This document shows, in pieces, positions 1 through 64,000 of a DNA stretch of 64,000 bases (within the stretch, counting starts at the first letter, position 1; the number at the start of each line of letters is the position of its first letter). A program made the translations under genes and the position numbers. The stretch is from Verrucomicrobiia bacterium (GTDB lineage Bacteria > Verrucomicrobiota > Verrucomicrobiia > Verrucomicrobiales > Akkermansiaceae): assembly GCA_947462875.1 (NCBI GenBank), contig CANHQJ010000017.1, positions 1 to 64,000 of the forward strand, in the 5' to 3' direction. The notes beneath the pieces were generated by a model that was not told the DNA's origin, did not search any database, and saw only the letters and a list, made by a program, of their open reading frames with translations.

Positions 1-495
1 GGCAGCGTGACGCTGGACGGGATCCTGCGTGCGGGGCAGGGCGGGACGAGCGACCGCAGCCTGGAAATCGTGGGCGACCTTACCGCAAACACCGGATCAT
101 CGCTGGTGTTCACCGTCACCGGCGAATCGAACCATGATCAATTGCTGGTGGGTTCGGTGAATTTATCGAATACGAATCTGGTGATCGAGACCTTCACGGA
201 CAGCACGGTGACGGAGTTGACGATGGGGCAGGGTGCGAGTTTCCTGACCAGCGGTGCTTCGTATTACAAACTGATCGACGGCACGACCACAGGGATGTTC
301 GCGAACGTGACGGAAACGATGAGCGCGGGTGAGTTGGGTTATCTGGGACTGACGGGAACGCAATATACGATCACATTGTTTGATCAGAAATTCTGGGTGG
401 CGCAGGGATCGACGTATCTGGTGGCGATCCCCGAGCCCTCGCTGACCCTGCTGGGCAGCCTGGGGGCGCTGCTGTTGCTGCGCCGCAGGCGCTGA
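1..495 (+). CDS. PEP-CTERM surface protein, autotransporter-associated beta-strand type (5' partial)
   Basis: The reading frame is open from the first base of the window to the stop at 493-495, so the start lies upstream. The visible 160 or so residues are Thr/Ser/Gly-rich with short alternating hydrophobic strands, as in the beta-strand repeat passengers common in Verrucomicrobia. The C-terminus is diagnostic: a PEP motif, then a Leu/Gly-rich membrane segment of about 15 residues, then RRRR. Known for the family: this tail is the sorting signal of the PEP-CTERM/exosortase export system, which takes proteins to the cell surface. The substrate or role of this protein cannot be told from the fragment. 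A hairpin terminator follows directly. Confidence 0.85.
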   Translation, partial: GSVTLDGILRAGQGGTSDRSLEIVGDLTANTGSSLVFTVTGESNHDQLLVGSVNLSNTNLVIETFTDSTVTELTMGQGASFLTSGASYYKLIDGTTTGMFANVTETMSAGELGYLGLTGTQYTITLFDQKFWVAQGSTYLVAIPEPSLTLLGSLGALLLLRRRR

Positions 496-533
496 GGCGA
501 TGGCGGGCAAGACTCTTTTGTTAGAGTGAGAGG

Positions 534-551
534 GAAGCCATGGCTTCTTTT
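534..551 (+). terminator. Putative terminator after the PEP-CTERM gene
   Basis: A perfect 14-bp palindrome, GAAGCCATGGCTTC (534-547), is followed by four Ts. It lies 39 bp after the stop codon. The stem is short, so efficiency is uncertain. Confidence 0.45.
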
Positions 552-601
552 CCGTGGTTTTATTCGCGCATGGTGGCGAGCTATTCCGTTTATTTTTGTT
601 A

Positions 602-655
602 GAGTCAGATGAATGAATCAATTTGATCAAACATTGATACAAATTGATCTGACTC
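602..655. repeat. Long interrupted inverted repeat upstream of Verru_Chthon gene
   Basis: GAGTCAG (602-608) and ATCAATTTG (617-625) pair with CAAATTGAT (640-648) and CTGACTC (649-655), giving 16 paired positions with an 8-nt bulge and a 14-nt loop. It sits 42 bp before the next gene start. It could be an operator, an mRNA leader structure or a second terminator. The left arm overlaps a copy of the 10-mer TTTTGTTAGA (594-603). Confidence 0.5.
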
Positions 656-696
656 CTGTATGAAGAGCAAATGATACAAGCTCCGGAGATGTTTTT

Positions 697-3600
697 ATGC
701 TGGACTTTGTATTAATGTTCATTACAGTGTGCGAAAGTGCATGTGACATGACGGCTATGAACCCCTCTCCTATTTCAAGAGATGCACGGCATGACCATGG
801 GCGTTCACGCGGTTTTACCTTGATCATTACGATATCGCTATTGGTTCTTCTGACCATGGTGGCGATCGGTGTGCTGTCGTTGTCATCGGTGAGTCTGCGC
901 GGCTCACAGCAGGGGAACGCACAAGCGCAAGCACGGGCGCAGGCACGGCTGGCCTTGCAACTGGCGCTCGGGGATTTGCAACGCCATGCGGGACCGGATC
1001 AGCGGGTGACGGGGACGGCGGATTTGATCAATTCTTCCCATCACAAGCAATGGCTGGGCGTTTGGAAAACGACGCAGGGCAGTGGATCGTTAGAGTTGCC
1101 GGTAACGCGGTGGCTGACAGCACGGCAGGATTCCTCGGTCATCGATGACCGCACATCTTCTGCCATCACGCAGCGCACGTTTTTGCAGAAGTGGATGGTG
1201 AGTGGAGATCGTTCGCCGGACTCACCGGGTGCGGCGTTGGTCCAGTTGGTGGGAGTGGGATCGGCATCGCAGGCGGTCGATCATGTCAGCGTGCCGTTGG
1301 TGCGGACCAACAATCAAAGCGGGCAGGGCGCTTATGCCTACTGGGTGACGGATCAGTCGCTGAAAGTGGATGCCACTACGGGCGCGAACAGTCAGAATCT
1401 CACCGACAACCAGCGTCTTTCGCAGCCCTTGCGCGCGGGCCTGGGCGTGCTGGCGGGGTTGGAAAATCACAGCCAGATCACGGATCAGGAGCTGAACAAA
1501 TTCATCACGCGTGGCCAGGGTGAGCTCACTGTGGTGGGGAATCGCACGGCGTGGCGGCAATGGCGGCACACCACCTCCGCCGGTTCGCGCAGTGTGCTGG
1601 CGGATACGATGCGCGGCGGTTTGAAAAAGGATCTATCGGTCTATCTGCTGAAAGGCAATGTGCCGGCCAATGGTGCCTTGTATCCTGCCGTGACGGACAA
1701 CACGCCTCTTCTGACATCGCCTCTGCGGAGCGGGCAAGGGCCGCGTTTCGGGGCGTTGCGGGCGTGGTCGGCCTTGGCAAACCGCTCGGAAACGGCAGCC
1801 ATCGCGCCCAGTGCCGCGACGGATTTGGTGGCGATGGGAAAATTCAACAACGCGCCCCACTGGAACCGATTTCAGAGTCAGCCGGTTCATCCGGTCATCA
1901 CATCCGTGCAGTTGTACACCCGGTTTTCCTACATCCGCGGTTTCCTGGTCGTGCATCTCTATCCGCTGATCACGCTGTGGAATCCCTATAACGTGAAATT
2001 GGCCGCGGCTGAATATACCATCGACTTCAATCACGCGGTGAACGACTCGATGGATGTGGAGCGCATCACGGCGGGAGCGGGAGGAGCCGCAGGCTCCAGA
2101 ATCATCAGCACGGCCTACGACACGCGCGGAGCGAAGGAAAACCGCATGCGTCTCACGATGGAGCGCACGGCCTTTGAGCCGGGCGAGGCGCTGGTGTTTT
2201 GCCCCAAGCCGAACGCCGCCGCGATCGCCGGGCGCGCCACGCCGCTGATTCAGCGTTCCAGCAGCGGGCAGAATGTCATGAGCGCGCAGGTCTCGCCGCG
2301 CTTGCTGACGAATTTTTACCTCACGCTCAATCAGTTGCCCGGCATCACCGCGGCCGATCTTCCCATCCGCGCGGATCACAACAAAGGGGCGTATTATTGG
2401 ATTGATATGATGGACTGGTGGGAAGGGAATCCGGACAACGGACTCAAGGTGAGTCTGCATCTCGGTTCTTCTAACAATTACACCTCGATGATGAATCTGC
2501 CGCTCTTGCAATTGATCGACACCGACAACTGGAAGCGTGGATACGAAGGTCGTTTCAACAACGGGCGCTGGAAAGTGGGCGGGCAGGAGATGGTCTACAA
2601 CTATGAAACCACGGCGGACTTCGAGCCATGGGCGCGCACGAACTACGGCTTCCGCCTCAAGTGGTGGGCGGAAAAAAATCCCTCCAACCTCGCTGGTGCC
2701 GGTGCAAACCGCATGTGGCAGGCGGCCGTGCTGGCGGATTACAATCTGCGCGCGCCGCTTTCGCATCACACTCCCTACGACAACATCACGGACAATGCCG
2801 AATCGCACCACTGGTACATGTGGGGACCCTACGCCGTGGAGCGCGAGCAGGGTCTGCCGTATCTCTCGCCGGAACTCGCGGCGCATTCCTCGCCCAACGG
2901 ATTCAGGTCTAACATTTTTTTCGGCGGCTCCTCCTCGCGGCCCACGCATGTCTATCCGGTCTACGATGTGCCCTTGCCGAACGAGCGCATCCTTTCGCTC
3001 GGTCGCTTCCAGCACACGCAGCTCACGCCCTTTGTCTGGCATACCTCCTATCCGGTCGGGAGCAGTCTGGTGCCGCAGAATCTGAAAGCGCGCGAACGCA
3101 GCGCGGACGTCAGCTCGCAACTGACCGCGATCTGGAATACCGAGGTACCGCATTTGCCCGCATTCCTGGCGCAGGGACGCACGACCGAGCCGGTGATCTA
3201 CGATCTCGCGTATGAAGTGAATCACGAGCTATGGGATCGTTTTTTTCTCTCGGGGGCGACGGATGGCGAACGCAGCGCGTTTCTATCCACGGCGGGCACG
3301 CCACTGCCGAATCGTCGTTTGCAAGCGTTGAGCGGAGCCACGCCGCAAGCGTTGAGTGACTACCACAAAGCCGCCTCGCATGTCCTGCTCGGCGGCGGCT
3401 TCAATGTCAACAGCACCGACCCCGCCGCGTGGCGTGCTTTGCTCAGTTCCTTGCGCGGATTGAATGTAGGTGGCTCTGCGGCGCAGAACACGCCGTTTCC
3501 CCGGAGCTATAACAATGCCGGTGCCGGGCATGAGCCGAATTCGATCTACGACCCGCAACTCTGGACGGGCACGCGCCGTCTGAGCGATGCGCAAATCACC

Positions 3601-4206
3601 ACGCTGGCCGCGCAGATCGTCGCGGAGGTGAAACGGCGCGGTCCGTTCTATTCCGTGGCGGATTTTGTCAATCGCAGGCTGGTGCGCGCCACCGGAGTCT
3701 CGACGGCTGTGGCCGCCACGGGAGTGAAAGGAACCTTGCAGGCCGCGATTGACAACGCCCGCCTGAATGACCGGTTCAACCGCACCGAGCTGGCGCTGAG
3801 CCGCACGGGACATGGGCAGGGCAGCTACGAACCAGGAAGCAATGCCGATGCCTGGGCGGACACCGCGCACATGCGCGACAATGCGGCCACGGGCTTGCCC
3901 ACCTGCTTGCAACAGGGGGATTTGCTGCAACCACTCGGCTCGCTGCTGGTCGCACGGGGTGACACCTTTGTCGTGCGCGCCTATGGTGAAGCGCGCGCCG
4001 CCGATGGCGTCACGGTCACCGCCCGCGCCTGGTGCGAGGCGGAAGTGCAGCGCATGCCGCTGTATCTGGATCGCAGCAATCCGGCGGAAATGCCACCGTA
4101 TTCCGAAAGTGGTGCTGTCACCAGTGGTTTTTCTAACATCAATCGACTTTTTGGACGTCGCTTTGCATTGGTATCCTTCCGCTGGTTGGGAGCCAATGAA
4201 ATCTAA
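697..4206 (+). CDS. Verru_Chthon cassette protein A-like, prepilin-type N-terminus
   Basis: A 1169-residue protein. Near residue 39 it has a type IV prepilin-like cleavage signal (RGFTLI) followed by one hydrophobic helix and the conserved run LSLSSVSLR, then a long Gln/Ala-rich helix and a large extracytoplasmic body. This arrangement and the C-terminal SFRW-L-ANEI tail match the Verru_Chthon cassette protein A family, known from Verrucomicrobia and of unknown function. The ATG at 697 has GGAG 8 bp upstream; the ATGs at 748 or 757 are alternatives and would give a shorter leader. The next gene starts 3 bp after the stop, so the two are co-transcribed. A homologue lies at 21301-25041 on the other strand. 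Inferred to be anchored in the inner membrane or assembled pilin-fashion. Confidence 0.82.
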   Translation: MLDFVLMFITVCESACDMTAMNPSPISRDARHDHGRSRGFTLIITISLLVLLTMVAIGVLSLSSVSLRGSQQGNAQAQARAQARLALQLALGDLQRHAGPDQRVTGTADLINSSHHKQWLGVWKTTQGSGSLELPVTRWLTARQDSSVIDDRTSSAITQRTFLQKWMVSGDRSPDSPGAALVQLVGVGSASQAVDHVSVPLVRTNNQSGQGAYAYWVTDQSLKVDATTGANSQNLTDNQRLSQPLRAGLGVLAGLENHSQITDQELNKFITRGQGELTVVGNRTAWRQWRHTTSAGSRSVLADTMRGGLKKDLSVYLLKGNVPANGALYPAVTDNTPLLTSPLRSGQGPRFGALRAWSALANRSETAAIAPSAATDLVAMGKFNNAPHWNRFQSQPVHPVITSVQLYTRFSYIRGFLVVHLYPLITLWNPYNVKLAAAEYTIDFNHAVNDSMDVERITAGAGGAAGSRIISTAYDTRGAKENRMRLTMERTAFEPGEALVFCPKPNAAAIAGRATPLIQRSSSGQNVMSAQVSPRLLTNFYLTLNQLPGITAADLPIRADHNKGAYYWIDMMDWWEGNPDNGLKVSLHLGSSNNYTSMMNLPLLQLIDTDNWKRGYEGRFNNGRWKVGGQEMVYNYETTADFEPWARTNYGFRLKWWAEKNPSNLAGAGANRMWQAAVLADYNLRAPLSHHTPYDNITDNAESHHWYMWGPYAVEREQGLPYLSPELAAHSSPNGFRSNIFFGGSSSRPTHVYPVYDVPLPNERILSLGRFQHTQLTPFVWHTSYPVGSSLVPQNLKARERSADVSSQLTAIWNTEVPHLPAFLAQGRTTEPVIYDLAYEVNHELWDRFFLSGATDGERSAFLSTAGTPLPNRRLQALSGATPQALSDYHKAASHVLLGGGFNVNSTDPAAWRALLSSLRGLNVGGSAAQNTPFPRSYNNAGAGHEPNSIYDPQLWTGTRRLSDAQITTLAAQIVAEVKRRGPFYSVADFVNRRLVRATGVSTAVAATGVKGTLQAAIDNARLNDRFNRTELALSRTGHGQGSYEPGSNADAWADTAHMRDNAATGLPTCLQQGDLLQPLGSLLVARGDTFVVRAYGEARAADGVTVTARAWCEAEVQRMPLYLDRSNPAEMPPYSESGAVTSGFSNINRLFGRRFALVSFRWLGANEI

Positions 4207-4209
4207 CGC

Positions 4210-5163
4210 ATGCTACCTGTGAAACGCCTCAGCCATTTTCCCATCTTGTGCATCCTCAGTGTCTGGGCGACGTTTGCTCTGCGCGCGCAGCAGCCACCAC
4301 CGCCGCCACCGCCCGATTCTCCGGGCGGACCTGCCATCACGCCGGGGAACATCGATCTCAGCAAGATTCCCGTGCCGCCCGCCGATGCCGAATTCGAGCG
4401 CAGTCAGCTCACCGAGGAGGAGCAAAAAGGCCCCAGCCTGCAAGTGCACGTGATTCCCGTGGGCTTCGTGCCGCCTCCCATCATCTATCTCGATGCCGCA
4501 GGCATGCCGCGCGAGAAATACCGCAATCCGCTCGAGTATCCACCGGTCATCTATCACATCAAAACACAAAAAAGCAGCGTCCGCCTGCTCGCCTCGCAAA
4601 ACCAGATCGGTCCCCCCGTGCGCGTGCCGAAATTGCCGCTACTATCTTTATCGTACCAAGTGCCGGCCGATCCCGGCGCCCCGGCCGATACCGATCCCGG
4701 CAAAGGCCCGCGGTTGCGCGAAATCATGGAGTTTCCCGTGCCCGCTTCCGCGACGCATCTGGCGATCGTTTTGTGGAAAGATCCCCGGGAAACCTTGTGG
4801 ACGCGGCCGCAGTGCAAAGTCATCGACATTTCCCCCGCCCAAACCCAGCAGCATCAGGCGATCGTGGTGAACGTTTCGGCATCGCAACTGTCGCTCGAGC
4901 GCGGTGACAAACCGTATCTGATCCAGAGCGGATTCATCGGCAAAGCCGCCCTGCCGATGAATGCGGAGAACCAACTCATGATGGTGGTGCAGGCACCGCT
5001 CCAGGGCCAGGCCGAGCCTCTGATCCAGACGGCATTCGATGTCCATGCCGAGCAGCGCGCGTTTCTGTTAGCCTGGTCCGTGCCCAAGGACGCCGCGCGC
5101 CCTCACGGTGTCGCCATCACCGCCGTGGCCAAAACGCTTTTCGAAACGCCGGCGCCCCAATAA
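4210..5163 (+). CDS. Secreted partner protein of the Verru_Chthon A gene (unknown function)
   Basis: A 317-residue protein with a signal peptide (hydrophobic residues 8-25, then ALRAQ) and a Pro-rich stretch (eight or more Pro around residues 28-45). The rest is a predicted beta-rich body with no motif I recognise. It starts 3 bp after the Verru_Chthon A stop, so it belongs to the same transcript. The second Verru_Chthon A gene at 21301-25041 is also followed by one secreted protein of unknown function (20564-21277). The two partners have a similar order of segments (a short strand-rich domain, then a domain centred on an IVLW or IILP strand), but the similarity is low and not proven. The stop codon lies inside a 30-bp repeat that also forms the terminator. 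Confidence 0.7.
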   Translation: MLPVKRLSHFPILCILSVWATFALRAQQPPPPPPPDSPGGPAITPGNIDLSKIPVPPADAEFERSQLTEEEQKGPSLQVHVIPVGFVPPPIIYLDAAGMPREKYRNPLEYPPVIYHIKTQKSSVRLLASQNQIGPPVRVPKLPLLSLSYQVPADPGAPADTDPGKGPRLREIMEFPVPASATHLAIVLWKDPRETLWTRPQCKVIDISPAQTQQHQAIVVNVSASQLSLERGDKPYLIQSGFIGKAALPMNAENQLMMVVQAPLQGQAEPLIQTAFDVHAEQRAFLLAWSVPKDAARPHGVAITAVAKTLFETPAPQ

Positions 5164-5187
5164 GGAGAAGGGGTTTGCAACCCCTTT
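5158..5187 (+). terminator. Rho-independent terminator, copy 1 of a 30-bp dispersed repeat
   Basis: GGGGTTTGCAACCCC forms a hairpin preceded by an A/G-rich run and followed by TTTT. The 30 bases 5158-5187 are identical to 56352-56381. In this copy the repeat contains the stop codon of the upstream gene. Confidence 0.7.
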
Positions 5188-5208
5188 TCCAAGCCAGGCT
5201 CGGGCGGG

Positions 5209-5273
5209 CAGCCTTCGCCAAGGCCTCGTCGGTCAAGCCATTGGCTTGCCAGCCGAAGCCTTGGCGAAGGCTG
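5209..5273. repeat. 16-bp perfect inverted repeat at the 3' end of ssrA
   Basis: CAGCCTTCGCCAAGGC (5209-5224) is the exact reverse complement of 5258-5273, separated by 33 bp that contain a smaller palindrome (AAGCCATTGGCTT). The right arm touches the last bases of the tmRNA. It may terminate or process ssrA, or be a REP-like element. Confidence 0.6.
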
Positions 5274-5623
5274 GAGGCGAGGGGAGTCGAACCCCTGTCC
5301 GAAACGCCGTCGGCACTGACATCTACACGTTTAGCATGGGGTCGGTGATTCGGAGAAACTCGGCCCTCATGCGGCGTCGTTTTCCTAGGAACCTGTGGTT
5401 TCTCAGCAATCCATCCGGTTCCCCGACTTCATGCCCAGCCTGTTAAGTGTCGCCTTCCCCCCCAACAGGCGTCAGGGTTCAGACGTGGCCGTCAATTAAG
5501 CAGCCAGTGCGAGCTCGTTAGAGTCTGCATTTATTTGTTTTGATCGGCTATTAAGGAGGCCAACCGATCAACCTCCACGTGCAGTCAGCGCGTCAAACGT
5601 CCCGTCGAAACCAGAACGCCCCC
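5272..5623 (-). ncRNA. ssrA: tmRNA (transfer-messenger RNA)
   Basis: Rescues stalled ribosomes by acting first as tRNA-Ala and then as a short mRNA. On the minus strand the 5' end reads GGGGGCG at 5623 with the conserved GGTTTCGACGGGA block just after it. The 3' end carries the T-arm (GGGGTTCGACTCCCC) and CGCCTCC, which closes the acceptor stem; the discriminator A is at 5272. CCA is not encoded. The tag reading frame starts at GCA (5528-5526) and gives ADSNELALAA then TAA (5498-5496), ending in the usual LALAA-type degradation signal. It is a standard one-piece molecule of about 352 nt. The codon pair TCT-AAC in the tag contains the CTAAC core discussed in the findings. Confidence 0.93.
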
Positions 5624-5804
5624 GTTAGCCAAGCAGCAGTAAGATGCATGCGCCTTTCCTTTTATTCAAGGAAAATTCTGCAAATCGTCGCGTTTTGTCG
5701 TGGAATCGATCAGTGGTCGGATGCGACAAGTTTCCCGGCTCTCCGGGCAACCGATCCATGGGATGGTGGCGTTTGCTAACGGGCGCTGCGGTCGGAAAAA
5801 GCGG

Positions 5805-6827
5805 TCAGTCAGATAATCCGAGCATGTGCATGATGTGTGTGGCGGTGAGAGCCCCCATGGTTTCGCAGTCATGGAAGACATCCGTTTTGTGATATTTCAT
5901 CAGATCCTTGGCAAGGCGTGCGACGTGCGGGCGCGGTGCGAGCTCCTCGCGGCGCATGATGCCAAGCACGGCCTTGAGGCGGGTGCTTTCCACGCGGGCG
6001 CGGCGGGCCATTTGCGCGCGCTCTTCCTCCACGTATTGTTCGATGGTGCGGCGGTTGAGTTCGCCGAAGGCCAGCCGGGTGACCGCGCGGTTGGAATCGA
6101 AGTGATAGGCAAGATACGTGCGGCCCGGACCCTCGTAGGATTGTTGGTCGAAGTCGATGGGTCGCACGCGGTACTGCACTTCCTCGAAGTCCGGCGTGAT
6201 ATCGACGACGTAGTTCACACTGCGCATGTCGCCTAACAAACGGATGAAGCAGCGCTCGTTGAATTTCGTGAACTCCTTGGCGATACGGACGCGGTTGAGT
6301 TCGGGGCGTTCGAGGTAGTCGCGCTGGAAGACATTTCCCGGCACGCCGGCGATGTGCTCTTCGATGAGCGTGTTGCCATTGACGAGGTAGTTGATGCGGT
6401 TGGGCGAAAGGATGTGCTCCAGCTCGAGACCGTAGATGCGTGAGGCATCGGCTTGTTTGACGTAGAAATAATCCGAGTTGTCGTTGTAGAGATTGGTGAT
6501 GCGGACGCGGAACGGTTTGGAATTTCCGAACTCGCCGAAGTCGATGCGATCCACGCACAAGTGCTCGTGCAGGCCGCTTTCGCCGCCGATTTTCAGCTCG
6601 GTGTAAATGCGGATCAGGCGCGCATGGAGAGAGGTACGCAACTCCGGCGAATACATCACCGTCATCCACAGCGTTTCATTGCCGTGCGGATCCTCATAGG
6701 GGGAAACGCCGTGGAAACGGAAGAGGTCGTCATAGACCATCGGGATCTCGATCTGCCGGGCAAAGCGATGCAAGTACTGCCGCAACAGGGCGGAGGGTGC
6801 GTATTTTTCTTTGCAGCGTGAGATCAT
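5805..6827 (-). CDS. Conserved-looking hypothetical protein downstream of pyrE
   Basis: A 340-residue soluble protein with no signal peptide or membrane helix; I do not recognise the family. The middle part has acidic and aromatic clusters, and around residues 222-232 the sequence RPIDFDQQSYEG is followed by a Arg/Glu-rich helical stretch (about 260-300). It starts 12 bp after the pyrE stop on the same strand, so the two are probably one transcript. Some motifs, such as the IDFD strand end, recall kinase- or phosphotransferase-like folds, but no nucleotide-binding loop is visible, so no function is assigned. Confidence 0.7.
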   Translation of the reverse strand: MISRCKEKYAPSALLRQYLHRFARQIEIPMVYDDLFRFHGVSPYEDPHGNETLWMTVMYSPELRTSLHARLIRIYTELKIGGESGLHEHLCVDRIDFGEFGNSKPFRVRITNLYNDNSDYFYVKQADASRIYGLELEHILSPNRINYLVNGNTLIEEHIAGVPGNVFQRDYLERPELNRVRIAKEFTKFNERCFIRLLGDMRSVNYVVDITPDFEEVQYRVRPIDFDQQSYEGPGRTYLAYHFDSNRAVTRLAFGELNRRTIEQYVEEERAQMARRARVESTRLKAVLGIMRREELAPRPHVARLAKDLMKYHKTDVFHDCETMGALTATHIMHMLGLSD

Positions 6828-6839
6828 GGCGGCAACCGG

Positions 6840-7406
6840 TTATTCTAACAGATTGCTGCGGGTGTAAAGCGCCAGCACGGGGATGCCGCGGGCCTCGATG
6901 GCGGCGCGCCCGCCTTCCTCGCGATCCACCAGCACGAGCGCGAAGGCGACTTTCCCGCCCTCGGCTTCGATCGCATCGATGGCTTTCAAGGTGGAGCCGC
7001 CGGTGGTGATGACGTCATCTACTACGATCACCGTATTTCCGGAAGAGAAGTTTCCTTCGATCTGTTTGCCGCGGCCGTGGCCCTTCGGCTCCTTGCGCAC
7101 GGTGAAGACCTGGAGCGGAGCGGCGGAGTTTTCACGGGCGGAAAACATGCCGACTGCCAGTGAAATCGGGTCCGCGCCCATGGTCATGCCGCCGATGGCA
7201 TCGATGTGCAGGCCGTGTGTGGCGATGTATGCTTTCACCGCAGCCCAGCCGACCTCGCCGACGAGGTTCGCGCCATTGGCATCGAGCGTGGTGACGCGGC
7301 AGTCGATGTAGAGGTCGCTGGTTTTCCCTGAGGCCAGCGTGAAGGTGCCGGTGCGGACGGATTTTTCTAACAGCAGAGAGCGGAGTGCGGAAACGGAGTC
7401 GGACAT
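6840..7406 (-). CDS. pyrE: Orotate phosphoribosyltransferase
   Basis: Makes orotidine 5'-monophosphate from orotate and PRPP, the fifth step of pyrimidine synthesis, in the cytosol. The 188-residue length is normal. The PRPP-binding loop VIVVDDVITTGGST is at about residues 125-138, preceded by the strand and flexible loop with VRKEPKGHGRGKQIEG. The start is taken at ATG 7406 (MSDSVSALRSLL) because the frame continues upstream into sequence that does not look coding. It lies first in a minus-strand pair with the hypothetical gene 5805-6827. Confidence 0.93.
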   Translation of the reverse strand: MSDSVSALRSLLLEKSVRTGTFTLASGKTSDLYIDCRVTTLDANGANLVGEVGWAAVKAYIATHGLHIDAIGGMTMGADPISLAVGMFSARENSAAPLQVFTVRKEPKGHGRGKQIEGNFSSGNTVIVVDDVITTGGSTLKAIDAIEAEGGKVAFALVLVDREEGGRAAIEARGIPVLALYTRSNLLE

Positions 7407-7530
7407 GCGGGCAGTGTGCGTGATTTTTGCGGCGAGGAAAAGCAGGAAGCGCGGGAAAATCTCAAAACCGCCGGGCGTGTTGCTTTTTATTCCCCGCTGC
7501 CGGTTGATATGCCCGGCGATCCGCTTCCGT

Positions 7531-8217
7531 ATGAGTAGCATGCGCAACCCATTTTCTCTGATCGCCCTGCTGTTGATGGTGACGTTCGCGGGCGCCGAGC
7601 CGCGCGTCGGAGCGAAGCCACACGATTTCGCGAAGTGGGAAAAAGACATCGCCGCGTTCGAGAAAAGCGATGCCGCCAAGCCGCCCCCGAAGCAGGCGCT
7701 GCTCTTCATCGGCTCTTCCGGCATCGTCCGCTGGAAATCCCTCGCCACGGATTTTCCCGGCGCGACCATTCTGAATCGGGCCTTCGGTGGCAATGAGATC
7801 GCTGACAGCACCCACTTCGCCGAGCGGATGATTTCCCCCTATCAGCCCAGAATGATTTTCCTCCGCGCCGGGGGCAATGACATCCATGCCGGAAAATCCG
7901 CCGAGGAGGTGTTCAACGACTACAAAACCTTCGTTGCCACCGTCAGGGCGAAACTTCCGGACGTGCCCATCGCCTACATCGCTCTCAGTCCCTCACCGGC
8001 ACGCTGGAACGAAAAACCCGCGGGCGATCAACTGAATGCGGCAATTGCGGATTACTCCAAGAAGAACAAGAATCTCATTTTCATCGCCGCCGCCTCCATC
8101 ACGCTTGATGCCGATGGCAAGATCAGACGGGAACTTTTCGTCGCCGACCAACTGCATTTCAACGAAGCCGGATACAAGCTGCTTGCCGAAGCGGTGCGTC
8201 CTCACATTCCGCGGTAA
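7531..8217 (+). CDS. Secreted SGNH/GDSL-type hydrolase
   Basis: A 228-residue protein with a signal peptide (hydrophobic residues 8-22, cleavage after AGA). SGNH blocks can be followed: block I is FIGSSGIV (the nucleophile Ser sits in GSS rather than GDS), then a Gly in FGGNEI, the Asn block GGNDIH and the final catalytic pair in DQLHFN. Known for the family: esterases and acyl- or acetyl-hydrolases acting on lipids or polysaccharide acetyl groups. The substrate is unknown. ATG 7531 and ATG 7540 are both possible; the longer frame back to 7339 overlaps pyrE on the other strand and looks spurious. Divergent from pyrE with a 124-bp gap. Confidence 0.88.
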   Translation: MSSMRNPFSLIALLLMVTFAGAEPRVGAKPHDFAKWEKDIAAFEKSDAAKPPPKQALLFIGSSGIVRWKSLATDFPGATILNRAFGGNEIADSTHFAERMISPYQPRMIFLRAGGNDIHAGKSAEEVFNDYKTFVATVRAKLPDVPIAYIALSPSPARWNEKPAGDQLNAAIADYSKKNKNLIFIAAASITLDADGKIRRELFVADQLHFNEAGYKLLAEAVRPHIPR

Positions 8218-8328
8218 GGCAAGCGTAGCTTTAGGGAGAATCTGTATCCAGAAGGCCCAACCGTCGTGCAAGACGCCGCTGCGCCTTCTCCTTGCCAAAA
8301 GTTTTCCACCTGACAAACTGGAGGGACC

Positions 8329-8688
8329 ATGTCGTCTGAAATGAATGCACCACGCGATCTGCGCTACCCTTGTCTCGTCACCGTGCTGGCGATCTTGTTG
8401 TTTTTGCCGGAATTGTTTTTCATCGGTTTGTTGCCTCGCATGGCAGAGATGATGAGTGAACTCGGAGTGACATTGTCCACTCTCTCCCGCATCCTGGTGG
8501 CCAGTCCCTTGATCACCTTTTTGTTTTTTGTGGGTCTGATGATCTCGACGATCTTCTTCGCCTGGTGCCAGCGCAAAGGTGCGATTCTGGCATCGCTTTC
8601 GCTGCTGATGCAGGGCATCGCTCTGGGCTTTCATGCACTTGCCTGTTTTCTGCCATGGGTGCAGGTGGTAAACGCCATGGCAGCATAG
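8329..8688 (+). CDS. Small integral membrane protein, unknown function
   Basis: A 119-residue protein with three clear hydrophobic segments (about residues 17-37, 55-78 and 85-108) and little else. A good ribosome-binding site (GGAGG, 8316-8320) precedes the ATG. No motif links it to a known family. It stands alone between the SGNH hydrolase and the convergent kptA gene. Confidence 0.65.
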   Translation: MSSEMNAPRDLRYPCLVTVLAILLFLPELFFIGLLPRMAEMMSELGVTLSTLSRILVASPLITFLFFVGLMISTIFFAWCQRKGAILASLSLLMQGIALGFHALACFLPWVQVVNAMAA

Positions 8689-8734
8689 CGACGCATTGGA
8701 TCCGGCAGACGATTGTTGTGCGGAGAGCGAGTGA

Positions 8735-9283
8735 TCAACTGAAGCGCTGGTTCAGGTAATCGGGCGGCACATGGTCGGTGAGCCAGACGCCGTTTTCCGC
8801 CCGATAAAAACGATAGCCGTGCTGTGCCATGAGTTGTGCGGCGATTTCCAACACCACGGGCTTGCCGTGACGCGAACCGACTTTTTTCGCCGTCTCTCGA
8901 TCCACGCTGAGATGCACGTGCTGGCGCGATTGTTTGCGCAGTCCCTCGCGTACGATGGCGGGCATCGACTTCACCGCGGTGCCGTGATAGAGCCACTGGG
9001 GTGGAGCCATTTCCTCCAGCTTCAGGTCGATCGCGATGGAGTGCCCTTGGTTCGCACGGATCGACAAGCCATCATCGGAGAGCCGGAAGCGCTGCTTGTC
9101 ACTGGTCTCCACCACTCGCAAAATCATCGCGTCATCGACCCGCTTGCCGTGCGTTTTCATGCAGGCGATCAAGTCCGTCAGTTTCGCCCAGCCGTTTTCA
9201 TCGAGCTGCAAGCCGATGGAGCCGGGGTCATGGCGCAGCACCAGACTCAGGAAACGGCTGAGTTGGTTTTCGAATTTGCTCAT
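8735..9283 (-). CDS. kptA: RNA 2'-phosphotransferase (Tpt1/KptA family)
   Basis: A 182-residue protein that removes an internal 2'-phosphate from RNA using NAD+, giving ADP-ribose 1'',2''-cyclic phosphate. The N-terminal winged-helix half has the family signature LSRFLSLVLRHDPGSIGL and GWAKLTDLI, and the C-terminal half has WLYHGT, a QHVHLS strand and the NGVWLTDHVPPDYL end. The start at 9283 (MSKFENQL) is preferred over an in-frame ATG 18 bp upstream. In eukaryotes this enzyme finishes tRNA splicing; bacteria keep it although no such splicing is known there. An HNH gene lies 83 bp upstream on the same strand. Confidence 0.92.
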   Translation of the reverse strand: MSKFENQLSRFLSLVLRHDPGSIGLQLDENGWAKLTDLIACMKTHGKRVDDAMILRVVETSDKQRFRLSDDGLSIRANQGHSIAIDLKLEEMAPPQWLYHGTAVKSMPAIVREGLRKQSRQHVHLSVDRETAKKVGSRHGKPVVLEIAAQLMAQHGYRFYRAENGVWLTDHVPPDYLNQRFS

Positions 9284-9366
9284 GGCAAGACCCTGAAGCA
9301 ATGGCCCGCCTCGCGCAAGCCGGATGTCACGGCGAGCGGCTCACAGAAGATCGACATCCGCGGCAT

Positions 9367-9948
9367 TCAGCGCGGGAGGAAATGCTCCCACTCCGGAATG
9401 CCGTGGATGTTGCGCAGACGCAGCGTGCTGGGCACCGTGCGCGGTGGGGTGGGTGTTTTCAGCAGCCGCAAACCCGCTTCCGCCGGAGTGCGCGCGGCTT
9501 TTTTCCGATTGATCGATTTGTCTGATAAGACGCAGTTCTCCCAGGTATTGCCACCGCCCCGCGAGCGCGGGATGACGTGGTCGATATCGCCTTCACCGGG
9601 GGCCAGGAGACGACCGGAGTATTGGCAACGACCACCATCCCGCTCCCAGAGATTCCTCAGGCTGAAGCTCAAGGTGATCATCGGAACCTTGTCATAGCGT
9701 TGCAGCAAGATGATGCTGGGCGCGCGGATTTTGCCTTTCACGGTGCCGATCACGCGATCGTCCGCCGTTACGGGCAGGGCCGTCCACTCGTCCCAGGACA
9801 GTGCTTGGAAATTCTGTGCGTCGATCCACAACGCCTTGGCGGTGCCCGCGACCAAACGCGAGAGCGCCTGCTCTTGCGTGATCGTGGCGATCGCTTGCCA
9901 GTTCCGGTTCAGCACCAGCACGACTCTGTCTGTCAGTATGTGATTCAT
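9367..9948 (-). CDS. HNH endonuclease family protein
   Basis: A 193-residue protein (if the ATG at 9948 is used; an alternative start at 9984 adds 12 residues). The N-terminal part has LVLNRNWQAI and a conserved ALSWDEW region typical of a stand-alone HNH family widespread in Bacteria. The HNH core is clear: a CQYSGR zinc-type knuckle, IDHVIPRSRGG with the catalytic His, and NTWENCVLSDKSINRKK. There is no adjacent methyltransferase, so a restriction role is not indicated. It is upstream of kptA on the same strand with an 83-bp gap and is probably co-transcribed. Confidence 0.87.
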   Translation of the reverse strand: MNHILTDRVVLVLNRNWQAIATITQEQALSRLVAGTAKALWIDAQNFQALSWDEWTALPVTADDRVIGTVKGKIRAPSIILLQRYDKVPMITLSFSLRNLWERDGGRCQYSGRLLAPGEGDIDHVIPRSRGGGNTWENCVLSDKSINRKKAARTPAEAGLRLLKTPTPPRTVPSTLRLRNIHGIPEWEHFLPR

Positions 9949-10086
9949 AAATGTGGGAAAAAATGTACGCAGTTGATCTATCAAATCGATCCATGGATGA
10001 TTCGCATCAGTGGGAAGTTTGGGGAAAAAGAGGAAGTTCTAGTACGGCATAAATAATGAAAAAAGGGATTGGTTGGTGTGAAGTAA

Positions 10087-10125
10087 GAAAAAGAAAAAAC
10101 CCTGCGACCGGAAGTGGTGGCAGGG
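10087..10125 (-). terminator. Rho-independent terminator for the small minus-strand gene
   Basis: Read on the minus strand, CCCTGC (10125-10120) pairs with GCAGGG (10105-10100) and is followed by TTTTTTCTTTTTC. It lies 26 bp past the stop of the small gene at 10152, which supports that gene being real. Confidence 0.75.
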
Positions 10126-10151
10126 TGAGTGAATCGTAAGTGATTTTGCTC

Positions 10152-10349
10152 TTACGCGTGACCGAAGCTTCGATCTGTAACGCGCGTCCTGCCCTGTGGC
10201 CCTTGAATCAGCGGTGTTTCCGCGAGTCGTGATGCTTCGCGTTTGTTTTCACTGACGGGGCTACCCCATGCCATCTCAAACATCCCGCACCCTGCATCAT
10301 CGTTGCCGATGCAGTCATAGGTGGTGAACTTGAGTGATTGGTGATACAT
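10152..10349 (-). CDS. Small hypothetical protein with its own terminator
   Basis: A 65-residue protein starting at ATG 10349. It has two Cys (around residues 13 and 21) in an acidic N-terminal half and a C-terminal Gly/Arg-rich tail; no family is recognised. Support comes from context: a strong terminator 26 bp downstream on the same strand, and TTGACA (10400-10395) with TATAGA (10380-10375) upstream, although the 14-bp spacing is short for a standard promoter. No ribosome-binding site is visible. The flanking 9949-10151 and 10350-10553 hold nothing else I can name. Confidence 0.45.
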   Translation of the reverse strand: MYHQSLKFTTYDCIGNDDAGCGMFEMAWGSPVSENKREASRLAETPLIQGPQGRTRVTDRSFGHA

Positions 10350-10553
10350 GGAGGTAATGGTTGGGTGCGGGGTTTCTATAGAGAGGAAAGATTCTGTCAA
10401 TCGAATATTTTCTTATAGATCGAGTATGGTAGGTTATCCGATCCAATAACTACGAATCCCATGCGTTCGATCGAGCGAACTCCTATCGCGAAGGCACGGA
10501 AAATCCCGTGGCTTTTTTCTCGCTGAAATCCATGTGCTTGGTAGAATGGGACC

Positions 10554-12980
10554 ATGGAGATCAACGTGAGCGATTACGAGAAGCTGGGGAGTTTTTATCT
10601 GGGGCGGCCGTATGACCTGGAGAGCAAGGCGATGGAAGAGGAGCTGGTGCTTTATGACTCCAAGGATCTGGTGACGCATGGAGTGGTACTGGGCATGACG
10701 GGATCGGGGAAAACCGGCTTGTGTCTGGCTTTGTTAGAGGAGGCGGCGATGGATCACATCCCCGCGATCATCATCGATCCGAAAGGGGACATCGCGAATC
10801 TATTGCTCACGTTTCCCGGGATGAGCGCGGAGGAATTCACGCCGTGGATCAATGAGGACGACGCGGCGAAAAAAGGCGTGAGCGTGCCGGAGTTCGCGCA
10901 ATCCACGGCGGATATGTGGAAAAAAGGCCTGGCGGACTGGGGGCAGCCGCTGGAGCGCGTGCGGCAGTTCCGCGATCGCGTGGACATCAATGTTTTCACG
11001 CCGGGCAGCAAGGCTGGCATTCCGGTTTCCATTCTCAGTTCGCTCTCCGTGCCGCCGTTTGAAATCCTGGATGATGGCGAGCTGTTAGGCGAGCGCATCG
11101 AGAGCACGGTGTCGTCCTTGCTTTCACTGATCGGCATCTCCAACGATAACGGGCAAAGTCCCGAGGCGGTGTTGCTGGCGGCGGTTTTCCAAAACGCGTG
11201 GCAGGCGGGGCAGGACTTGTCGTTGGAGACATTGATCCGGCATGTGCAGAAGCCGGCCTTCGACAAGGTGGGCGTGATGGATCTGGAGTCGTTCCTGCCG
11301 CAGAAGGACAGGCAGGCGCTGGCGCTGAAATTCAACAATCTGTTAGCCTCGCCGGGGTTTTCGTCATGGCTGGAGGGCGCGCCGCTGGACATCGCCACGA
11401 TGCTGACCGCTCCGGATGGCAAGCCGCGTCTATCGATTTTTTCCATCGCGCATCTCGGCGATGAGGAGCGCATGTTTTTTGTATCGCTGTTGCTGAATCA
11501 GATGCTGGGCTGGATGCGCGCGCAGAGCGGCACCTCCTCGCTGCGGGCGATTTTGTATATGGATGAAATTTTCGGCTACCTGCCGCCCACGGCGAATCCG
11601 CCGTCGAAACGCCCGCTGATGACCTTGTTAAAACAATCGCGCGCCTTCGGTGTCGGCTGCCTGCTCGCGACACAGAACCCGGTGGATCTCGATTACAAGG
11701 CGCTCTCGAACATCGGCTCGTGGTTTCTCGGGCGTTTGCAAACCGAGCGCGACAAGATGCGTGTGCTCGATGGGCTGGAAGGCGCGGCGGGCTCGCAGAA
11801 CGCGAAGTTCGACCGCAAGAAAATGGAAGTGCTGCTCTCGGGCCTGGGCAATCGCGTGTTTCTCATGAACAACGTGCACGATGACGGACCTGAGGTCTTT
11901 CACGTGCGCTGGGTGATGAGCTACCTGCGCGGGCCGCTGACGCGCTCGCAGATCAAGACCCTGATGGATCCGAAGCGTGCGGCGTTTGAAAAACCAGCGC
12001 CAGCCGCGAACCCGATGGCATTGCCCTCGGTGCATGCGGCCGCAGGTGCTTCCTCGCATCCGGTGGTCGGTCCCGGCGTGGTGGAAAAATTCCTCGCGCC
12101 CAGTGGTGGTGCGGATGATGTCAGTTATCACCCGCATTTGCTGCGCAGCGGCAAGGTGCATTTCGATCACACGAAGTCCGGTGTGGCCACGTCGCGCGAG
12201 GTGCTCACCGCGCATCCGATTCTCGAGTCGTCGATCGATTGGGAGCATCCGGTCTCCGTGGCGATCCGCGCCGATGCCTTGCGCGATCAGCCGACGCCAG
12301 GCGCGGGCTTCGCCTCGTTGCCGGGATTTGCGATGAACAAGGATGGCTACAGTCAGGTCAGCAAGGACTTTGCCGAGCAACTGTATCGCGAGCAGCGCCT
12401 GGAATTGCTGTATTGCGAGGCGCTGAAAGAATGGTCGCGCCACGATGAATCGGAAGCGGATTTCCGCGCGCGTCTGTCGCTGCGTGCCCGTGAATCGCGC
12501 GATGCCGCGGTGGAAAAACTGCGCGCCGCCATGGAGAAAAAAGTCCAGTCCGTGCAGTCGCGTTTGCAGACCGCGCAGTCGCAACTGGAGCGCCAAAAAG
12601 CCGAATCGACCAGCGCGAAGATGCAAGCGGGCATGTCCATCCTCACGGGTGTGCTGGGCACGCTGTTCGGTGGCAAACGCCGCGCCGCATCCATGAGCAC
12701 GATCACACGCGGGAAGTCGGTTCTCACTTCCGCCACAGGTGCCTTCAAGCAAGGCCAGGATGTCACGGCGGCGGAGCAGAAAATCGCGATGATCCGGGAG
12801 GAACTGGCTGCCTTGGAAAAACAAGCGCAGGAAGAGATCGATCGCATCACCGCCAGTTACGATCCCGCTGTATTGAAGTTGGAGACGGAAACTCTCAAGC
12901 CCACGCGCACCGATGTGAAGGTGGAGTTGGTGGCGCTGCTATGGCTGCCCTACGATGCCGCGCGGCATCCCGCATGGTGA
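10554..12980 (+). CDS. HerA/VirB4-like ATPase with C-terminal coiled coil
   Basis: An 808-residue ATP-binding protein. Walker A is GMTGSGKT at about residues 47-54 and Walker B is ILYMDEIF at about 332-339; the IIDPKGD strand after Walker A and SRAFGVGCLLATQNP near residue 365 are typical of the HerA-FtsK group of DNA- or protein-pumping ATPases. The C-terminal third is rich in Gln, Glu, Lys and Arg and forms a predicted coiled coil (about 640-690) split by a short hydrophobic patch (GMSILTGVLGTLFGG). No NurA partner nuclease is next to it. Downstream genes on the same strand are a small acidic protein and an ABC fusion. Confidence 0.82.
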   Translation: MEINVSDYEKLGSFYLGRPYDLESKAMEEELVLYDSKDLVTHGVVLGMTGSGKTGLCLALLEEAAMDHIPAIIIDPKGDIANLLLTFPGMSAEEFTPWINEDDAAKKGVSVPEFAQSTADMWKKGLADWGQPLERVRQFRDRVDINVFTPGSKAGIPVSILSSLSVPPFEILDDGELLGERIESTVSSLLSLIGISNDNGQSPEAVLLAAVFQNAWQAGQDLSLETLIRHVQKPAFDKVGVMDLESFLPQKDRQALALKFNNLLASPGFSSWLEGAPLDIATMLTAPDGKPRLSIFSIAHLGDEERMFFVSLLLNQMLGWMRAQSGTSSLRAILYMDEIFGYLPPTANPPSKRPLMTLLKQSRAFGVGCLLATQNPVDLDYKALSNIGSWFLGRLQTERDKMRVLDGLEGAAGSQNAKFDRKKMEVLLSGLGNRVFLMNNVHDDGPEVFHVRWVMSYLRGPLTRSQIKTLMDPKRAAFEKPAPAANPMALPSVHAAAGASSHPVVGPGVVEKFLAPSGGADDVSYHPHLLRSGKVHFDHTKSGVATSREVLTAHPILESSIDWEHPVSVAIRADALRDQPTPGAGFASLPGFAMNKDGYSQVSKDFAEQLYREQRLELLYCEALKEWSRHDESEADFRARLSLRARESRDAAVEKLRAAMEKKVQSVQSRLQTAQSQLERQKAESTSAKMQAGMSILTGVLGTLFGGKRRAASMSTITRGKSVLTSATGAFKQGQDVTAAEQKIAMIREELAALEKQAQEEIDRITASYDPAVLKLETETLKPTRTDVKVELVALLWLPYDAARHPAW

Positions 12981-13011
12981 TCCATTTTCTAACATTTTTA
13001 CTTTCTCATTT

Positions 13012-13374
13012 ATGCCAGCATGCGAATTACGACCGGAGGACAAGAAGAAGTTCATCAGCGATGTGGGACAGGAGCTGGTGCGGACGCACGGCAAGAAGAA
13101 ATACTACAAGCCGGAGCAAATCAAAAAGGCGGTGGCCGATCGCGGATACAGCGCGGACATTGAGTGCTGGGCGTACTGCATGTTTGCCGAGCCCGAGGTA
13201 TTTATCGCGTTGCACGATGCGGCGGGAGAGGTCTGCGATTACGTCAGCATGAAAACCGAGCTGTTGTCGGAGCTGGCCGGTGGGGGATCGTTTTTGGGCA
13301 TTGACATCGACCTTTCCTGGCTGGAGTGGCCCGATATCGATCTGGGATTGCTGTTTGATTGGTTCGATTTCTGA
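13012..13374 (+). CDS. Small acidic protein, unknown function
   Basis: A 120-residue protein starting at ATG 13012. The N-terminal half is a basic helical region (KKKFISDVGQELVRTHGKKK) and the C-terminus is strongly acidic and aromatic (repeated D-I-D/L-W/F units), a tail that could dock to another protein or a membrane. No known domain. It starts 31 bp after the HerA-like gene and precedes the ABC fusion by 61 bp, suggesting one transcript. Confidence 0.7.
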   Translation: MPACELRPEDKKKFISDVGQELVRTHGKKKYYKPEQIKKAVADRGYSADIECWAYCMFAEPEVFIALHDAAGEVCDYVSMKTELLSELAGGGSFLGIDIDLSWLEWPDIDLGLLFDWFDF

Positions 13375-13435
13375 TCGCGCGGCCATCCAAGGCATCTCAC
13401 GCAGTGCTTGCTAGCGGGGGAACATTTGTGGCAGG

Positions 13436-16400
13436 GTGGGCCGCGTGCCGCAGGCGGAATACAAGACCGAGACCGAGTCGCTCTGGAAAGAGCGGGCTTT
13501 TGCGTTTCTGCGCATGATTCCCGGCGTCGGCCGTCTGCGCTTTTTGCGGCCCGGCTTCGATGCGTTGTTAGGCCCTTTGATCGATGCCTTCGCGGCCTTC
13601 GCTCTGGCGGACAAGCGCATCGAGGACGATGAGGCCGATTTGATTCTCGACTTGCTGCGCGCGGCGTTTCCCGAGGTGGACCACGGCTGGTTGGCGCGGC
13701 GCTTGCAGCGGTCCGTGCGGAATCCGCGTTCCCTGGTCAACATCGCGGCGGAGCTGCACGAGCGGCTCGATGATCTGGGCAAGCTGGCGCTGGGCTTCCA
13801 GTTGTGGACCCTGGTGGATGCCGCCGGTCGCTCTGCTCCCTTGCGCGTGACCTTTGATGTGTTCATGCGGCGTCTGGGTCGGCCCGATTACGGCAGGGAA
13901 ATCCTGCAGGAAATGGCGGATGACGATGAGATCGTGCAGGCGGGAAGCTTCGAGCGCGTGACCTTTGGCGAGGCGGGGAAAGCGGACGTGGTGCTGCCAC
14001 CGCAGGCGCACGATCACAGCTTCCGCGTCTATCGCGTGGGCGATCTGGTGATGCTGCGCAACACGGGACTACTGCCCTTGTGGGTGCGCGGGCGTTCGTT
14101 GGAGAGCGGCAGCTTCCTGCGTTTGCGCGAACGTCAGGCACTCGCAGTGCCGGGATGGACGCTGCAGCACGAGGATCTGGTGCATTTCCTCAACGTCAAA
14201 AAAACCGGTCTCACGCCGCGCATCTACATTGCCGTGAGTGATGAGGGCATCACGGCGGAGCGCTCGAAAAGCCGACAGAGTCTGGCGGTGCTGCGTTTCG
14301 GCCTGCAGGTGGAAATCGAGGCACTGCGCGAGACGGACTTGCAGGTCGGCACGCATCAGGCGCTGCAGATTGGGGGAGCGGTGTCCTGCTTCCATCACAA
14401 CCGCTTGGTCGATCCGGACGGGGCGACGGCGGATCTGGAGGTCCTTCGCAAACAGGCGATCAAGGAAGGCGGGCGTTTCCGCATCGATAACAAACGCCGG
14501 CGCTTCCGTGTGTCGAACGATCCCACGGCGATCGCCAAGGGCGACTTGCTCATCACCGCGGGGTTATCGCCGCGTGTGGTGTTGGAAATGCGCTACGTGC
14601 CGGAGGAGTCGGCAGGATACGTGGAGGTCATCGCGGCCGAGGGCGCGGTGACGATCGGCGATCTGCCGCTGCGCGGTGTCACGCGCCTGGAGGAGGGCGG
14701 ACTGATCCGTCTGTCACCGCGGCAGGCGCTGCGCTGCCGTTTTTCCGAGCATCTCATCGATGAAGAGCGCCACGTGATCGAGTCGCTGGTGGTGGAGGAT
14801 TTGATTCACGATTTCAGCTACGAAGTCCGCGCGCTGGACAATCTCAGCTTCACCGTGCAGCGCGGCGAAATGCTCTGCATCATCGGCCCCAGCGGCTCGG
14901 GGAAATCGACCTTGCTCTCCGCTCTATCGGGACAGCTCGAGCCGACCCGCGGACGCGTGACACTGAACGGTGTCTCGCTTTACAAAAACCGTGAGGAGCT
15001 GGTGCGTTTCATCGCCTACATGGCCCAGGAGGAGGCCTTGTTCCCACAACTCACCGTGCGCGAGCATCTGCGCCATGCCGCCTCGATCCGCCGCCCCTCG
15101 CAGTCGGCCGCGGATCGTGAGCGACGCATCGATATCGTGCTGGCCGATCTCGGACTGCAAGGGCTCTCGCACCGGCGTGTCGGTTCGCCAGGGGAAAAAA
15201 CCCTGTCGGGCGGCGAGCGGTCGCGCCTGAATCTCGGGCTCGATCTGGTCAGTGCGGCGGAAGTGTATTTGTTCGATGAGCCGATCTCCGGGCTTTCCTC
15301 GAAAGACTCCGAGCACGTGGCGGAAACGCTCCGTGCGATGGCGCGCGACAAGATCGTGATCTGCTCGCTGCATCGCCCCGGCGCGCAGGTGCTGCGGTTG
15401 TTTGACAAGGTCCTGCTGCTCGATTCCGGCGGGCGCCTGGCGTATTTCGGTTCGCCGCATGAAATGACCGAATACTTTCGCCTCGCCTGTCACGAACTGA
15501 GCATCGCGCATCCGGCGATGACATCGCAGAGCGCGTTGGGAGCGGACTTTGTGTTCGATGTGCTGGAGACGCCGTTGAACACCATCGGCGGCGGCCAGAA
15601 CCCGATGGCGGCGCGGCGTTTCCCGCCCACGTTTTGGCAGGAGCGCTTTGAGAGCGAGACGCTGATTCTCTCGCTGCAACGCAATACCGATGGTCCTGCC
15701 TCGCGGCTGTCCGATGGCGCTTCGCTGATCAGCGAGCGGCCGTTTCCGCAGCGTCGCCGCCGCCGCGTGAGGGAGATCTTTTCCCTGTTCACTTCCCATT
15801 TCCAACGCTCGCTGCTCTCGAAATTCCGCACGCGCGGCACGATGTATTCCACGCTGTTGGAGGCGCCGCTCCTGGCCGCCCTGATCGCCTTCACCCTGCG
15901 TTCCTCGCCCGAGGGGCAATACGAATTCCACACCGCGCTGCACATCCCCGCCTATCTGTTTTTGAGCGTCACCGTGGCGATGTTTCTCGGTCTAACAAAT
16001 TCCGCCACGGAAATCCTGCGGGACAGGCCGGTGATACGCCGTGAGCGCAATTGTTATCCCGGCGCAGGCTTGTATGTGACGGCGAAATTTCTCGCGCTGG
16101 CGCTCGTGGCGGCGATGCAGTGCGGCGCCTATCTCGCCATCGCGCATCCGTTGTTAGAGATACGCGGGATGTTTCTGGACCATTGGCTGTGGATGACGCT
16201 GACGGCCCTGACCGGCACCGCGCTCGCCCTGTTGGTTTCCTCGCTGGTGCGCACCGAGCGCGCCGCGCTGACATCGGTGCCGCTGCTGTTGGTGCCGCAG
16301 ATGTTGCTGGCCGGCGCGTTGGTGCCGTTCAAGGAAATGAACCGCGCGTTGTATGATGAAGTGGGCATCAATCGCGACCGCGGCGGTACTCCCGTGCCCG

Positions 16401-16966
16401 CGCAGATCATGCCGCTGCGTTATGCATATGAGTCGATGGTGGTGGCGCAGGCGACGCGCAATCCTTTTGAGAAAGAGCGCATGCGTTTGCAGCAGCGTCT
16501 CAACTTGCTGACGGCCACCCGCGAACTCACCAAGGAAAGCGCCGAGAGGCTGGAGGTGATGAAAATCTGCCTCACCAAGTTGTTAGGCTCGGGTAGTGTC
16601 AATGCGCGCGAGGGCGAGCGCCTGGCGGCTTCCATTTCCCTGATCGCCCGCCGTGGTGATCGCGAGGCGGCGATGGCCCTGAAAGTCTGGCCGGAGGGTG
16701 TGGAGGATCCGAAAGATGTCAGTGCGGTCAGTGATTATTTTGTCAATGCCCGCATCGATCTGATGACGCGCGAGGCCGAGGCCTTCCGCATGGACTACCG
16801 CAATCAGAAACATCGGGCGATCTATCTGGCGCTCGAACAACCGCTGTGGGCCGGTCGCTGGATCGAGACAGACCGCCGCAATGGCATCGTGCTCGCGGTT
16901 TTCATTTTGCTCTGCCCGGTCCTGACCGCGATCATTTTGCGCAGGCAGAACCAGCGGGTGAAATGA
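13436..16966 (+). CDS. ABC transporter fusion: TerB-like domain, ATPase and ABC-2-type permease
   Basis: A 1176-residue fusion. Residues about 45-125 are an acidic helical TerB/DjlA-like domain (ALADKRIEDDEADLILDLL). Residues about 150-450 are beta-rich and may hold FHA- or PilZ-like folds, not identified with confidence. The ABC ATPase follows with Walker A GPSGSGKST near residue 484, signature LSGGERSR near 590 and Walker B VYLFDEPISGL near 608, closest in style to ABCG-type half transporters. The C-terminal part (from about 795) has several membrane helices like ABC-2 permeases, interrupted near the end by a charged helical region (about 1010-1110). The start is GTG 13436; GTG 13445 is possible. 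Substrate unknown. Confidence 0.85.
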   Translation: MGRVPQAEYKTETESLWKERAFAFLRMIPGVGRLRFLRPGFDALLGPLIDAFAAFALADKRIEDDEADLILDLLRAAFPEVDHGWLARRLQRSVRNPRSLVNIAAELHERLDDLGKLALGFQLWTLVDAAGRSAPLRVTFDVFMRRLGRPDYGREILQEMADDDEIVQAGSFERVTFGEAGKADVVLPPQAHDHSFRVYRVGDLVMLRNTGLLPLWVRGRSLESGSFLRLRERQALAVPGWTLQHEDLVHFLNVKKTGLTPRIYIAVSDEGITAERSKSRQSLAVLRFGLQVEIEALRETDLQVGTHQALQIGGAVSCFHHNRLVDPDGATADLEVLRKQAIKEGGRFRIDNKRRRFRVSNDPTAIAKGDLLITAGLSPRVVLEMRYVPEESAGYVEVIAAEGAVTIGDLPLRGVTRLEEGGLIRLSPRQALRCRFSEHLIDEERHVIESLVVEDLIHDFSYEVRALDNLSFTVQRGEMLCIIGPSGSGKSTLLSALSGQLEPTRGRVTLNGVSLYKNREELVRFIAYMAQEEALFPQLTVREHLRHAASIRRPSQSAADRERRIDIVLADLGLQGLSHRRVGSPGEKTLSGGERSRLNLGLDLVSAAEVYLFDEPISGLSSKDSEHVAETLRAMARDKIVICSLHRPGAQVLRLFDKVLLLDSGGRLAYFGSPHEMTEYFRLACHELSIAHPAMTSQSALGADFVFDVLETPLNTIGGGQNPMAARRFPPTFWQERFESETLILSLQRNTDGPASRLSDGASLISERPFPQRRRRRVREIFSLFTSHFQRSLLSKFRTRGTMYSTLLEAPLLAALIAFTLRSSPEGQYEFHTALHIPAYLFLSVTVAMFLGLTNSATEILRDRPVIRRERNCYPGAGLYVTAKFLALALVAAMQCGAYLAIAHPLLEIRGMFLDHWLWMTLTALTGTALALLVSSLVRTERAALTSVPLLLVPQMLLAGALVPFKEMNRALYDEVGINRDRGGTPVPAQIMPLRYAYESMVVAQATRNPFEKERMRLQQRLNLLTATRELTKESAERLEVMKICLTKLLGSGSVNAREGERLAASISLIARRGDREAAMALKVWPEGVEDPKDVSAVSDYFVNARIDLMTREAEAFRMDYRNQKHRAIYLALEQPLWAGRWIETDRRNGIVLAVFILLCPVLTAIILRRQNQRVK

Positions 16967-17014
16967 TGCGATTTCCTGATAAACTTACGCCTTTCCAGTG
17001 GTATCGATAAGTTC

Positions 17015-18538
17015 ATGAAAAGGATGTATTGTGCATTGTTGTTGTCGTGGATTCCCTCGGCGCTGATGGCTGAGGTGAAGCTCCCCGCTATCTTTTCCGA
17101 TGGTGCCGTGTTGCAGCGCGATCAAGCCGTTGCGGTGTGGGGCTGGGCGGAGCCGGGAAAAGCGGTGAAGGTCAGTTTCGGCAAGCAGTCTGTCGAGACC
17201 ACGGCGAAGCCGGATGGCACCTGGCAATTGCAACTCGCCGCCATGCCGGCGTCCGCGGAGTCGCGCTCGCTCACGGTGACGGAGACAGGAGGCACGGAAG
17301 TGGTGGTGAAGGATGTGCTCGTCGGTGAAGTGTGGCTTGCGAGCGGACAATCGAACATGGAGTGGTCGGTCGCGGCCTCGCAGGAGGCGGACAAGGCGGC
17401 CGCCACAGGCACACCATTGCCACAGGTGCGCATGATCAAGGTGCCGAAAAAAGTCACCCATGCGCGGCAGGATGACTTTGTCGGAAAATGGGACACGGCC
17501 ACACCAGACAAGGTCATGAGTTTTTCCGCCGTGGGCTACTTTTTCGCCCGACAACTGCACGAGCAACTCAAGGTACCCGTGGGCATCATCAACAGCTCGT
17601 GGGGCGGCACTCGCATCGATCCCTGGCTGGCGGAAGAAGGCTTTGCCAAGGTGCCCGAACTTGCCGAACTGGGAAAAACGCGCGCCAACCAGTTGCCGGG
17701 AACTCCGGCCTTTGATCAGGCCTTCCAGAACTACATCAAGCAAATGCGCGCCTGGTGCGATGGCGCGGAAAAAGCGATGGGCAGTGGCCAGGGGATTCCC
17801 GCCCAGCCTGCTGCCGTGCCCTTGTTAGCCCTGCAAAGCCAGACGGGCATGTATCAGGCGATGATCCACCCCGTGCGCCGCTACGGCATCAAGGGCTTCC
17901 TCTGGTATCAGGGCGAGAGCAACAACGGCGAGGGCATGCTCTACTATCAGAAAATGCGTGTGCTCGTCGAGGGCTGGCGCACCCAGTTCGGCAATGACAA
18001 GGCGCCTTTCCTCTATGTGCAGTTGGCTCCGTTCACCTACAACAATCTGGGCTTGCCGGAAATCTGGGCCGCGCAGCAAAAGGCGCTCAGCATCCCGAAC
18101 ACCGGCATGGCCGTGATCAATGACATCGGCAACGTCAAGAACATCCACCCCGGCAACAAGTCGGAGGTGGGTCGCCGTCTCTCGCTCTGGGCGCTGGACC
18201 GCACCTACGGCATCAAACAAAAAGAAGTGAGCGGCCCGCTGTTCCGCGAAGCGAAAGCCGAGGGCAAGAGCATCAAGGTCACGTTCGATCACACCGGCAG
18301 CGGGCTCGTGGCGCGCGATGGGAAAGCTCTCACGCACTTTGAGGTCGCAGCGGCCGACGGAAAATTCGAGCCCGCCGTGGCCAGCATCGCTGCCGATGGC
18401 AAATCGATCACCGTGAGCGCCGAAAAAATTCCCGCCCCCACCCAGGTTCGTTTCGCCTGGCATGAAACCGCCGAGCCGAACCTGATGAACAAGGAAGGCC
18501 TGCCCGCCGGAGCTTTTCACAGCCAGTGGGGCAAGTAG
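17015..18538 (+). CDS. Sialate O-acetylesterase-type enzyme (secreted)
   Basis: A 507-residue secreted esterase with a signal peptide ending near ALMA (residue 19). The SGNH-type catalytic Ser is in ASGQSNMEW, the conserved INSSWGGTRIDPW and FLWYQGESN blocks follow, and the catalytic His is in NIHPGNK. An N-terminal beta domain (about 20-95) and a C-terminal beta domain (about 410-505) flank the hydrolase core, as usual for this family. Known: removes O-acetyl groups from sialic acids or plant and algal polysaccharides. With the neighbouring sulfatase it suggests use of decorated glycans. Confidence 0.92.
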   Translation: MKRMYCALLLSWIPSALMAEVKLPAIFSDGAVLQRDQAVAVWGWAEPGKAVKVSFGKQSVETTAKPDGTWQLQLAAMPASAESRSLTVTETGGTEVVVKDVLVGEVWLASGQSNMEWSVAASQEADKAAATGTPLPQVRMIKVPKKVTHARQDDFVGKWDTATPDKVMSFSAVGYFFARQLHEQLKVPVGIINSSWGGTRIDPWLAEEGFAKVPELAELGKTRANQLPGTPAFDQAFQNYIKQMRAWCDGAEKAMGSGQGIPAQPAAVPLLALQSQTGMYQAMIHPVRRYGIKGFLWYQGESNNGEGMLYYQKMRVLVEGWRTQFGNDKAPFLYVQLAPFTYNNLGLPEIWAAQQKALSIPNTGMAVINDIGNVKNIHPGNKSEVGRRLSLWALDRTYGIKQKEVSGPLFREAKAEGKSIKVTFDHTGSGLVARDGKALTHFEVAAADGKFEPAVASIAADGKSITVSAEKIPAPTQVRFAWHETAEPNLMNKEGLPAGAFHSQWGK

Positions 18539-18556
18539 TGTGGCACTCGCGAGCTG

Positions 18557-19096
18557 ATGGAAATCCCCGCACAATCCCGGATCCCCACCACCACCCGCAA
18601 CCGCTGGGCCTGGGGATTCGCGTGGGCTAACCTCGCCGTGCTTTTGTTGTGGAATTTGCTGCCGTATTACGAGTATCAGAATTTTACGAAAAGTGAGAGT
18701 GGTGGCGTCTGGGTCGCAGAGCATCTGGTGATGATCGAGGTTTGGCCGTCGGTGTTTGAGGGGCTCTATCTGCTGGTAGGACGTTCGATGGACTTCGAGG
18801 ACTACCTGAACATCATCGCATCCATGGCATTGATCTTCATGGTAGCCGTTCAGTTTTTGCTGGTGCCGATGTGGCGCGCGTTCAGTTCCTCGCGCCTGTT
18901 GCGATTCATCCCTGCGGGCATTTGTGCCATGGGATTTCTTGCCGTGAGCTATTGGCTTTTCGACACAACAACCCTCGCTGATGCATCGGAAAGATTTTCC
19001 CTTTTCCTGCTGCTGCTGATCGCGCTGAATTTTTTTCTCAGTGTGGTGGTGCTTTTGCTGTATCATCCCGAATATTCCCCAACCTACGAATCATGA
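18557..19096 (+). CDS. Four-helix membrane protein, unknown function
   Basis: A 179-residue protein with four hydrophobic segments (about residues 18-36, 85-108, 115-135 and 148-170). No catalytic motif is visible. It starts 18 bp after the esterase stop and its stop codon overlaps the sulfatase start by 4 bp (ATGA at 19093-19096), so the three genes are translationally linked. A role in supporting the secreted enzymes is possible but not shown. Confidence 0.75.
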   Translation: MEIPAQSRIPTTTRNRWAWGFAWANLAVLLLWNLLPYYEYQNFTKSESGGVWVAEHLVMIEVWPSVFEGLYLLVGRSMDFEDYLNIIASMALIFMVAVQFLLVPMWRAFSSSRLLRFIPAGICAMGFLAVSYWLFDTTTLADASERFSLFLLLLIALNFFLSVVVLLLYHPEYSPTYES

Positions 19097-20520
19097 AAAT
19101 CATCACATTTTTTGCATCCATCGTTTTACTGTCCGCATCCTTCGCCCAAGCGCAGAAGCCGAATTTCATCGTGATCTTCATGGACGACATGGGCTATGGC
19201 GATCTCGGTTGCTACGGTGCGACGAAACAGAAAACACCGCACCTCGATCAGATGGCGAAGGATGGCACCAAGCTCACGTCCTTCTACGCCGCGCCCGTTT
19301 GCTCGGTATCGCGCGCGCAGCTACTCACCGGATGCTACGGTGTCCGTGTTTCGGTTCCGGGCGTCTATGGACCAGGCTCTCCGCAGGGGCTGCATCCGAA
19401 TGAAACCACCATCGCGGAGCATCTGAAAAAACTCGGCTATGCCACGCAATGCATCGGAAAATGGCACGTCGGCGATCAACCGGAATTTTTGCCGACCAAG
19501 CAGGGCTTCGATCACTACCTCGGCATCCCCTACTCGAACGACATGCAGGGCAGACCGCTCGACTCCGATGAACGCGTGGTGCCGCTGCTGCGCGATGACA
19601 AGGTCGAGCGCCTGCTCAAGGACGAGGACCAGCGTGACATCGTGGAACTCTACACGCAGGAAGCGATCCAGTTCATCCGCGGGAAAAAGGACCAGCCGTT
19701 TTTCCTCTACCTGCCTCATACCGCGATCCACACGCCGATCTATGAGAGCAAGAAATTTTCCGGCAAATCGCAGAACGGTCGCGTCGGTGACTGGATCCAG
19801 GAGGTCGATGACAGCACCGGCCGCATCCTGGCGGTCTTGAAGGAACTGAAGCTCGAGGAAAACACGTTGGTCATTTTCACCAGCGACAACGGACCATGGG
19901 AAAGCCAGGGCAAGGACGCCGGCAGCGCAGGCCCTTTGCGCGGTGCGAAAGGCAGCACCTGGGAGGGTGGCATCCGCGTGCCCACCATCGCCCGCTGGCC
20001 CGGGAAAATTCCGGCCGATAGCACGAACGACGCCGTGCTCGGCACCATCGATCTGCTCCCAACTCTGGTCTCTCTCGCAGGCGGCACGGTGCCTGCGGAG
20101 CCGGTTCTCGATGGCCGTGACGCAACGCAACAGTTCATGGGCAAGTCTCAAGAATCACCTCGTGTAGCCCACTATGGTTTCCATAACTATCAATTGCAAA
20201 CGGTGCGACAAGGTCCTTGGAAACTCGCATTGATGCCGCAGAATGAAGCCATGGCGCGTCCTGTCAAGGATGACGCCAAAGGCCCCGAACCGCGCCTCTA
20301 TCACCTCGGCAAGGACATCGGAGAAAAAACCAACGTCGCTGCCGCAAATCCCGAGGTCGTCGCCCAACTGCGCGCACTGGCCGAGAAGATGAATGCCGAA
20401 ATTGGCGGCACCCAGCCCACCGCCCGCCGCCCTGCCGGCAAAGTGGAAAACGCCAAAACTCTCTACCCCATGCAATCCCGTAAAAAAGCCGCTACGCCCA
20501 AGAAGAAAGAGACGAAGTGA
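19093..20520 (+). CDS. Secreted arylsulfatase (formylglycine-type) with variant CSVSR motif
   Basis: A 475-residue sulfatase with a signal peptide (cleavage near ASFAQA). The metal site DDMGYGDLGCYG is near residue 30 and the modification site is CSVSRAQLLTG with Cys at about residue 70; most sulfatases have C-x-P-S-R or C-x-A-S-R, so Val at the third place is unusual. KWHVG and the second metal site FTSDNGPWE follow in the expected order. Known: hydrolyses sulfate esters, often on polysaccharides, after Cys is turned into formylglycine. The C-terminal end is Lys-rich. It is the third gene of the run 17015-20520. Confidence 0.92.
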   Translation: MKIITFFASIVLLSASFAQAQKPNFIVIFMDDMGYGDLGCYGATKQKTPHLDQMAKDGTKLTSFYAAPVCSVSRAQLLTGCYGVRVSVPGVYGPGSPQGLHPNETTIAEHLKKLGYATQCIGKWHVGDQPEFLPTKQGFDHYLGIPYSNDMQGRPLDSDERVVPLLRDDKVERLLKDEDQRDIVELYTQEAIQFIRGKKDQPFFLYLPHTAIHTPIYESKKFSGKSQNGRVGDWIQEVDDSTGRILAVLKELKLEENTLVIFTSDNGPWESQGKDAGSAGPLRGAKGSTWEGGIRVPTIARWPGKIPADSTNDAVLGTIDLLPTLVSLAGGTVPAEPVLDGRDATQQFMGKSQESPRVAHYGFHNYQLQTVRQGPWKLALMPQNEAMARPVKDDAKGPEPRLYHLGKDIGEKTNVAAANPEVVAQLRALAEKMNAEIGGTQPTARRPAGKVENAKTLYPMQSRKKAATPKKKETK

Positions 20521-20563
20521 GCGCTGCGGCCTCTCGCTTGCGAGGCAGAGCTAGAGTAGGGGT

Positions 20564-21277
20564 TCATTCGGTTTCCACCGCTTGTTCCGAGTCGTTGTCC
20601 TGTCCCGGCATGCGGAAGTCGCGGAAGTAGTAGATTTTCGGCAACTTGCCTCCTGTATCGACCATGAAGCCCACGTGCCTCGAGGCGGCATCATGCCACC
20701 AGCTTTGTTCCGTGATGGGCGCCGGCGCGGCCGTGGCGTTTTCCTGATAGGCGAAGCGGGCAAGGTAATACCCGCTGGCCGGTGTCGGCGCCTGCGAGAT
20801 CGCTCGGCTGAGCGGCGGAATTTGAAAATCGGTGGTTCCCAGTTTCGCAAGGATTCGATGGTTCGTGAAATTATACCAAAGTGTCTGTCCGGCCAAGAGC
20901 TTGCCATTTCCCGCATCGACAAGGTTGAGTTTGATGGGCAGTTCCGCGTTGTTGGCATCCGGCAGGATGATCAGGTAAAAGTCCATCACGTTTTCGGGAA
21001 TGATGACTTTCGGTGCAGCGGCCGGAAGCGCCTTGGAATCTTGTACGGAAGCCCGGGTCATGCACAGGGAAAGAGGCCCGCCTGGCAGCTCGATGACTTC
21101 GGATAAGGTCATACTCGGCAGGTGGACGGCAGTCGACTTCTTGCCATCGAAAAGGAACGCGGTTTTAGGCGCATCGTTGGGTCTTTCCGGGTAGACGATG
21201 CGGCAGGTTCTGGATTTCGCCGCGCACCAGCCGATGAGCAGAAAGGAAAGCAGGGTGGTTTGCAAAAGTGCCGTCAT
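20564..21277 (-). CDS. Secreted partner protein of the second Verru_Chthon A gene
   Basis: A 237-residue protein with a signal peptide (hydrophobic residues 5-19). The body is beta-rich with no recognised motif; it includes FDGKKSTAVHLPSM and a strand DFYLIILPDANN. It starts 23 bp after the Verru_Chthon A gene 21301-25041, in the same order as the plus-strand pair at 697-5163. Distant relatedness to 4210-5163 is possible. It is likely made together with the large pilin-like protein and may bind it. Confidence 0.7.
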   Translation of the reverse strand: MTALLQTTLLSFLLIGWCAAKSRTCRIVYPERPNDAPKTAFLFDGKKSTAVHLPSMTLSEVIELPGGPLSLCMTRASVQDSKALPAAAPKVIIPENVMDFYLIILPDANNAELPIKLNLVDAGNGKLLAGQTLWYNFTNHRILAKLGTTDFQIPPLSRAISQAPTPASGYYLARFAYQENATAAPAPITEQSWWHDAASRHVGFMVDTGGKLPKIYYFRDFRMPGQDNDSEQAVETE

Positions 21278-21300
21278 GACAGGTGAATCTGTGGTTATTG

Positions 21301-24300
21301 TTAGACTTCATCGGGGTTCATCCAGCGGAACGAGATGATGCGGTATGCCCGGCCGAAGCGGGTGTTGAGCGGGCTTGCGGGAGGCTCGGTGCTGTCGGCG
21401 GCATCGGCGGCATGAACGAAATCGCGGGTGCGCTTCACGACGGCCTCGCACCAGGCGCGGGCGGTAACCTGGCCGTTGCCGTCGAGCGCATCACCATAGG
21501 CGCGGATGGTGAAGGTGTCATCGCGCACGCTCAGGATCGGGGCGAGGGGGCGGAGGATGTCAGCCTGGCGGATCCATCCGGGAACGCCGTAGGCGCTGGA
21601 TCCCACCGCGGCTTGTTCGAATTCATAGCCCACGCCGTTCATTTTCGGATCTCTGGCTGACATCGCGTTTTCCGCCAGCGCGTTGGCGGGATTGCGCAGT
21701 TTGGCCATGGGGTCGTCCGCCAGCAGATTGATGGCGGTCTGCACCGCTCCTGCCAGCGCCAGATTCGTGTCATTGCCCAGCTGGCGGTTGACGAACTCGG
21801 ACAAGGAAAGGAAGGGCCCGCGCAAGCGCACCTGCTCGACCACGCGGCGCGCCAGCAGATCGATCTGACTATCCGTCAGGTTGCGGAATCCGGTGAACTC
21901 GGAGGCATTGCCGAATTGTCCGGAGAACCCCGCTCCCGTGCCCGCCTCGATGTCCGCGGCCACCGTTCCGCGGGTGACGGTATGCTTTTTGCTGACATCG
22001 GCGCTAACCATCTCATCGGCACCGTGCATGGCGATTTGCTGCACCGCTTTGGCATGGCCGAACAAGGCTTTCCACGCATCCACCGAGGTCGAGTTGACAT
22101 TGAACATTCCCTCGACTTCTAGCCGCGAGGCGACCTTGAGCCAGCCGTCGTGGCTGTTGATGATCTGCGTGATGCGCGTGTTGGCTAGGGCATCGGTTAT
22201 TTTTCCATCGGCGGCGATGGGGCGGTAGGCGCGATTCACGAGGTTCCTCTGGCCGCGCAGGAATTCCCGATAGACCGTGCTGATGTCCTTGACGCTGGGA
22301 TTGCCGAGAGTGGGCGGATCGGGTGCGATCGAAGAAAGGAACCAGTCATCAAACAGCAGATGATTGGCGCAGTAGGCATCGTCGTGCGCCAGATTGGTCT
22401 GGATGGTGGCCGGTGACAGTGAGGCGGGCGTGATTTGGTTCGGCGGGATGAAGGGGGTGGCATCGCTGTTGCCGATCAGATTCATCTGGAACGGCGGGTA
22501 GGGATTCTGTCCCCGCGGGTTCCAGCTTTGCAATTCGATCAGCGAAGACATCGGGCGCAGCGGGATGTCCACCATCACCAGACGCGACAGGCCATCGCCG
22601 CTCTGGTAGCCGGTCGCGATGTAGGCCTTGGAGTTGCTGATGTTGGGGGTGATGGTCGAGCCCAGGGTGAGTGAGTGATAAGCGAAGTCGAAAGGGTTGT
22701 TCGCCGGATGATCCCGCGCGGCGCCGCTGGCGGGGTCGCTCAGCGCGAAGGCGGCGAGGGGATTGTTTTGCAGCACTCCTTTGGTGGGCCGGTTTTGTTT
22801 GGTGCCGGGCGCTGTGCCTAGGGTCATGCGCGGGCCGAAGGTGATCGAAAAAAGAGGAATCCACGGCCCCGATGCGAGCTCCGCGACAGAGTAGCCGATT
22901 TCATCCACTTCATCCGGCGGCCAGTATTTCGAACCCTGGCTGTCGCTGCTGAGCGATGTCAGATTGTGATACTCCTCACCGGGACCGCTGGGCATGGTGC
23001 TGTTGGCTCCGAAATGCGAGCTACCATCGCCGAAAGAGAGGGAGAATCCGTTGCCTGGCGCACGGTTCAGGTAGGGCTGGCTCATGCGGTCGGTTTTCAT
23101 CAAAAACCAGAAACTCTGCGTCGCCGTCAGATTGGTCATGGCGTTGAATTCCGAGCCGACGAGATTGTTCGGCTGGTATCCTTCGCGCAGTCGGAGCACA
23201 CCAGCCAGACCGTAGGCCGGATCGCTCAACGAGGGGGAGAAAATTTTCGCCTCGCCCGGCTTGAAGGTGAGTTTGCCCTCGGGCAGCCAGCAGCCGAACG
23301 TGCGTTTGTCCACCCAACGGTTGCCATATCCTTTCGCCACGTTCATGGGGAGCCCGGTATCGTAGGCGTTGGCGTTGTTATTGGGGAAATCCAGGGTTTG
23401 GAAATTCCCGGGGGTCAGCAGCCGGTATTGGTTGTTCGGCACGGCGTCGGGGTTGGGAAAGGTCGACCTGTTGACAACGGCCAGCGCGCCCGGCGGAGAA
23501 CGCCGCCAGCCGAACCCCAGGAAATTGACGTGTTTGCCGCTGCCTTGACCGGCATTGAGCGTTCCGCTGATCGTATGTTCCAGAGTGACGTTGTAGGGAT
23601 TCCACAGCACGAAAATCGGCACATACAGGAGTTGCAGGATGTAGCGCTTCGGATTCTGTGCGGGCGTGGATTCGATCGCTCTGGCATAGATGATGAACTG
23701 GAAGCGGGCAATCTGCGGGTACAGGCGCTGCACGTGTTTGTATTGAAACATCTTGTCCGCACCGAGGTTGAAGGACTGGTTCGCGATCTTGTCCCAGACA
23801 AACGGACTCACGACCGAGCCACCGGTGGAGCTGAATTTTTTGTATGATGTGGCAAAACTCATCAACGACTCCCAGGAGGCGGAGGCGGCGTGATGGGTAT
23901 AGGGGGCTTTGGTGCCGATGATCGTCGAGTACTCGCTCCAGGGATAGAGATTGGACTGCGGTGCCTCGGGAGTGGCGGGTGTGGCACGAGCGACCGCGGA
24001 GGTTCTCCCTTGTTCCGGGAGGTAGCGGAAAAGCGGCAAGCGACCTCCGGGATAACTGCCGTAAATGGCATCCCATCTCTCGGTGAGGATTGAGAGATCC
24101 TTGCGCCAACCGCCGGTGGCGCTGTTGGTCAAGAGCCCGACCGCGGAGGTGGTGAGATCGTGGAATTTCCGTTGCGGCTGCTGCGGATTGTTTTCCGCGA
24201 GGAGGGCCAGCGATGGACGGCTCAGCGCCTTGCGGGCGGGTTTTGTCGCGCCATCCTCAGGGAAAAATGGCTCGGGATCCGCAAGCAGGGAGGGCAGCCC

Positions 24301-25041
24301 GAAAACTTCCGGGTTCGCGGCGGCATGTGATTGCGCCATTTCCACGAGCCCGGCATTCGTCTTGCTGCGCGGAAGATAGGGCTGGGAAATGCTGGCTTTT
24401 TGGTTCTCTCCCGAAATCCACCAGGCGAAGCGCCCGTCGCCTTTTATCTTGCCGGGAAGCACATGAATCTGCCGGCTGTCCAGAGCGGTCAGCGAACCCT
24501 GTGCCAGCAGCGGCACGGTGCCGTTTTGCGGCGTGGTTTTCACCAGAGTCATCGCATCACCGGGAGTGGGGGATGTCAGGCTTGCCGCACTGGAGACCAG
24601 CCACTGCAGGAAACGTCCGCCGTCGGCTTCAGGCTGTCGCTTGGAGGAGTAATCGGGCGCCACCGGACGACCGTTGCCAGCCTGATGGTTTTTCCCCTCC
24701 CAACTCCGCCACACTCCCGTCAAACGCGGGGCCTCCGCCGTGAAAAGATCCGCGGATGCGGTGATACGCGTGTCCGATCCCGTGCTTTTTTGCAATGCGC
24801 CGATCGCCATCATCAGCGCGACACGCGCGTTCGACCGCGCGAGAGCCAGCCCCTGACCGCGGTTGCTCTGTCGGAGAGATACCGACGAGAGACTCAGCAT
24901 TCCCATGCCGATCATGGTCAGCAGCACCAGCAAACTGATGCAGAGGACAAGCGTAAAGCCCGGGTGCGTCCTGCGATGGCGGATGGCGGAAATCATAAAA
25001 CCCGTGAGATCAAAGCGGTTCTTGCAGCGCCACCAATACAT
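21301..25041 (-). CDS. Verru_Chthon cassette protein A-like, second copy
   Basis: A 1246-residue protein (1231 if the ATG at 24996, MISAIRHRR, is used). After the start comes a prepilin-like signal (PGFTLVL), one hydrophobic helix and LSLSSVSLRQS, nearly the same as in 697-4206. The end, FGRAYRIISFRWMNPDEV, also matches the other copy. In between, many shared landmarks are in the same order (VLWNPYNV, FNVNSTS-WKALF, LRGPFLSLSEFVNRQL, DTFTIRAYGDA), so the two are true paralogues, though diverged. Function unknown; probably envelope-located. Confidence 0.83.
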   Translation of the reverse strand: MYWWRCKNRFDLTGFMISAIRHRRTHPGFTLVLCISLLVLLTMIGMGMLSLSSVSLRQSNRGQGLALARSNARVALMMAIGALQKSTGSDTRITASADLFTAEAPRLTGVWRSWEGKNHQAGNGRPVAPDYSSKRQPEADGGRFLQWLVSSAASLTSPTPGDAMTLVKTTPQNGTVPLLAQGSLTALDSRQIHVLPGKIKGDGRFAWWISGENQKASISQPYLPRSKTNAGLVEMAQSHAAANPEVFGLPSLLADPEPFFPEDGATKPARKALSRPSLALLAENNPQQPQRKFHDLTTSAVGLLTNSATGGWRKDLSILTERWDAIYGSYPGGRLPLFRYLPEQGRTSAVARATPATPEAPQSNLYPWSEYSTIIGTKAPYTHHAASASWESLMSFATSYKKFSSTGGSVVSPFVWDKIANQSFNLGADKMFQYKHVQRLYPQIARFQFIIYARAIESTPAQNPKRYILQLLYVPIFVLWNPYNVTLEHTISGTLNAGQGSGKHVNFLGFGWRRSPPGALAVVNRSTFPNPDAVPNNQYRLLTPGNFQTLDFPNNNANAYDTGLPMNVAKGYGNRWVDKRTFGCWLPEGKLTFKPGEAKIFSPSLSDPAYGLAGVLRLREGYQPNNLVGSEFNAMTNLTATQSFWFLMKTDRMSQPYLNRAPGNGFSLSFGDGSSHFGANSTMPSGPGEEYHNLTSLSSDSQGSKYWPPDEVDEIGYSVAELASGPWIPLFSITFGPRMTLGTAPGTKQNRPTKGVLQNNPLAAFALSDPASGAARDHPANNPFDFAYHSLTLGSTITPNISNSKAYIATGYQSGDGLSRLVMVDIPLRPMSSLIELQSWNPRGQNPYPPFQMNLIGNSDATPFIPPNQITPASLSPATIQTNLAHDDAYCANHLLFDDWFLSSIAPDPPTLGNPSVKDISTVYREFLRGQRNLVNRAYRPIAADGKITDALANTRITQIINSHDGWLKVASRLEVEGMFNVNSTSVDAWKALFGHAKAVQQIAMHGADEMVSADVSKKHTVTRGTVAADIEAGTGAGFSGQFGNASEFTGFRNLTDSQIDLLARRVVEQVRLRGPFLSLSEFVNRQLGNDTNLALAGAVQTAINLLADDPMAKLRNPANALAENAMSARDPKMNGVGYEFEQAAVGSSAYGVPGWIRQADILRPLAPILSVRDDTFTIRAYGDALDGNGQVTARAWCEAVVKRTRDFVHAADAADSTEPPASPLNTRFGRAYRIISFRWMNPDEV

Positions 25042-25348
25042 GCCAAATCAGTCCTGTTTTTCAATAAATATCAAGGACCGGATCCGCGCTCGACCGCCAT
25101 GGGCGTGCGTCGACTCGAATGCCCCTGCGAGTCCGTGTCAGAGAGGCGATCCAGGAGTCGCTTTGGCAGAAAGAACGACCCTGGGATTTTTCAAAGATCA
25201 CACACTTTTGGTGGAATTCAGAGAAGAGGTGACGCGAGCCTGCGATGCGTATCAAGTATGTGGTAAAATCATTAGAAAAATAAAAATAAGTCGTGTTATA
25301 TTGTACTTTTTTCTTGAGTGAATCGAGTTTTTCGACTCATTTTTGAGC
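25042..25348. other. Intergenic region between divergent Verru_Chthon and RHH genes
   Basis: About 300 bp without a gene. It must hold the promoter of the minus-strand Verru_Chthon gene. Toward 25348 it becomes AT-rich and contains the leader of the first RHH gene. Otherwise nothing recognisable is seen. Confidence 0.5.
25304..25325 (+). promoter_or_regulatory. Duplicated leader element of the RHH genes, copy 1
   Basis: The 17-mer TACTTTTTTCTTGAGTG (25304-25320), partly overlapping GAGTGAATCG (25316-25325), recurs before the third RHH gene at 25970-25986 and 26012-26021. It lies 23 bp before the ATG at 25349 and is followed by TCG-ACTC, which can pair back to GAGT-CGA. It could be a promoter or operator for autoregulation. 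Confidence 0.5.
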
Positions 25349-25534
25349 ATGAGTTCTTCCGAGAAAATCACCACCGCAGAGGCATGGATTCCGTCACTTT
25401 CCCGGCGGATGGAAGCGCTCCTCGATGAGGCGGCTCAGCAAACCGGGAGAAGCCGGGAAGAGATTCTGCATTTCTGCCTGAAACATGGCATCGAGAGAAT
25501 GCTGGAAGAGTGGGGGGAAAGTGATTCACCCTGA
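25349..25534 (+). CDS. Small ribbon-helix-helix-like protein, copy 1
   Basis: A 61-residue protein starting at ATG 25349. The pattern PSLSRRMEALLDEAAQQTGRS then REEILHFCLKHGIERML fits a short strand followed by two helices, the ribbon-helix-helix fold used by many antitoxins and small repressors. It resembles the product of 26041-26202: both have EEIL-x-x-CL-x-HGI. Its start follows the duplicated leader. No toxin-like gene is adjacent, so a repressor role is as likely as an antitoxin role. Confidence 0.6.
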   Translation: MSSSEKITTAEAWIPSLSRRMEALLDEAAQQTGRSREEILHFCLKHGIERMLEEWGESDSP

Positions 25535-25659
25535 CCATGCGCAAACGTGGCCAGGCAGCTCACGTGGCGGAAGCCCATCGCCGCGGAGCGCGGGGATGTC
25601 GCAGTCTTGATCAAGAGTAAAGAGCCAGCCTACGCCCTTCCTGCCAGAACCAGTGTCCC

Positions 25660-25923
25660 TCATCCTTCGTCTTCGGCGCCGCGGAGGGTGTCGCTGGGAT
25701 CGTCGATAGCCGCATTGGAAAGGGATGTCCGCGTGAGACGTGCGCTCTGGGAAATGAGAGTGGGCAGGTCGAACTGTAGGCGGCGAAGATCCTCCAGCCC
25801 GGTTTCCATGGCGATACGCATGACATCGGCCTTACTGAGACCGGTGCGCTGGGCGGCTTCGGTGATTTTCTCGAGTAACGCGGGCTCGAAGCGTAACTGC
25901 GTGATGACGGTCTTCGATTTCAT
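25660..25923 (-). CDS. Ribbon-helix-helix-type protein, copy 2 (minus strand)
   Basis: An 87-residue protein starting at ATG 25923. KTVITQLRFEPALLEKITEA then RTGLSKADVMRIAMETGLEDL is the classic ribbon-helix-helix layout (strand, helix, Gly turn, helix). The C-terminal 40 residues are Ser/Asp-rich and look flexible. It is divergent from the third RHH gene, and 25924-26040 is the shared control region. Known relatives bind DNA as dimers and often repress themselves. Confidence 0.6.
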   Translation of the reverse strand: MKSKTVITQLRFEPALLEKITEAAQRTGLSKADVMRIAMETGLEDLRRLQFDLPTLISQSARLTRTSLSNAAIDDPSDTLRGAEDEG

Positions 25924-25969
25924 GGCGGAGGACAGTAAAGCAGGATCATGCGTCAGTCGCAATTTTTTC

Positions 25970-26021
25970 TACTTTTTTCTTGAGTGCGTAACTATTTTAG
26001 TCACATTAAGTGAGTGAATCG
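25970..26021 (+). promoter_or_regulatory. Duplicated leader element of the RHH genes, copy 2
   Basis: The same 17-mer as at 25304 (25970-25986) and the same GAGTGAATCG (26012-26021), here separated by 25 bp that contain the near-palindrome GTAACTA-TTT-TAGTCAC (25988-26104 in spirit: 25988-25994 and 25998-26004). It lies between two divergent RHH genes. Confidence 0.5.
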
Positions 26022-26040
26022 CTCTTTTCGAGAATCCGCG

Positions 26041-26202
26041 ATGGAAACACCGCCGCTTTCGGTGACAGAGGAAACCGAGCAACTTCTTCGCGAAGCGGCC
26101 GAAAAAACCGGCAAAACCGAAGAAGAAATCCTCCAGCTCTGCCTGGAACATGGGATTCACAAAATTTTGGAGGGAGCGGAAACGAAAATCAATCAGAGCT
26201 AG
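26041..26202 (+). CDS. Small ribbon-helix-helix-like protein, copy 3
   Basis: A 53-residue protein starting at ATG 26041, similar to 25349-25534: LSVTEETEQLLREAAEKTGKT then EEEILQLCLEHGIHKIL. The second-helix motif EEILxxCLxHGI is shared by both. It is the last high-GC gene before the AT-rich Ter island and stops 29 bp before the terC start. It may regulate the island or only mark its edge. Confidence 0.6.
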   Translation: METPPLSVTEETEQLLREAAEKTGKTEEEILQLCLEHGIHKILEGAETKINQS

Positions 26203-26231
26203 AAAGCTTGCTCATAAATAAAAAATTAGAA

Positions 26232-27194
26232 ATGGACCAAATCATTCAAAAAGCCATAGAGCCGTTTGCAAATATTACCTTAGAGCAATTAGGCGCATTC
26301 CTGATACCATTCTTAATCGCGATATGGATCGATCTGCGAGCGCACAAAAAAGAAAAGGCGATTAGTGTAAAAGATGCTGCAGGATGGTCATTCATCTGGG
26401 TGGTATGTGCGCTACTGTTTGCAGCGTATATTTATTGGAGTCAGGGTGCGGAAGCAGGAAGTCTATATGTGACTGGATACGTTTTGGAAAAAGCGCTGGC
26501 GGTGGATAACCTTTTTGCTTTTTTCCTGATTTTTAAATCATTCGGACTAACCAGCATTCAAAATCAACCACTTCAACATCGGATTTTGTATTGGGGAATA
26601 TTAGGAGCAATTCTATTTAGGATCGTATTCCTCGGGTTAGGAGCCTTTATTGTAAACCTGAGTCCATATGTTCTAGTGCTATTCGCTCTCGTAGTCCTGT
26701 GGACAGTATGGAAAATGTGGAAAGGAGGAGATGACGACGAGGAAGAAGATTACACGAATCATTGGTCAGTAAAAATAGTAAAAAAATTTACCCGCGTTAA
26801 TTCATCAATTGAATCTCACCGATTCTTCACTCATGGAGTAACCCCATTATTTCTTTGCCTAGTATGTATTGAGGTTTGCGATGTAATTTTTGCATTTGAT
26901 TCAATGCCTGTCATTATCGCTGTGGTAAAAGATCCTTATTTGATGATCACATCGAGCTTGTGGGCAGCCGCTGGTTTGAGAAGCTTGTATTTCCTACTAA
27001 TAGCAGCACAAAACAAATTCTGGGCGCTCGAAAAAGCGGTCATGGTTTTACTTGTATTCGTCTCAGGAAAACTAATTGGCAGCGCCTTTAGCTTTCATCT
27101 ACCCAACGTTGTTAGCTTGAGCATTGTAGCACTAATTTTGGCAGCTGGCATTGTTTGGTCACTACTAAAGCCGAAAAATGAAGAATCGCAATAA
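26232..27194 (+). CDS. terC: TerC family integral membrane protein
   Basis: A 320-residue membrane protein with about eight to nine hydrophobic helices. The family motifs are present: EKALAVDNLFAFFLIF near residue 87 and CLVCIEVCDVIFAFDSMP near 215, each with the acidic residues thought to line a metal path. A very acidic loop (GGDDDEEEDY) lies between them. Known: TerC works with TerD-type proteins in resistance to tellurite, phage or other stress, and relatives export Mn2+. ATG 26232 is chosen; the frame upstream runs back into the RHH gene. First gene of the island. Confidence 0.93.
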   Translation: MDQIIQKAIEPFANITLEQLGAFLIPFLIAIWIDLRAHKKEKAISVKDAAGWSFIWVVCALLFAAYIYWSQGAEAGSLYVTGYVLEKALAVDNLFAFFLIFKSFGLTSIQNQPLQHRILYWGILGAILFRIVFLGLGAFIVNLSPYVLVLFALVVLWTVWKMWKGGDDDEEEDYTNHWSVKIVKKFTRVNSSIESHRFFTHGVTPLFLCLVCIEVCDVIFAFDSMPVIIAVVKDPYLMITSSLWAAAGLRSLYFLLIAAQNKFWALEKAVMVLLVFVSGKLIGSAFSFHLPNVVSLSIVALILAAGIVWSLLKPKNEESQ

Positions 27195-27313
27195 AAATTA
27201 AATATTAAAGAATTTTTATAAATTATTCAATTTTGTTAATATTGCTAATTATGAAAAAAACTCCGTTAAATCATATTAAAAAATTATCATAATACTTAAT
27301 TTTCATAAAATCT

Positions 27314-27880
27314 ATGGCTATCAACTTATCAAAAGGACAACGTGTGGACATTGGCTTGCAAAAGCTGGGTGTAGGTTTGGGCTGGGATCCGAGCTCGGCT
27401 CCAGGTATTGAGTTTGATTTGGATGCTAGTGCTTTCATGATTACCACGAACGAGCAAGTACCCACGGAAAAGTTTTTCGTCTTCTACGGTAATCCAATTT
27501 CGCCAGACGGCGCTGTTGAATCATCTGGAGATGATAGGACTGGCGGTAACTCAGACGGTGACGACGAAACACTTTTGGTTGATCTTGCGCGTCTCGACCC
27601 TCGTATCGATCAAATTGTCTTTACTGTGACGATTTACGAATTCGCCGAGCGTAGGCAAAATTTTGGTCAAGTGCGAAATTCATTTATCCGCATATACGAT
27701 TCGACGAACGGTGCCGAGTTATGCAAATACGAACTTGATGAAGATTTCTCCGTTGAGACCGCCATCGAATTTGGACGCCTTTACAAAAGGAATGACTCGT
27801 GGCGTTTTGAAGCCATTGGCAATGGCCATAGTGGCGGACTTGAAACATTCGTGAAAAAATATGCCAGTGCTTATTCTTAA
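27314..27880 (+). CDS. TerD family calcium-binding protein 1
   Basis: A 188-residue cytoplasmic TerD protein. It opens with INLSKGQRVDIG and has the typical [13 protein letters not shown] and Ca2+-site region DDRTGG-NSDGDDE near residues 75-87, then FGQVRNSFIRI and [18 protein letters not shown]. The Ca2+ loop differs from the usual [13 protein letters not shown] by Gly-Asn-Ser in place of the first Gly-Asp-Gly. Known: TerD proteins bind Ca2+ in acidic loops and are part of stress and chemical-response complexes. 119 bp of AT-rich spacer separates it from terC. Confidence 0.93.
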   Translation: MAINLSKGQRVDIGLQKLGVGLGWDPSSAPGIEFDLDASAFMITTNEQVPTEKFFVFYGNPISPDGAVESSGDDRTGGNSDGDDETLLVDLARLDPRIDQIVFTVTIYEFAERRQNFGQVRNSFIRIYDSTNGAELCKYELDEDFSVETAIEFGRLYKRNDSWRFEAIGNGHSGGLETFVKKYASAYS

Positions 27881-27947
27881 ATTTGATAGTAAAATAATTT
27901 ATTATATTAAGAAAAAATTCGAATTAACAAATTAATACTACATACCT

Positions 27948-28583
27948 ATGCGTCGTCTTCCTGTATATTTAGTTCTTGATGTCTCCGGCTCCATGTCTGG
28001 CGAACCGATCCAAGCCGTTAAAAATGGCGTGCAAATGCTTGTCTCGTCTTTGAGGCAAGACCCGCAGGCATTGGAAACCGCTTATTTGAGTGTAATCACT
28101 TTTGATTCGTCTGCTCATGAATTGGTTCCGTTGACCGACCTGCCTTCTTTTCAAGCTCCCAACATCACCGCTAATGGCGTCACAGCGATGGGCGAGGCTC
28201 TCACTCTCGTTGCGGATTGCGCGAAGCGCGATGTCGTGAAGGCTAGTGCTACACAAAAAGCTGATTGGCGTCCTATGGTTTTCCTCATGTCCGATGGTGT
28301 ACCTACTGACGACTTTGAAAAGGGTCTTGCTCGTTTCAAGCAAGAAAAATGGGGTGCCGTAGTCGCCTGTGCCGTGAATGATGCTGATGTCAGCATTCTC
28401 CAACGCATTGCTCCAGAGTCAGTTGTGCAGCTCGACACCTCGGACAGCGCTTCCATGTCTGCGTTTTTCAAGTGGGTAACTGCATCGATAGGGCTCTCAA
28501 GCAAAAGCGTCCAGAACGGCAAAGAAGTGGAAGGCCTTAACCAATTGCCACCACCACCTCCAGAGATTCAAGTAGTTGTTTAA
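27948..28583 (+). CDS. vWA-domain protein, TerY-like 1
   Basis: A 211-residue von Willebrand A domain protein. The metal-ion-dependent adhesion site is complete: DVSGSMS at residues 11-17, the Thr region NGVTAMGEAL near 75 and MSDGVPTDD near 114. It ends in a Pro-rich tail (QLPPPPPEIQVVV) also found in the next gene. Known: TerY-type vWA proteins pair with a PP2C phosphatase and a kinase (the TerY-P triad). Cytoplasmic, with no signal peptide. Confidence 0.92.
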   Translation: MRRLPVYLVLDVSGSMSGEPIQAVKNGVQMLVSSLRQDPQALETAYLSVITFDSSAHELVPLTDLPSFQAPNITANGVTAMGEALTLVADCAKRDVVKASATQKADWRPMVFLMSDGVPTDDFEKGLARFKQEKWGAVVACAVNDADVSILQRIAPESVVQLDTSDSASMSAFFKWVTASIGLSSKSVQNGKEVEGLNQLPPPPPEIQVVV

Positions 28584-28615
28584 TCATCTGTAAGTGCCAA
28601 CTAAAAGCTCATTGC

Positions 28616-29257
28616 ATGTCCATCCGAAGACTACCTGTATATCTGCTACTTGATACTTCCGGCTCCATGCGCGGTGAGCCGATTGAGGCGCTTAAGGTCG
28701 GCGTTCAATCGCTGATATCTTCGCTGCGACAAGACCCCCATGCGCTCGAGTCTGTATATATTTCCCTTATAAGCTTCGATAACGAAGCCCGCGTTCTCAG
28801 CCCGCTCGAAAGTCTCGAAACTTTTCAAACTCCTTTGATTGCATGTCCGCGGTCGGGAGCTACGATGACTGGTGCAGCACTAGAACTATTGTGCCAATCT
28901 GTAGATCGAGAAGTAAAAAAAAATACGGAAACGGAAAAAGGTGATTGGCGTCCGATCGTTTTTCTCATGACAGATGGTAGTCCTTCTGACACAGCACTCT
29001 ACAATCAAATGACCGAAGAAGTGGCCAAACGCCCATTTGCCTCGATCATCGCGTGCGCTGCTGGCACCAAGGCAAAGCATGATCCGTTGAAGAAATTGAC
29101 TCAAAATATCCTAAACTTAGAAACGATGGATGGGCATTCGTTTGCCGGTCTTTTCCAATGGGTTTCTTCGACTGTATCCTCAGGCAACCGCAGCATGGGC
29201 GCTGCTTCGAGCATAATCTTGCCGCCTCCACCTGCAGAAATTCAGATTGTTATTTGA
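28616..29257 (+). CDS. vWA-domain protein, TerY-like 2
   Basis: A 213-residue tandem paralogue of the preceding gene: DTSGSMRGEPIEAL at the start, GATMTGAALELL for the Thr site and MTDGSPSD near residue 120. Both end in LPPPPAEIQIVI-like tails, which may be the binding signal for a shared partner. It starts 32 bp after the first vWA gene and stops 9 bp before the PP2C start. Confidence 0.92.
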   Translation: MSIRRLPVYLLLDTSGSMRGEPIEALKVGVQSLISSLRQDPHALESVYISLISFDNEARVLSPLESLETFQTPLIACPRSGATMTGAALELLCQSVDREVKKNTETEKGDWRPIVFLMTDGSPSDTALYNQMTEEVAKRPFASIIACAAGTKAKHDPLKKLTQNILNLETMDGHSFAGLFQWVSSTVSSGNRSMGAASSIILPPPPAEIQIVI

Positions 29258-29266
29258 TTCCTTTGT

Positions 29267-30991
29267 ATGTCTTATCAATTATCTCAAAAAACTCCTTCTC
29301 CATCGCTATCGGCTTTCATTAGAGGACTCGTTCGTGAGCTCGACGAGATGCACGGAAGTGGAATCGCCCATGGTGCTGTAGCAGGAGACTTAAATGCATG
29401 GTTTTCGGAAAATGCTGAATTCGCGCCAGAGAAATTTAGACATTTTGCGACAAGCGAAGCATCTGATGCGAATCTGATCGCTGCTGATATAGCGGATTTT
29501 ATGAAATGCTCACGTCAATGGATCTGCGGGTCAATATTATCGGATCACACCGCGTTCAAAGCCTTGAATTACCTTGACTCTAAGCTGCCTCAGTCATTTC
29601 TCAAATTACTTGAGATTTCAGACGATAAGAATGCCGTCCTGCCATCAATGACTGATTTTCTCAGGGCGTTAACTGAAGAACCAGTTTCTGCATCGATTAG
29701 CCCCGAGCAAGCCATTCCACCCACCGCTGTGGTTGCTGCAGTTCCTCCGCGCATTCCCGTCACAAACCACACCGCCATTTCCATAGCTTTACCAAACGGC
29801 ACTGTGGGCAAGCCCTACGTCATCGAGCCTGGAAAGATCGCGCGCTCCATTGCAGCTCAAAGAAAAGATGACCCTGAGCGTGCTAAGATTGTTCATTTAC
29901 AGATTCCAGAGAATTGCGGTTTATTTTTTGATGTTGCGAGCGGAACAATTACAGGAACGCCGACGCGGAGTCTGGATGAACATTTGTATCTGGACTACAT
30001 TCCTTCACAGTACTCACCCAGCATCTCTTGCAAAGCATCGCTCTTTATCAATCCTGATCCCGCTAGTCTCTGGAAAGATTTGGATTCCGATCCTAATGCC
30101 CCTTATCAAAAGCCAGCACTCGTGCACACGGAACAGGCACTTGGACAATTTCGCATTGTCGCAGCTAGTCGAAGAGGACGCTCACACGCGAACAAAGGGG
30201 ACTTCCGTGACGATGATTATGCAATTGGCTATGCTGAATCCAGTGGATGGCTGGTGGTGACCGTTGCCGATGGCGCAGGTTCTGCGAAATACTCACGCAA
30301 AGGCTCGCAGATCGCAACAAGAGTAGCGTGTGATTGGCTAGTTAAAAAGCTCGACTCTCCCGAATATGCAGAATGGAGTGAGACAGCCGAGTCAGGAAGC
30401 GAAGCAAAATCCCCAAGTGATATCCGCGATTTGCTCTACAATGCAGCGCTCTTGACGCATTACAAAATTAAAGAGGAGGTAGAAAACCCTACGGAAGCTC
30501 TCCCGGAAACTCCAGTCATCAGAAATTACGATACGACGCTCATTTTGCTCATACTCAAAAAAATTAAAGTTGGCTATTATGCTGCTACATTCTCCGTGGG
30601 TGATGGTGGTACAGGACTTTTTTTAGAACCAGATCAAGCGGTGCCTTTGATGAATGCCGACGGCGGTGAACATGCTGGTCAGACTACTTTCGTGACCATA
30701 GCTTCATCTCTCTCTGCTTCTGAGGAAAATTTAGCCCATCGCTTTAGCCAAGCAAACGTGGCTGACTTCTCTTTAGCCTTGGTCATGACTGATGGCATCA
30801 CAGATCCAAAATTTCCCAGCGATGCTGCATTTGCCGATTCTAGCTGCTGGCAGGCGCTCTCGAATGAACTTAAACCTGCGCTCGGCGATTCTGCGAGCTT
30901 GCTAGAGTGGATGAAATTCTTTTCACCCGGAAATCACGACGACCGCACTCTAGTGGCCGTTTTGCCCTCTAATCATTCTCATCTCCCATGA
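29267..30991 (+). CDS. PP2C-type phosphatase with N-terminal pseudokinase-like and Ig-like parts
   Basis: A 574-residue protein. Residues 1-130 contain ELDEMHGSGIAHGAVAGDL, which looks like the HRD region of a decayed kinase. Residues about 170-265 fit a He_PIG-type Ig-like fold (a GLFFDVASGTITGTPT motif). The PP2C core follows: NKGDFRDDDYAI near 305, TVADGAGSA near 332 with metal-binding Asp, DTTLIL near 423 and the MTDGITD metal Asp near 506. The last 4 bp overlap the kinase start (ATGA, 30988-30991), implying coupled translation. Known: the phosphatase of the TerY-P triad reverses Ser/Thr phosphorylation by its kinase. Confidence 0.85.
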   Translation: MSYQLSQKTPSPSLSAFIRGLVRELDEMHGSGIAHGAVAGDLNAWFSENAEFAPEKFRHFATSEASDANLIAADIADFMKCSRQWICGSILSDHTAFKALNYLDSKLPQSFLKLLEISDDKNAVLPSMTDFLRALTEEPVSASISPEQAIPPTAVVAAVPPRIPVTNHTAISIALPNGTVGKPYVIEPGKIARSIAAQRKDDPERAKIVHLQIPENCGLFFDVASGTITGTPTRSLDEHLYLDYIPSQYSPSISCKASLFINPDPASLWKDLDSDPNAPYQKPALVHTEQALGQFRIVAASRRGRSHANKGDFRDDDYAIGYAESSGWLVVTVADGAGSAKYSRKGSQIATRVACDWLVKKLDSPEYAEWSETAESGSEAKSPSDIRDLLYNAALLTHYKIKEEVENPTEALPETPVIRNYDTTLILLILKKIKVGYYAATFSVGDGGTGLFLEPDQAVPLMNADGGEHAGQTTFVTIASSLSASEENLAHRFSQANVADFSLALVMTDGITDPKFPSDAAFADSSCWQALSNELKPALGDSASLLEWMKFFSPGNHDDRTLVAVLPSNHSHLP

Positions 30992-32499
30992 GCGTTATTC
31001 ATGTAAAATCAATTAGCACGGGGAAAAGCTACCAATACGATACGGCAAAACATGCTGGCAGTGGTGGCATGAAGGATGTGTATTTTTCCCCTGATAAGAG
31101 TTACGTGGTTCAGATATTTAAACTTCCGCAAGATTCTAATCAAATTGAACGCTTGCAAATGATCGTGGGTAAATATAGAGAGAATATTTTCAATCAAGCT
31201 GGTGGACAATTCTGGGAAACAGTCTATTGCTGGCCTACTGACATCGTCACGATACCGACAACTGGTCAAATTGCTCTCATCGCGCCATGCTACAGAAATG
31301 AGTTCTTTTTCCAATACGGCTCACAAAACAATGACATGTTGGGGATCAAAGGTAAGGACAAACAAGGTAAGTGGTTTGCATCTTCTCTTCACCGTGCAAA
31401 ATACACTGATCCTCGAGAGCTAGGAAATTGGAGGAATTATCTTGGACTCTGCATCAAAATTGCACGCGCTGTGAAACGTCTTCACGCAGCTGGTTTAGCG
31501 CACTCTGACCTATCCTATTGCAACGTTTTGATTGATCCCCTAACGGCATCAGCTTCAGTGATTGATATTGATGGACTTGTTGTGCCTCAACGCTTTCCGC
31601 CTGATGTCGTCGGAACTCCAGATTTTATTGCCCCTGAAGTACTAAGAACCTTGTCTTTAAGCATTACCGATCCTAAACGCTCCCTTCCTTGTATCGAGAC
31701 TGATCGTCACGCTCTTGGTGTATTGATCTACATGTATTTATTGTATCGCCATCCTCTAAAAGGTGGAAAAATCCACGATGCAGATCCTTCACGCGATGAG
31801 GAACTTCACATGGGTGAACGAGCACTTTACATTGAGCACCCAACTGATAAATCCAATCGCCCAAGAATCCAAGATTGTCGCCCTACGGATCTTCCCTACG
31901 CAGATCCTGCAAAGATTCCTTCTAGTGCTTGCGGACCTTATCTTCACGAACTGTTCACGAAGGCTTTTATTGACGGACTCCATCATCCGCACCTGCGCCC
32001 AAGTGCCGACGATTGGGAGACTGCCTTGGTGAAGACGGTCGACATGCTTCAGCCCTGCTCAAATACCAAGTGCGCCCAGCAATGGTACGTCTTCGATAAC
32101 AGCACCAAACCCGCCTGTCCATTTTGCGGCACGGCTTACAAAGGCCTACTCCCTGTTCTAAACCTTTACTCGCGACGAAAATCTAGTGACCCATTTCGCC
32201 CAGAAAATCGGCGTCTTATGGTCTATACCGATCAGTATCTCTATCCATGGCATGTTAATCGCCTCATTGCCCCAAATGAAAGACTCACGCCCGATCAAAA
32301 AAAACCCGTCGGCTATTTCGTTCTACATAACGGGCAATGGTGGTTCGTGAATCAAACACTTACAGGACTCAAGGATGTAACGAACAAAATCGATATACCG
32401 AAAGGTGGTAAAGTCGAACTAACCGATGGACTGCAATTATTGCTCAGCCCAGAGGATAATTGTCGTCTTATTCAAGTGCAGATGGTTCAGGGAACCTAA
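30988..32499 (+). CDS. Serine/threonine protein kinase with C-terminal zinc ribbon (TerY-P type)
   Basis: A 503-residue kinase. The Gly loop is AGSGGMKDVYF near residue 24, the catalytic loop is HSDLSYCNVLID starting at residue 172 (HSD in place of HRD) and the metal-binding motif is DIDG at 193-196 in place of DFG. VVGTPDFIAPEVL follows as the activation and P+1 segment. Near 355-380 two CxxC-type pairs (C-x4-C and CPFCG) form a zinc ribbon, followed by a beta-rich C-terminus. Cytoplasmic. It overlaps the PP2C gene by 4 bp. Confidence 0.88.
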   Translation: MSVIHVKSISTGKSYQYDTAKHAGSGGMKDVYFSPDKSYVVQIFKLPQDSNQIERLQMIVGKYRENIFNQAGGQFWETVYCWPTDIVTIPTTGQIALIAPCYRNEFFFQYGSQNNDMLGIKGKDKQGKWFASSLHRAKYTDPRELGNWRNYLGLCIKIARAVKRLHAAGLAHSDLSYCNVLIDPLTASASVIDIDGLVVPQRFPPDVVGTPDFIAPEVLRTLSLSITDPKRSLPCIETDRHALGVLIYMYLLYRHPLKGGKIHDADPSRDEELHMGERALYIEHPTDKSNRPRIQDCRPTDLPYADPAKIPSSACGPYLHELFTKAFIDGLHHPHLRPSADDWETALVKTVDMLQPCSNTKCAQQWYVFDNSTKPACPFCGTAYKGLLPVLNLYSRRKSSDPFRPENRRLMVYTDQYLYPWHVNRLIAPNERLTPDQKKPVGYFVLHNGQWWFVNQTLTGLKDVTNKIDIPKGGKVELTDGLQLLLSPEDNCRLIQVQMVQGT

Positions 32500-32512
32500 G
32501 GATTCTTGCGAC

Positions 32513-32755
32513 ATGAAATTCGGATTACGCATACCCTCCTTAAAGAAGCGAATCGCCGCCCGAACTTCGGTGAAGCGTTACGTAAGACACTCCATGGGAT
32601 TCAAAGCACCCCGCGGTTGGGGATTCTTAACCAATCCGAAAAAAGCCATTTATAATCGAATTTACAACCGGACTACGTTTGGCTGTCTCTTCGTTATACT
32701 CGCCGTATGCACATCGTTTATTACTGTATTTTCAATTTATTCACTACTCACTTGA
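32513..32755 (+). CDS. Small single-helix membrane protein in the Ter island
   Basis: An 80-residue protein: a very basic N-terminal half (many Arg/Lys, KKRIAARTSVKRYVRHS) and a single C-terminal hydrophobic helix (about 56-76). This gives a cytoplasmic positively charged domain anchored by its tail. Start at ATG 32513; the frame upstream overlaps the kinase gene. It is 13 bp from the kinase stop and 6 bp before the next vWA gene, so it is part of the operon. No family recognised. Confidence 0.6.
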   Translation: MKFGLRIPSLKKRIAARTSVKRYVRHSMGFKAPRGWGFLTNPKKAIYNRIYNRTTFGCLFVILAVCTSFITVFSIYSLLT

Positions 32756-32761
32756 AACATT

Positions 32762-33793
32762 ATGATTCGCCGTCTTCCCGTTTACCTTCTGATCGACTGT
32801 TCCGAATCTATGATCGGGCAAGGGATTGAAGCTGTCCGTGCAGGAATCAGCTCGATGGTATCCTCACTGCGACGCGATCCTCATGCTCTAGAGAGTGTTT
32901 ATATCAGTGTGATCACGTATGATGCCAAGGCGAGATTGGAGTGTCCACTAACGCCTCTCATCGATTTCCAAGAGCCTAATCTTACTCTTCGCCCCGGCAC
33001 TTCTTTGGGTTCTGCTCTGACTCTACTCGCCGATCAGATTCGAACGGAAGTTCGTAAAACAACATTTGAAAACAAAGGCGACTACCGCCCACTTGTCCTG
33101 CTACTCACTGACGGACAACCCAGCGATGATTGGCGCGCTCCGCTTCAACGCATCGGTGCGCAAATCCGCCCACGACCAGCGAATATCTACGCGATCGGTT
33201 GCGGGGAAGACGTGGATTACTCCGTATTGCAGGCCGTTACGGATGTAGTGCTGCGCATGGATGACATGGGGCCAGAGTCCTTTGGAAAACTATTTGTCTG
33301 GTTGACCGCCTCGGTCTCCAGTGCGAGCCAAGGTGTTGGTGAAAATGCACAGGGAGAAATCAACCTTCAAAAGCTCCCGCCAAACGTCGAGAAAGTCACA
33401 ACGCCTGCCATATCCATGGAGGGTGAGCCGCCGCGCCAAGTGTTTCTACGGGTGCGCTGTTCAGTTAAGCGCAAGCCCTATTTAATGCGCTATCGAGTGA
33501 ATATGCTCGCCCAATGTTACGATCCTAGTATGTCACACAAGTTGACCGAAGAAGAAGCTCTAGCCGCTGGAGATGGGGAACTTCCTGACATCCCCAGTGA
33601 ACTACTCAATGGGGCACCCGACTGCCCGTGGTGTGGTAATCCGGGCGGCGGGCAGTGCGGCAACTGCGGCACGATGTTTTGCTCAGACTCAAGCGACCCT
33701 GCTGACATCCAGTGTCCTGGATGTAATAATACTCTCAAGAGAAGGCACGCCGGCGGAGGTGGTAATTTCAGCATCAAGCAAAGTGGCGGCTGA
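32762..33793 (+). CDS. vWA-domain protein with C-terminal zinc ribbons (TerY with C-terminal domain)
   Basis: A 343-residue vWA protein. The metal site is DCSESM at residues 12-17 (Ser and Glu in place of the usual Ser-Gly), followed by PGTSLGSAL and LLTDGQPSDD. Residues about 285-330 hold four Cys pairs (CPWCG, CGNCG, CSDSS and CPGC), two small zinc ribbons, and the tail is Gly-rich. This is the long TerY form. With the two short vWA genes the island has three such proteins, which may serve as alternative adaptors for the kinase-phosphatase pair. Confidence 0.9.
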   Translation: MIRRLPVYLLIDCSESMIGQGIEAVRAGISSMVSSLRRDPHALESVYISVITYDAKARLECPLTPLIDFQEPNLTLRPGTSLGSALTLLADQIRTEVRKTTFENKGDYRPLVLLLTDGQPSDDWRAPLQRIGAQIRPRPANIYAIGCGEDVDYSVLQAVTDVVLRMDDMGPESFGKLFVWLTASVSSASQGVGENAQGEINLQKLPPNVEKVTTPAISMEGEPPRQVFLRVRCSVKRKPYLMRYRVNMLAQCYDPSMSHKLTEEEALAAGDGELPDIPSELLNGAPDCPWCGNPGGGQCGNCGTMFCSDSSDPADIQCPGCNNTLKRRHAGGGGNFSIKQSGG

Positions 33794-33873
33794 TACTTTC
33801 CATCTAACAAAAAATAATACCAATTGATTCTCCCCAACTCTTGATTCATCACAACCAAACAAGCAAAAAATAC

Positions 33874-34449
33874 ATGCCTATTACACTAACGAAAGGAGCG
33901 AATGTATCGCTCAGTAAATCCGCTCCCGGCCTGAGCAACATTATTGTTGGCCTCGGCTGGGATGCACGCGCTACCAGTGGTGCAGCATTCGATCTTGACG
34001 CCAGTGCTTTCCTGCTCTCCGCAGCAGGCAAGGTGCGTATCGACGCAGATTTCATCTTTTTCAATCAACCGGCATCCTCTGATGGCTCCGTGAATCACCT
34101 CGGAGATAATACGACTGGTGATGGCGATGGCGATGACGAACAAATTACGATTGATCTCACTAGAGTTCCAGCAGACGTTGAAAAAATTGCCATCAGCGTG
34201 ACGATTCACGAAGCTGCATCACGCAATCAAAATTTTGGTATGGTTAGCCAGGCATTTGTCCGTGTTGTCGATGCCGCCAACAATGAAGAAATCGTACGTT
34301 ATGATCTGAGTGAAGACTTCAGTGTGGAAACAGCCCTCGTTTTCGGCGAGGTCTATCGCCACTCAAGTGAGTGGAAATTCAGAGCAGTGGGTCAAGGTTT
34401 CCAAGGCGGGTTGGAGGCCATGGCAAAAAATTACGGCGTCAACATTTAA
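33874..34449 (+). CDS. TerD family calcium-binding protein 2
   Basis: A 191-residue TerD protein starting at ATG 33874 (MPITLTKG). It keeps the full Ca2+ loop [13 protein letters not shown] near residue 79 plus [10 protein letters not shown] and [19 protein letters not shown]. It resembles E. coli-type TerD more closely than the first copy. The 80-bp gap before it contains a copy of TCTAACAAAA (33803-33812). It sits 23 bp before the third terD gene. Confidence 0.93.
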
Positions 34450-34472
34450 TCAAAATTAACTAAAATACGAAT

Positions 34473-35057
34473 ATGGCAATCAATCTACAAAAAGGACAAA
34501 AAATCTCGTTAAGTAAAGAGGCTGGTAGTTCCGGTTTGACTAAAATCGTCATGGGTCTCGGTTGGGACGCGAAGAAAAAAAGGGGTTTTCTAGGATTTGG
34601 CAGAAAAGAACAAGAAATTGATCTCGACGCATCTTGCGTGCTTTTTGACGAGAGCAAGCAACCGCTGGATGCGGTATTCTTTGGGCAACTCAGGAGTCGT
34701 GATGGGAGTATTCTCCATACTGGTGACAACCGTACTGGTGACGGCGATGGAGATGATGAACAAATTATTGTTGATCTTTCACGTGTTCCCGCAAATGTTA
34801 AGTCGATCATTTTCATCGTTAATAGCTTCACAGGGCAGAACTTTAGTGAAATTGAGAATGCTTTTTGCCGTGTGGTGAACGGTGCCAACAATCAAGAGTT
34901 AGCGCGATATAATTTAAGTTGCACAGGCAATCATACTGGGATGATTATGGCAAAGGTCTACCTGCATAACGGAGAGTGGAAAATGCATGCCATTGGAGAC
35001 AATGCCAATGGTAAGACGTTCGATCAAATGATTCCCCAGATGATCGCTGCACTTTGA
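34473..35057 (+). CDS. TerD family calcium-binding protein 3 (TerZ/TerE-like, with insert)
   Basis: A 194-residue TerD homologue. GLGWDAKKKRGFLGFGRKEQEIDLDAS contains a basic and Gly/Phe-rich insert of about 15 residues between the first two core motifs that the other two copies lack, as seen in TerZ-like members. The Ca2+ loop [13 protein letters not shown] is intact. The VETA segment near the end is replaced by TGNHTGMIMAKVY. Last gene of the island; GC-rich DNA resumes just after the stop. Confidence 0.9.
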   Translation: MAINLQKGQKISLSKEAGSSGLTKIVMGLGWDAKKKRGFLGFGRKEQEIDLDASCVLFDESKQPLDAVFFGQLRSRDGSILHTGDNRTGDGDGDDEQIIVDLSRVPANVKSIIFIVNSFTGQNFSEIENAFCRVVNGANNQELARYNLSCTGNHTGMIMAKVYLHNGEWKMHAIGDNANGKTFDQMIPQMIAAL

Positions 35058-35190
35058 AATCATCATCTATGCTGCAGGGTTTGTCGACTTCCCTGATTGC
35101 TCGACAGGGCATAAATAGAGTAGAGAGGTTGTATGTCATGTTTTCACATTCAAGTGCCTCTCCTTCCAGGCGTCGTGCTGTCGTGGAGAA

Positions 35191-35215
35191 GAAGGGCTAG
35201 GTGCTGTCGCCCTTC
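35191..35215 (-). terminator. Possible terminator near the 3' end of the ABC-F gene
   Basis: GAAGGGC (35191-35197) pairs with GCCCTTC (35209-35215), a 7-bp stem with an 11-nt loop, 5 bp beyond the ABC-F stop. There is no clear T-run on the minus strand. The rest of 35058-35219 holds nothing else I recognise. Confidence 0.3.
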
Positions 35216-35219
35216 CCAG

Positions 35220-37115
35220 TTATGCACCGGTGGCGGCGATGGCTTCGAGTTCTTCCCAGCGTGAGTAGAGCGCGGCGCAATGGGCGCGGGCTTTTTCTAA
35301 CGATTCCATGACACTGGTGACTTCCTGGAAGCGGGTGCTGTGAAATTCGGGATCGTTGAGGAGGGCTTCGAGTTCGGTGACTTTTTCCTCGGCGGCGAGG
35401 ATCGCTTCTTCCATGCCTTCCAGCTCCTTGCGTTCGGCGAGGGTGAGTTTGCGTGGTTTGTCCGCGGGGCTGGTGGTGGATTTTTTCGCGGACTCCTTGG
35501 CAATCGCCTGTGCGTATTGCTTGTCGCGCTGCTCGCGGGCTTTGCGTTTTTCGAGGTAATAGGAGTAGTTCCCGGGCTGCACGATGACATTGCCGTCTTC
35601 AAAGGCGACGATCTGATCGCAGATGCGGTCGAGGAAATAGCGGTCGTGCGAGACCACCAGGACCGCGCCATCGAAGTCGGCGATGGCTTCTTCCAGCATG
35701 CGCAGGCTGGGGAGATCAAGGTCGTTCGTCGGCTCGTCCAGCACTAACAGATTGCCGCCGTGTTTCAGCACCTTGGCGAGCATGAGCCGCGCCTTTTCGC
35801 CGCCGGAAAGGAGATCCACGCGCTCGTTGATGCGTTTGTCATCGAAGAGGAATCGCCGCAGGTAGGCGCGGGCGCCGAGCGTCTGATCGCCGAACTGGAC
35901 CTTCTCATTGCCGTCCGCCACTTCATCCAGCAAGGAGCCGGTGCCGTCGAGCTGCATGCGGGCCTGGTCGATGTAATTGACCCGCACTTTTTTGCCAATC
36001 TGCACCGTGCCGGCATCGGCGGGGCGTTTGCCGAGGCAGACGTTGAGCAAGGTGGTCTTGCCAACGCCGTTGCGGCCGACGATGCCGGTGCATTGGCCGG
36101 GTCGGATCGAAAGCGTGAGATCGCGGGCGAGGGTGCGGCGCTCCTCTGGCGGACCAACCGCGATGGTGACTTTTTCCAACTCCACGGCGATGTTGCCGAT
36201 TTCCGGCGCGGGCGGAATGAGCAAATCCATCTCGCGCTCCTCGGGCGGCGCTTCCAGATCGGCCACGGCGTAAAAGGCATCGAGCCGGTGCCGCGACTTC
36301 GTGGTGCGCGCCTTCACGCCCGCGCGCACCCATTGCAGCTCCTCGCGCAGGAAGCGCTGGCGGCGGCGTTCGGTTTGCTCGGCGATCGATTGCCGCACGG
36401 CTTTGGATTCCAGATACGCGGTGTAATTTCCCGGATGCGAAAAGGCGCGGCCGTTATCGATCTCGATGATGCGCGAGGCGATTTCATCGAGGAAGTAGCG
36501 GTCGTGCGTAACGAAGATCACCGCGCCGGAAAATGTGCGCAGGAAGGCCTCCAGCCACGAGATTGATTCGGCATCGAGGTGGTTCGTCGGCTCGTCTAAC
36601 AACAAAAGATCCGGTTGGGAAGCGAGGGCGCGGCAGAGGGAAACGCGGCGTTTTTCTCCACCGGAGAGCGGGCCTACGAGCGCATCGAGCGGCGGACCGC
36701 TGAGCGAGGTCGAGAGCGACTTGATGCGGGCATGCAGGTTCCAGCCATCGGCGTGTTCGATCACGTGCAGCAGGTCGGCGAGTTCGTTTTCCGAGCCATC
36801 GCCCTGCTCGTAGCGCTGCATTGCGAGGATCAGATCGGCCGCGCCTTGCTCGATGCATTCCATCACCGTCTGCTGCGGATCCATTTCAAAATCCTGTGGC
36901 AGGTAGCCGATGCGCAGGCCCTTGCGCACGGAAATTTCCCCCGAGTCCGCTTGTTGCTGGCGGGTGAGAATTTTCAGCAGACTCGATTTGCCGCAGCCGT
37001 TGCGACCGACCAAGCCGACCTTTTCGCCCGCAGCCACGGCGAGAGTGACTCCGTCTAACAGATTCTGGTAGCCGTAGGACAAACGGATTTCATTGGCGGA
37101 AAGGAGAGCGGACAC
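35220..37115 (-). CDS. ABC-F family ATPase (Uup-like)
   Basis: A protein of about 631 residues with two ABC ATPase domains and no membrane segment. Domain 1 has Walker A GRNGCGKSS, signature LSGGEKRR and Walker B LLLLDEPTNHLD; domain 2 has GRNGVGKTT, LSGGEKAR and VLDEPTNDLD. A linker rich in Glu/Arg joins them, and the C-terminus is a coiled coil (about 545-625), as in Uup. Known: ABC-F proteins act on the ribosome; Uup relatives are linked to DNA-structure and translation rescue roles. GTG 37115 (VSALLSANEIRLSYG) is the likelier start; an in-frame ATG at 37151 adds 12 non-conserved-looking residues. Confidence 0.92.
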   Translation of the reverse strand: MSALLSANEIRLSYGYQNLLDGVTLAVAAGEKVGLVGRNGCGKSSLLKILTRQQQADSGEISVRKGLRIGYLPQDFEMDPQQTVMECIEQGAADLILAMQRYEQGDGSENELADLLHVIEHADGWNLHARIKSLSTSLSGPPLDALVGPLSGGEKRRVSLCRALASQPDLLLLDEPTNHLDAESISWLEAFLRTFSGAVIFVTHDRYFLDEIASRIIEIDNGRAFSHPGNYTAYLESKAVRQSIAEQTERRRQRFLREELQWVRAGVKARTTKSRHRLDAFYAVADLEAPPEEREMDLLIPPAPEIGNIAVELEKVTIAVGPPEERRTLARDLTLSIRPGQCTGIVGRNGVGKTTLLNVCLGKRPADAGTVQIGKKVRVNYIDQARMQLDGTGSLLDEVADGNEKVQFGDQTLGARAYLRRFLFDDKRINERVDLLSGGEKARLMLAKVLKHGGNLLVLDEPTNDLDLPSLRMLEEAIADFDGAVLVVSHDRYFLDRICDQIVAFEDGNVIVQPGNYSYYLEKRKAREQRDKQYAQAIAKESAKKSTTSPADKPRKLTLAERKELEGMEEAILAAEEKVTELEALLNDPEFHSTRFQEVTSVMESLEKARAHCAALYSRWEELEAIAATGA

Positions 37116-37168
37116 GGCGCGCACGCTAGGTGGCAAAACGACGATGGGCAATCCGAAACGCGCAAGGC

Positions 37169-37546
37169 TCAGTTCTCCGCCAGTTGCTCGTTCAGCGTGA
37201 ACAGGTCATAAAGCACGCCGATGCCGAAAACGCCACCGGTGAAAAGCCAGATCAACCCCGTGCCCCACTTGCCCAGATAAAAGCGGTGAACGCCCAGGAT
37301 GCCGAGCAATACCAGCAGCAGCCACGCCACCGTGGGGTCTTGTTTCGCGTAGGGATAGCGTTCATTGGCCTCGCGCACCATGCCGGGGACGAGGAAGACA
37401 TCGACCAGCCAGCCTATGCCCAGCAAGCCGCCCGTCAGCGCCCAGATCAGACCGCTGATCTTGCGGCCCGTGTAAAAGCGATGCAGTCCGATGAATCCGA
37501 AGACCCAGAAAACGTAGCCCAGCCAAGTGTCATGTGTTTGTTTCAC
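37169..37546 (-). CDS. Membrane protein with two TM2 domains
   Basis: A 125-residue protein with two copies of the TM2 pattern: [12 protein letters not shown] then a helix ending in a D ([11 protein letters not shown]), and [19 protein letters not shown] then GIGVLYDL. Each copy is a pair of helices with the conserved G-x-HRFYxG turn between them. Known: TM2 proteins are small membrane proteins of poorly defined role. Convergent with nothing; divergent from the metallo-beta-lactamase-fold gene. Confidence 0.88.
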
Positions 37547-37646
37547 GGCGGAAAAATAGCCGAATGAGCACGGCGCGGCGATGGGAATTTCCTGTCATCT
37601 TTGGAATCGCGCTTGCAGTCGGGAGGGCGATGTTTAGTCTTTTAGC

Positions 37647-38648
37647 ATGACCAGCCCTTCTTGGAACCGTCGCAGCTTTCTCACCGGCTCCGCCGCCTTG
37701 CTCTCGCAGTTGGCCACGTCCGCCGCCGCCGAGCCACCCGCCGCCACGGCAGCGGCGCCGTTTCGCAATCCGAACGTCTATCGCTTCCAGATCGGCGACA
37801 TCGAGGCATTTTCCATCAGTGATGGCCACTCGCTGATTCGTCCGGCCATGGGCATGATGCATCCGGAAAGCGACCGCCCGCAGATGCAGGCCGTGATGGA
37901 ATCGCACTTCGAGCGCCTCGATGGCATTCCGCTCTATGTCAACATCCTCGTCCTGCGCAAGGGCAAGGAAGTGGCGGTGTTCGATGCCGGATTTGGCAAA
38001 TGGCCGAACCCGAACTGGGGCTGGTTTTTCGAGGCCCTCGCCTCCGTGGGCATCCAGCGCGGCGATGTGACGGCGGCCTTTCTGAGCCACGCGCACATCG
38101 ATCACATCGCTGGTTTTGTCACCGACAATGCGATCACATTCCCCAACGCGCAATTCTACTGCACCCAGGAAGAACTCGATTTCTGGTTCTCGCCCGAGCC
38201 GGATTTTTCCAAATCCAAGCGCGACAAACGCGAGCTCCCGGGCCTGACGCGCGACAACCGCAAGCGCTTCGAGATTCTCAAGCCCGTCACGCAGGTGCTC
38301 AAGGATGGCAGCTCCGTATGGAATGGCGACATCCGCCTGGAGCTCGCGCCCGGCCACACCGCGGGGCATGCGATTTTCCACATCCAGTCGAAAGGCGAAA
38401 AACTGCTCCACATCATGGACCTCGCGCACCATCACCTGCTGATGTTTGCCAATGTCAACTGGACCATCGCCTTCGATCACGATCCCGAGCTCGCCGTCGT
38501 CACGCGGAAAAAAGTCTATGGCCGCGCCCTAACGGAAAAAACCCGCTTGTACGGCTTTCACCTGCCCTGGCCCGGTCTCGGCCATCTGGGCTCCACCGCC
38601 GCCGATTCCTACGTGTGGATTCCCGAGCGCTACTCGTGGGGATCGTAA
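37647..38648 (+). CDS. Exported metallo-beta-lactamase-fold hydrolase
   Basis: A 333-residue protein with a Tat-type signal (RRSFLTGSAALLS) followed by an Ala-rich cleavage region. The zinc-site motif is FLSHAHIDHIAG at about residue 150, then GHTAGHAIFH near 238 and a further HHH region, as in lactonase- and glyoxalase-like enzymes of this fold. Known members include lactonases and esterases; which reaction this one performs cannot be told. The RNA-like repeat cluster starts directly after its stop. Confidence 0.88.
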   Translation: MTSPSWNRRSFLTGSAALLSQLATSAAAEPPAATAAAPFRNPNVYRFQIGDIEAFSISDGHSLIRPAMGMMHPESDRPQMQAVMESHFERLDGIPLYVNILVLRKGKEVAVFDAGFGKWPNPNWGWFFEALASVGIQRGDVTAAFLSHAHIDHIAGFVTDNAITFPNAQFYCTQEELDFWFSPEPDFSKSKRDKRELPGLTRDNRKRFEILKPVTQVLKDGSSVWNGDIRLELAPGHTAGHAIFHIQSKGEKLLHIMDLAHHHLLMFANVNWTIAFDHDPELAVVTRKKVYGRALTEKTRLYGFHLPWPGLGHLGSTAADSYVWIPERYSWGS

Positions 38649-38708
38649 GGAGAAAAAAAATTATCGATTTTAGACAACCCCGCCTCCTTCCGACGTTATT
38701 ACTGTGAA

Positions 38709-38790
38709 AGTGATCGATTGGTTTTATGGGTTTTTCCAACGATGACTATCAAACACAGAGCGGGCTGACTTCAACAGAAGTCAGCCCGTT
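38709..38790 (+). ncRNA. Diverged member of the repeated small-RNA family (copy 0)
   Basis: AGTGATCG (38709-38716) pairs with CGATGACT (38740-38747), with one mismatch, around a loop that keeps the TTGGTTTT...GGGTTTTTCC core of the other copies plus two extra bases. A 12-bp terminator-like stem follows: CGGGCTGACTTC, loop AACA, GAAGTCAGCCCG (38761-38788). Its sequence is unrelated to that of the other three but the layout is the same. No conserved upstream box or GG-N10-GC element is seen, and the T-run is weak. It may be the 3' end of the preceding gene's transcript. Confidence 0.5.
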
Positions 38791-38832
38791 CGCCGTTATC
38801 CTGCCCAATGTGGGGTAGGATGATTTCGATAG

Positions 38833-38880
38833 AAATTTTTCATACTGCGATCTTTTGAAAGAATTGGCACGCCACGCGCT
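38833..38880 (+). promoter_or_regulatory. Predicted sigma-54-like promoter, small-RNA copy 1
   Basis: AAATTTTTCATA (38833-38844), exactly 19 bp, then TTGGCACGCCACGCGCT (38864-38880) with GG and GC spaced by 10. The predicted start is near 38891. The same box, spacing and element recur at 40319 and 41161. Confidence 0.55.
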
Positions 38881-38890
38881 TATACTTTTT

Positions 38891-38981
38891 TGTCATTGAT
38901 TGGTTTTGGGTTTTCCGACAGTGACGCAAAAAGGGGCGGTGAATCGATCGAGTATCAAAGGATTCGCCGCCCTCTTTTTTT
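38891..38981 (+). ncRNA. Predicted small RNA, family copy 1
   Basis: About 91 nt. Hairpin 1 is GTCATTG (38892-38898) with CAGTGAC (38919-38925) around the loop ATTGGTTTTGGGTTTTCCGA. Hairpin 2 is the terminator: GGGCGGTGAATC (38934-38945, one G-U pair) with GATTCGCCGCCC (38961-38972) followed by a run of eight Ts. The loop and terminator are almost the same in copies 2 and 3, while hairpin 1 changes on both sides in step. I do not recognise the family. Confidence 0.7.
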
Positions 38982-39080
38982 GTACTAACAGGAACAAACC
39001 GCCACTGGCATTCTCGGGGACAGAAAACACATGCTTGCTGAAATCCGAGACATCTCATAAAACAGGTCAGAAGAAGAACC

Positions 39081-39698
39081 ATGACTTTCTCCGAATTCAA
39101 ACAACTCATCGCCAGTCAGCCGGACGGTGTTGTGCTGCTGGAGGGGCGCCGGTCCATTTCCCCCGAGGACTATGAGCGGGCCAGAATATTGGCCCGTCAG
39201 CTCGCGCTTCAGTTCCCGCGGCTTCGATTCCGGTCGGGCAATGCCGAGGGATCCGATCAGGCGTTTTCCGAGGGGGTGGCCGAGGTGGACGCGAGCCGCT
39301 TGCAGGTGGTTGCGCCTTATGCGACCCATCGCAAGGCCGCGCGTTATGCCGACGCGCTGTATGATTCTCCCGCCTCGATGTCCAAGGTGCAGCTGGATGA
39401 GGTCGCCTACAAGACGATCAACGCCACTCCCGGAAATGTGAGATTGATTGAGAAACGGGACACGCAGGGACGTCTTGCGGCGAAGGCGGCTTATTTGATC
39501 CGGGACACGATGAAGGTCGTGGGTCACTCGGAGGCTTTTGTGAAGCCAGTGTGCGCCTTGTTTTATGTGAAGCCCGAAGAGCCGATGGAAGGAGGCACGG
39601 GCCACACGATCCGGGTCTGCCAGCAGGAAGGGGTGCCCGTGGCCTATCAGGATTCATGGTCGGAATGGATCGGTGAATCATGCCGAAGCGTTTTCTAG
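39081..39698 (+). CDS. SLOG/Rossmann-like nucleotide-binding domain protein
   Basis: A 205-residue soluble protein. LRFRSGNAEGSDQAFSEGV around residues 50-70 matches the SLOG-type phosphate-binding region (G-x-A-x-G-S/T-D) of the DprA/LOG superfamily, preceded by the strand VVLLEGRRSI and followed by LQVVAPYATHRK. Known: SLOG proteins bind or cleave nucleotides and nucleotide signals, and occur in conflict systems. It is 100 bp downstream of small-RNA copy 1 and followed by an SRPBCC gene. Exact function unknown. Confidence 0.65.
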   Translation: MTFSEFKQLIASQPDGVVLLEGRRSISPEDYERARILARQLALQFPRLRFRSGNAEGSDQAFSEGVAEVDASRLQVVAPYATHRKAARYADALYDSPASMSKVQLDEVAYKTINATPGNVRLIEKRDTQGRLAAKAAYLIRDTMKVVGHSEAFVKPVCALFYVKPEEPMEGGTGHTIRVCQQEGVPVAYQDSWSEWIGESCRSVF

Positions 39699-39786
39699 CA
39701 GGTCTTTTCCTCCTGTGTCCTTTCCCCCGTGAGCAGCGTTTCTTTTTGCCCTGCGGGTGAATGTGCGGTAGGTTCGTTCCGAGAAA

Positions 39787-40278
39787 ATGCCGCTGATCAC
39801 AATCGAAACGCTTATCAACGCACCGATGGAGCGCGTGTTCGATCTCGCCCGGAGCATCGATGCCCACATGGCCAGCACGGATGGCACGGAGGAGAGGGCC
39901 GTGGCAGGTCGCACCACGGGCTTGATCGGGAGGGGCGAGAGCGTCACGTGGGAGGCGAGGCATTTCGGCATCAGGCAGAGACTGACAGCGCACATCACCG
40001 CGTTTGATCGACCACATCTGTTCCGTGACGAGATGCTGACGGGTGCGTTTGCCGTGATGCAGCATACGCACCGGTTTTCGGCAGCAGGAGACGGAACCTT
40101 GATGGTGGATGAATTTGCCTTCACCGCGCCCCTGGGGTGGATCGGTCGCATGGCCGAGCGTCTTTTTCTAACGGCATACATGCGGAGATTCCTCACCAGC
40201 AGAGCCTCACGATTGAAAGACATGGCCGAATCCGACAAGTGGCGGATGTATCTGAACGATGCGGCGGCTGAGAAATGA
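39787..40278 (+). CDS. SRPBCC (START-like) superfamily protein
   Basis: A 163-residue protein with the polyketide-cyclase/START-like layout: TIETLINAPMERVFDLARSIDAHM at the start, a central GESVTWEARHFGI strand pair and a long C-terminal helix. Known: this fold forms a pocket for hydrophobic ligands. Nothing points to a ligand. It lies between small-RNA copies 1 and 2, followed at 40304 by a TTTTGTTAGA copy. Confidence 0.75.
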   Translation: MPLITIETLINAPMERVFDLARSIDAHMASTDGTEERAVAGRTTGLIGRGESVTWEARHFGIRQRLTAHITAFDRPHLFRDEMLTGAFAVMQHTHRFSAAGDGTLMVDEFAFTAPLGWIGRMAERLFLTAYMRRFLTSRASRLKDMAESDKWRMYLNDAAAEK

Positions 40279-40318
40279 TGTAAACTCCTTGGTGTTGATC
40301 TCGTTTTGTTAGAGAAGA

Positions 40319-40366
40319 AAATTTTTCATAGGTCACATTCCTGAAAAAGTTGGCACGCTATCCGCT
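40319..40366 (+). promoter_or_regulatory. Predicted sigma-54-like promoter, small-RNA copy 2
   Basis: AAATTTTTCATA (40319-40330), 19 bp, then TTGGCACGCTATCCGCT (40350-40366), with GG (40352-40353) and GC (40364-40365) spaced by 10. Predicted start near 40377. Confidence 0.55.
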
Positions 40367-40376
40367 CTCTTTACGG

Positions 40377-40466
40377 CGTGGCTGTTTGGTTTTGGGTTAT
40401 CCGACAGTCGCCCAGAAGGGGCGGCGAATCGATCGAGTATCAAAGGATTCGCCGCCCTCTTTCTTT
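40377..40466 (+). ncRNA. Predicted small RNA, family copy 2
   Basis: About 90 nt. Hairpin 1 is GTGGCTGT (40378-40385) with ACAGTCGC (40404-40411), with two G-U pairs, around TTGGTTTTGGGTTATCCG. Hairpin 2 is GGGCGGCGAATC (40419-40430) with GATTCGCCGCCC (40446-40457), perfect 12 bp, then TCTTTCTTTT. The spacer between the two terminator arms is conserved with copies 1 and 3. The following 40467-40602 contains nothing recognised. Confidence 0.7.
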
Positions 40467-40602
40467 TGTTTCGATGGTCGAGCTGTGATGTCCGCCGTAT
40501 TGGGCGGCGCTCGAATCCGGCGCGATGATGTTTTTTTTTCTGGCAAAAACGACATGCGCATGAGAATTTCACGCATTCGTTTTTTTCCTAACACTTCCTT
40601 CC

Positions 40603-41100
40603 ATGAAAAAATCCTCTCTCATCAGGACCATCGCATCGCTCGTGATCCTGGCTGTGATGGCAGCGCTGGTGTTTTGGTACGTGGGGCATCGTCCGATCGC
40701 CTACCATAACAGCACGCTGCGTTCGCTGATCGGCAGCGCGTCCCAGTTGGAAGTCTCCCGTGCGCCGCATTTCGGAGCGGATGGATTGCTGGTGGAACCT
40801 GCGGCTGCTGTGATCATCACCGATCGCTCCGAGATCGACCGGATTCTCCGCTGCTTCGAACTTCCTCTCTCCCGTCGGGCGTCCGGCTTGTTTCATGAGT
40901 GCGGTGGGCATTTGGTGATTCGAATCAAGTCGCCGGAGGGCACGGAATCCGTGATTCGCTATGATCACGGAAAAATGTTCCATCCGATCAGCAAAGAAGG
41001 CGAGTATCCGGGCTACTGCCACCTGCCCGTTGAGACCTGCCAGGAGTTGAACGGGATATTCATCGTCCGCGGTTTCAGTCAGCGCGACATCGGATTTTAG
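40603..41100 (+). CDS. Membrane-anchored hypothetical protein
   Basis: A 165-residue protein with a single N-terminal membrane helix (about residues 9-28, uncleaved anchor or signal) and a soluble extracytoplasmic body. The body has one Cys at about residues 87, 104, 147 and 151 and no recognised motif. It lies between small-RNA copies 2 and 3. Starts at ATG 40603 after AT-rich sequence with a CTAAC core. Confidence 0.65.
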   Translation: MKKSSLIRTIASLVILAVMAALVFWYVGHRPIAYHNSTLRSLIGSASQLEVSRAPHFGADGLLVEPAAAVIITDRSEIDRILRCFELPLSRRASGLFHECGGHLVIRIKSPEGTESVIRYDHGKMFHPISKEGEYPGYCHLPVETCQELNGIFIVRGFSQRDIGF

Positions 41101-41160
41101 GCTGACGGCTTGAGTAATCTTTATGACCGCTCATTCCCTGATGATTGGGGACTGTGAAGA

Positions 41161-41208
41161 AAATTATTCATACCACCCCATTTCGCCAAAGTTGGCATGG
41201 CAATCGCT
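41161..41208 (+). promoter_or_regulatory. Predicted sigma-54-like promoter, small-RNA copy 3
   Basis: AAATTATTCATA (41161-41172), 19 bp, then TTGGCATGGCAATCGCT (41192-41208) with GG (41194-41195) and GC (41206-41207) spaced by 10. Predicted start near 41219. Confidence 0.55.
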
Positions 41209-41218
41209 ATCTTTTGGG

Positions 41219-41309
41219 CGTGACTATTTGGTTTTGGGTTATCCGATAGTCACCCAAAAGGGGCGGCGAATCGATCGAGTATCACAGGATTCGCCGCCCT
41301 CTTTCTTTT
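41219..41309 (+). ncRNA. Predicted small RNA, family copy 3
   Basis: About 91 nt. Hairpin 1 is GTGACTAT (41220-41227) with ATAGTCAC (41246-41253), a perfect 8-bp stem, around TTGGTTTTGGGTTATCCG. Hairpin 2 is GGGCGGCGAATC (41261-41272) with GATTCGCCGCCC (41288-41299) then TCTTTCTTTT. Its end meets the stop of the convergent metallophosphoesterase gene at 41309. Confidence 0.7.
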
Positions 41310-42115
41310 CAGGCATCGGGTGCCAGCTTCCAGGCGGCTAACGCAATGCCGCGCTGCCAGACGCCGCGTTTTTTTTCGATCACGCCGACACTCAGGGTGT
41401 TTTCCTTCCATTCCGTCCAGTAGGCGGAACCGGGTGGCATGAAGGAGCCGCTGTTGATGACGGCGGGTAACTCTTTGTCCCAGATGCCGCTGCGATGAAA
41501 GTGTCCGCATACGATGATCGCCGCATCGGGGAAATAGCGCCGCGCGAAGGCCCGCGTTTCCCGCACCATGGTGAGCCATGCGGCGATCATGCGCCAGGCG
41601 CGTCCGGGCGGGGTGACCGCATCCCAGATCCGGGCGAAAATGTTTCTACTATGAGGATAGTAGGGAGGGACGAGGAATTGCGCCACTTCTTTCGCCAGCG
41701 CGAAGCGTTGTTCCAAGGTGTCCTGTGGATAACGGCTGATGAGTTCGCGCAGTTCGTCCTTTTTCTGAATCGCTGTGCGGCTCCAGGGTGCGACCTCGGG
41801 GAAGACGGTATCGCCGTGCATGACGACGATTTTACCCGCTGCCAGCGTGATATAATCGGCATCGCGATTGCCGGGATCGTGATTGCCCGGGAGGGAGATG
41901 ATCTCGATGCCGAGACGTTGGCAAAGCGCCTGCAGGTCGCGCCACAGGCGCAGGCCGTCATCGTGGAACTCGCGCGCGAGCTCCTGCCAGGTGTCGCCAT
42001 TGAGCACGAGCGTGGCGGCTCCGCGCAGCAGGGGCTCGAGCGCGGAGACGTCATCGAGCGACGAGGCCTTGTGGCCGAGGTGCAGGTCCGAGAGGATGAG
42101 CACGGGCTCCTTCAT
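41309..42115 (-). CDS. Calcineurin-like metallophosphoesterase
   Basis: A 268-residue protein. Metal-binding motifs appear in the family order: LSDLHLGH (residues 8-15), LNGDTW near 38, SLPGNHDPGNRD near 75 and CGHFHRSG near 210. Start at ATG 42115 (MKEPVLILSDLHLGH); the longer frame extends into the next gene. Known: such enzymes cleave phosphomono- or diesters. Its ATGA (42112-42115) overlaps the stop of the methyltransferase gene, so the two are coupled. Confidence 0.9.
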   Translation of the reverse strand: MKEPVLILSDLHLGHKASSLDDVSALEPLLRGAATLVLNGDTWQELAREFHDDGLRLWRDLQALCQRLGIEIISLPGNHDPGNRDADYITLAAGKIVVMHGDTVFPEVAPWSRTAIQKKDELRELISRYPQDTLEQRFALAKEVAQFLVPPYYPHSRNIFARIWDAVTPPGRAWRMIAAWLTMVRETRAFARRYFPDAAIIVCGHFHRSGIWDKELPAVINSGSFMPPGSAYWTEWKENTLSVGVIEKKRGVWQRGIALAAWKLAPDA

Positions 42116-42690
42116 GACATCTTGCGCTGGCGCACCGCTTCGTAGAGGCAGATGCCGGTGGCGACGGAGACGTTGAGGCATTCGACTTTTCCGGCCATGG
42201 GCAGCTGGCAGAGGAAGTCGCAGTTTTCCTCGGTCAAACGGCGCATGCCCTTGCCCTCCGCGCCCATGACAAGGGCGATGGGGCCTTTCATGTCCATTTG
42301 ATAAATCGATTTATCGCACTTGTCCGAGGTGCCGATGATCCACACGCCGACTTCCTTGAGCTTTTCCATGAAACGGGCGAGGTTGGTGACTTGGAAAAAC
42401 GGCACCCAGTCGGCGGCGCCTGTGGAAACACGGCGCACGGTCTCGGTGATGGAGGCGGCCTTGTCCTTGGGCGCGACCACGGCCGTGACGCCGGCGCCAT
42501 CGGCGGTGCGGAGAATGGCGCCGAGATTGTGCACGTCCTGGATGCAATCGAGAATCAGCACCAGTGGCACGGGAGTCGCGGCGAGGAGGTCCCAGACATC
42601 GTCTTCATTGCGTGCGGGGATGGCTTCGGATTCCGGAGCGAGGGAGCGCACGTGGCGGTTTTCGCGCGCGGCATCCGTGCGGTCGCGCAT
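42112..42690 (-). CDS. SpoU/TrmH-family RNA 2'-O-methyltransferase
   Basis: A 192-residue SPOUT enzyme (203 or so if the upstream TTG at 42729 is used). The three family motifs are clear: NLGAILRTADGAGV near residue 52, LVMGAEGKGMRRL near 136 and LPMAGKVECLNVSVATGICLYE near 160. Known: methylates a ribose 2'-OH in rRNA (RlmB type) or tRNA, using S-adenosylmethionine bound in a knot. Which nucleotide is modified is not known. It follows pdxJ with a 21-60 bp gap on the same strand. Confidence 0.9.
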   Translation of the reverse strand: MRDRTDAARENRHVRSLAPESEAIPARNEDDVWDLLAATPVPLVLILDCIQDVHNLGAILRTADGAGVTAVVAPKDKAASITETVRRVSTGAADWVPFFQVTNLARFMEKLKEVGVWIIGTSDKCDKSIYQMDMKGPIALVMGAEGKGMRRLTEENCDFLCQLPMAGKVECLNVSVATGICLYEAVRQRKMS

Positions 42691-42750
42691 TGGTTTGCGG
42701 AAATTCTTCACGTGCGGAGCCTGCAACAATTTTTGCGCATTGGCAAACTC

Positions 42751-43509
42751 TCACTGTGGCGAAATGGCCGGGTAGTGGCTCATCAGCGCCTTCATTTCCC
42801 GCACCGCTTGCTCCATGCCCACGCGCATGGCACGCGAGACGATGCTGTGGCCGATGTTGTATTCGGTCAAATGCGGCACGGCTTCGAGCAGTCGGCAGTT
42901 GTGGTAGTTGATGCCGTGGCCGGCGTTCACTTGCAGGCCGGCGTCGTGACCGACGTGTGCAGCGCGGTGGAGTCGCTCGATTTCCGCCGCCACCGTTTCC
43001 GCCGTGGCATTGCCAAAACAGCCGGTGTGCAGCTCGATCATTTCCGCGCCCAGTTCCGCCGCGCAGCGCACCTGCGCTTCCTCGGGATCGATGAACAAAC
43101 TCACGCGGATGCCGGCCTTTTGCATGAGCCGGATGCAATCGCCTACCTCGCGACGGCGGCCGACGACATCGAGGCCGCCCTCGGTGGTGACTTCCTCGCG
43201 CGTTTCCGGCACCAGGCAGACGAACTCGGGTCGCAGGTTCAGGGCGATGGCGATCATTTCCTCCGTGATGCCCATTTCCAAATTGAGCGGCACCTGGATG
43301 GCGTCCTTGATGCGATAGGTATCGGCCTCCTGCATGTGGCGTCGATCGCCGCGCACGTGGATGGTGATGGAGTCCGCGCCGCCCGCGATGGCATCCAGCG
43401 AGGCCTGCACCGGGCAGGGCTCGGCATTCGGGGAATCCGGCAACAGCGCGTAACGCGCCTGACGCAGGGTGGCGACATGATCAACATTGACTCCGAGCAG
43501 CAAAGACAT
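42751..43509 (-). CDS. pdxJ: Pyridoxine 5'-phosphate synthase
   Basis: A 252-residue enzyme that joins 3-amino-2-oxopropyl phosphate (from PdxA) with 1-deoxyxylulose 5-phosphate to make vitamin B6 phosphate. Family marks: LGVNVDHVATLRQARY at the start, DSITIHVRGDRRHMQ near 45, LNLEMG near 76, FIDPEE near 140 and NAGHGINYHN near 193. The start at ATG 43509 gives the usual length; the frame continues further upstream without coding character. Confidence 0.95.
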   Translation of the reverse strand: MSLLLGVNVDHVATLRQARYALLPDSPNAEPCPVQASLDAIAGGADSITIHVRGDRRHMQEADTYRIKDAIQVPLNLEMGITEEMIAIALNLRPEFVCLVPETREEVTTEGGLDVVGRRREVGDCIRLMQKAGIRVSLFIDPEEAQVRCAAELGAEMIELHTGCFGNATAETVAAEIERLHRAAHVGHDAGLQVNAGHGINYHNCRLLEAVPHLTEYNIGHSIVSRAMRVGMEQAVREMKALMSHYPAISPQ

Positions 43510-43616
43510 GGCGCAATGAACAACGGGAGGGGGGATTTGGCAATGCCGGATTGCTGGGGATTTGTTTTGCTTTTGTAGCATTTCATCATACAGTTTGCGC
43601 GATCACCCTTTTGCCT

Positions 43617-46600
43617 ATGTCCACGAGAGAATCACTCACCGCCACGTGCCCCGCTTGCGCCAAGTCCTTCGAGGTTGATGCGTCGTATCTGGGCCGCCAT
43701 GGGCGCTGTGACGCGTGCCAGACGAAATTTGTGATCGCGGCATCCGCGCCTCGCGCTGCGGTGCATCAGGCGAATGCTTCCGCTTCCTTCTCGACACGAT
43801 TTTTCCCAATAGTGGCAGCCGTGGTGGTTTGTGCGGGCGCGGGATTGTGGTTGGTGAAGCGGGGCGGAAGCAAGGCGGATACCGAAGCGGCGGTGCTGGT
43901 GAAAACGGCGAACGAGACACCTGCCACCGCATCCGCGCCGGTCCCATCATCTGTCGTAGCGGAGACGGTTTCTAACAAAATTCAGGAAAACGAGCTGAAA
44001 CCACTGGAGAAGAGTTTTCCGGTGATTCGTGAATTTTCGCCCATCGACATACGGGAGTATCGCGAGATCTATGAGGATGTGCACATGGGATGGATGCCGC
44101 AGTCGGCCGATCAGGCGGAGGAGGCAAAGCGCTGGGGCGTGTATCTCGGCCCGCTGGGGGTGAGGGTGCGTTCGCATGTGCCGCAATTGCAGAACAGGCC
44201 GGCATTTGCGGCGATCGTGCCGCGCAGCTTGCGATCGATGACGGGCGAGCTCGCGCTGACGGCGGCGGAGGTGGTGCGCATCGCGCCGGGTGCACCGGCT
44301 GAAGGGCATTTGCAAACGGGCGATCTGATCATCGGCATCGAGGGGCAGCTTTTACAGTCGGGCAATCAGTATCGCCCGGACTGGAAGTTCATGCACAAGG
44401 ACGCGCGCGAGCTGCAGTTGATGCTGGGAGAAAAAATCGATGAGGCGCAAGGCCGTGGTGACATACGCCTGACGGTGCTGCGCATGCCCGAGGCATCGGC
44501 GCAGACGTTGCCGGTCGAGCGCAAGGAGCTTTGGAGCGGCACGGGCGGCAATCAGTCTGTGGGCACGCAGGATTTTTCCGTGGAGATTCCGGGTGATGGA
44601 TTGCTTACGATCGAAACGAATCAATTCGACGACAACATCCATGGCGATGGCGGAATGTGGATGGATCTCACTATCGAAGGCGACTACGGTGTCAAAAATT
44701 TGTTAGAGATACAGGCGGAGGCTCTGCAAGCGGGCTACGGCAGGCCCACGCTGGAAACGAGCAAGCCAGTGGAAGTGGGCGGAAAGCCTTATGCGCAGAC
44801 GCTGCACCTGCATGCGACCGGCTTTGGCAAGTGGGCGCTGCCGGCGGGGACGAAGCGGGTCAAAGGTCACTTCGCCGCCTTGAGTTACGGCAAGGTGCAG
44901 CCGAAAATCCATTTCACCAATCAGGCGTTGCCCCTGCGCGGCATTCACCAGCAAAGCGTGGTGGAGTTGCGTTTTCCGATCGGCAAGGTGGGGAGCTTCA
45001 GCGCCACGTATCCGAAGGACTGTGAAAAATCCGCCATCACCGTCCAGCGGCACACGGCCTGGCTGGCGGCGCAGCAGCGCGATGATGGCAGTTGGCCGCG
45101 ACTCGCGGGCTACACGGGCGATGGCTGGGATACGGCGTGGTGCGGGCTGGCCCTGATGTCGAGCGGCGATGCGAAGTACGACGCGCAAGTCCGCACGGCG
45201 GCCTATCGCACGGCCTACCAAGGTGCCCCCAGCGAGTGGACGGCGGAGCGGACGATGCGCTTGATTTTTCTCTGCGAATACTACCTGCGCACGCGCGATG
45301 CGGGCATCGTCGCAGGCATCCAAGCCGCCTATCAGCAACTGGCCGATTGCTGCAAAAATGATTTCATGGCGGGGCATAAAGTCAATGGCTTCGGCTACGG
45401 CATCGCCGGTCAGCATTACGGCACCGGGCATCTGGCGCTGGGCATGGCCATGGCATCGCGCACGCCCATCGCGTATGATAAAAATCTGGTCGAAAGCGTG
45501 ATCCGCCATGCGGGGGAAGTTTGCGTGAATGGCACCTACGCCTACGGCCGCGGCCGTCGGATGGCGCGCAGTGAGGAGCGTGAATTCGGTGGTGGCAATG
45601 CGATGTCCGGCCCGGGGGTGTTAGGCGTGCAGATCGGCGGCGGTCACGAGAGTGCGGTGAAGGAATTCATCGAGCGCATGGATGCCTCCCTCGGCGATGC
45701 CGATAACTCGCACGCCACCAGTTCACTCGCGTTCATCTTCGGTTCGCTGGCGCTCGCTGCGGCGGACGAGTCCGTTTTCCTCAAGCACATGCAACATTTC
45801 CGCTACAAGATGAGCCTGGATGATTGCTGGGAAGGCGGCATCCTGAAGTCGGCCTTTCCTCTGGATTACCAAGGCGGCGAGGGCGTCACCGCATCGTGGA
45901 TCCGCAGCGCTGGCAGCATTCTGGTGCTGAATGCGCTGAAGAAAAATCTGGCGATCACTGGCAAGAAAGAGTTCTGGAATCCGCAATGCATCCAGCAGCC
46001 TGCGGTATGCGAATGGGGCGGGCAGGTGCATTCGTACTACTTGCGAAACTGGTGCCTGGCGATGGAGCTTCTCGGACCCGGTGCGCCGAAGGATCTGAAG
46101 CAGGGCATCGAGGCGCTGAGCAGCCTGCCGCGCGACATGACCCTGGTGCCGGCCACGCGTGAAATCATCGAACGCATGGCACCCGCGCTGGTGGCTGCCC
46201 TTGCGGGAAATGCCTCACTCCCGCCGCTGCAGAAAGCATACGCGATCGAATTGATCACTGGCGTGGATTTCAGGATTTACGCCACCAAGGATGGCGACAA
46301 GGAAAAGGTGGATCTGCATGTGACGCTGCCGCTGCATCAGCTGAATTGGCAGGATTCCGACAAAAATCAAATGCATGCGGCATCGCCGTTTCCGCTGCGG
46401 ACCAAGGTCGAAATCGTTTCTAACAATCTAACGGCTCCGATCTTGTTTGAGAGCGACGGGCTTGCCGGGTTTGATCCGGATGAGGGGCTGCGCAAATTTT
46501 CCGCATCGCAGCCGCTGAAAGACGCCGCTCTGGAAAACTTCGATGGCACGGCTAACATCGCGTTCAAAATCGGCAACCACACCGTCGTGTATGCGCGGCC

Positions 46601-47333
46601 GCTCAAGTTCCACACGGAGTTCAGCCACTCGAATCATTACAACCTCCGGCGCCTGCAACTGCGGCTGAAAATGGCACCGCGGCCCTACTTCCAATCGCAG
46701 GCCCTGATCATCGCCGGCATTCCGTTTGACGGCATGTATCCCACCGAGCGCATGCTGGAAATCCAGGGCCCGGAAGCAGGGGTGGCGGTGAAATCTCACG
46801 AGGGCGATACGGTCCTTGTCGATGTGGCGAGCGAGAATTTCATTTGCCCGTGGGTGCATTCGATCAAGTTCGAGAAGCCCAGCCAGGTCGATATCGCCCG
46901 TCCGGCGAAGCTCACGATGATCGTCGGGAAAATGGAGGGGGACTTCGCCCATCTGGCGGACTTTTCGTTAGAAACGCGGTGCCGTTTCAGCGGGGTGAAC
47001 TCGACGATGATCGCGGAGTATGACTTCGGCACTGCCGTCACATTGAACGGCGTGGATGCGGACTTTGACGGCGGGCGTTTCCTGCGGGTGTGGTATCAGG
47101 AAGGGGAACGCTGGATTCCTCTGGTATGGGACAACTACACCGTCAGCACGGGGCATCATCCTGTGTTTCCGAATACCACCGCGCGGCTTTGGAGGATCGA
47201 GATGGGCGTGGGTGCTCAGCTCGATGTGCCGACCTTGCGCTTCTATCACAATCCTCATGCCGTGATTGATCGCAAGAGCTTCCCGCAATCCACGAACAAG
47301 GACTACCTGCCGCCCATCCAACCGGAACCGTAG
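43617..47333 (+). CDS. Large DUF6288-like protein with zinc ribbon, PDZ and alpha-toroid domains
   Basis: A 1238-residue protein starting at ATG 43617. The N-terminus has a zinc ribbon (CPAC...CDAC, residues 11-39) followed by a membrane helix (about 62-82), so it is membrane-anchored. A PDZ-like segment (about 175-260) follows, then a region like a terpene-cyclase or prenyltransferase toroid (WLAAQQRDDGSWPRLAG near 485, DTAWCGLALM, GYGIAGQHYGTGHLALG). The C-terminal part is beta-rich and discoidin- or NPCBM-like. The PDZ plus toroid core resembles 56519-58792. Function unknown. Confidence 0.8.
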   Translation: MSTRESLTATCPACAKSFEVDASYLGRHGRCDACQTKFVIAASAPRAAVHQANASASFSTRFFPIVAAVVVCAGAGLWLVKRGGSKADTEAAVLVKTANETPATASAPVPSSVVAETVSNKIQENELKPLEKSFPVIREFSPIDIREYREIYEDVHMGWMPQSADQAEEAKRWGVYLGPLGVRVRSHVPQLQNRPAFAAIVPRSLRSMTGELALTAAEVVRIAPGAPAEGHLQTGDLIIGIEGQLLQSGNQYRPDWKFMHKDARELQLMLGEKIDEAQGRGDIRLTVLRMPEASAQTLPVERKELWSGTGGNQSVGTQDFSVEIPGDGLLTIETNQFDDNIHGDGGMWMDLTIEGDYGVKNLLEIQAEALQAGYGRPTLETSKPVEVGGKPYAQTLHLHATGFGKWALPAGTKRVKGHFAALSYGKVQPKIHFTNQALPLRGIHQQSVVELRFPIGKVGSFSATYPKDCEKSAITVQRHTAWLAAQQRDDGSWPRLAGYTGDGWDTAWCGLALMSSGDAKYDAQVRTAAYRTAYQGAPSEWTAERTMRLIFLCEYYLRTRDAGIVAGIQAAYQQLADCCKNDFMAGHKVNGFGYGIAGQHYGTGHLALGMAMASRTPIAYDKNLVESVIRHAGEVCVNGTYAYGRGRRMARSEEREFGGGNAMSGPGVLGVQIGGGHESAVKEFIERMDASLGDADNSHATSSLAFIFGSLALAAADESVFLKHMQHFRYKMSLDDCWEGGILKSAFPLDYQGGEGVTASWIRSAGSILVLNALKKNLAITGKKEFWNPQCIQQPAVCEWGGQVHSYYLRNWCLAMELLGPGAPKDLKQGIEALSSLPRDMTLVPATREIIERMAPALVAALAGNASLPPLQKAYAIELITGVDFRIYATKDGDKEKVDLHVTLPLHQLNWQDSDKNQMHAASPFPLRTKVEIVSNNLTAPILFESDGLAGFDPDEGLRKFSASQPLKDAALENFDGTANIAFKIGNHTVVYARPLKFHTEFSHSNHYNLRRLQLRLKMAPRPYFQSQALIIAGIPFDGMYPTERMLEIQGPEAGVAVKSHEGDTVLVDVASENFICPWVHSIKFEKPSQVDIARPAKLTMIVGKMEGDFAHLADFSLETRCRFSGVNSTMIAEYDFGTAVTLNGVDADFDGGRFLRVWYQEGERWIPLVWDNYTVSTGHHPVFPNTTARLWRIEMGVGAQLDVPTLRFYHNPHAVIDRKSFPQSTNKDYLPPIQPEP

Positions 47334-47335
47334 CC

Positions 47336-48163
47336 ATGAGATTTCTCCTCCCGGCCCTCACAGGCGTGTTGCTTCTTTCCTCCTGCAAGCAAGCGGAAAA
47401 AGTCGATGGCGCGCCCGCAGAACAAGCGCCTGAAGCTGCGGCGGCCAGCGAGGAGCTGAGTGGATATTTCCCGCTCCTGCCCATGATCGAGGCCACGCTC
47501 TGGAAGCAACTGCTCGCGGCCGAGTCCCGTCTGCATGGAGCAACGGAGTCAGATCACGAAGCCGCGCAAGGTGAGGTGGATCGATTGGTGGAAAAGCTGA
47601 GACGTCTGCATCCGTACGAGCAGAAGCCGGATCGCGTGAAGCTGGGGGAGGTCACGTTTGACAAGGCGCGCCAGTGTTTCTCCCTGCCGGCGCAAGTCTC
47701 CTATCCCGATCCCGGTGACGAGCGCCATCCGGGCGAGGTGGAGCTGCTGCTCTGCACGGAGGGGGGCAGGCGGCATGAAACCTTGTTTGTCAGCCGCGCC
47801 AGGCCGCTGCACTTGGAGTTGTTGCTGCATCTTGCCGGGCATGGCAAAGGACCGAATGGCAGCCGTTTCCGCATGGATGTGATCACACGGGACGGTGCGC
47901 GCATCGCGGTGCATGACCTGATCCGCAGCAGTGAGCCAGTGGATCATCCGCTCGTGTGGGAATTCAGCGGCAGCGACTACAAGGATCTTTACTCGCCCGA
48001 TCTGAGTGGTGACATGGCGATTTTCTGGCACGCGCATGAGTCGGTGCTTCGGGTGCGCCACCCCGGCATCGCCTCGGGCGTGGTGAAACTCGCACCGGTG
48101 CCGCATCCGCAACTGAAAAACGGCGATCCTGTGACCCTGGAAATCGTGCCTATCGGAACATGA
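47336..48163 (+). CDS. Lipoprotein, YdjY-like
   Basis: A 275-residue lipoprotein with a clear lipobox (LLLSSC, Cys at about residue 17). The body has a helical region (about 55-95), then a beta domain with GEVELLLCTEGGRRHETLF and LLLHLAGHGKGPNGSRF; this last pattern is typical of the YdjY-type domain. It starts 2 bp after the stop of the large DUF6288-like gene, so both come from one transcript. Confidence 0.75.
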   Translation: MRFLLPALTGVLLLSSCKQAEKVDGAPAEQAPEAAAASEELSGYFPLLPMIEATLWKQLLAAESRLHGATESDHEAAQGEVDRLVEKLRRLHPYEQKPDRVKLGEVTFDKARQCFSLPAQVSYPDPGDERHPGEVELLLCTEGGRRHETLFVSRARPLHLELLLHLAGHGKGPNGSRFRMDVITRDGARIAVHDLIRSSEPVDHPLVWEFSGSDYKDLYSPDLSGDMAIFWHAHESVLRVRHPGIASGVVKLAPVPHPQLKNGDPVTLEIVPIGT

Positions 48164-48224
48164 AATGCGTTAGAGCCGATCAAGCATCATCACGGTAGGG
48201 CACCTTGTGCGCCTGTGCATGCGC

Positions 48225-48247
48225 AAGGATCCGAAGACGGATTTTTC
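48225..48247 (+). terminator. Probable Rho-independent terminator after the lipoprotein gene
   Basis: AAGGATCCG (48225-48233), loop AAGA, CGGATTTTT (48238-48246), including two G-U pairs, with the run of Ts forming the end of the stem. It is 62 bp past the stop. A separate near-palindrome (CCTTGTGC ... GCGCAAGG) overlaps on the left. Confidence 0.45.
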
Positions 48248-48341
48248 CGACTTTTGGCAGGACAGGGAGTGGCTGTGTTGTGTGATGGATAGTCGTTTTT
48301 CCAGTTGATCGCCCGGATGCGAATCGTCGACTTTTTTGGTA

Positions 48342-48371
48342 TTGACAGAATTCTGGGTATTGAATTACTAA
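48342..48371 (+). promoter_or_regulatory. Sigma-70-like promoter before the beta-barrel gene
   Basis: TTGACA (48342-48347), 18 bp, then TACTAA (48366-48371), about 90 bp upstream of ATG 48463. The rest of the 300-bp gap 48164-48462 holds only the terminator noted above. Confidence 0.5.
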
Positions 48372-48462
48372 TAAGGTCTTGCGAGGTAATGGTTACTTCC
48401 ACGGTCTCACAACGCAGCGCCAATGGGCGCACTAGTCGGCATAAACCCATAAAAAATATTAT

Positions 48463-49941
48463 ATGACAGAAAAATATGTGACATCAGGCTCCAAAGTATT
48501 TCTTCTAGGAGGACTACTTCCTTTACTCAGCTCATCCATCATTGCCGCTGGCGAGGCCGTTGCCCCTCCCTCAACTACTGATCCTTGGGAAGTGACGGGG
48601 GCTGCCGGACTCACGCTGGCCGATGGTAATGCGGAAAGCCTTTCGTATAGCCTGCAATTGTTGGCTTCTCGTATTACGGAGACGGATGAGATCTATCTCG
48701 GTGCCGACTATTTTTATGCTGATGATAGAGGGATTGAGACATCGAATGCGCTGCGCCTGAATGGCCAGTACAACCGCCTCCTCAATGACAGATTTTATTA
48801 CGGTGCCATTGGCACATACCTCTCTGATGATGTAGCTGATCTTGACTACCGTTTTGATTCAAATATCTTGTTAGGCTATTATCTTCTCAAAAATGAACGC
48901 GCTTCCTTATCCATAGAGGCTGGTCCCGGATACACTTGGGAAAATCAAGGAGGCGTTACCGATGACTTCGCCAGCTTGCGTTTTGCCGAGAGGTTCGAAT
49001 ACAAATTTTCCAATCGTTCGAAATTTTGGCAGAACTTAGTATTTTCTCCAGAGGCAGGCGATTTTGACAACTATTTGATCACTGCAGAGGCTGGTATAGA
49101 CACACTGATTACGAATCAATGGTCACTCCGTACATTTGTCCGACACCGCATTGACAACACTCCCGCACCTGGTGCGGAGAAAGGCGACACGTCCATCATG
49201 CTTGGACTGGCATATTCCTTGTCTGGTTTTCCGGAGCCTGCAGCAGCAGGTCGCAGGACTCTCAAGGCAGATCGCGTCGCAGCACCAGTCGCATCCATGG
49301 GATGGTCCTCCAGCGCGGCCATCGGATATTCTCTGGCATCTGGAAATGCAGATAGCAGTACGCTCACAGCCATGTTCGATAGCGTCTATCGTAGCAATGA
49401 AAACGAATTTTTCTTCAATTCGGCAGCCAATTATTCCACGAATGAGGGAAATACCAGCATCGAAACCCTGCGTGCCAACGTGCAATACAATCATCTGATA
49501 GGGAGTCGCTATTTTGTTGGATTTGGCAGCGGCTATCAGCGTGATGAGCTGGCAGATCTATCCTATCGATTCACACCCGCTGCTGCCGCAGGACTCTATG
49601 TGATCAAAAACAAGGTTAGCACACTAAGCGTAGAAGCGGGCCCAGGTTTCACATTTGAGAAAACAGGTGATGCAACCGATGAATTTCTGAGCTTGCAAGC
49701 AGTAGAGCGTTTTTCCTGTGCTCTGAATTCTCGCTGCACATTCAATCAAACACTGATTTACAATGCGGAAGCCTCGGATACGGCGAATTACACAATTACG
49801 GCGAATGCCTTTCTTGATACAGATATCACAGACAATCTGGCTCTTCGTGTCGCTGCGTCATTTATCTATGACAATATTCCCGCGATGGGGCGTGAGAAGC
49901 ATGATACCACACTGACCAGTGGCATCGCGGTAAAGTTCTAG
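48463..49941 (+). CDS. Outer-membrane protein with two tandem DUF481-type barrels
   Basis: A 492-residue protein with a signal peptide (ends near SSIIAAG). Two units of about 230 residues follow (about 42-260 and 278-492), each with the same series: GAAGLTLADGNAES or SAAIGYSLASGNADS, LRLNGQYNRLL or LRANVQYNHLI, SIEAGPGYTWE or SVEAGPGFTFE, then RIDNTPAPG or IYDNIPAMG. Each unit resembles a DUF481 (YdiY) beta-barrel. Usual family members have one unit. The gene is less GC-rich than its neighbours and has its own promoter. Confidence 0.85.
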   Translation: MTEKYVTSGSKVFLLGGLLPLLSSSIIAAGEAVAPPSTTDPWEVTGAAGLTLADGNAESLSYSLQLLASRITETDEIYLGADYFYADDRGIETSNALRLNGQYNRLLNDRFYYGAIGTYLSDDVADLDYRFDSNILLGYYLLKNERASLSIEAGPGYTWENQGGVTDDFASLRFAERFEYKFSNRSKFWQNLVFSPEAGDFDNYLITAEAGIDTLITNQWSLRTFVRHRIDNTPAPGAEKGDTSIMLGLAYSLSGFPEPAAAGRRTLKADRVAAPVASMGWSSSAAIGYSLASGNADSSTLTAMFDSVYRSNENEFFFNSAANYSTNEGNTSIETLRANVQYNHLIGSRYFVGFGSGYQRDELADLSYRFTPAAAAGLYVIKNKVSTLSVEAGPGFTFEKTGDATDEFLSLQAVERFSCALNSRCTFNQTLIYNAEASDTANYTITANAFLDTDITDNLALRVAASFIYDNIPAMGREKHDTTLTSGIAVKF

Positions 49942-50194
49942 ACTAGTCAGACGCATTTGGCAGATAGGCATTGATCAGTCGTTTTTGTTAGATAAAAATG
50001 GGCCGATGGGCTTTGCCATTTCCCGAATGAGTGGCGGACCGCCCTCCACTCGATTTGCCAAAAATGCTTGCAGCGCTGTTCTTTAAACCGAAATTCGAAG
50101 TTGACCGCGGGCATTGTGATCAATCACTGAACTTCGGACTCCGTTTTAACTCTGGATTGACGCCGCCTTTATGTCCTTGTAAGAGTTGCTTCCC

Positions 50195-51133
50195 ATGCAA
50201 GAAACATACGATGTGGCCCGCCGATTGGAAGCGAACGTGTTGTCGGTGATCCGTGGGCAGGCCCCCGCGATCCGGCGCATCTTGGCCTGCCTTTGTTCGG
50301 GCGGGCACGCGTTGTTGGAGGATGTGCCGGGCACGGGGAAAACGACCTTGGCCAAGGCGCTGGCGAACTCGATCGGCGGCGCTTCGTTCCAGCGCGTGCA
50401 GTTCACGCCGGATCTGTTGCCCTCGGACATTCTCGGCCTATCGGTGTTTGATCCGGCGAGCAGCAGCTTCCGTTTTCAGCCCGGCCCGATCTTCACGGAT
50501 ATTCTGTTAGCCGATGAGATCAACCGCGCCTCGCCACGGGTGCAGAGCGCGTTGTTAGAGTCGATGGCCGAGCGGCAGGTGACGATCGATGGCAAGCGCT
50601 ACCCGTTCGAGGGATTGTTTTTTGTGATCGCCACGCAGAATCCCGTCGAGTTCCGCGGCACCTATCCGTTGCCCGAGGCGCAGATGGACCGCTTTGCGCT
50701 GCAATGCCGGTTGGGCTACGTGAGCGAGGAGGAGGAAGTGGGCATTCTCGCTGATCAGCGGCATGAGCATCCGGTGGAGCAAATGAAAGCCGTGGTCACG
50801 CGCGAGGAAATTTTGCGATTGATGGCGGCGGCGCGCGAGGTGCGGATGAGCGAGGAATTGCAGCACTACACCGTGCAGTTGGTGGCGGCCACGCGGTCGC
50901 GCAAGGATTTGCAACTGGCGGCCAGCCCGCGTGCATCGCTGGCGTTGATGAAAATGGCACAGGCGCTCTCGCTCTTCGAGGGTCGTGATTTTGTGGTGCC
51001 GGAGACGATTCAGGAACTGGCGGCGGATGTGGTGGCGCACCGCTTGGTCCTGAGCCCGGATGCACGCTACGGCGGATCGAGCGGCCGCAGCATCATGGCG
51101 GAAATCATCGAGCAAACCCCGGTGCCGGTCTGA
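50195..51133 (+). CDS. MoxR family AAA+ ATPase
   Basis: A 312-residue AAA+ chaperone. Walker A is EDVPGTGKTTL near residue 45, Walker B ILLADEINRASP near 107 and sensor-type IATQNPVEFRGTYPLPEAQMDRF near 147; the C-terminal lid has SPRASLALMK. Known: MoxR proteins help fold or activate partner proteins, often vWA proteins and a DUF58 protein. No DUF58 or vWA gene is next to it here. ATG 50195 is preferred to TTG 50186. The 250 bp before it contain one TTTTGTTAGA (49983) and nothing else recognised. Confidence 0.93.
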   Translation: MQETYDVARRLEANVLSVIRGQAPAIRRILACLCSGGHALLEDVPGTGKTTLAKALANSIGGASFQRVQFTPDLLPSDILGLSVFDPASSSFRFQPGPIFTDILLADEINRASPRVQSALLESMAERQVTIDGKRYPFEGLFFVIATQNPVEFRGTYPLPEAQMDRFALQCRLGYVSEEEEVGILADQRHEHPVEQMKAVVTREEILRLMAAAREVRMSEELQHYTVQLVAATRSRKDLQLAASPRASLALMKMAQALSLFEGRDFVVPETIQELAADVVAHRLVLSPDARYGGSSGRSIMAEIIEQTPVPV

Positions 51134-51190
51134 GCCGGGCGGCATTTTGTGTTGAATAAAGCATTGGCGATTTCGTCAAACGGGCGTAAA

Positions 51191-51829
51191 ATGCCAAGCA
51201 TGAACGCCCTTTTCCTCGCACCGGCTCGCTGGTTGTTGCTGCTGTGGAGTGCCTCCTGCGCGCTGCTCCAAGCGCAGGTCCGTCTGGATGACGAGGCCTT
51301 CGGCCAAAGCCTGGGCGGCTGGGACGTGAAGCGCGGCAAGGCGGCCGATTACGAACTTTCCGGCAGCAAGTACCGCACCTACAAACCGGAAGTCACCCCC
51401 ACGCCCGAGGGCGGCATTTTTGTGTCCGTGCGCATCGATTACTGCCGCGGCATGTTCGCGAGCAATGACTTCGCCACGCTGGAAATGACTTTTGACGCCC
51501 GCGGAGTTCTCAGTAGCACGCAGAGCAGCATTGCGATCCAAGGCCGCAAAATCACCAGCGACGTGATGCGCAGCAGCGTGAAATTGGGCGAAAGCCAGGG
51601 GGCGGTGGGCGCTGCGGTGAAAATGGGCGGCGATCTGGTGGCGGACCTCACGGAGAAGTTGACACGGGAAAACCTGGTGGAAGCCGGGCGCGTGACCTTC
51701 CCCGCGGCGGTGCGGCACAATTTCAACAAAGTCTTTCAGTCGGTGAGCTACAGTCCGCCGGTGCAGGCACCGATGCTGCCGGAAAGCTCGCCCGCGAAGC
51801 CGGGGGCCGCGCCCGAGATCAAAAAATGA
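51191..51829 (+). CDS. Secreted hypothetical protein
   Basis: A 212-residue protein (209 if ATG 51200 is used) with a signal peptide (hydrophobic residues about 11-25, then LQAQV). The body is beta-rich (GGIFVSVRIDYCRGMF, ATLEMTFDARGVL) and ends in a Pro/Lys-rich tail. No family recognised. It starts 57 bp after moxR on the same strand. Confidence 0.65.
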   Translation: MPSMNALFLAPARWLLLLWSASCALLQAQVRLDDEAFGQSLGGWDVKRGKAADYELSGSKYRTYKPEVTPTPEGGIFVSVRIDYCRGMFASNDFATLEMTFDARGVLSSTQSSIAIQGRKITSDVMRSSVKLGESQGAVGAAVKMGGDLVADLTEKLTRENLVEAGRVTFPAAVRHNFNKVFQSVSYSPPVQAPMLPESSPAKPGAAPEIKK

Positions 51830-51935
51830 GCACAAGCGCCCGGGCGGATCTGCGTGCGGGAACGGGATTCCTGACATTTCCTGTTTGGCAGATGCCTTTG
51901 CGCCATGTAGCTTCGCGGCAGACACTGATTCCATC

Positions 51936-54071
51936 ATGAGCCATTACCACATCATCGGCCAAGACCGCCTTCCCGCCACCAGCACGCTTGTCATTCCGGG
52001 GCGCGTTTCCCGCGCGGAGATCACGGTCTTCAAAAAACTGTTTTCCGGGCGTCCGATCACCTGGCTGGTCGAGGAGACGGCGGTCATCGCGGAGGAGATC
52101 AAGTCGCTGATCCAGCAGGACCAGGGCGCGATGTTCGGTGTGGACGATGACCCGGTTCTGGTCGGCGAGCATTTGAAGAAATTTTTCGACAAGCAGGGCG
52201 TGATTGTCTATCTGCCCGGTTGCTCGGTGGCGCGTGCGGCGGTGCCCTGTCATATCCCGTCGCGTGTGCTCAAGGCACTGTGCCGTTTCGGATTGCCCGT
52301 GCTTCCCGTGGCCGTGGATGTGCCGCGCGAGGGCGGATTTTTCATCGATAAATCGACGAGCCAACCCGAGGGCGTGATGGCCATCGGCCAGAACATCGAG
52401 GCGGGCAAGGCGACCGTGGCACTCTATCAGGAACGTCTGCTGTTAGCCGCGGAGGAGGCATTTTCCCAGCGCGGTTTCCTCAAGCAATCGCTCGGCATGG
52501 TGCTGCTGCGCGGCTTGAAAAAATTCGCCAGCAAGGCACACATCCACGATGGCACGGATGACTCGCAGCTCGGCTACGACAAGGTCCTCGCCTCGGCGAT
52601 CGTCCTTTCCAAGGTCGTGCGCGAGCAGACCGACAAGCCGCGCGTGGGCATCGTGCTGCCGCCGGGCAAGGCCGGCCTCATTGCCAATCTGGCGGTGATT
52701 TTCGCGGGGAAAGTGCCGGTGAATCTGAACTTCACCGCCAGTCAGGAAGCCGTGCGCTCGGCGATGCGCCAGGCGGATCTCGATCGTTTCATCACGGTGG
52801 ATCCTTTTGTGAGAAAATTCCCTTCCTTCCCGTGGCCGCCGAATCGCGATCTCATTCTGATCGAACGCATCCTGCCGAAGTTGAAGAAAAAAATCGGGCT
52901 GTGGCTGGTGCTATCGAAGATCCTCCCCACCTCCGTGCTCGCCGCGCAGTTGCGGATCACTTCGAAAAAGCCGACCGATGAAGCGGTGCTCTTGTTCACC
53001 TCCGGTTCCTCCGGCGAGCCGAAAGGCGTTTCTCTCACGCATCGCAACGTTCTCGCGAACGAGCTGCAATTCCACTCCCGTCTCGATAGCCAGCCCGGCG
53101 CCAAAATCTTCGGCTGCCTGCCGCTGTTTCACTCGTTCGGCTGCACCGCTACGCTGTGGTATCCGGTGATCGCCGGTCTGAATCTGGTGACCTACCCCAG
53201 CCCTGCCGAGAGCAAGCGCATCGCCGAGCTGATCGACCAGCAAAAGGTGCAGATTTTCCTCTCCACTCCGACGTTCCTGCGCGGCTACATGAAGCGCGTG
53301 GACCCCGAGCAGTTGGCCTCGCTGCGGCTGGTGGTCACGGGTGCGGAAAAATTGCCGGAGTCCTTCGCGCAGGCCTTCGAGGAAAAATTCGGCATCCGTC
53401 CGTTGGAGGGCTACGGTCTTACGGAAACAGCGCCCGCTACCAATCTGAATCTTCCCGAGCTGCCGAGCCCGAAGGGCTGGCCGGTCATCCCCTCCGCGCG
53501 CGGCGGTTCGGTGGGCACGATGCTGCCGGGCATCGCCGTGCGTTTGACCAATCCCGCCACGGAAAAAGGTATCACGCTCGATCAACAAGGCCTGATCTGG
53601 CTCAAGGGCGCGAACGTTTTCGGCGGCTATTTGAACAATCCCAAAAAATCGGCGGAAGTCCTGCAGGATGGCTGGTTCCTCACGGGGGACGTCGGTCGCA
53701 TGGACGAGGACGGATTCCTTTTCATCGAGGGCCGCATTTCCCGCTTCTCGAAGATCGGCGGCGAAATGGTGCCGCACGAGACGCTGGAGGCGGAGGTCAC
53801 CAAGGCGCTCGCGCTCGATCAGGAGAGCGAGCGGAAAATCGCCATTGTCGGCGTGCCGGACGCGCAGAAGGGCGAGGTCATCGTGCTGCTCTCGACCGTG
53901 GCAGGCTTCGCGCTGGAGCAGGAATGCATCGATCTGCGCTACAAGCTGATGGACGCCGGTATCCCTTCGCTGTGGTGCCCGAAACGCATCGTGCCCGTGA
54001 CGGATATCCCCATGCTCGCCTCGGGCAAGCTCGACATCAAGGGCTGCGTGGAGCTGGCGGTGGAAGGCTAA
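51936..54071 (+). CDS. AMP-binding acyl-CoA/ACP synthetase with degenerate acyltransferase-like N-terminus
   Basis: A 711-residue protein. Residues 1-185 resemble in layout the acyltransferase half of Aas-like fusions but show no HX4D motif, so this part is probably inactive. The AMP-binding enzyme follows with LLFTSGSSGEPKGVSLTHRN near residue 350, EGYGLTETAP near 490, WFLTGDVGRMDEDGF near 580 and a C-terminal Lys in ASGKLDIKGC near 698. Known: activates fatty or related acids as acyl-AMP and passes them to CoA or ACP. Start at ATG 51936. Confidence 0.87.
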   Translation: MSHYHIIGQDRLPATSTLVIPGRVSRAEITVFKKLFSGRPITWLVEETAVIAEEIKSLIQQDQGAMFGVDDDPVLVGEHLKKFFDKQGVIVYLPGCSVARAAVPCHIPSRVLKALCRFGLPVLPVAVDVPREGGFFIDKSTSQPEGVMAIGQNIEAGKATVALYQERLLLAAEEAFSQRGFLKQSLGMVLLRGLKKFASKAHIHDGTDDSQLGYDKVLASAIVLSKVVREQTDKPRVGIVLPPGKAGLIANLAVIFAGKVPVNLNFTASQEAVRSAMRQADLDRFITVDPFVRKFPSFPWPPNRDLILIERILPKLKKKIGLWLVLSKILPTSVLAAQLRITSKKPTDEAVLLFTSGSSGEPKGVSLTHRNVLANELQFHSRLDSQPGAKIFGCLPLFHSFGCTATLWYPVIAGLNLVTYPSPAESKRIAELIDQQKVQIFLSTPTFLRGYMKRVDPEQLASLRLVVTGAEKLPESFAQAFEEKFGIRPLEGYGLTETAPATNLNLPELPSPKGWPVIPSARGGSVGTMLPGIAVRLTNPATEKGITLDQQGLIWLKGANVFGGYLNNPKKSAEVLQDGWFLTGDVGRMDEDGFLFIEGRISRFSKIGGEMVPHETLEAEVTKALALDQESERKIAIVGVPDAQKGEVIVLLSTVAGFALEQECIDLRYKLMDAGIPSLWCPKRIVPVTDIPMLASGKLDIKGCVELAVEG

Positions 54072-54131
54072 CGCATCGATTCATGCGCAAGTTTTTTGAA
54101 CGATGGCGCGCCGGAGCGGCGTATCGGTGAC

Positions 54132-56303
54132 ATGCTGCGCACATTCCTGATTCTGGCCCTTTCCCTCTTGCCCGTGGCCGCGGCCGAGCGACCGAACATC
54201 GTCTTTCTTTTCTCGGACGATCACGCGCTCGCCGCCATTTCCGCCTACGGCGGGCTCTATGCGGATGTCGCCCCCACGCCCAACATCGACCGCATCGGCA
54301 AGGAAGGCGCGCTGTTCCGCCGTTCCTTTTGCGCGAACTCGATCTGCGGGCCATCGCGCGCCTGCATCATCACGGGCAAGCATTCGCACAAAAACGGCTA
54401 CCTCAGCAATGACTTCGATACCTTCGATGGCAATCAGGTCACCCTGCCGAAACTCCTGCAAGGCGCCGGCTACCAGACGGCGATTGTCGGCAAGTGGCAT
54501 CTGATCAGCGAGCCGCAGGGCTTCGACTACTGGAACATCCTGCCCGGGCAGGGGAATTACTACAATCCTCAGTTCATCAGCGCCGATGGCACCAAAAAAT
54601 ACCCCGGCTACTGCACCGACCTCATCACCGATTTCTCGTTGGACTGGCTCAAGAAAGGACGCGATCCGAAAAAGCCGTTCCTGCTCATGTGCCAGCACAA
54701 GGCACCGCACCGCAACTGGACGCCCGCACTGCGTCACATCGGTGCCTTCAAGGGGAAAACCCTGCCGCAACCCGCAAGCCTGTTTGATAACTACGATAAC
54801 CGTAGTACTACGCTCAAGGCCCAGCGCATGACCATCGCCAAGGATTTCTCCTGGGGGCACGACATGAAGTTCCATGGCAAAAACGAATTTCCGCAGCATT
54901 TCACCGCCCTCGGCAATGGCGAGTACGAGCGCATGGATGACGAGCAGAAAAAAGCCTGGGATGCCGTCTATGAGCCGGAGAACCAGGAGTTTCTCGCCCA
55001 GATGCGCGAGGGCAAGCTCACGGACAAGCAGGTCACCGAGTGGAAATTCCAGCGCTACGTCAAGGACTACCTGCTTTCCGTCAAAGCCGTGGATGAATCC
55101 GTGGGCCGCGTGTTGGAGTATTTGGAAACGTCCGGTCTGGCGAAAAACACGATCGTGATTTATTCCTCGGACCAGGGCTTCTACCTCGGCGAACACGGCT
55201 GGTATGACAAGCGCTGGATGTTCGAGGAATCCCTCGCCATGCCCTTCCTCATCCGCTGGCCCGGCACGGTGAAACCCGGCAGCAAGCCGGAGGCGATGAT
55301 CCAGAACATCGACTACGCCCCCACGTTGTTGGAAGCCGCGGGACTGCCCGTGCCCGCCGCCATGCAGGGCAAGAGTTTCCTGCCCGTGTTGCAAGGGAAG
55401 AAGGACGAGACGAACGAGGCGATCTACTATGCCTATTACGGCGAGAACACGCACAGCGTCGCCCAGCACGACGGCGTGCGCACCAGCACGCACAAGCTGA
55501 TGTATTTCCCCGCTACAAAAGAGTGGCAGTTGTTCGATCTGGTCAAGGATCCGCAGGAAATGAAGTCGGTGCATGCCGATCCCGAGTATGCCTCCACGCT
55601 GGACTTCATGAAAAAGGAATACGCGAAACGCCGCGCGCAGTATGAAGTGAACGATGCCGCGGTGCCGAAGGACAGGCTGAAAGAAGACTGGTGGACCAAG
55701 CGCCATCGCGAAAAACTCCAGCAGATCAAAAAGGAGGGCAATCCCGGTCTGGTCTTCCTCGGTGACTCGATCACGCAAGGCTGGGAAGGGGCGGGCAAGG
55801 CGGCCTTCGATCAAACCTTCGCCGGCTACAATACGCTCAATCTCGGCTTCTCCGGCGACCGCACCCAGCACGTGCTGTGGCGTTTGTTCAATGGCGAATG
55901 GAACGGCCTGAAGCCGAAAGCCGTCAACCTGCTCATCGGCACCAACAACACCGGACACGTGAAGCAGGCACCGGCCGAGACGGCGATGGGCGTGAAGCTG
56001 ATCATTGACTTCATCCGCGACCGCTCGCCCGAAACCAAGATCATCCTGAACGATGTTTTCCCCCGCAGCGCCTCCAAGGATGATGAAATGCGCAAGCTCA
56101 ACGACGAGGTGAATCGCCTCTGCGCTGCCTACGTGGACAACAAGCACGTCTTTGCGTTAGACATGAGCAAAGAGTTCCTGCAAGAAGACGGCACGCTCTC
56201 GAAGGAAGTCATGCCCGATCTCCTCCACCTCAACGCCGCCAGTTACGATAAGTGGGCCAAAGCCATCGCCGCCAAACTCAAGGAAATTGGCGTCCAGCCG
56301 TAA
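54132..56303 (+). CDS. Sulfatase-SGNH hydrolase fusion, secreted
   Basis: A 723-residue protein with a signal peptide (hydrophobic residues 4-17, then AAA). The sulfatase half starts with FSDDHALA, has the modification motif CGPSRACIITG (Cys about residue 72), GKWHL and YSSDQGFYLGEHGWYDKRWMFEE. From about residue 535 a complete SGNH esterase follows: FLGDSITQGWEG, LGFSGDRT, LIGTNNTG and the closing DLLHLN with its His. Both active sites look intact. The likely substrate is a glycan carrying both sulfate and acyl groups. Start at ATG 54132. Confidence 0.92.
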   Translation: MLRTFLILALSLLPVAAAERPNIVFLFSDDHALAAISAYGGLYADVAPTPNIDRIGKEGALFRRSFCANSICGPSRACIITGKHSHKNGYLSNDFDTFDGNQVTLPKLLQGAGYQTAIVGKWHLISEPQGFDYWNILPGQGNYYNPQFISADGTKKYPGYCTDLITDFSLDWLKKGRDPKKPFLLMCQHKAPHRNWTPALRHIGAFKGKTLPQPASLFDNYDNRSTTLKAQRMTIAKDFSWGHDMKFHGKNEFPQHFTALGNGEYERMDDEQKKAWDAVYEPENQEFLAQMREGKLTDKQVTEWKFQRYVKDYLLSVKAVDESVGRVLEYLETSGLAKNTIVIYSSDQGFYLGEHGWYDKRWMFEESLAMPFLIRWPGTVKPGSKPEAMIQNIDYAPTLLEAAGLPVPAAMQGKSFLPVLQGKKDETNEAIYYAYYGENTHSVAQHDGVRTSTHKLMYFPATKEWQLFDLVKDPQEMKSVHADPEYASTLDFMKKEYAKRRAQYEVNDAAVPKDRLKEDWWTKRHREKLQQIKKEGNPGLVFLGDSITQGWEGAGKAAFDQTFAGYNTLNLGFSGDRTQHVLWRLFNGEWNGLKPKAVNLLIGTNNTGHVKQAPAETAMGVKLIIDFIRDRSPETKIILNDVFPRSASKDDEMRKLNDEVNRLCAAYVDNKHVFALDMSKEFLQEDGTLSKEVMPDLLHLNAASYDKWAKAIAAKLKEIGVQP

Positions 56304-56351
56304 GAACAATCCCACTCAGGATTTGCGGACGACTTTCTCTTTGCCAAAACG

Positions 56352-56381
56352 CAATAAGGAGAAGGGGTTTGCAACCCCTTT
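56352..56381 (+). terminator. Rho-independent terminator, copy 2 of the 30-bp dispersed repeat
   Basis: Identical over 30 bases to 5158-5187; GGGGTTTGCAACCCC hairpin with T-run, 48 bp past the sulfatase stop. The remainder of 56304-56518 shows nothing else I can name. Confidence 0.7.
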
Positions 56382-56518
56382 CTTAGCTCACCAACTCCCG
56401 AACCACATACCCATTGCTACACTCTTGCAGTAGTTCTTTCGCAAGATGAGTGAAGCTAACTTTGCATCGCTTCACGGCGTGAGATACCTTGACCTTGGGC
56501 CCGTTCCGCAGCCTTCTC

Positions 56519-58792
56519 TCACTTCCACCACCCGCGATCCTTCGCCCCCGTGAGGGTGAGGGATTTTTTGCTGGCTTGTAGTACCAGTGGATAGACGGCG
56601 TTGATGAGGTCTTCTTCGCCCATGTAGGGGGCGCCCATGTGGGGGGTGGTGAAATGGAGGCCGTAGCCCGGTTGCCAAGCTAATGAAAAGGACCAAGTGT
56701 ATTCCTTGAGGACCTGCGGAAAGGCAGAGGGGCGGGCGAGGTTCAGTGCGAGCAAGCCCCAGCCGGCACCGGGTTCGCCGTAGGCGTGGGTGTTGCGCAG
56801 CCAGGCGTGGTTTTTTTCCATGAAGGTCGTCATGGCATCGCGCATATCGGGTCTTTCGCCGCGCAGTTGGCAGGCCATGGCAAAGAGGCCGGAGCGCGAC
56901 CAGAATTCCTCGGTGTCCTTGTAGGAGCGGTTGTAGCCCAGGGCGCCGTGACCGCCTTCTTTCGGGTCCGACCACGCCATTTCCATGTAGGGCATGAGCA
57001 TTTCCCAGAGCTTTGACTTCATGCCGCATTTCATGGCGAGGGCTTCGAACACTAACAAGTGGCAGGCGGGGGCGACCAGGGCTTTTTCTCCGTAGGGCAG
57101 TCCATCCGTGCCGTGGCCGAGCGCGGGCACGCCCCAGGCGGAGGGGTGCTTGCCGTTGAAGGCCCAGTCGCGCAGGGCATCGAGGTAGGGCAGCACGCGT
57201 TCGTCGCCGGTGGCGAGATACCATTCGCTGTAGAGGATGCCGGCATAGGCACCACTCCAGAAGCCGAGGTTGCCGTATTTTTCCGGTTGGGGGTACTTGT
57301 TCATGGCCCAGTCGACCGCGCGTTTTACGTTTTCCTTGTGAGCGGCATCGCGCGTGGCCATGAGGGCGAGCGAGGCCCAGCAGGTGCGGATGATGTCACC
57401 GGACCACGAGCCATCGGCGCGCTGGGTGGTTTTGGTGAATTGCAGCTGATCGGCGAGCAGCGCCGCGGCTTCGGGATCGCTGCGCGGATCCATGGTGGTG
57501 AAGGGGCGGCTGCGCGGGAGCTTGAGGGTGATGGGGGTTTCCTTGCCATCGCGCAGGACGCCGAGCACGAGCTGGGATTGTTTCCCACGCAGGGCTGCCT
57601 CGGTGGCGCGGCCGAGCATGGCTTCATGGCTGTGCGTGAACCATTCCCAGCCGGGGTTGAGATCGTTAGGCGCGAGGGGCACGCCGGAGATGGAAAGGAT
57701 GGCATCGCCCGCGACCAGTCCGGCGGCGGCGGCGGGAGATCCCTCGCGCACTTTCATGAGGGTGAGAACTTTTTGCTGGTGCTCGGTGAGGGCATCGAAC
57801 CCGAGCAGTCCGGCGCCGAGTTCATCGGGGCCGAGGCCGCCGTTCGAGCGCCCGTAGAGCTTTCCGCTGGGGGCGAGGTGGATGCGCGCCTGATCGATCG
57901 CGCCCATGACAGCTCCCGTGCCTTTGGTGTTGGCACGGAGGATGTAGCGCTTGCCGGTGAGTTTGCTGAGAAGCTCGGCGGGGATTTCCAACGAAACACG
58001 ATGGCGGGCGAGCACGGGTTTTTCCAAGGGGAGCGGCCAGGTGATGCCGAGCGGCGTCAATTCCGCGCAGGCGCCGAATCCGCCGCCGGTGATGTCGCTG
58101 AGAATGGTCATACGAATCGCCTCCACGGCTGTTTTTTCCGCGAAGGTGACTTCCAGGGGCGTGGTTTCTTTGCCCTTGGCGACGGTGCCGGCGGAGGCTT
58201 CGAGCCACTGTCCCTTGCTGCGATATTCGAGGCGGTAGTCGCGCGGATTGCCATTGCCGAAGCCCTCGCGCGGCGTGTAGCGGATGCCGCTGAGGAGCTG
58301 GGCCTTGCCAAACTCGATGCCGATGACGTGCGGACCGTCGACTTTTCCTCCGGCGTAGCGGGAGTGCCAGATGGTCTTGGGGTTGGCGTCGAAGGCGTTG
58401 AGCGCATTGCCGTCGCCGGGATTTTCCGAGGAGCAAAAGTACGCCCATGTGGCGCGCGGTGCGGGCTGCCGCACGGTCGTGGTGGCACTGGCAAAGGCCT
58501 GGCCGGTGGCGGGGTCCGCGGCTTCCAGGGTGACCTCCGCGCTGCCCGCCGAAGTGGTGCCATAGAGATCGGTGGAGACCACCATGCGCCAGGCACCGCC
58601 CGCTTCTTTTTCCTTATCGCCCAGCTCGGGGATCGTCAGCGGGATGCTGCGGGGCCGATCCTGTGTCAGCGGAAATCCGAGAGTGCCGGGCAGCGGCCAG
58701 GTAGCCTGAGCGTCCGCAGGCCAGTTTTCCGATGGCAGGACGTGGCCGTAGGAGCAAAGTGTGATTAATGATAGTACATATAAGCCGCGCAT
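56519..58792 (-). CDS. DUF6288-like secreted protein with PDZ and alpha-toroid domains
   Basis: A 757-residue protein with a signal peptide (hydrophobic 4-15) starting at ATG 58792. An N-terminal discoidin-like beta domain (about 30-240) is followed by a PDZ-like segment (about 330-430, SPAAAAGLVAGDAILSISG) and a C-terminal toroid of helical repeats (RTCWASLALMATRDAAH, GNLGFWSGAYAGIL, GAGWGLLALNLAR). The PDZ-toroid core is shared with 43617-47333, but without that protein's zinc ribbon. Function unknown. Confidence 0.8.
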   Translation of the reverse strand: MRGLYVLSLITLCSYGHVLPSENWPADAQATWPLPGTLGFPLTQDRPRSIPLTIPELGDKEKEAGGAWRMVVSTDLYGTTSAGSAEVTLEAADPATGQAFASATTTVRQPAPRATWAYFCSSENPGDGNALNAFDANPKTIWHSRYAGGKVDGPHVIGIEFGKAQLLSGIRYTPREGFGNGNPRDYRLEYRSKGQWLEASAGTVAKGKETTPLEVTFAEKTAVEAIRMTILSDITGGGFGACAELTPLGITWPLPLEKPVLARHRVSLEIPAELLSKLTGKRYILRANTKGTGAVMGAIDQARIHLAPSGKLYGRSNGGLGPDELGAGLLGFDALTEHQQKVLTLMKVREGSPAAAAGLVAGDAILSISGVPLAPNDLNPGWEWFTHSHEAMLGRATEAALRGKQSQLVLGVLRDGKETPITLKLPRSRPFTTMDPRSDPEAAALLADQLQFTKTTQRADGSWSGDIIRTCWASLALMATRDAAHKENVKRAVDWAMNKYPQPEKYGNLGFWSGAYAGILYSEWYLATGDERVLPYLDALRDWAFNGKHPSAWGVPALGHGTDGLPYGEKALVAPACHLLVFEALAMKCGMKSKLWEMLMPYMEMAWSDPKEGGHGALGYNRSYKDTEEFWSRSGLFAMACQLRGERPDMRDAMTTFMEKNHAWLRNTHAYGEPGAGWGLLALNLARPSAFPQVLKEYTWSFSLAWQPGYGLHFTTPHMGAPYMGEEDLINAVYPLVLQASKKSLTLTGAKDRGWWK

Positions 58793-58841
58793 GATGCTAA
58801 AACGACAGCGAGGGCCGAATTGTTTCAGAAAATTTCCCGCC

Positions 58842-59405
58842 TCAGCGTTTCCAATCGACCGCGCACTGCTGCACCTGGCCATTGCGATCGGCAAATTTCA
58901 CGAATCCATGCTCCACGCCGAATTCGTGCACCATCTTGGTGACCTTGACGTCGTAGCAGCAGTACTCGGCGATTTTCATCAGCGGCTCGGGGCTGCCGGT
59001 ACGTTTGTGCTCCTGCCACCATTTCAGCGCATCCAGCCCATCGGCGGTCTTGCCCGTGCCGAGAGTGGCGGAGGCGATGGAATCGAGCTTCAGCCGATGG
59101 CCGAGCGTTTTTTCGATATCGACGAGCATGTCGAGATTGTGCGTTTGCTCCATGAGGTCGAACACCGAGTAGGACTGCAGCACGCCGTAATCGAAGCCGA
59201 TGTGATTGAATCCGACCACGAGGTCCGCGCGGGTGAGTTCCTGCACCAGTGCCTGCATTTCGCTCTCGGGATAAATCGTGTATTCCCCGCGCGCGGTGGA
59301 GTAGGTGACGGCGACCGAGATTCCCATTTTGTGCTTTTGCGAAAAGCCACCCACGTCACTGAAGCTCCGCTGCGTTTCCAGGTCAAAGTACACGATATTC
59401 GGCAT
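58842..59405 (-). CDS. RNase H-like 3'-5' exonuclease (DEDD type)
   Basis: A 187-residue protein starting at ATG 59405. The first motif is IVYFDLETQRS with the catalytic Asp-Glu pair, the second VGFNHIGFDYGVL and the third YCCYDVKVTKMVHEF; together they give the DEDD set. Known: related stand-alone domains degrade single-stranded DNA or RNA or proofread. It ends 49 bp before the DUF6288-like gene start on the same strand. Confidence 0.85.
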   Translation of the reverse strand: MPNIVYFDLETQRSFSDVGGFSQKHKMGISVAVTYSTARGEYTIYPESEMQALVQELTRADLVVGFNHIGFDYGVLQSYSVFDLMEQTHNLDMLVDIEKTLGHRLKLDSIASATLGTGKTADGLDALKWWQEHKRTGSPEPLMKIAEYCCYDVKVTKMVHEFGVEHGFVKFADRNGQVQQCAVDWKR

Positions 59406-59491
59406 GCGCGCGCATCGTAGCAGCGGGGCGGTGACGCGCAAGGGAGAATCGGTGCTGGATTTTCCGGCCACATCCGGATACAGGTAAAAAC

Positions 59492-60040
59492 GTGCAGAGT
59501 TTGCTGAACACCGTGGCGCGTTTGATGGAGGAAAAGCACTTGCCTGCCTTGATGATCGGGGGGCATGCGGTCACTGTGCTGGGTCATCCCCGGGCGACCT
59601 ATGATTTGGATCTGCTGATTCCACGTAGTGCGGCGGATGCATGGAAAGCGGCGCTGGGTGGATTGGAATACCGGTTGTTTGCGGCATCGGAAAATTTCCA
59701 TCAATACGAAGCATCGCCGCATTTCCCGCTTCCACCGATCGACTTGATGTTAGTTGATGAGGATGTTTTCTGGCTGATGGAACAGACCAAATGGCAGGCT
59801 CAGCCGATCGCCGTGCCTGGTGTCGATGCCATGATAGCGCTGAAACTTCATGCGTCGCAACAGCGGGCGAGGACGGAGGCGGAAAGAGATTGGTCGGACG
59901 TGATCGCACTGATCAAAGCGCACAAACTCGCGCTCGACGATGCGGATTTCCGTGCTATGATCCTGCGCCATGGAGGAAATGCCGCGATTGACCGCCTCAC
60001 AGATGCGCTCGCTGACGGAGATGAAGCTCCCCACCGGTGA
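59492..60040 (+). CDS. Nucleotidyltransferase-fold protein (AbiEii/DUF6036-like)
   Basis: A 182-residue protein starting at GTG 59492. MIGGHAVTVLGHPRATYDLDLLI (residues 21-43) is the GG and D-x-D core of the nucleotidyltransferase superfamily, with a third acidic residue in PPIDLMLVD near 88. The C-terminal part is helical. Relatives include AbiEii-type toxins of type IV toxin-antitoxin systems and stand-alone enzymes. No clear antitoxin is upstream; a short overlapping frame follows. Confidence 0.8.
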   Translation: MQSLLNTVARLMEEKHLPALMIGGHAVTVLGHPRATYDLDLLIPRSAADAWKAALGGLEYRLFAASENFHQYEASPHFPLPPIDLMLVDEDVFWLMEQTKWQAQPIAVPGVDAMIALKLHASQQRARTEAERDWSDVIALIKAHKLALDDADFRAMILRHGGNAAIDRLTDALADGDEAPHR

Positions 60041-60179
60041 GGGCCCTGTGCCGCATACCGTGCGATTTTATGATCCGCGCGAGGTGGAGGCGCACTTCGC
60101 CGCGCTCAAAACCGAGCCGCGCAGCGCGGAGGAGCGCTGGGCAAGCAAGGCGAATGCGCGGCCATTTCCGGGGGGGTGA
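59970..60179 (+). CDS. Possible small gene overlapping the nucleotidyltransferase end
   Basis: A 69-residue frame overlapping the preceding gene by 71 bp. Internal ATGs at 59979, 60003 and 60021 offer shorter versions. The sequence (VRFYDPREVEAHFAALK then a charged helix) has coding-like character and no known domain. It could be a partner of the nucleotidyltransferase, but may also be spurious. Confidence 0.35.
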   Translation: MEEMPRLTASQMRSLTEMKLPTGEGPVPHTVRFYDPREVEAHFAALKTEPRSAEERWASKANARPFPGG

Positions 60180-60197
60180 TCGCCGTGAGGGCGAGCG

Positions 60198-60782
60198 TTA
60201 TTTTTTCAGCAGTGCCTGCAGTTCCCACGTGGCTTTTTGTTTGGGCGTGGCGGGGCCGTTGTAGCCGAGCAGGCGATAGCGATCGAGCGTGAGTTTTTTC
60301 TCCGCCAGGGCGGCATGGATGGCGGCTTTGGCCTTGGCGACGTTGTCCTTGCTATCGGTGCCTTGCCAGGTGTAGCTGAGCACTTCGGCCTTGGGCACGT
60401 CCTTGACTTCCACGGCTCCGGCGGCACCAGGTTTGCCGACCTGATCGTTCTGATAGAGGAAAGCCATGGATGCCATGTCGAGGTTGGCCTCGTTTTCCGT
60501 CATGCTCATTTCCACGGGAGAGGTCATGGGGATGTTGTTCTTCTGGATGTGCAGGAAAAGCGTCCAGAACGAGGTGCCGCGGCCGCCGGCCTTGGCAAAA
60601 GCCGCGCGGTAGGCGGGTAGTGTCTTGGTGGTGACCTGATCGTAGGGGCCGGGCGTGGGCCAGCCTTCGGGCAGCGGCGCTTCGCTGACATAGGCGGGTG
60701 CGGCGGCGGGAGGTGCCTGGCCGTGTGAGGCGCAGGCGGTGAGCAGGGCGAGGCCTGGAAGCAATGTGGTGAGGAATTTCAT
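60198..60782 (-). CDS. SOUL heme-binding domain lipoprotein
   Basis: A 194-residue lipoprotein: lipobox LLTACASH with Cys near residue 17. The mature part shows the SOUL/heme-binding pattern (KTLPAYRAAFAK, NNIPMTSPVEMSM, AEVLSYTWQGTDSKDNV and LLGYNGPATP). Known: SOUL domains bind heme or other hydrophobic ligands. It is divergent from the AraC/PAS gene, whose upstream region overlaps its promoter. Confidence 0.85.
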   Translation of the reverse strand: MKFLTTLLPGLALLTACASHGQAPPAAAPAYVSEAPLPEGWPTPGPYDQVTTKTLPAYRAAFAKAGGRGTSFWTLFLHIQKNNIPMTSPVEMSMTENEANLDMASMAFLYQNDQVGKPGAAGAVEVKDVPKAEVLSYTWQGTDSKDNVAKAKAAIHAALAEKKLTLDRYRLLGYNGPATPKQKATWELQALLKK

Positions 60783-60872
60783 CAGGGCGCAATGAACCAC
60801 CAAAACGCCCAGATGCAAGTTCATGCGCAGAGATTTTTGAAAAACATTCGCAGCGAGGGTAGTAGGGAAAGC

Positions 60873-61646
60873 ATGCCCCCGAAGGATGACAGCGATGGTC
60901 TTGCGATGCAGCGCGAGTTTTTTTCGCGCGTGCATGATGCGAGCCAGTTGCTGCAATTGGTGGATGCGCTTCACGGGATTCATTTTTTTGTCAAAGACCA
61001 CCTGTGCCGCCACATCGCGGTGAGTCAGAAATTCGCCGAACGCCTCGGCCTGCAAAGCGCGAGCGAGATGATAGGCCGCACGAATTATGATTTTTACCCG
61101 AAACTGATCGCGGATAAATTCGCCATCGACGATGAATATATTCTCCGCTCCGGAGAGCCTCTGTTGAACATCGTGGAGATGCTGCCCTCGGCTTGCGGCG
61201 GATTCGACTGGATCACGACGAACAAGATGCCGGTATTCGATAAAAGCGGCCGCGTCATCGGGATCATGGGGACCTTGCAGTCGCACGGCGATTATTTCCG
61301 GCCGTGGGCGGAGGGTGCCGGGGTGGGGAAGGCGGCTGAATACATCCAACGCCACTTTCACCAGGCGGTGGATCTGGATCAACTGACGAAGGCCGCGGGA
61401 CTGTCACAACGCCATCTCAACCGGAAGTTTCACGAGGTGTTCGGAATGTCGGCTCAGGAGTTCTGGATCAACACGCGCATCCAGCGTGCCTGCGATGCCT
61501 TGACGGGCACTTCGAAAAACATCGCCGAGATCGCCGAGGAGTTCGGATTTTGTGATCAGAGCGCGTTTTCCCGTCAGTTCCGGCAACGCACGGGCCTGTC
61601 GCCGATGGAGTATCGCCGCCGCTACGCGCCCCCGCGCCGTGGCTGA
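60873..61646 (+). CDS. AraC-family regulator with PAS sensor domain
   Basis: A 257-residue regulator if ATG 60873 is used (GGGAAA before it); the frame opens earlier, at 60792. A PAS-like domain (about 15-145, with IHFFVKDHLCRHIAVSQKFAERL and PVFDKSGRVIGIMGTLQ) is followed by two AraC-type helix-turn-helix units (DLDQLTKAAGLSQRHLNRKFHEVFG and SKNIAEIAEEFGFCDQSAFSRQFRQRTG). Known: binds DNA and usually activates or represses nearby genes in response to a signal. The neighbouring SOUL gene is a possible target. Confidence 0.9.
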   Translation: MPPKDDSDGLAMQREFFSRVHDASQLLQLVDALHGIHFFVKDHLCRHIAVSQKFAERLGLQSASEMIGRTNYDFYPKLIADKFAIDDEYILRSGEPLLNIVEMLPSACGGFDWITTNKMPVFDKSGRVIGIMGTLQSHGDYFRPWAEGAGVGKAAEYIQRHFHQAVDLDQLTKAAGLSQRHLNRKFHEVFGMSAQEFWINTRIQRACDALTGTSKNIAEIAEEFGFCDQSAFSRQFRQRTGLSPMEYRRRYAPPRRG

Positions 61647-61731
61647 ATAGTCCCGATAATTGGCGGTCGTGACGCTGGCAGAACGGATCGTTTGTGCTAG
61701 AGTAATGTTGTTCGTTTGCCCCGAAATCCGC

Positions 61732-64000
61732 ATGAATCTTTTTTTCCGCCGTAAGTTCTTTTCGCTGTGCCACCTGTGGCGCTTGGCACCATTGGGTCTG
61801 GTCCTGAGTGTGCACGCGCAAAGCCCGGAAGACGTCGCGTTTTTTCGCGATCGCGTGAAGCCGATCCTGCAGGAGCATTGCATCGAATGCCATGGCGGCA
61901 GTGACGGCAAAGGCGGCTACAAGATCAAAAGCGGCTTGCAGCTCATCAGTCGCAAAGGCCTGCTGAAAGGCGGGGAGCATGGACCGGCCTACGATGAAAA
62001 AAAACCGGCGCAGAGTTTGTTGTTGGAGGTCATTTCCTATCGCAATGACGACCTGCAGATGCCGCCGAAAAACAAGCTCTCGGAGGAAAAGATCGCCTTG
62101 ATCGCCGAGTGGTTGCAGCGCGGTGCGGCGTGGACGCCGGAGGATGCCGAGCTGATGCGCGAGGTGCACGAGCCGATGTCCGATGTGACGACGGTCAATG
62201 AAAAGACCAAGGCGCATTGGTCCTACAAGCCGATGGCGCGGCCAGCGGTGCCTGCCGTGGCGGGCTTTGCTCATCCGATCGACCGTTTTCTCGAAGCCCA
62301 GCGGCAGCAGCACGGTCTGGTGGCCAATCCCCCTGCCAGCAAGGCGGAGCTGTTGCGCCGCGCCGCGATGGACCTCACGGGTCTGGCTCCCAGTCTCCAG
62401 CAGATCAGGGACTTTGAAAACGACAAGAGCCCGGATGCGTGGAGCAAGCAGATCGACCGCTTGCTGGCGATGCCGCAGTATGGAGAAAAATGGGGCCGCC
62501 ATTGGCTCGACCTGGTGCGCTATTCTGAGTCGCAGGGATTCGAGCGCGATACGAACAAGTCCATGGTGTGGCGCTATCGCGATTATGTGATCGACGCCTT
62601 CAATCAGGACAAACCCTATGACCGCTTTTTGTTAGAGCAGCTGGCGGGGGATGAGATCGCCGAGCCCACGCGCGACTCGATCATTGCCACGGGCTACCAT
62701 CGCCTGATGCAATGGGATGACGAGCCTGCGGATCGTTTGCAGCACACCTTTGACATCATCGATGACAACCTGCGCGTGACCACCGAGACGATGCTCGGCA
62801 TGACCGTCGGCTGTGCCCGCTGCCATGATCACAAGGGCGACCCGATCCCGCAGAAAGATTACTACCAGCTCGCCGCCTTTTTCCGCAACATCAGCCCCAT
62901 GGGCAATGGCGAGGCGAATCTCCGCCCGGTGCACGCGCCTCATGCGCAAGGGCCGGAACAGATGAAACAGTGGAAGGCGGAAAAGGAAAAAATCTCCGCG
63001 CAAATCGTTAAGGCCGAGCAGGAATACCGGCGCCGCACGGATGCCGCGGGCATCACGGGTCCCACGGCGGATGTCTCCTTGATTTCCGATGCGAGGCAAC
63101 GGCCGTGGAAATGGCATTATACCACCGACAAACCCGCCGCCGACTGGAACGCGGTGGGCTTCCGCGCCGAAACGCAGGGCTGGAAGGAAGGCCTCGCCGG
63201 ATTCGGCACCTCGGTGCCCGATGCCAAGGCCAAGACTCCTTGGACCAGCAAGGACATTTGGCTGCAAACGACATTTTTGTTAGAGGCTATTCCGACATCC
63301 CTCATCATGTCCCTCTATCACGACGAGGACATCGAAATTTTCTGCAACGGCCAGTTGGTGCATCGGAAAGAAAAGTATCTCATCGAATACGCGACCATCG
63401 AGGCATCGGACGCCTTCATCGCCGCCTTGCAGACGGGGCGCAACGTGATTGCCGTGCACGTCAGGCAATCCGGCGGCGGTCAGTACTTCGACATGGGCCT
63501 GACCATCAAGGGCCGTTCCCTGCGCCGGGAAATGATGGCGAATGACAACCCGCACTTCGCAGCGGCGGAGCGGGAGGAATTCCGCAAGTTGTTGGATCAG
63601 ATCACCGTGCTCGATGCCAAACTGGACCAGCCGGAGGAAATGACACTCGCAGTCGCGGAAAACGGGGCGCAGTCGCCGCCGACCTTCATCCATCTGCGCG
63701 GCAGCGCCCATGCCGAGGGCGAGGAAGTGCAGCCGGCGTTTCCCGCGATCTTCGGCGGAGAAATCGCGAAAATCGAAGCACCCGCCTCGCGGCAGAGCAG
63801 CGGCCGCCGCCTGGCACTGGCCCAGTGGATCACCCGGCCGGACAACCCGCGCACGGCACGCGTGATGGTGAACCGGCTGTGGCAACATCACTTCGGCCGC
63901 GGGCTGTCTTCCACGCCGAACGATTTCGGCTACCTCGGCACTGCGGCTACCCATCCGCAGTTGTTAGACTGGCTCGCCACGGAGTTCGTGGAAAAAGGCT
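61732..64000 (+). CDS. PSCyt-type protein: cytochrome c plus DUF1549/DUF1553 (3' partial)
   Basis: The frame runs from ATG 61732 to the end of the window without a stop. A signal peptide (hydrophobic residues 14-28, then VHAQ) is followed by a planctomycete-type cytochrome c segment with CIECH near residue 53, then a DUF1549-like region (YGEKWGRHWLDLVRYSES near 247; CARCHDHKGDPI near 362), a beta-rich central domain, and the start of a DUF1553-like region (RTARVMVNRLWQHHFGRGL near 705). Known in Planctomycetes and Verrucomicrobia, mostly of unknown function and linked to polysaccharide use; often found with sulfatases. Confidence 0.9.
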   Translation, partial: MNLFFRRKFFSLCHLWRLAPLGLVLSVHAQSPEDVAFFRDRVKPILQEHCIECHGGSDGKGGYKIKSGLQLISRKGLLKGGEHGPAYDEKKPAQSLLLEVISYRNDDLQMPPKNKLSEEKIALIAEWLQRGAAWTPEDAELMREVHEPMSDVTTVNEKTKAHWSYKPMARPAVPAVAGFAHPIDRFLEAQRQQHGLVANPPASKAELLRRAAMDLTGLAPSLQQIRDFENDKSPDAWSKQIDRLLAMPQYGEKWGRHWLDLVRYSESQGFERDTNKSMVWRYRDYVIDAFNQDKPYDRFLLEQLAGDEIAEPTRDSIIATGYHRLMQWDDEPADRLQHTFDIIDDNLRVTTETMLGMTVGCARCHDHKGDPIPQKDYYQLAAFFRNISPMGNGEANLRPVHAPHAQGPEQMKQWKAEKEKISAQIVKAEQEYRRRTDAAGITGPTADVSLISDARQRPWKWHYTTDKPAADWNAVGFRAETQGWKEGLAGFGTSVPDAKAKTPWTSKDIWLQTTFLLEAIPTSLIMSLYHDEDIEIFCNGQLVHRKEKYLIEYATIEASDAFIAALQTGRNVIAVHVRQSGGGQYFDMGLTIKGRSLRREMMANDNPHFAAAEREEFRKLLDQITVLDAKLDQPEEMTLAVAENGAQSPPTFIHLRGSAHAEGEEVQPAFPAIFGGEIAKIEAPASRQSSGRRLALAQWITRPDNPRTARVMVNRLWQHHFGRGLSSTPNDFGYLGTAATHPQLLDWLATEFVEKG

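Follow-up and report, generated by a model that had tools for sequence, protein, structure and literature searches.

The locus considered here raises the question of what governs three closely similar small RNA (sRNA) sequences that are each preceded by the same series of short conserved blocks. The window, that is, the whole 64-kb stretch of DNA that was analysed, belongs to contig C17 of a 3.95-Mb host genome (G000). Searching it with the pattern AAATTWTTCATA-N19-TTGGCAYG-N5-CGCT gave exact matches at 38833-38880, 40319-40366, and 41161-41208; with as many as three mismatches allowed, the pattern was found nowhere else in the window and not once in 100 shuffled windows. These matches confirm the claim of the first-pass annotation that an AT-rich box stands exactly 19 bp ahead of the promoter in all three copies. 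Its count of 10 bp between GG and GC was likewise correct for all three, although the N7 gap that it gave between TTGGCAYG and CGCT was a miscount: the true gap is N5, and the N7 pattern matches no copy exactly.

All three units lie on the plus strand. In the first, the box (AAATTTTTCATA, 38833..38844) is an exact pattern match 19 bp from the predicted sigma-54 -24/-12 promoter of sRNA A1 (TTGGCACGCCACGCGCT, 38864..38880), which carries 14/16 of the consensus weight, a score reached by 7/2000 shuffles. The putative sRNA A1 itself (38891..38981) consists of a loop hairpin and a terminator hairpin, with a fold z of -4.4, covariation, and a score of 113 bits against covariance model R1, which was built from these same sRNA sequences. 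The second unit comprises an exact box (40319..40330), a promoter predicted by consensus scoring and pattern match (TTGGCACGCTATCCGCT, 40350..40366), and sRNA A2 (40377..40467; fold z -4.3, R1 match). The third has the same make-up, with an exact box (AAATTATTCATA, 41161..41172), a promoter predicted by the same two means (TTGGCATGGCAATCGCT, 41192..41208), and sRNA A3 (41219..41309; fold z -5.3, R1 match). In all three units, the ~90 nt after the promoter are much more stably folded than their shuffled versions (z -4.3 to -5.3). Taking the C of GC as -12, the predicted +1 positions are 38891, 40377, and 41219, and the first stem bases of hairpin 1 are 38892, 40378, and 41220, so that each start lies 1 nt ahead of the hairpin base on which the first-pass annotation had placed it.

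The cluster is flanked by a metallo-beta-lactamase-fold gene (37647..38648, plus strand; Pfam PF00753) and a convergent calcineurin-like phosphoesterase gene (41309..42181, minus strand; PF00149), a conserved neighbourhood that recurs in G003 and G006; in the host genome, additional genes are interspersed among the three sRNA copies. A combined promoter-plus-loop pattern yielded nine matches, the named relatives among them being metagenome assemblies of Akkermansiaceae (Verrucomicrobiota), while two of the nine, one in Nitrosospira and the other in a Nitrospirae bin, are apparently fortuitous. Going by isolate names, these Akkermansiaceae relatives are probably lake bacteria.

The sRNAs A1-A3 and their relatives (type A) were collected with RNA-only queries that start downstream of the promoter (blastn; covariance model R1), and the resulting 14 RNAs are spread over seven members of the genus (genomes G000, G001, G003, G004, G006, G007, and G008). 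Every one of the 14 has TTGGCAYG-N5-(C/T)GC upstream, with GG and GC 10 bp apart. When the 100 nt upstream of each copy were scored against the textbook sigma-54 consensus, with 2000 dinucleotide shuffles as a control, the best site in every copy (n=14) lay 31-33 nt from the hairpin reference point and earned at least 14 of 16 points, a score that 0-10 of the 2000 shuffles reached. In 14/14 copies, hairpin 1 has its first stem base 0-2 nt downstream of the predicted start. Mean pairwise identity among the 14 copies was 0.96 for the -12 element and 0.62 for the box, as against 0.31 for the spacer, 0.37 for the N5 gap, 0.30 for the leader, and 0.25 for the flanks, in keeping with the claim that the DNA between box and promoter is barely conserved; the 0.98 identity of the -24 element holds by construction, as this element was the alignment anchor, and is not independent. 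Spacer and leader have drifted nearly to background while promoter, box, and loops were held, a picture of selective conservation, and since the 14 copies are homologous the identities speak to that conservation and not to a number of independent events.

Considered as a whole, the three units are very probably sigma-54 promoters with a fixed proximal protein site, each starting a ~90-nt two-hairpin sibling sRNA; we regard this as the best explanation of the locus. The feature taken here to define a sigma-54 promoter, a -24 element of the TTGGCACG type whose GG stands 10 bp from GC, is present in 3/3 copies in the window and in 14/14 type-A copies. One consensus base departs from this picture: C precedes GC in 13/17 aligned sRNA sites, where the sigma-54 consensus has T (tTGC). 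This T is a non-invariant position of the consensus and not a defining one, so its absence lowers membership among sigma-54 promoters without removing it.

The box had been singled out as a second conserved site, and it is indeed found at or beside the same place in 13/14 type-A copies. AA-N4-TTCAT stands at the exact place in 11 of the 14; a further copy (G006A2) has one mismatch, and in G007A1 the box is shifted by one base. The copy that lacks it is the second RNA of a pair on contig C9 of G008, just downstream of a box-bearing type-B RNA. Scanning 387 genomes of the order for TTCAT-N20-TTGGCAYG-N6-GC produced 14 sites in this genus, 13 of which precede these RNAs (12 of type A and one of type B, in G003); the fourteenth, on G003 C95, has near-identical counterparts with one mismatch in G000, G006, and G009, which suggests coding DNA. 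Within the host genome, the scan proposed in the first-pass annotation finds exact sites ahead of the three sRNAs only. AA-N4-TTCAT-N20-TTGGCACG also occurs before the type III glutamine synthetase gene (glnN) in three close genomes of another Akkermansiaceae genus, g3 (L271-L273), which may count as a single event and is best treated as a lead.

On the opposite strand, the box reads (T/C/A)ATGAA-N4-TT. It departs from the IHF consensus WATCAA-N4-TTR by one base, with G always in place of C. HU/IHF-family genes (PF00216) number two or three per genome in 10/10 genomes, and IHF often assists in looping the DNA so that activators reach sigma-54 promoters (PMC7057263). In the hcp (type VI secretion, T6SS) promoters of Vibrio, an IHF site YAA-N4-TTGATW lies 16 bp from the sigma-54 motif (PMC5963220). 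The arrangement here is alike in having an IHF-type site at a short fixed distance before -24/-12, with AA-N4-TTCAT 20 bases before TTGG (19 after the final A of the box); it differs in one key base (TTCAT instead of TTGAT) and in serving small RNAs rather than protein genes. Because of the IHF-like order of its bases, the Vibrio hcp precedent, and the presence of HU/IHF genes in all ten genomes, we favour the reading that the box is most likely a bending site of the IHF/HU type with fixed geometry.

Two other readings of the box deserve attention. It may instead be the binding site of the enhancer-binding activator itself, placed unusually near the promoter, which we hold to be quite possible if not the probable case. 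A search for upstream activator sites found the proximal box to be the sole conserved element upstream of the sRNA promoters, and the 260 bp examined contain no shared distal dyad except, in three copies, a weak TTTCA-N13-TGAAA; an RtcR-type palindrome near rsr in the host genome likewise lies close to its promoter. Activator sites are, however, usually located 100-150 bp upstream (PMC7057263), and the box is asymmetric, its conserved bases following the IHF-like order ATGAA-N4-TT. That the box is an AT-rich contact for the alpha subunit of RNA polymerase (an UP element) seems rather improbable: its AT-richness and its location about 47-58 bp upstream of the predicted start would suit such a role, but TTCAT is exact in 12/14 copies and shifted by a base in one more, which exceeds what bare AT-richness would need.

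As for the promoter itself, the three units are best read as sRNA genes grouped under sigma-54 control, an interpretation supported by the gene content of the genome as well as by the element. The host genome encodes RpoN on contig C11, with activator-interaction (AID), core-binding (CBD), and DNA-binding (DBD) domains (PF00309, PF04963, and PF04552, respectively). PF04552 was found in 18/19 relatives; rpoN was not detected in G008, a genome with sRNA copies, which may reflect assembly incompleteness. Three enhancer-binding AAA+ activators (PF00158) are encoded on contigs C23, C27, and C16. The C27 protein is NtrC-type, with a receiver and a Fis-type HTH, and its gene adjoins that of a PAS-histidine kinase. 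The C23 protein has a receiver that, as read from sequence, carries Ser at the expected position of the phosphorylated Asp; a sigma-54 activator with this apparent substitution (L148 3049-4533) is conserved in the genus. With rpoN and three activators in the genome and the element in all 14 type-A copies, the claim of several sRNA genes under sigma-54 holds up, and the word regulon, which had also been used, is apt for several sibling copies plus a related type-B RNA in two other genomes, though in no wider sense.

The C16 activator is RtcR, which was rejected as the activator of the type-A sRNAs since it occurs only in G000, G005, and G009, and type-A RNAs are present in other genomes. RtcR-controlled RNA-repair operons are established sigma-54 targets (PMC9879122, PMC7790460). 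In G000, rtcR and a Ro60-like gene are divergent (L150 1974-5353); the DNA that separates them contains the element of the sRNA units (TTGGCACGCACCATGC), and the pair has a sigma-54 promoter and the palindrome CATTGGTAAATCAATGG. At C17:91078 (L137), a palindrome like this one is found past the sigma-54 element.

The element is not confined to sRNAs. TTGGCAYG-N6-GCT has 108 matches across the genus vs 44 for the reversed control, and the same -24/-12 element precedes the Amt gene in G000 and G009 and the P-II (glnB) gene in G001, G002, G004, and G007, both of which, like the RtcR-linked Ro60-like gene, belong to the classic targets of sigma-54. The nitrogen genes of Verrucomicrobiales (amt, PII, and glnN) thus share the TTGGCACG-N5-YGC element with the sRNA units, and the Akkermansia-like glnN also has AA-N4-TTCAT at the same distance. 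They differ in being protein genes and in the base ahead of GC, which is T in their -12 element (as in the amt, PII, and rsr promoters) and C in the majority of sRNA promoters; those amt and PII promoters of the genus that were inspected are without a box at that distance.

Could the housekeeping sigma factor transcribe these RNAs from an unrecognised promoter, with TTGGCAYG...CGCT being the site of another DNA-binding protein? The related RNA types B, D, and E, described below, do look sigma-70-driven, and TATAAT-like bases directly follow CGCT in some copies (e.g., TATACT in copy 1). Against this, the TATA-like bases are not conserved among copies, and a sigma-70 scan of 38650-41350 found no -35/-10 promoter, on which ground a sigma-70 promoter for the type-A sRNAs was rejected. 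What is conserved, moreover, is precisely the two doublets of a sigma-54 promoter at the distance typical of one, and the element also precedes known sigma-54-type genes in these genomes. We therefore consider such transcription very unlikely. Less likely still, and barely credible, is that the hairpins are functionless terminators or repeats conserved through recent duplication, for although the copies are tandem and local in the host genome, hairpin 1 covaries, copies are kept across at least seven genomes of the genus, and spacer and leader retain little more than background similarity, in contrast to promoter, box, and loops.

With sigma-54 control of the type-A units as the preferred reading, the RNAs themselves can be placed in a wider family. 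Alignment A2 (not to be confused with sRNA A2) supports two helices, with 93.8% of cells paired and 8 double-sided pair changes vs 3.2 in shuffles. The loop of hairpin 1 is nearly invariant (GGUUUUGGGUU(U/A)UCC), and that of the terminator hairpin, CGAUCGAGUAUCAAAGG, is conserved as well. No Rfam covariance model, Qrr included, matched the sRNAs at gathering score, and nothing meaningful appeared at a permissive threshold; a known RNA family was thus rejected as their identity, and the predicted two-hairpin sRNAs are, on the alignment, a covarying RNA family new to Rfam.

Just upstream of unit 1 lies a type-B small RNA (38706..38790, plus strand; fold z -5.2), which shares the loop GGTTTTATGGGTTTTTCC with type A, has another terminator, and in G000 is without a sigma-54 promoter; orthologs occur in G001, G003, G004, G006, and G008. 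Box and sigma-54 promoter precede the type-B RNA in G003 and G008, and an AGACA-containing upstream region takes their place in G000, G001, G004, and G006. Two further loop RNAs, types D and E, lie on the minus strand of host contig C25 (52032 and 52230, 198 bp apart; L263, C25:51000-53500). For type D, the promoter is of the TTGACG type, a GTCGCAAGTCGAC-like element lies close to the expected start, and covariation is seen in an alignment of family members. Across the order, TGGTTT-N1..3-GGGTTTTYC is clearly commoner than its reversed control, part of the matches being coding. In genera g7, g10, and g13, the matches inspected each consist of one terminator hairpin tipped by the loop, in most cases preceded by a TTGAC-type promoter, and genus g11 has four related RNAs after TTGGCACGRGYRRTGCT, a sigma-54 element. 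Loop relatives therefore extend across Akkermansiaceae, many with sigma-70-type promoters. Related loop RNAs thus appear, by their predicted promoters, under different sigma factors, and this promoter difference offers an example of sRNA genes that have passed from one sigma factor to another.

From these data we infer transcription of the sRNAs, their RpoN dependence, the choice of activator, the role of the box, and the target. Each sigma-54 (RpoN) promoter would start a ~90-nt two-hairpin sRNA at the base of the first hairpin. Sigma-54 RNA polymerase would wait at TTGGCAYG-N5-CGCT as a closed complex until opened by an enhancer-binding ATPase, either the NtrC-type protein encoded on C27 or the activator on C23, and the AT-rich box 19 bp upstream, as a DNA-bending site of the IHF/HU type, would help bring that activator to the promoter. 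The three sibling RNAs would together supply more copies of a single conserved loop (GGUUUUGGGUU), whose action is probably in trans and independent of Hfq, through base-pairing or through capture of a protein. Such trans action is suggested by the retention of the loops among the siblings, in which most of the remaining sequence is not kept. Hfq (PF17209) was detected in 0/10 genomes of the genus while control proteins were detected, so the class of Hfq-dependent sRNAs, which presupposes Hfq in the genome, does not apply. The loop complement AACCCAAAACC was tried as an mRNA target and rejected, as it shows no clear excess over the reversed control after matches to the RNAs' own genes are discounted; a genus-wide search for the exact complement gave no 5'-UTR or other recognisable mRNA target, and its intergenic matches pointed to the RNAs of types D and E, which are encoded on the opposite strand. 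As most recognisable genes with the same promoter element in the genus are nitrogen genes, our first guess at the inducing signal, offered tentatively, is nitrogen limitation acting through the NtrC-type activator on C27. Equally tentative is a broader picture, in which Akkermansiaceae would possess an Hfq-free sRNA system with a shared loop (GGUUU-N-GGGUUUU-YCC) and several RNAs per genome; sigma-54 would govern part of its genes in two genera or more, in one of them with a dedicated bending site at fixed distance, so that both the housekeeping sigma and a stress signal of the nitrogen type would feed into the same RNA output.

Sigma-54-controlled sibling sRNAs are already known as a kind, while the RNA family here is previously undescribed. 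The Qrr sibling sRNAs of Vibrio, for example, depend on sigma-54 and LuxO (PMC10162802, PMC2680268). They resemble the present RNAs in being several near-identical sRNAs, each with its own sigma-54 promoter that needs an enhancer-binding protein. Qrr RNAs rely on Hfq, whereas the three-copy sRNAs here have no Rfam relation to them, another RNA structure, and no detectable Hfq in the genus. GlmY, an sRNA of enterobacteria, depends on sigma-54 and has QseF activating sites upstream (PMC6075780); it is an unrelated RNA, and the present system differs in its three sibling copies and fixed proximal box. Four non-coding RNAs were assigned to sigma-54 in the Desulfovibrio vulgaris regulome, with the consensus tGGcacg / tTGCt (PMC4641369); these belong to a different phylum and are likened to ours by promoter consensus, not RNA sequence. 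We found no description in the literature of a sigma-54-controlled sRNA in Verrucomicrobiota, those described being from Proteobacteria and Desulfovibrio. The family is of interest as one conserved in the genus, with loop relatives across Akkermansiaceae, the family to which Akkermansia belongs, and no detectable Hfq, and its clear promoter and predicted start make the sRNA units directly testable.

Three minor observations were made along the way. A tmRNA gene occupies 5269-5623 of the window on the minus strand, and an open frame on host contig C28 (L147 337-2004) looks like Cas9 when judged by eye. A single-hairpin RNA found family-wide (L185-L201, L209-L220) has a conserved GTCGCGAC palindrome just before the hairpin, which is possibly an operator or a 5' RNA element.
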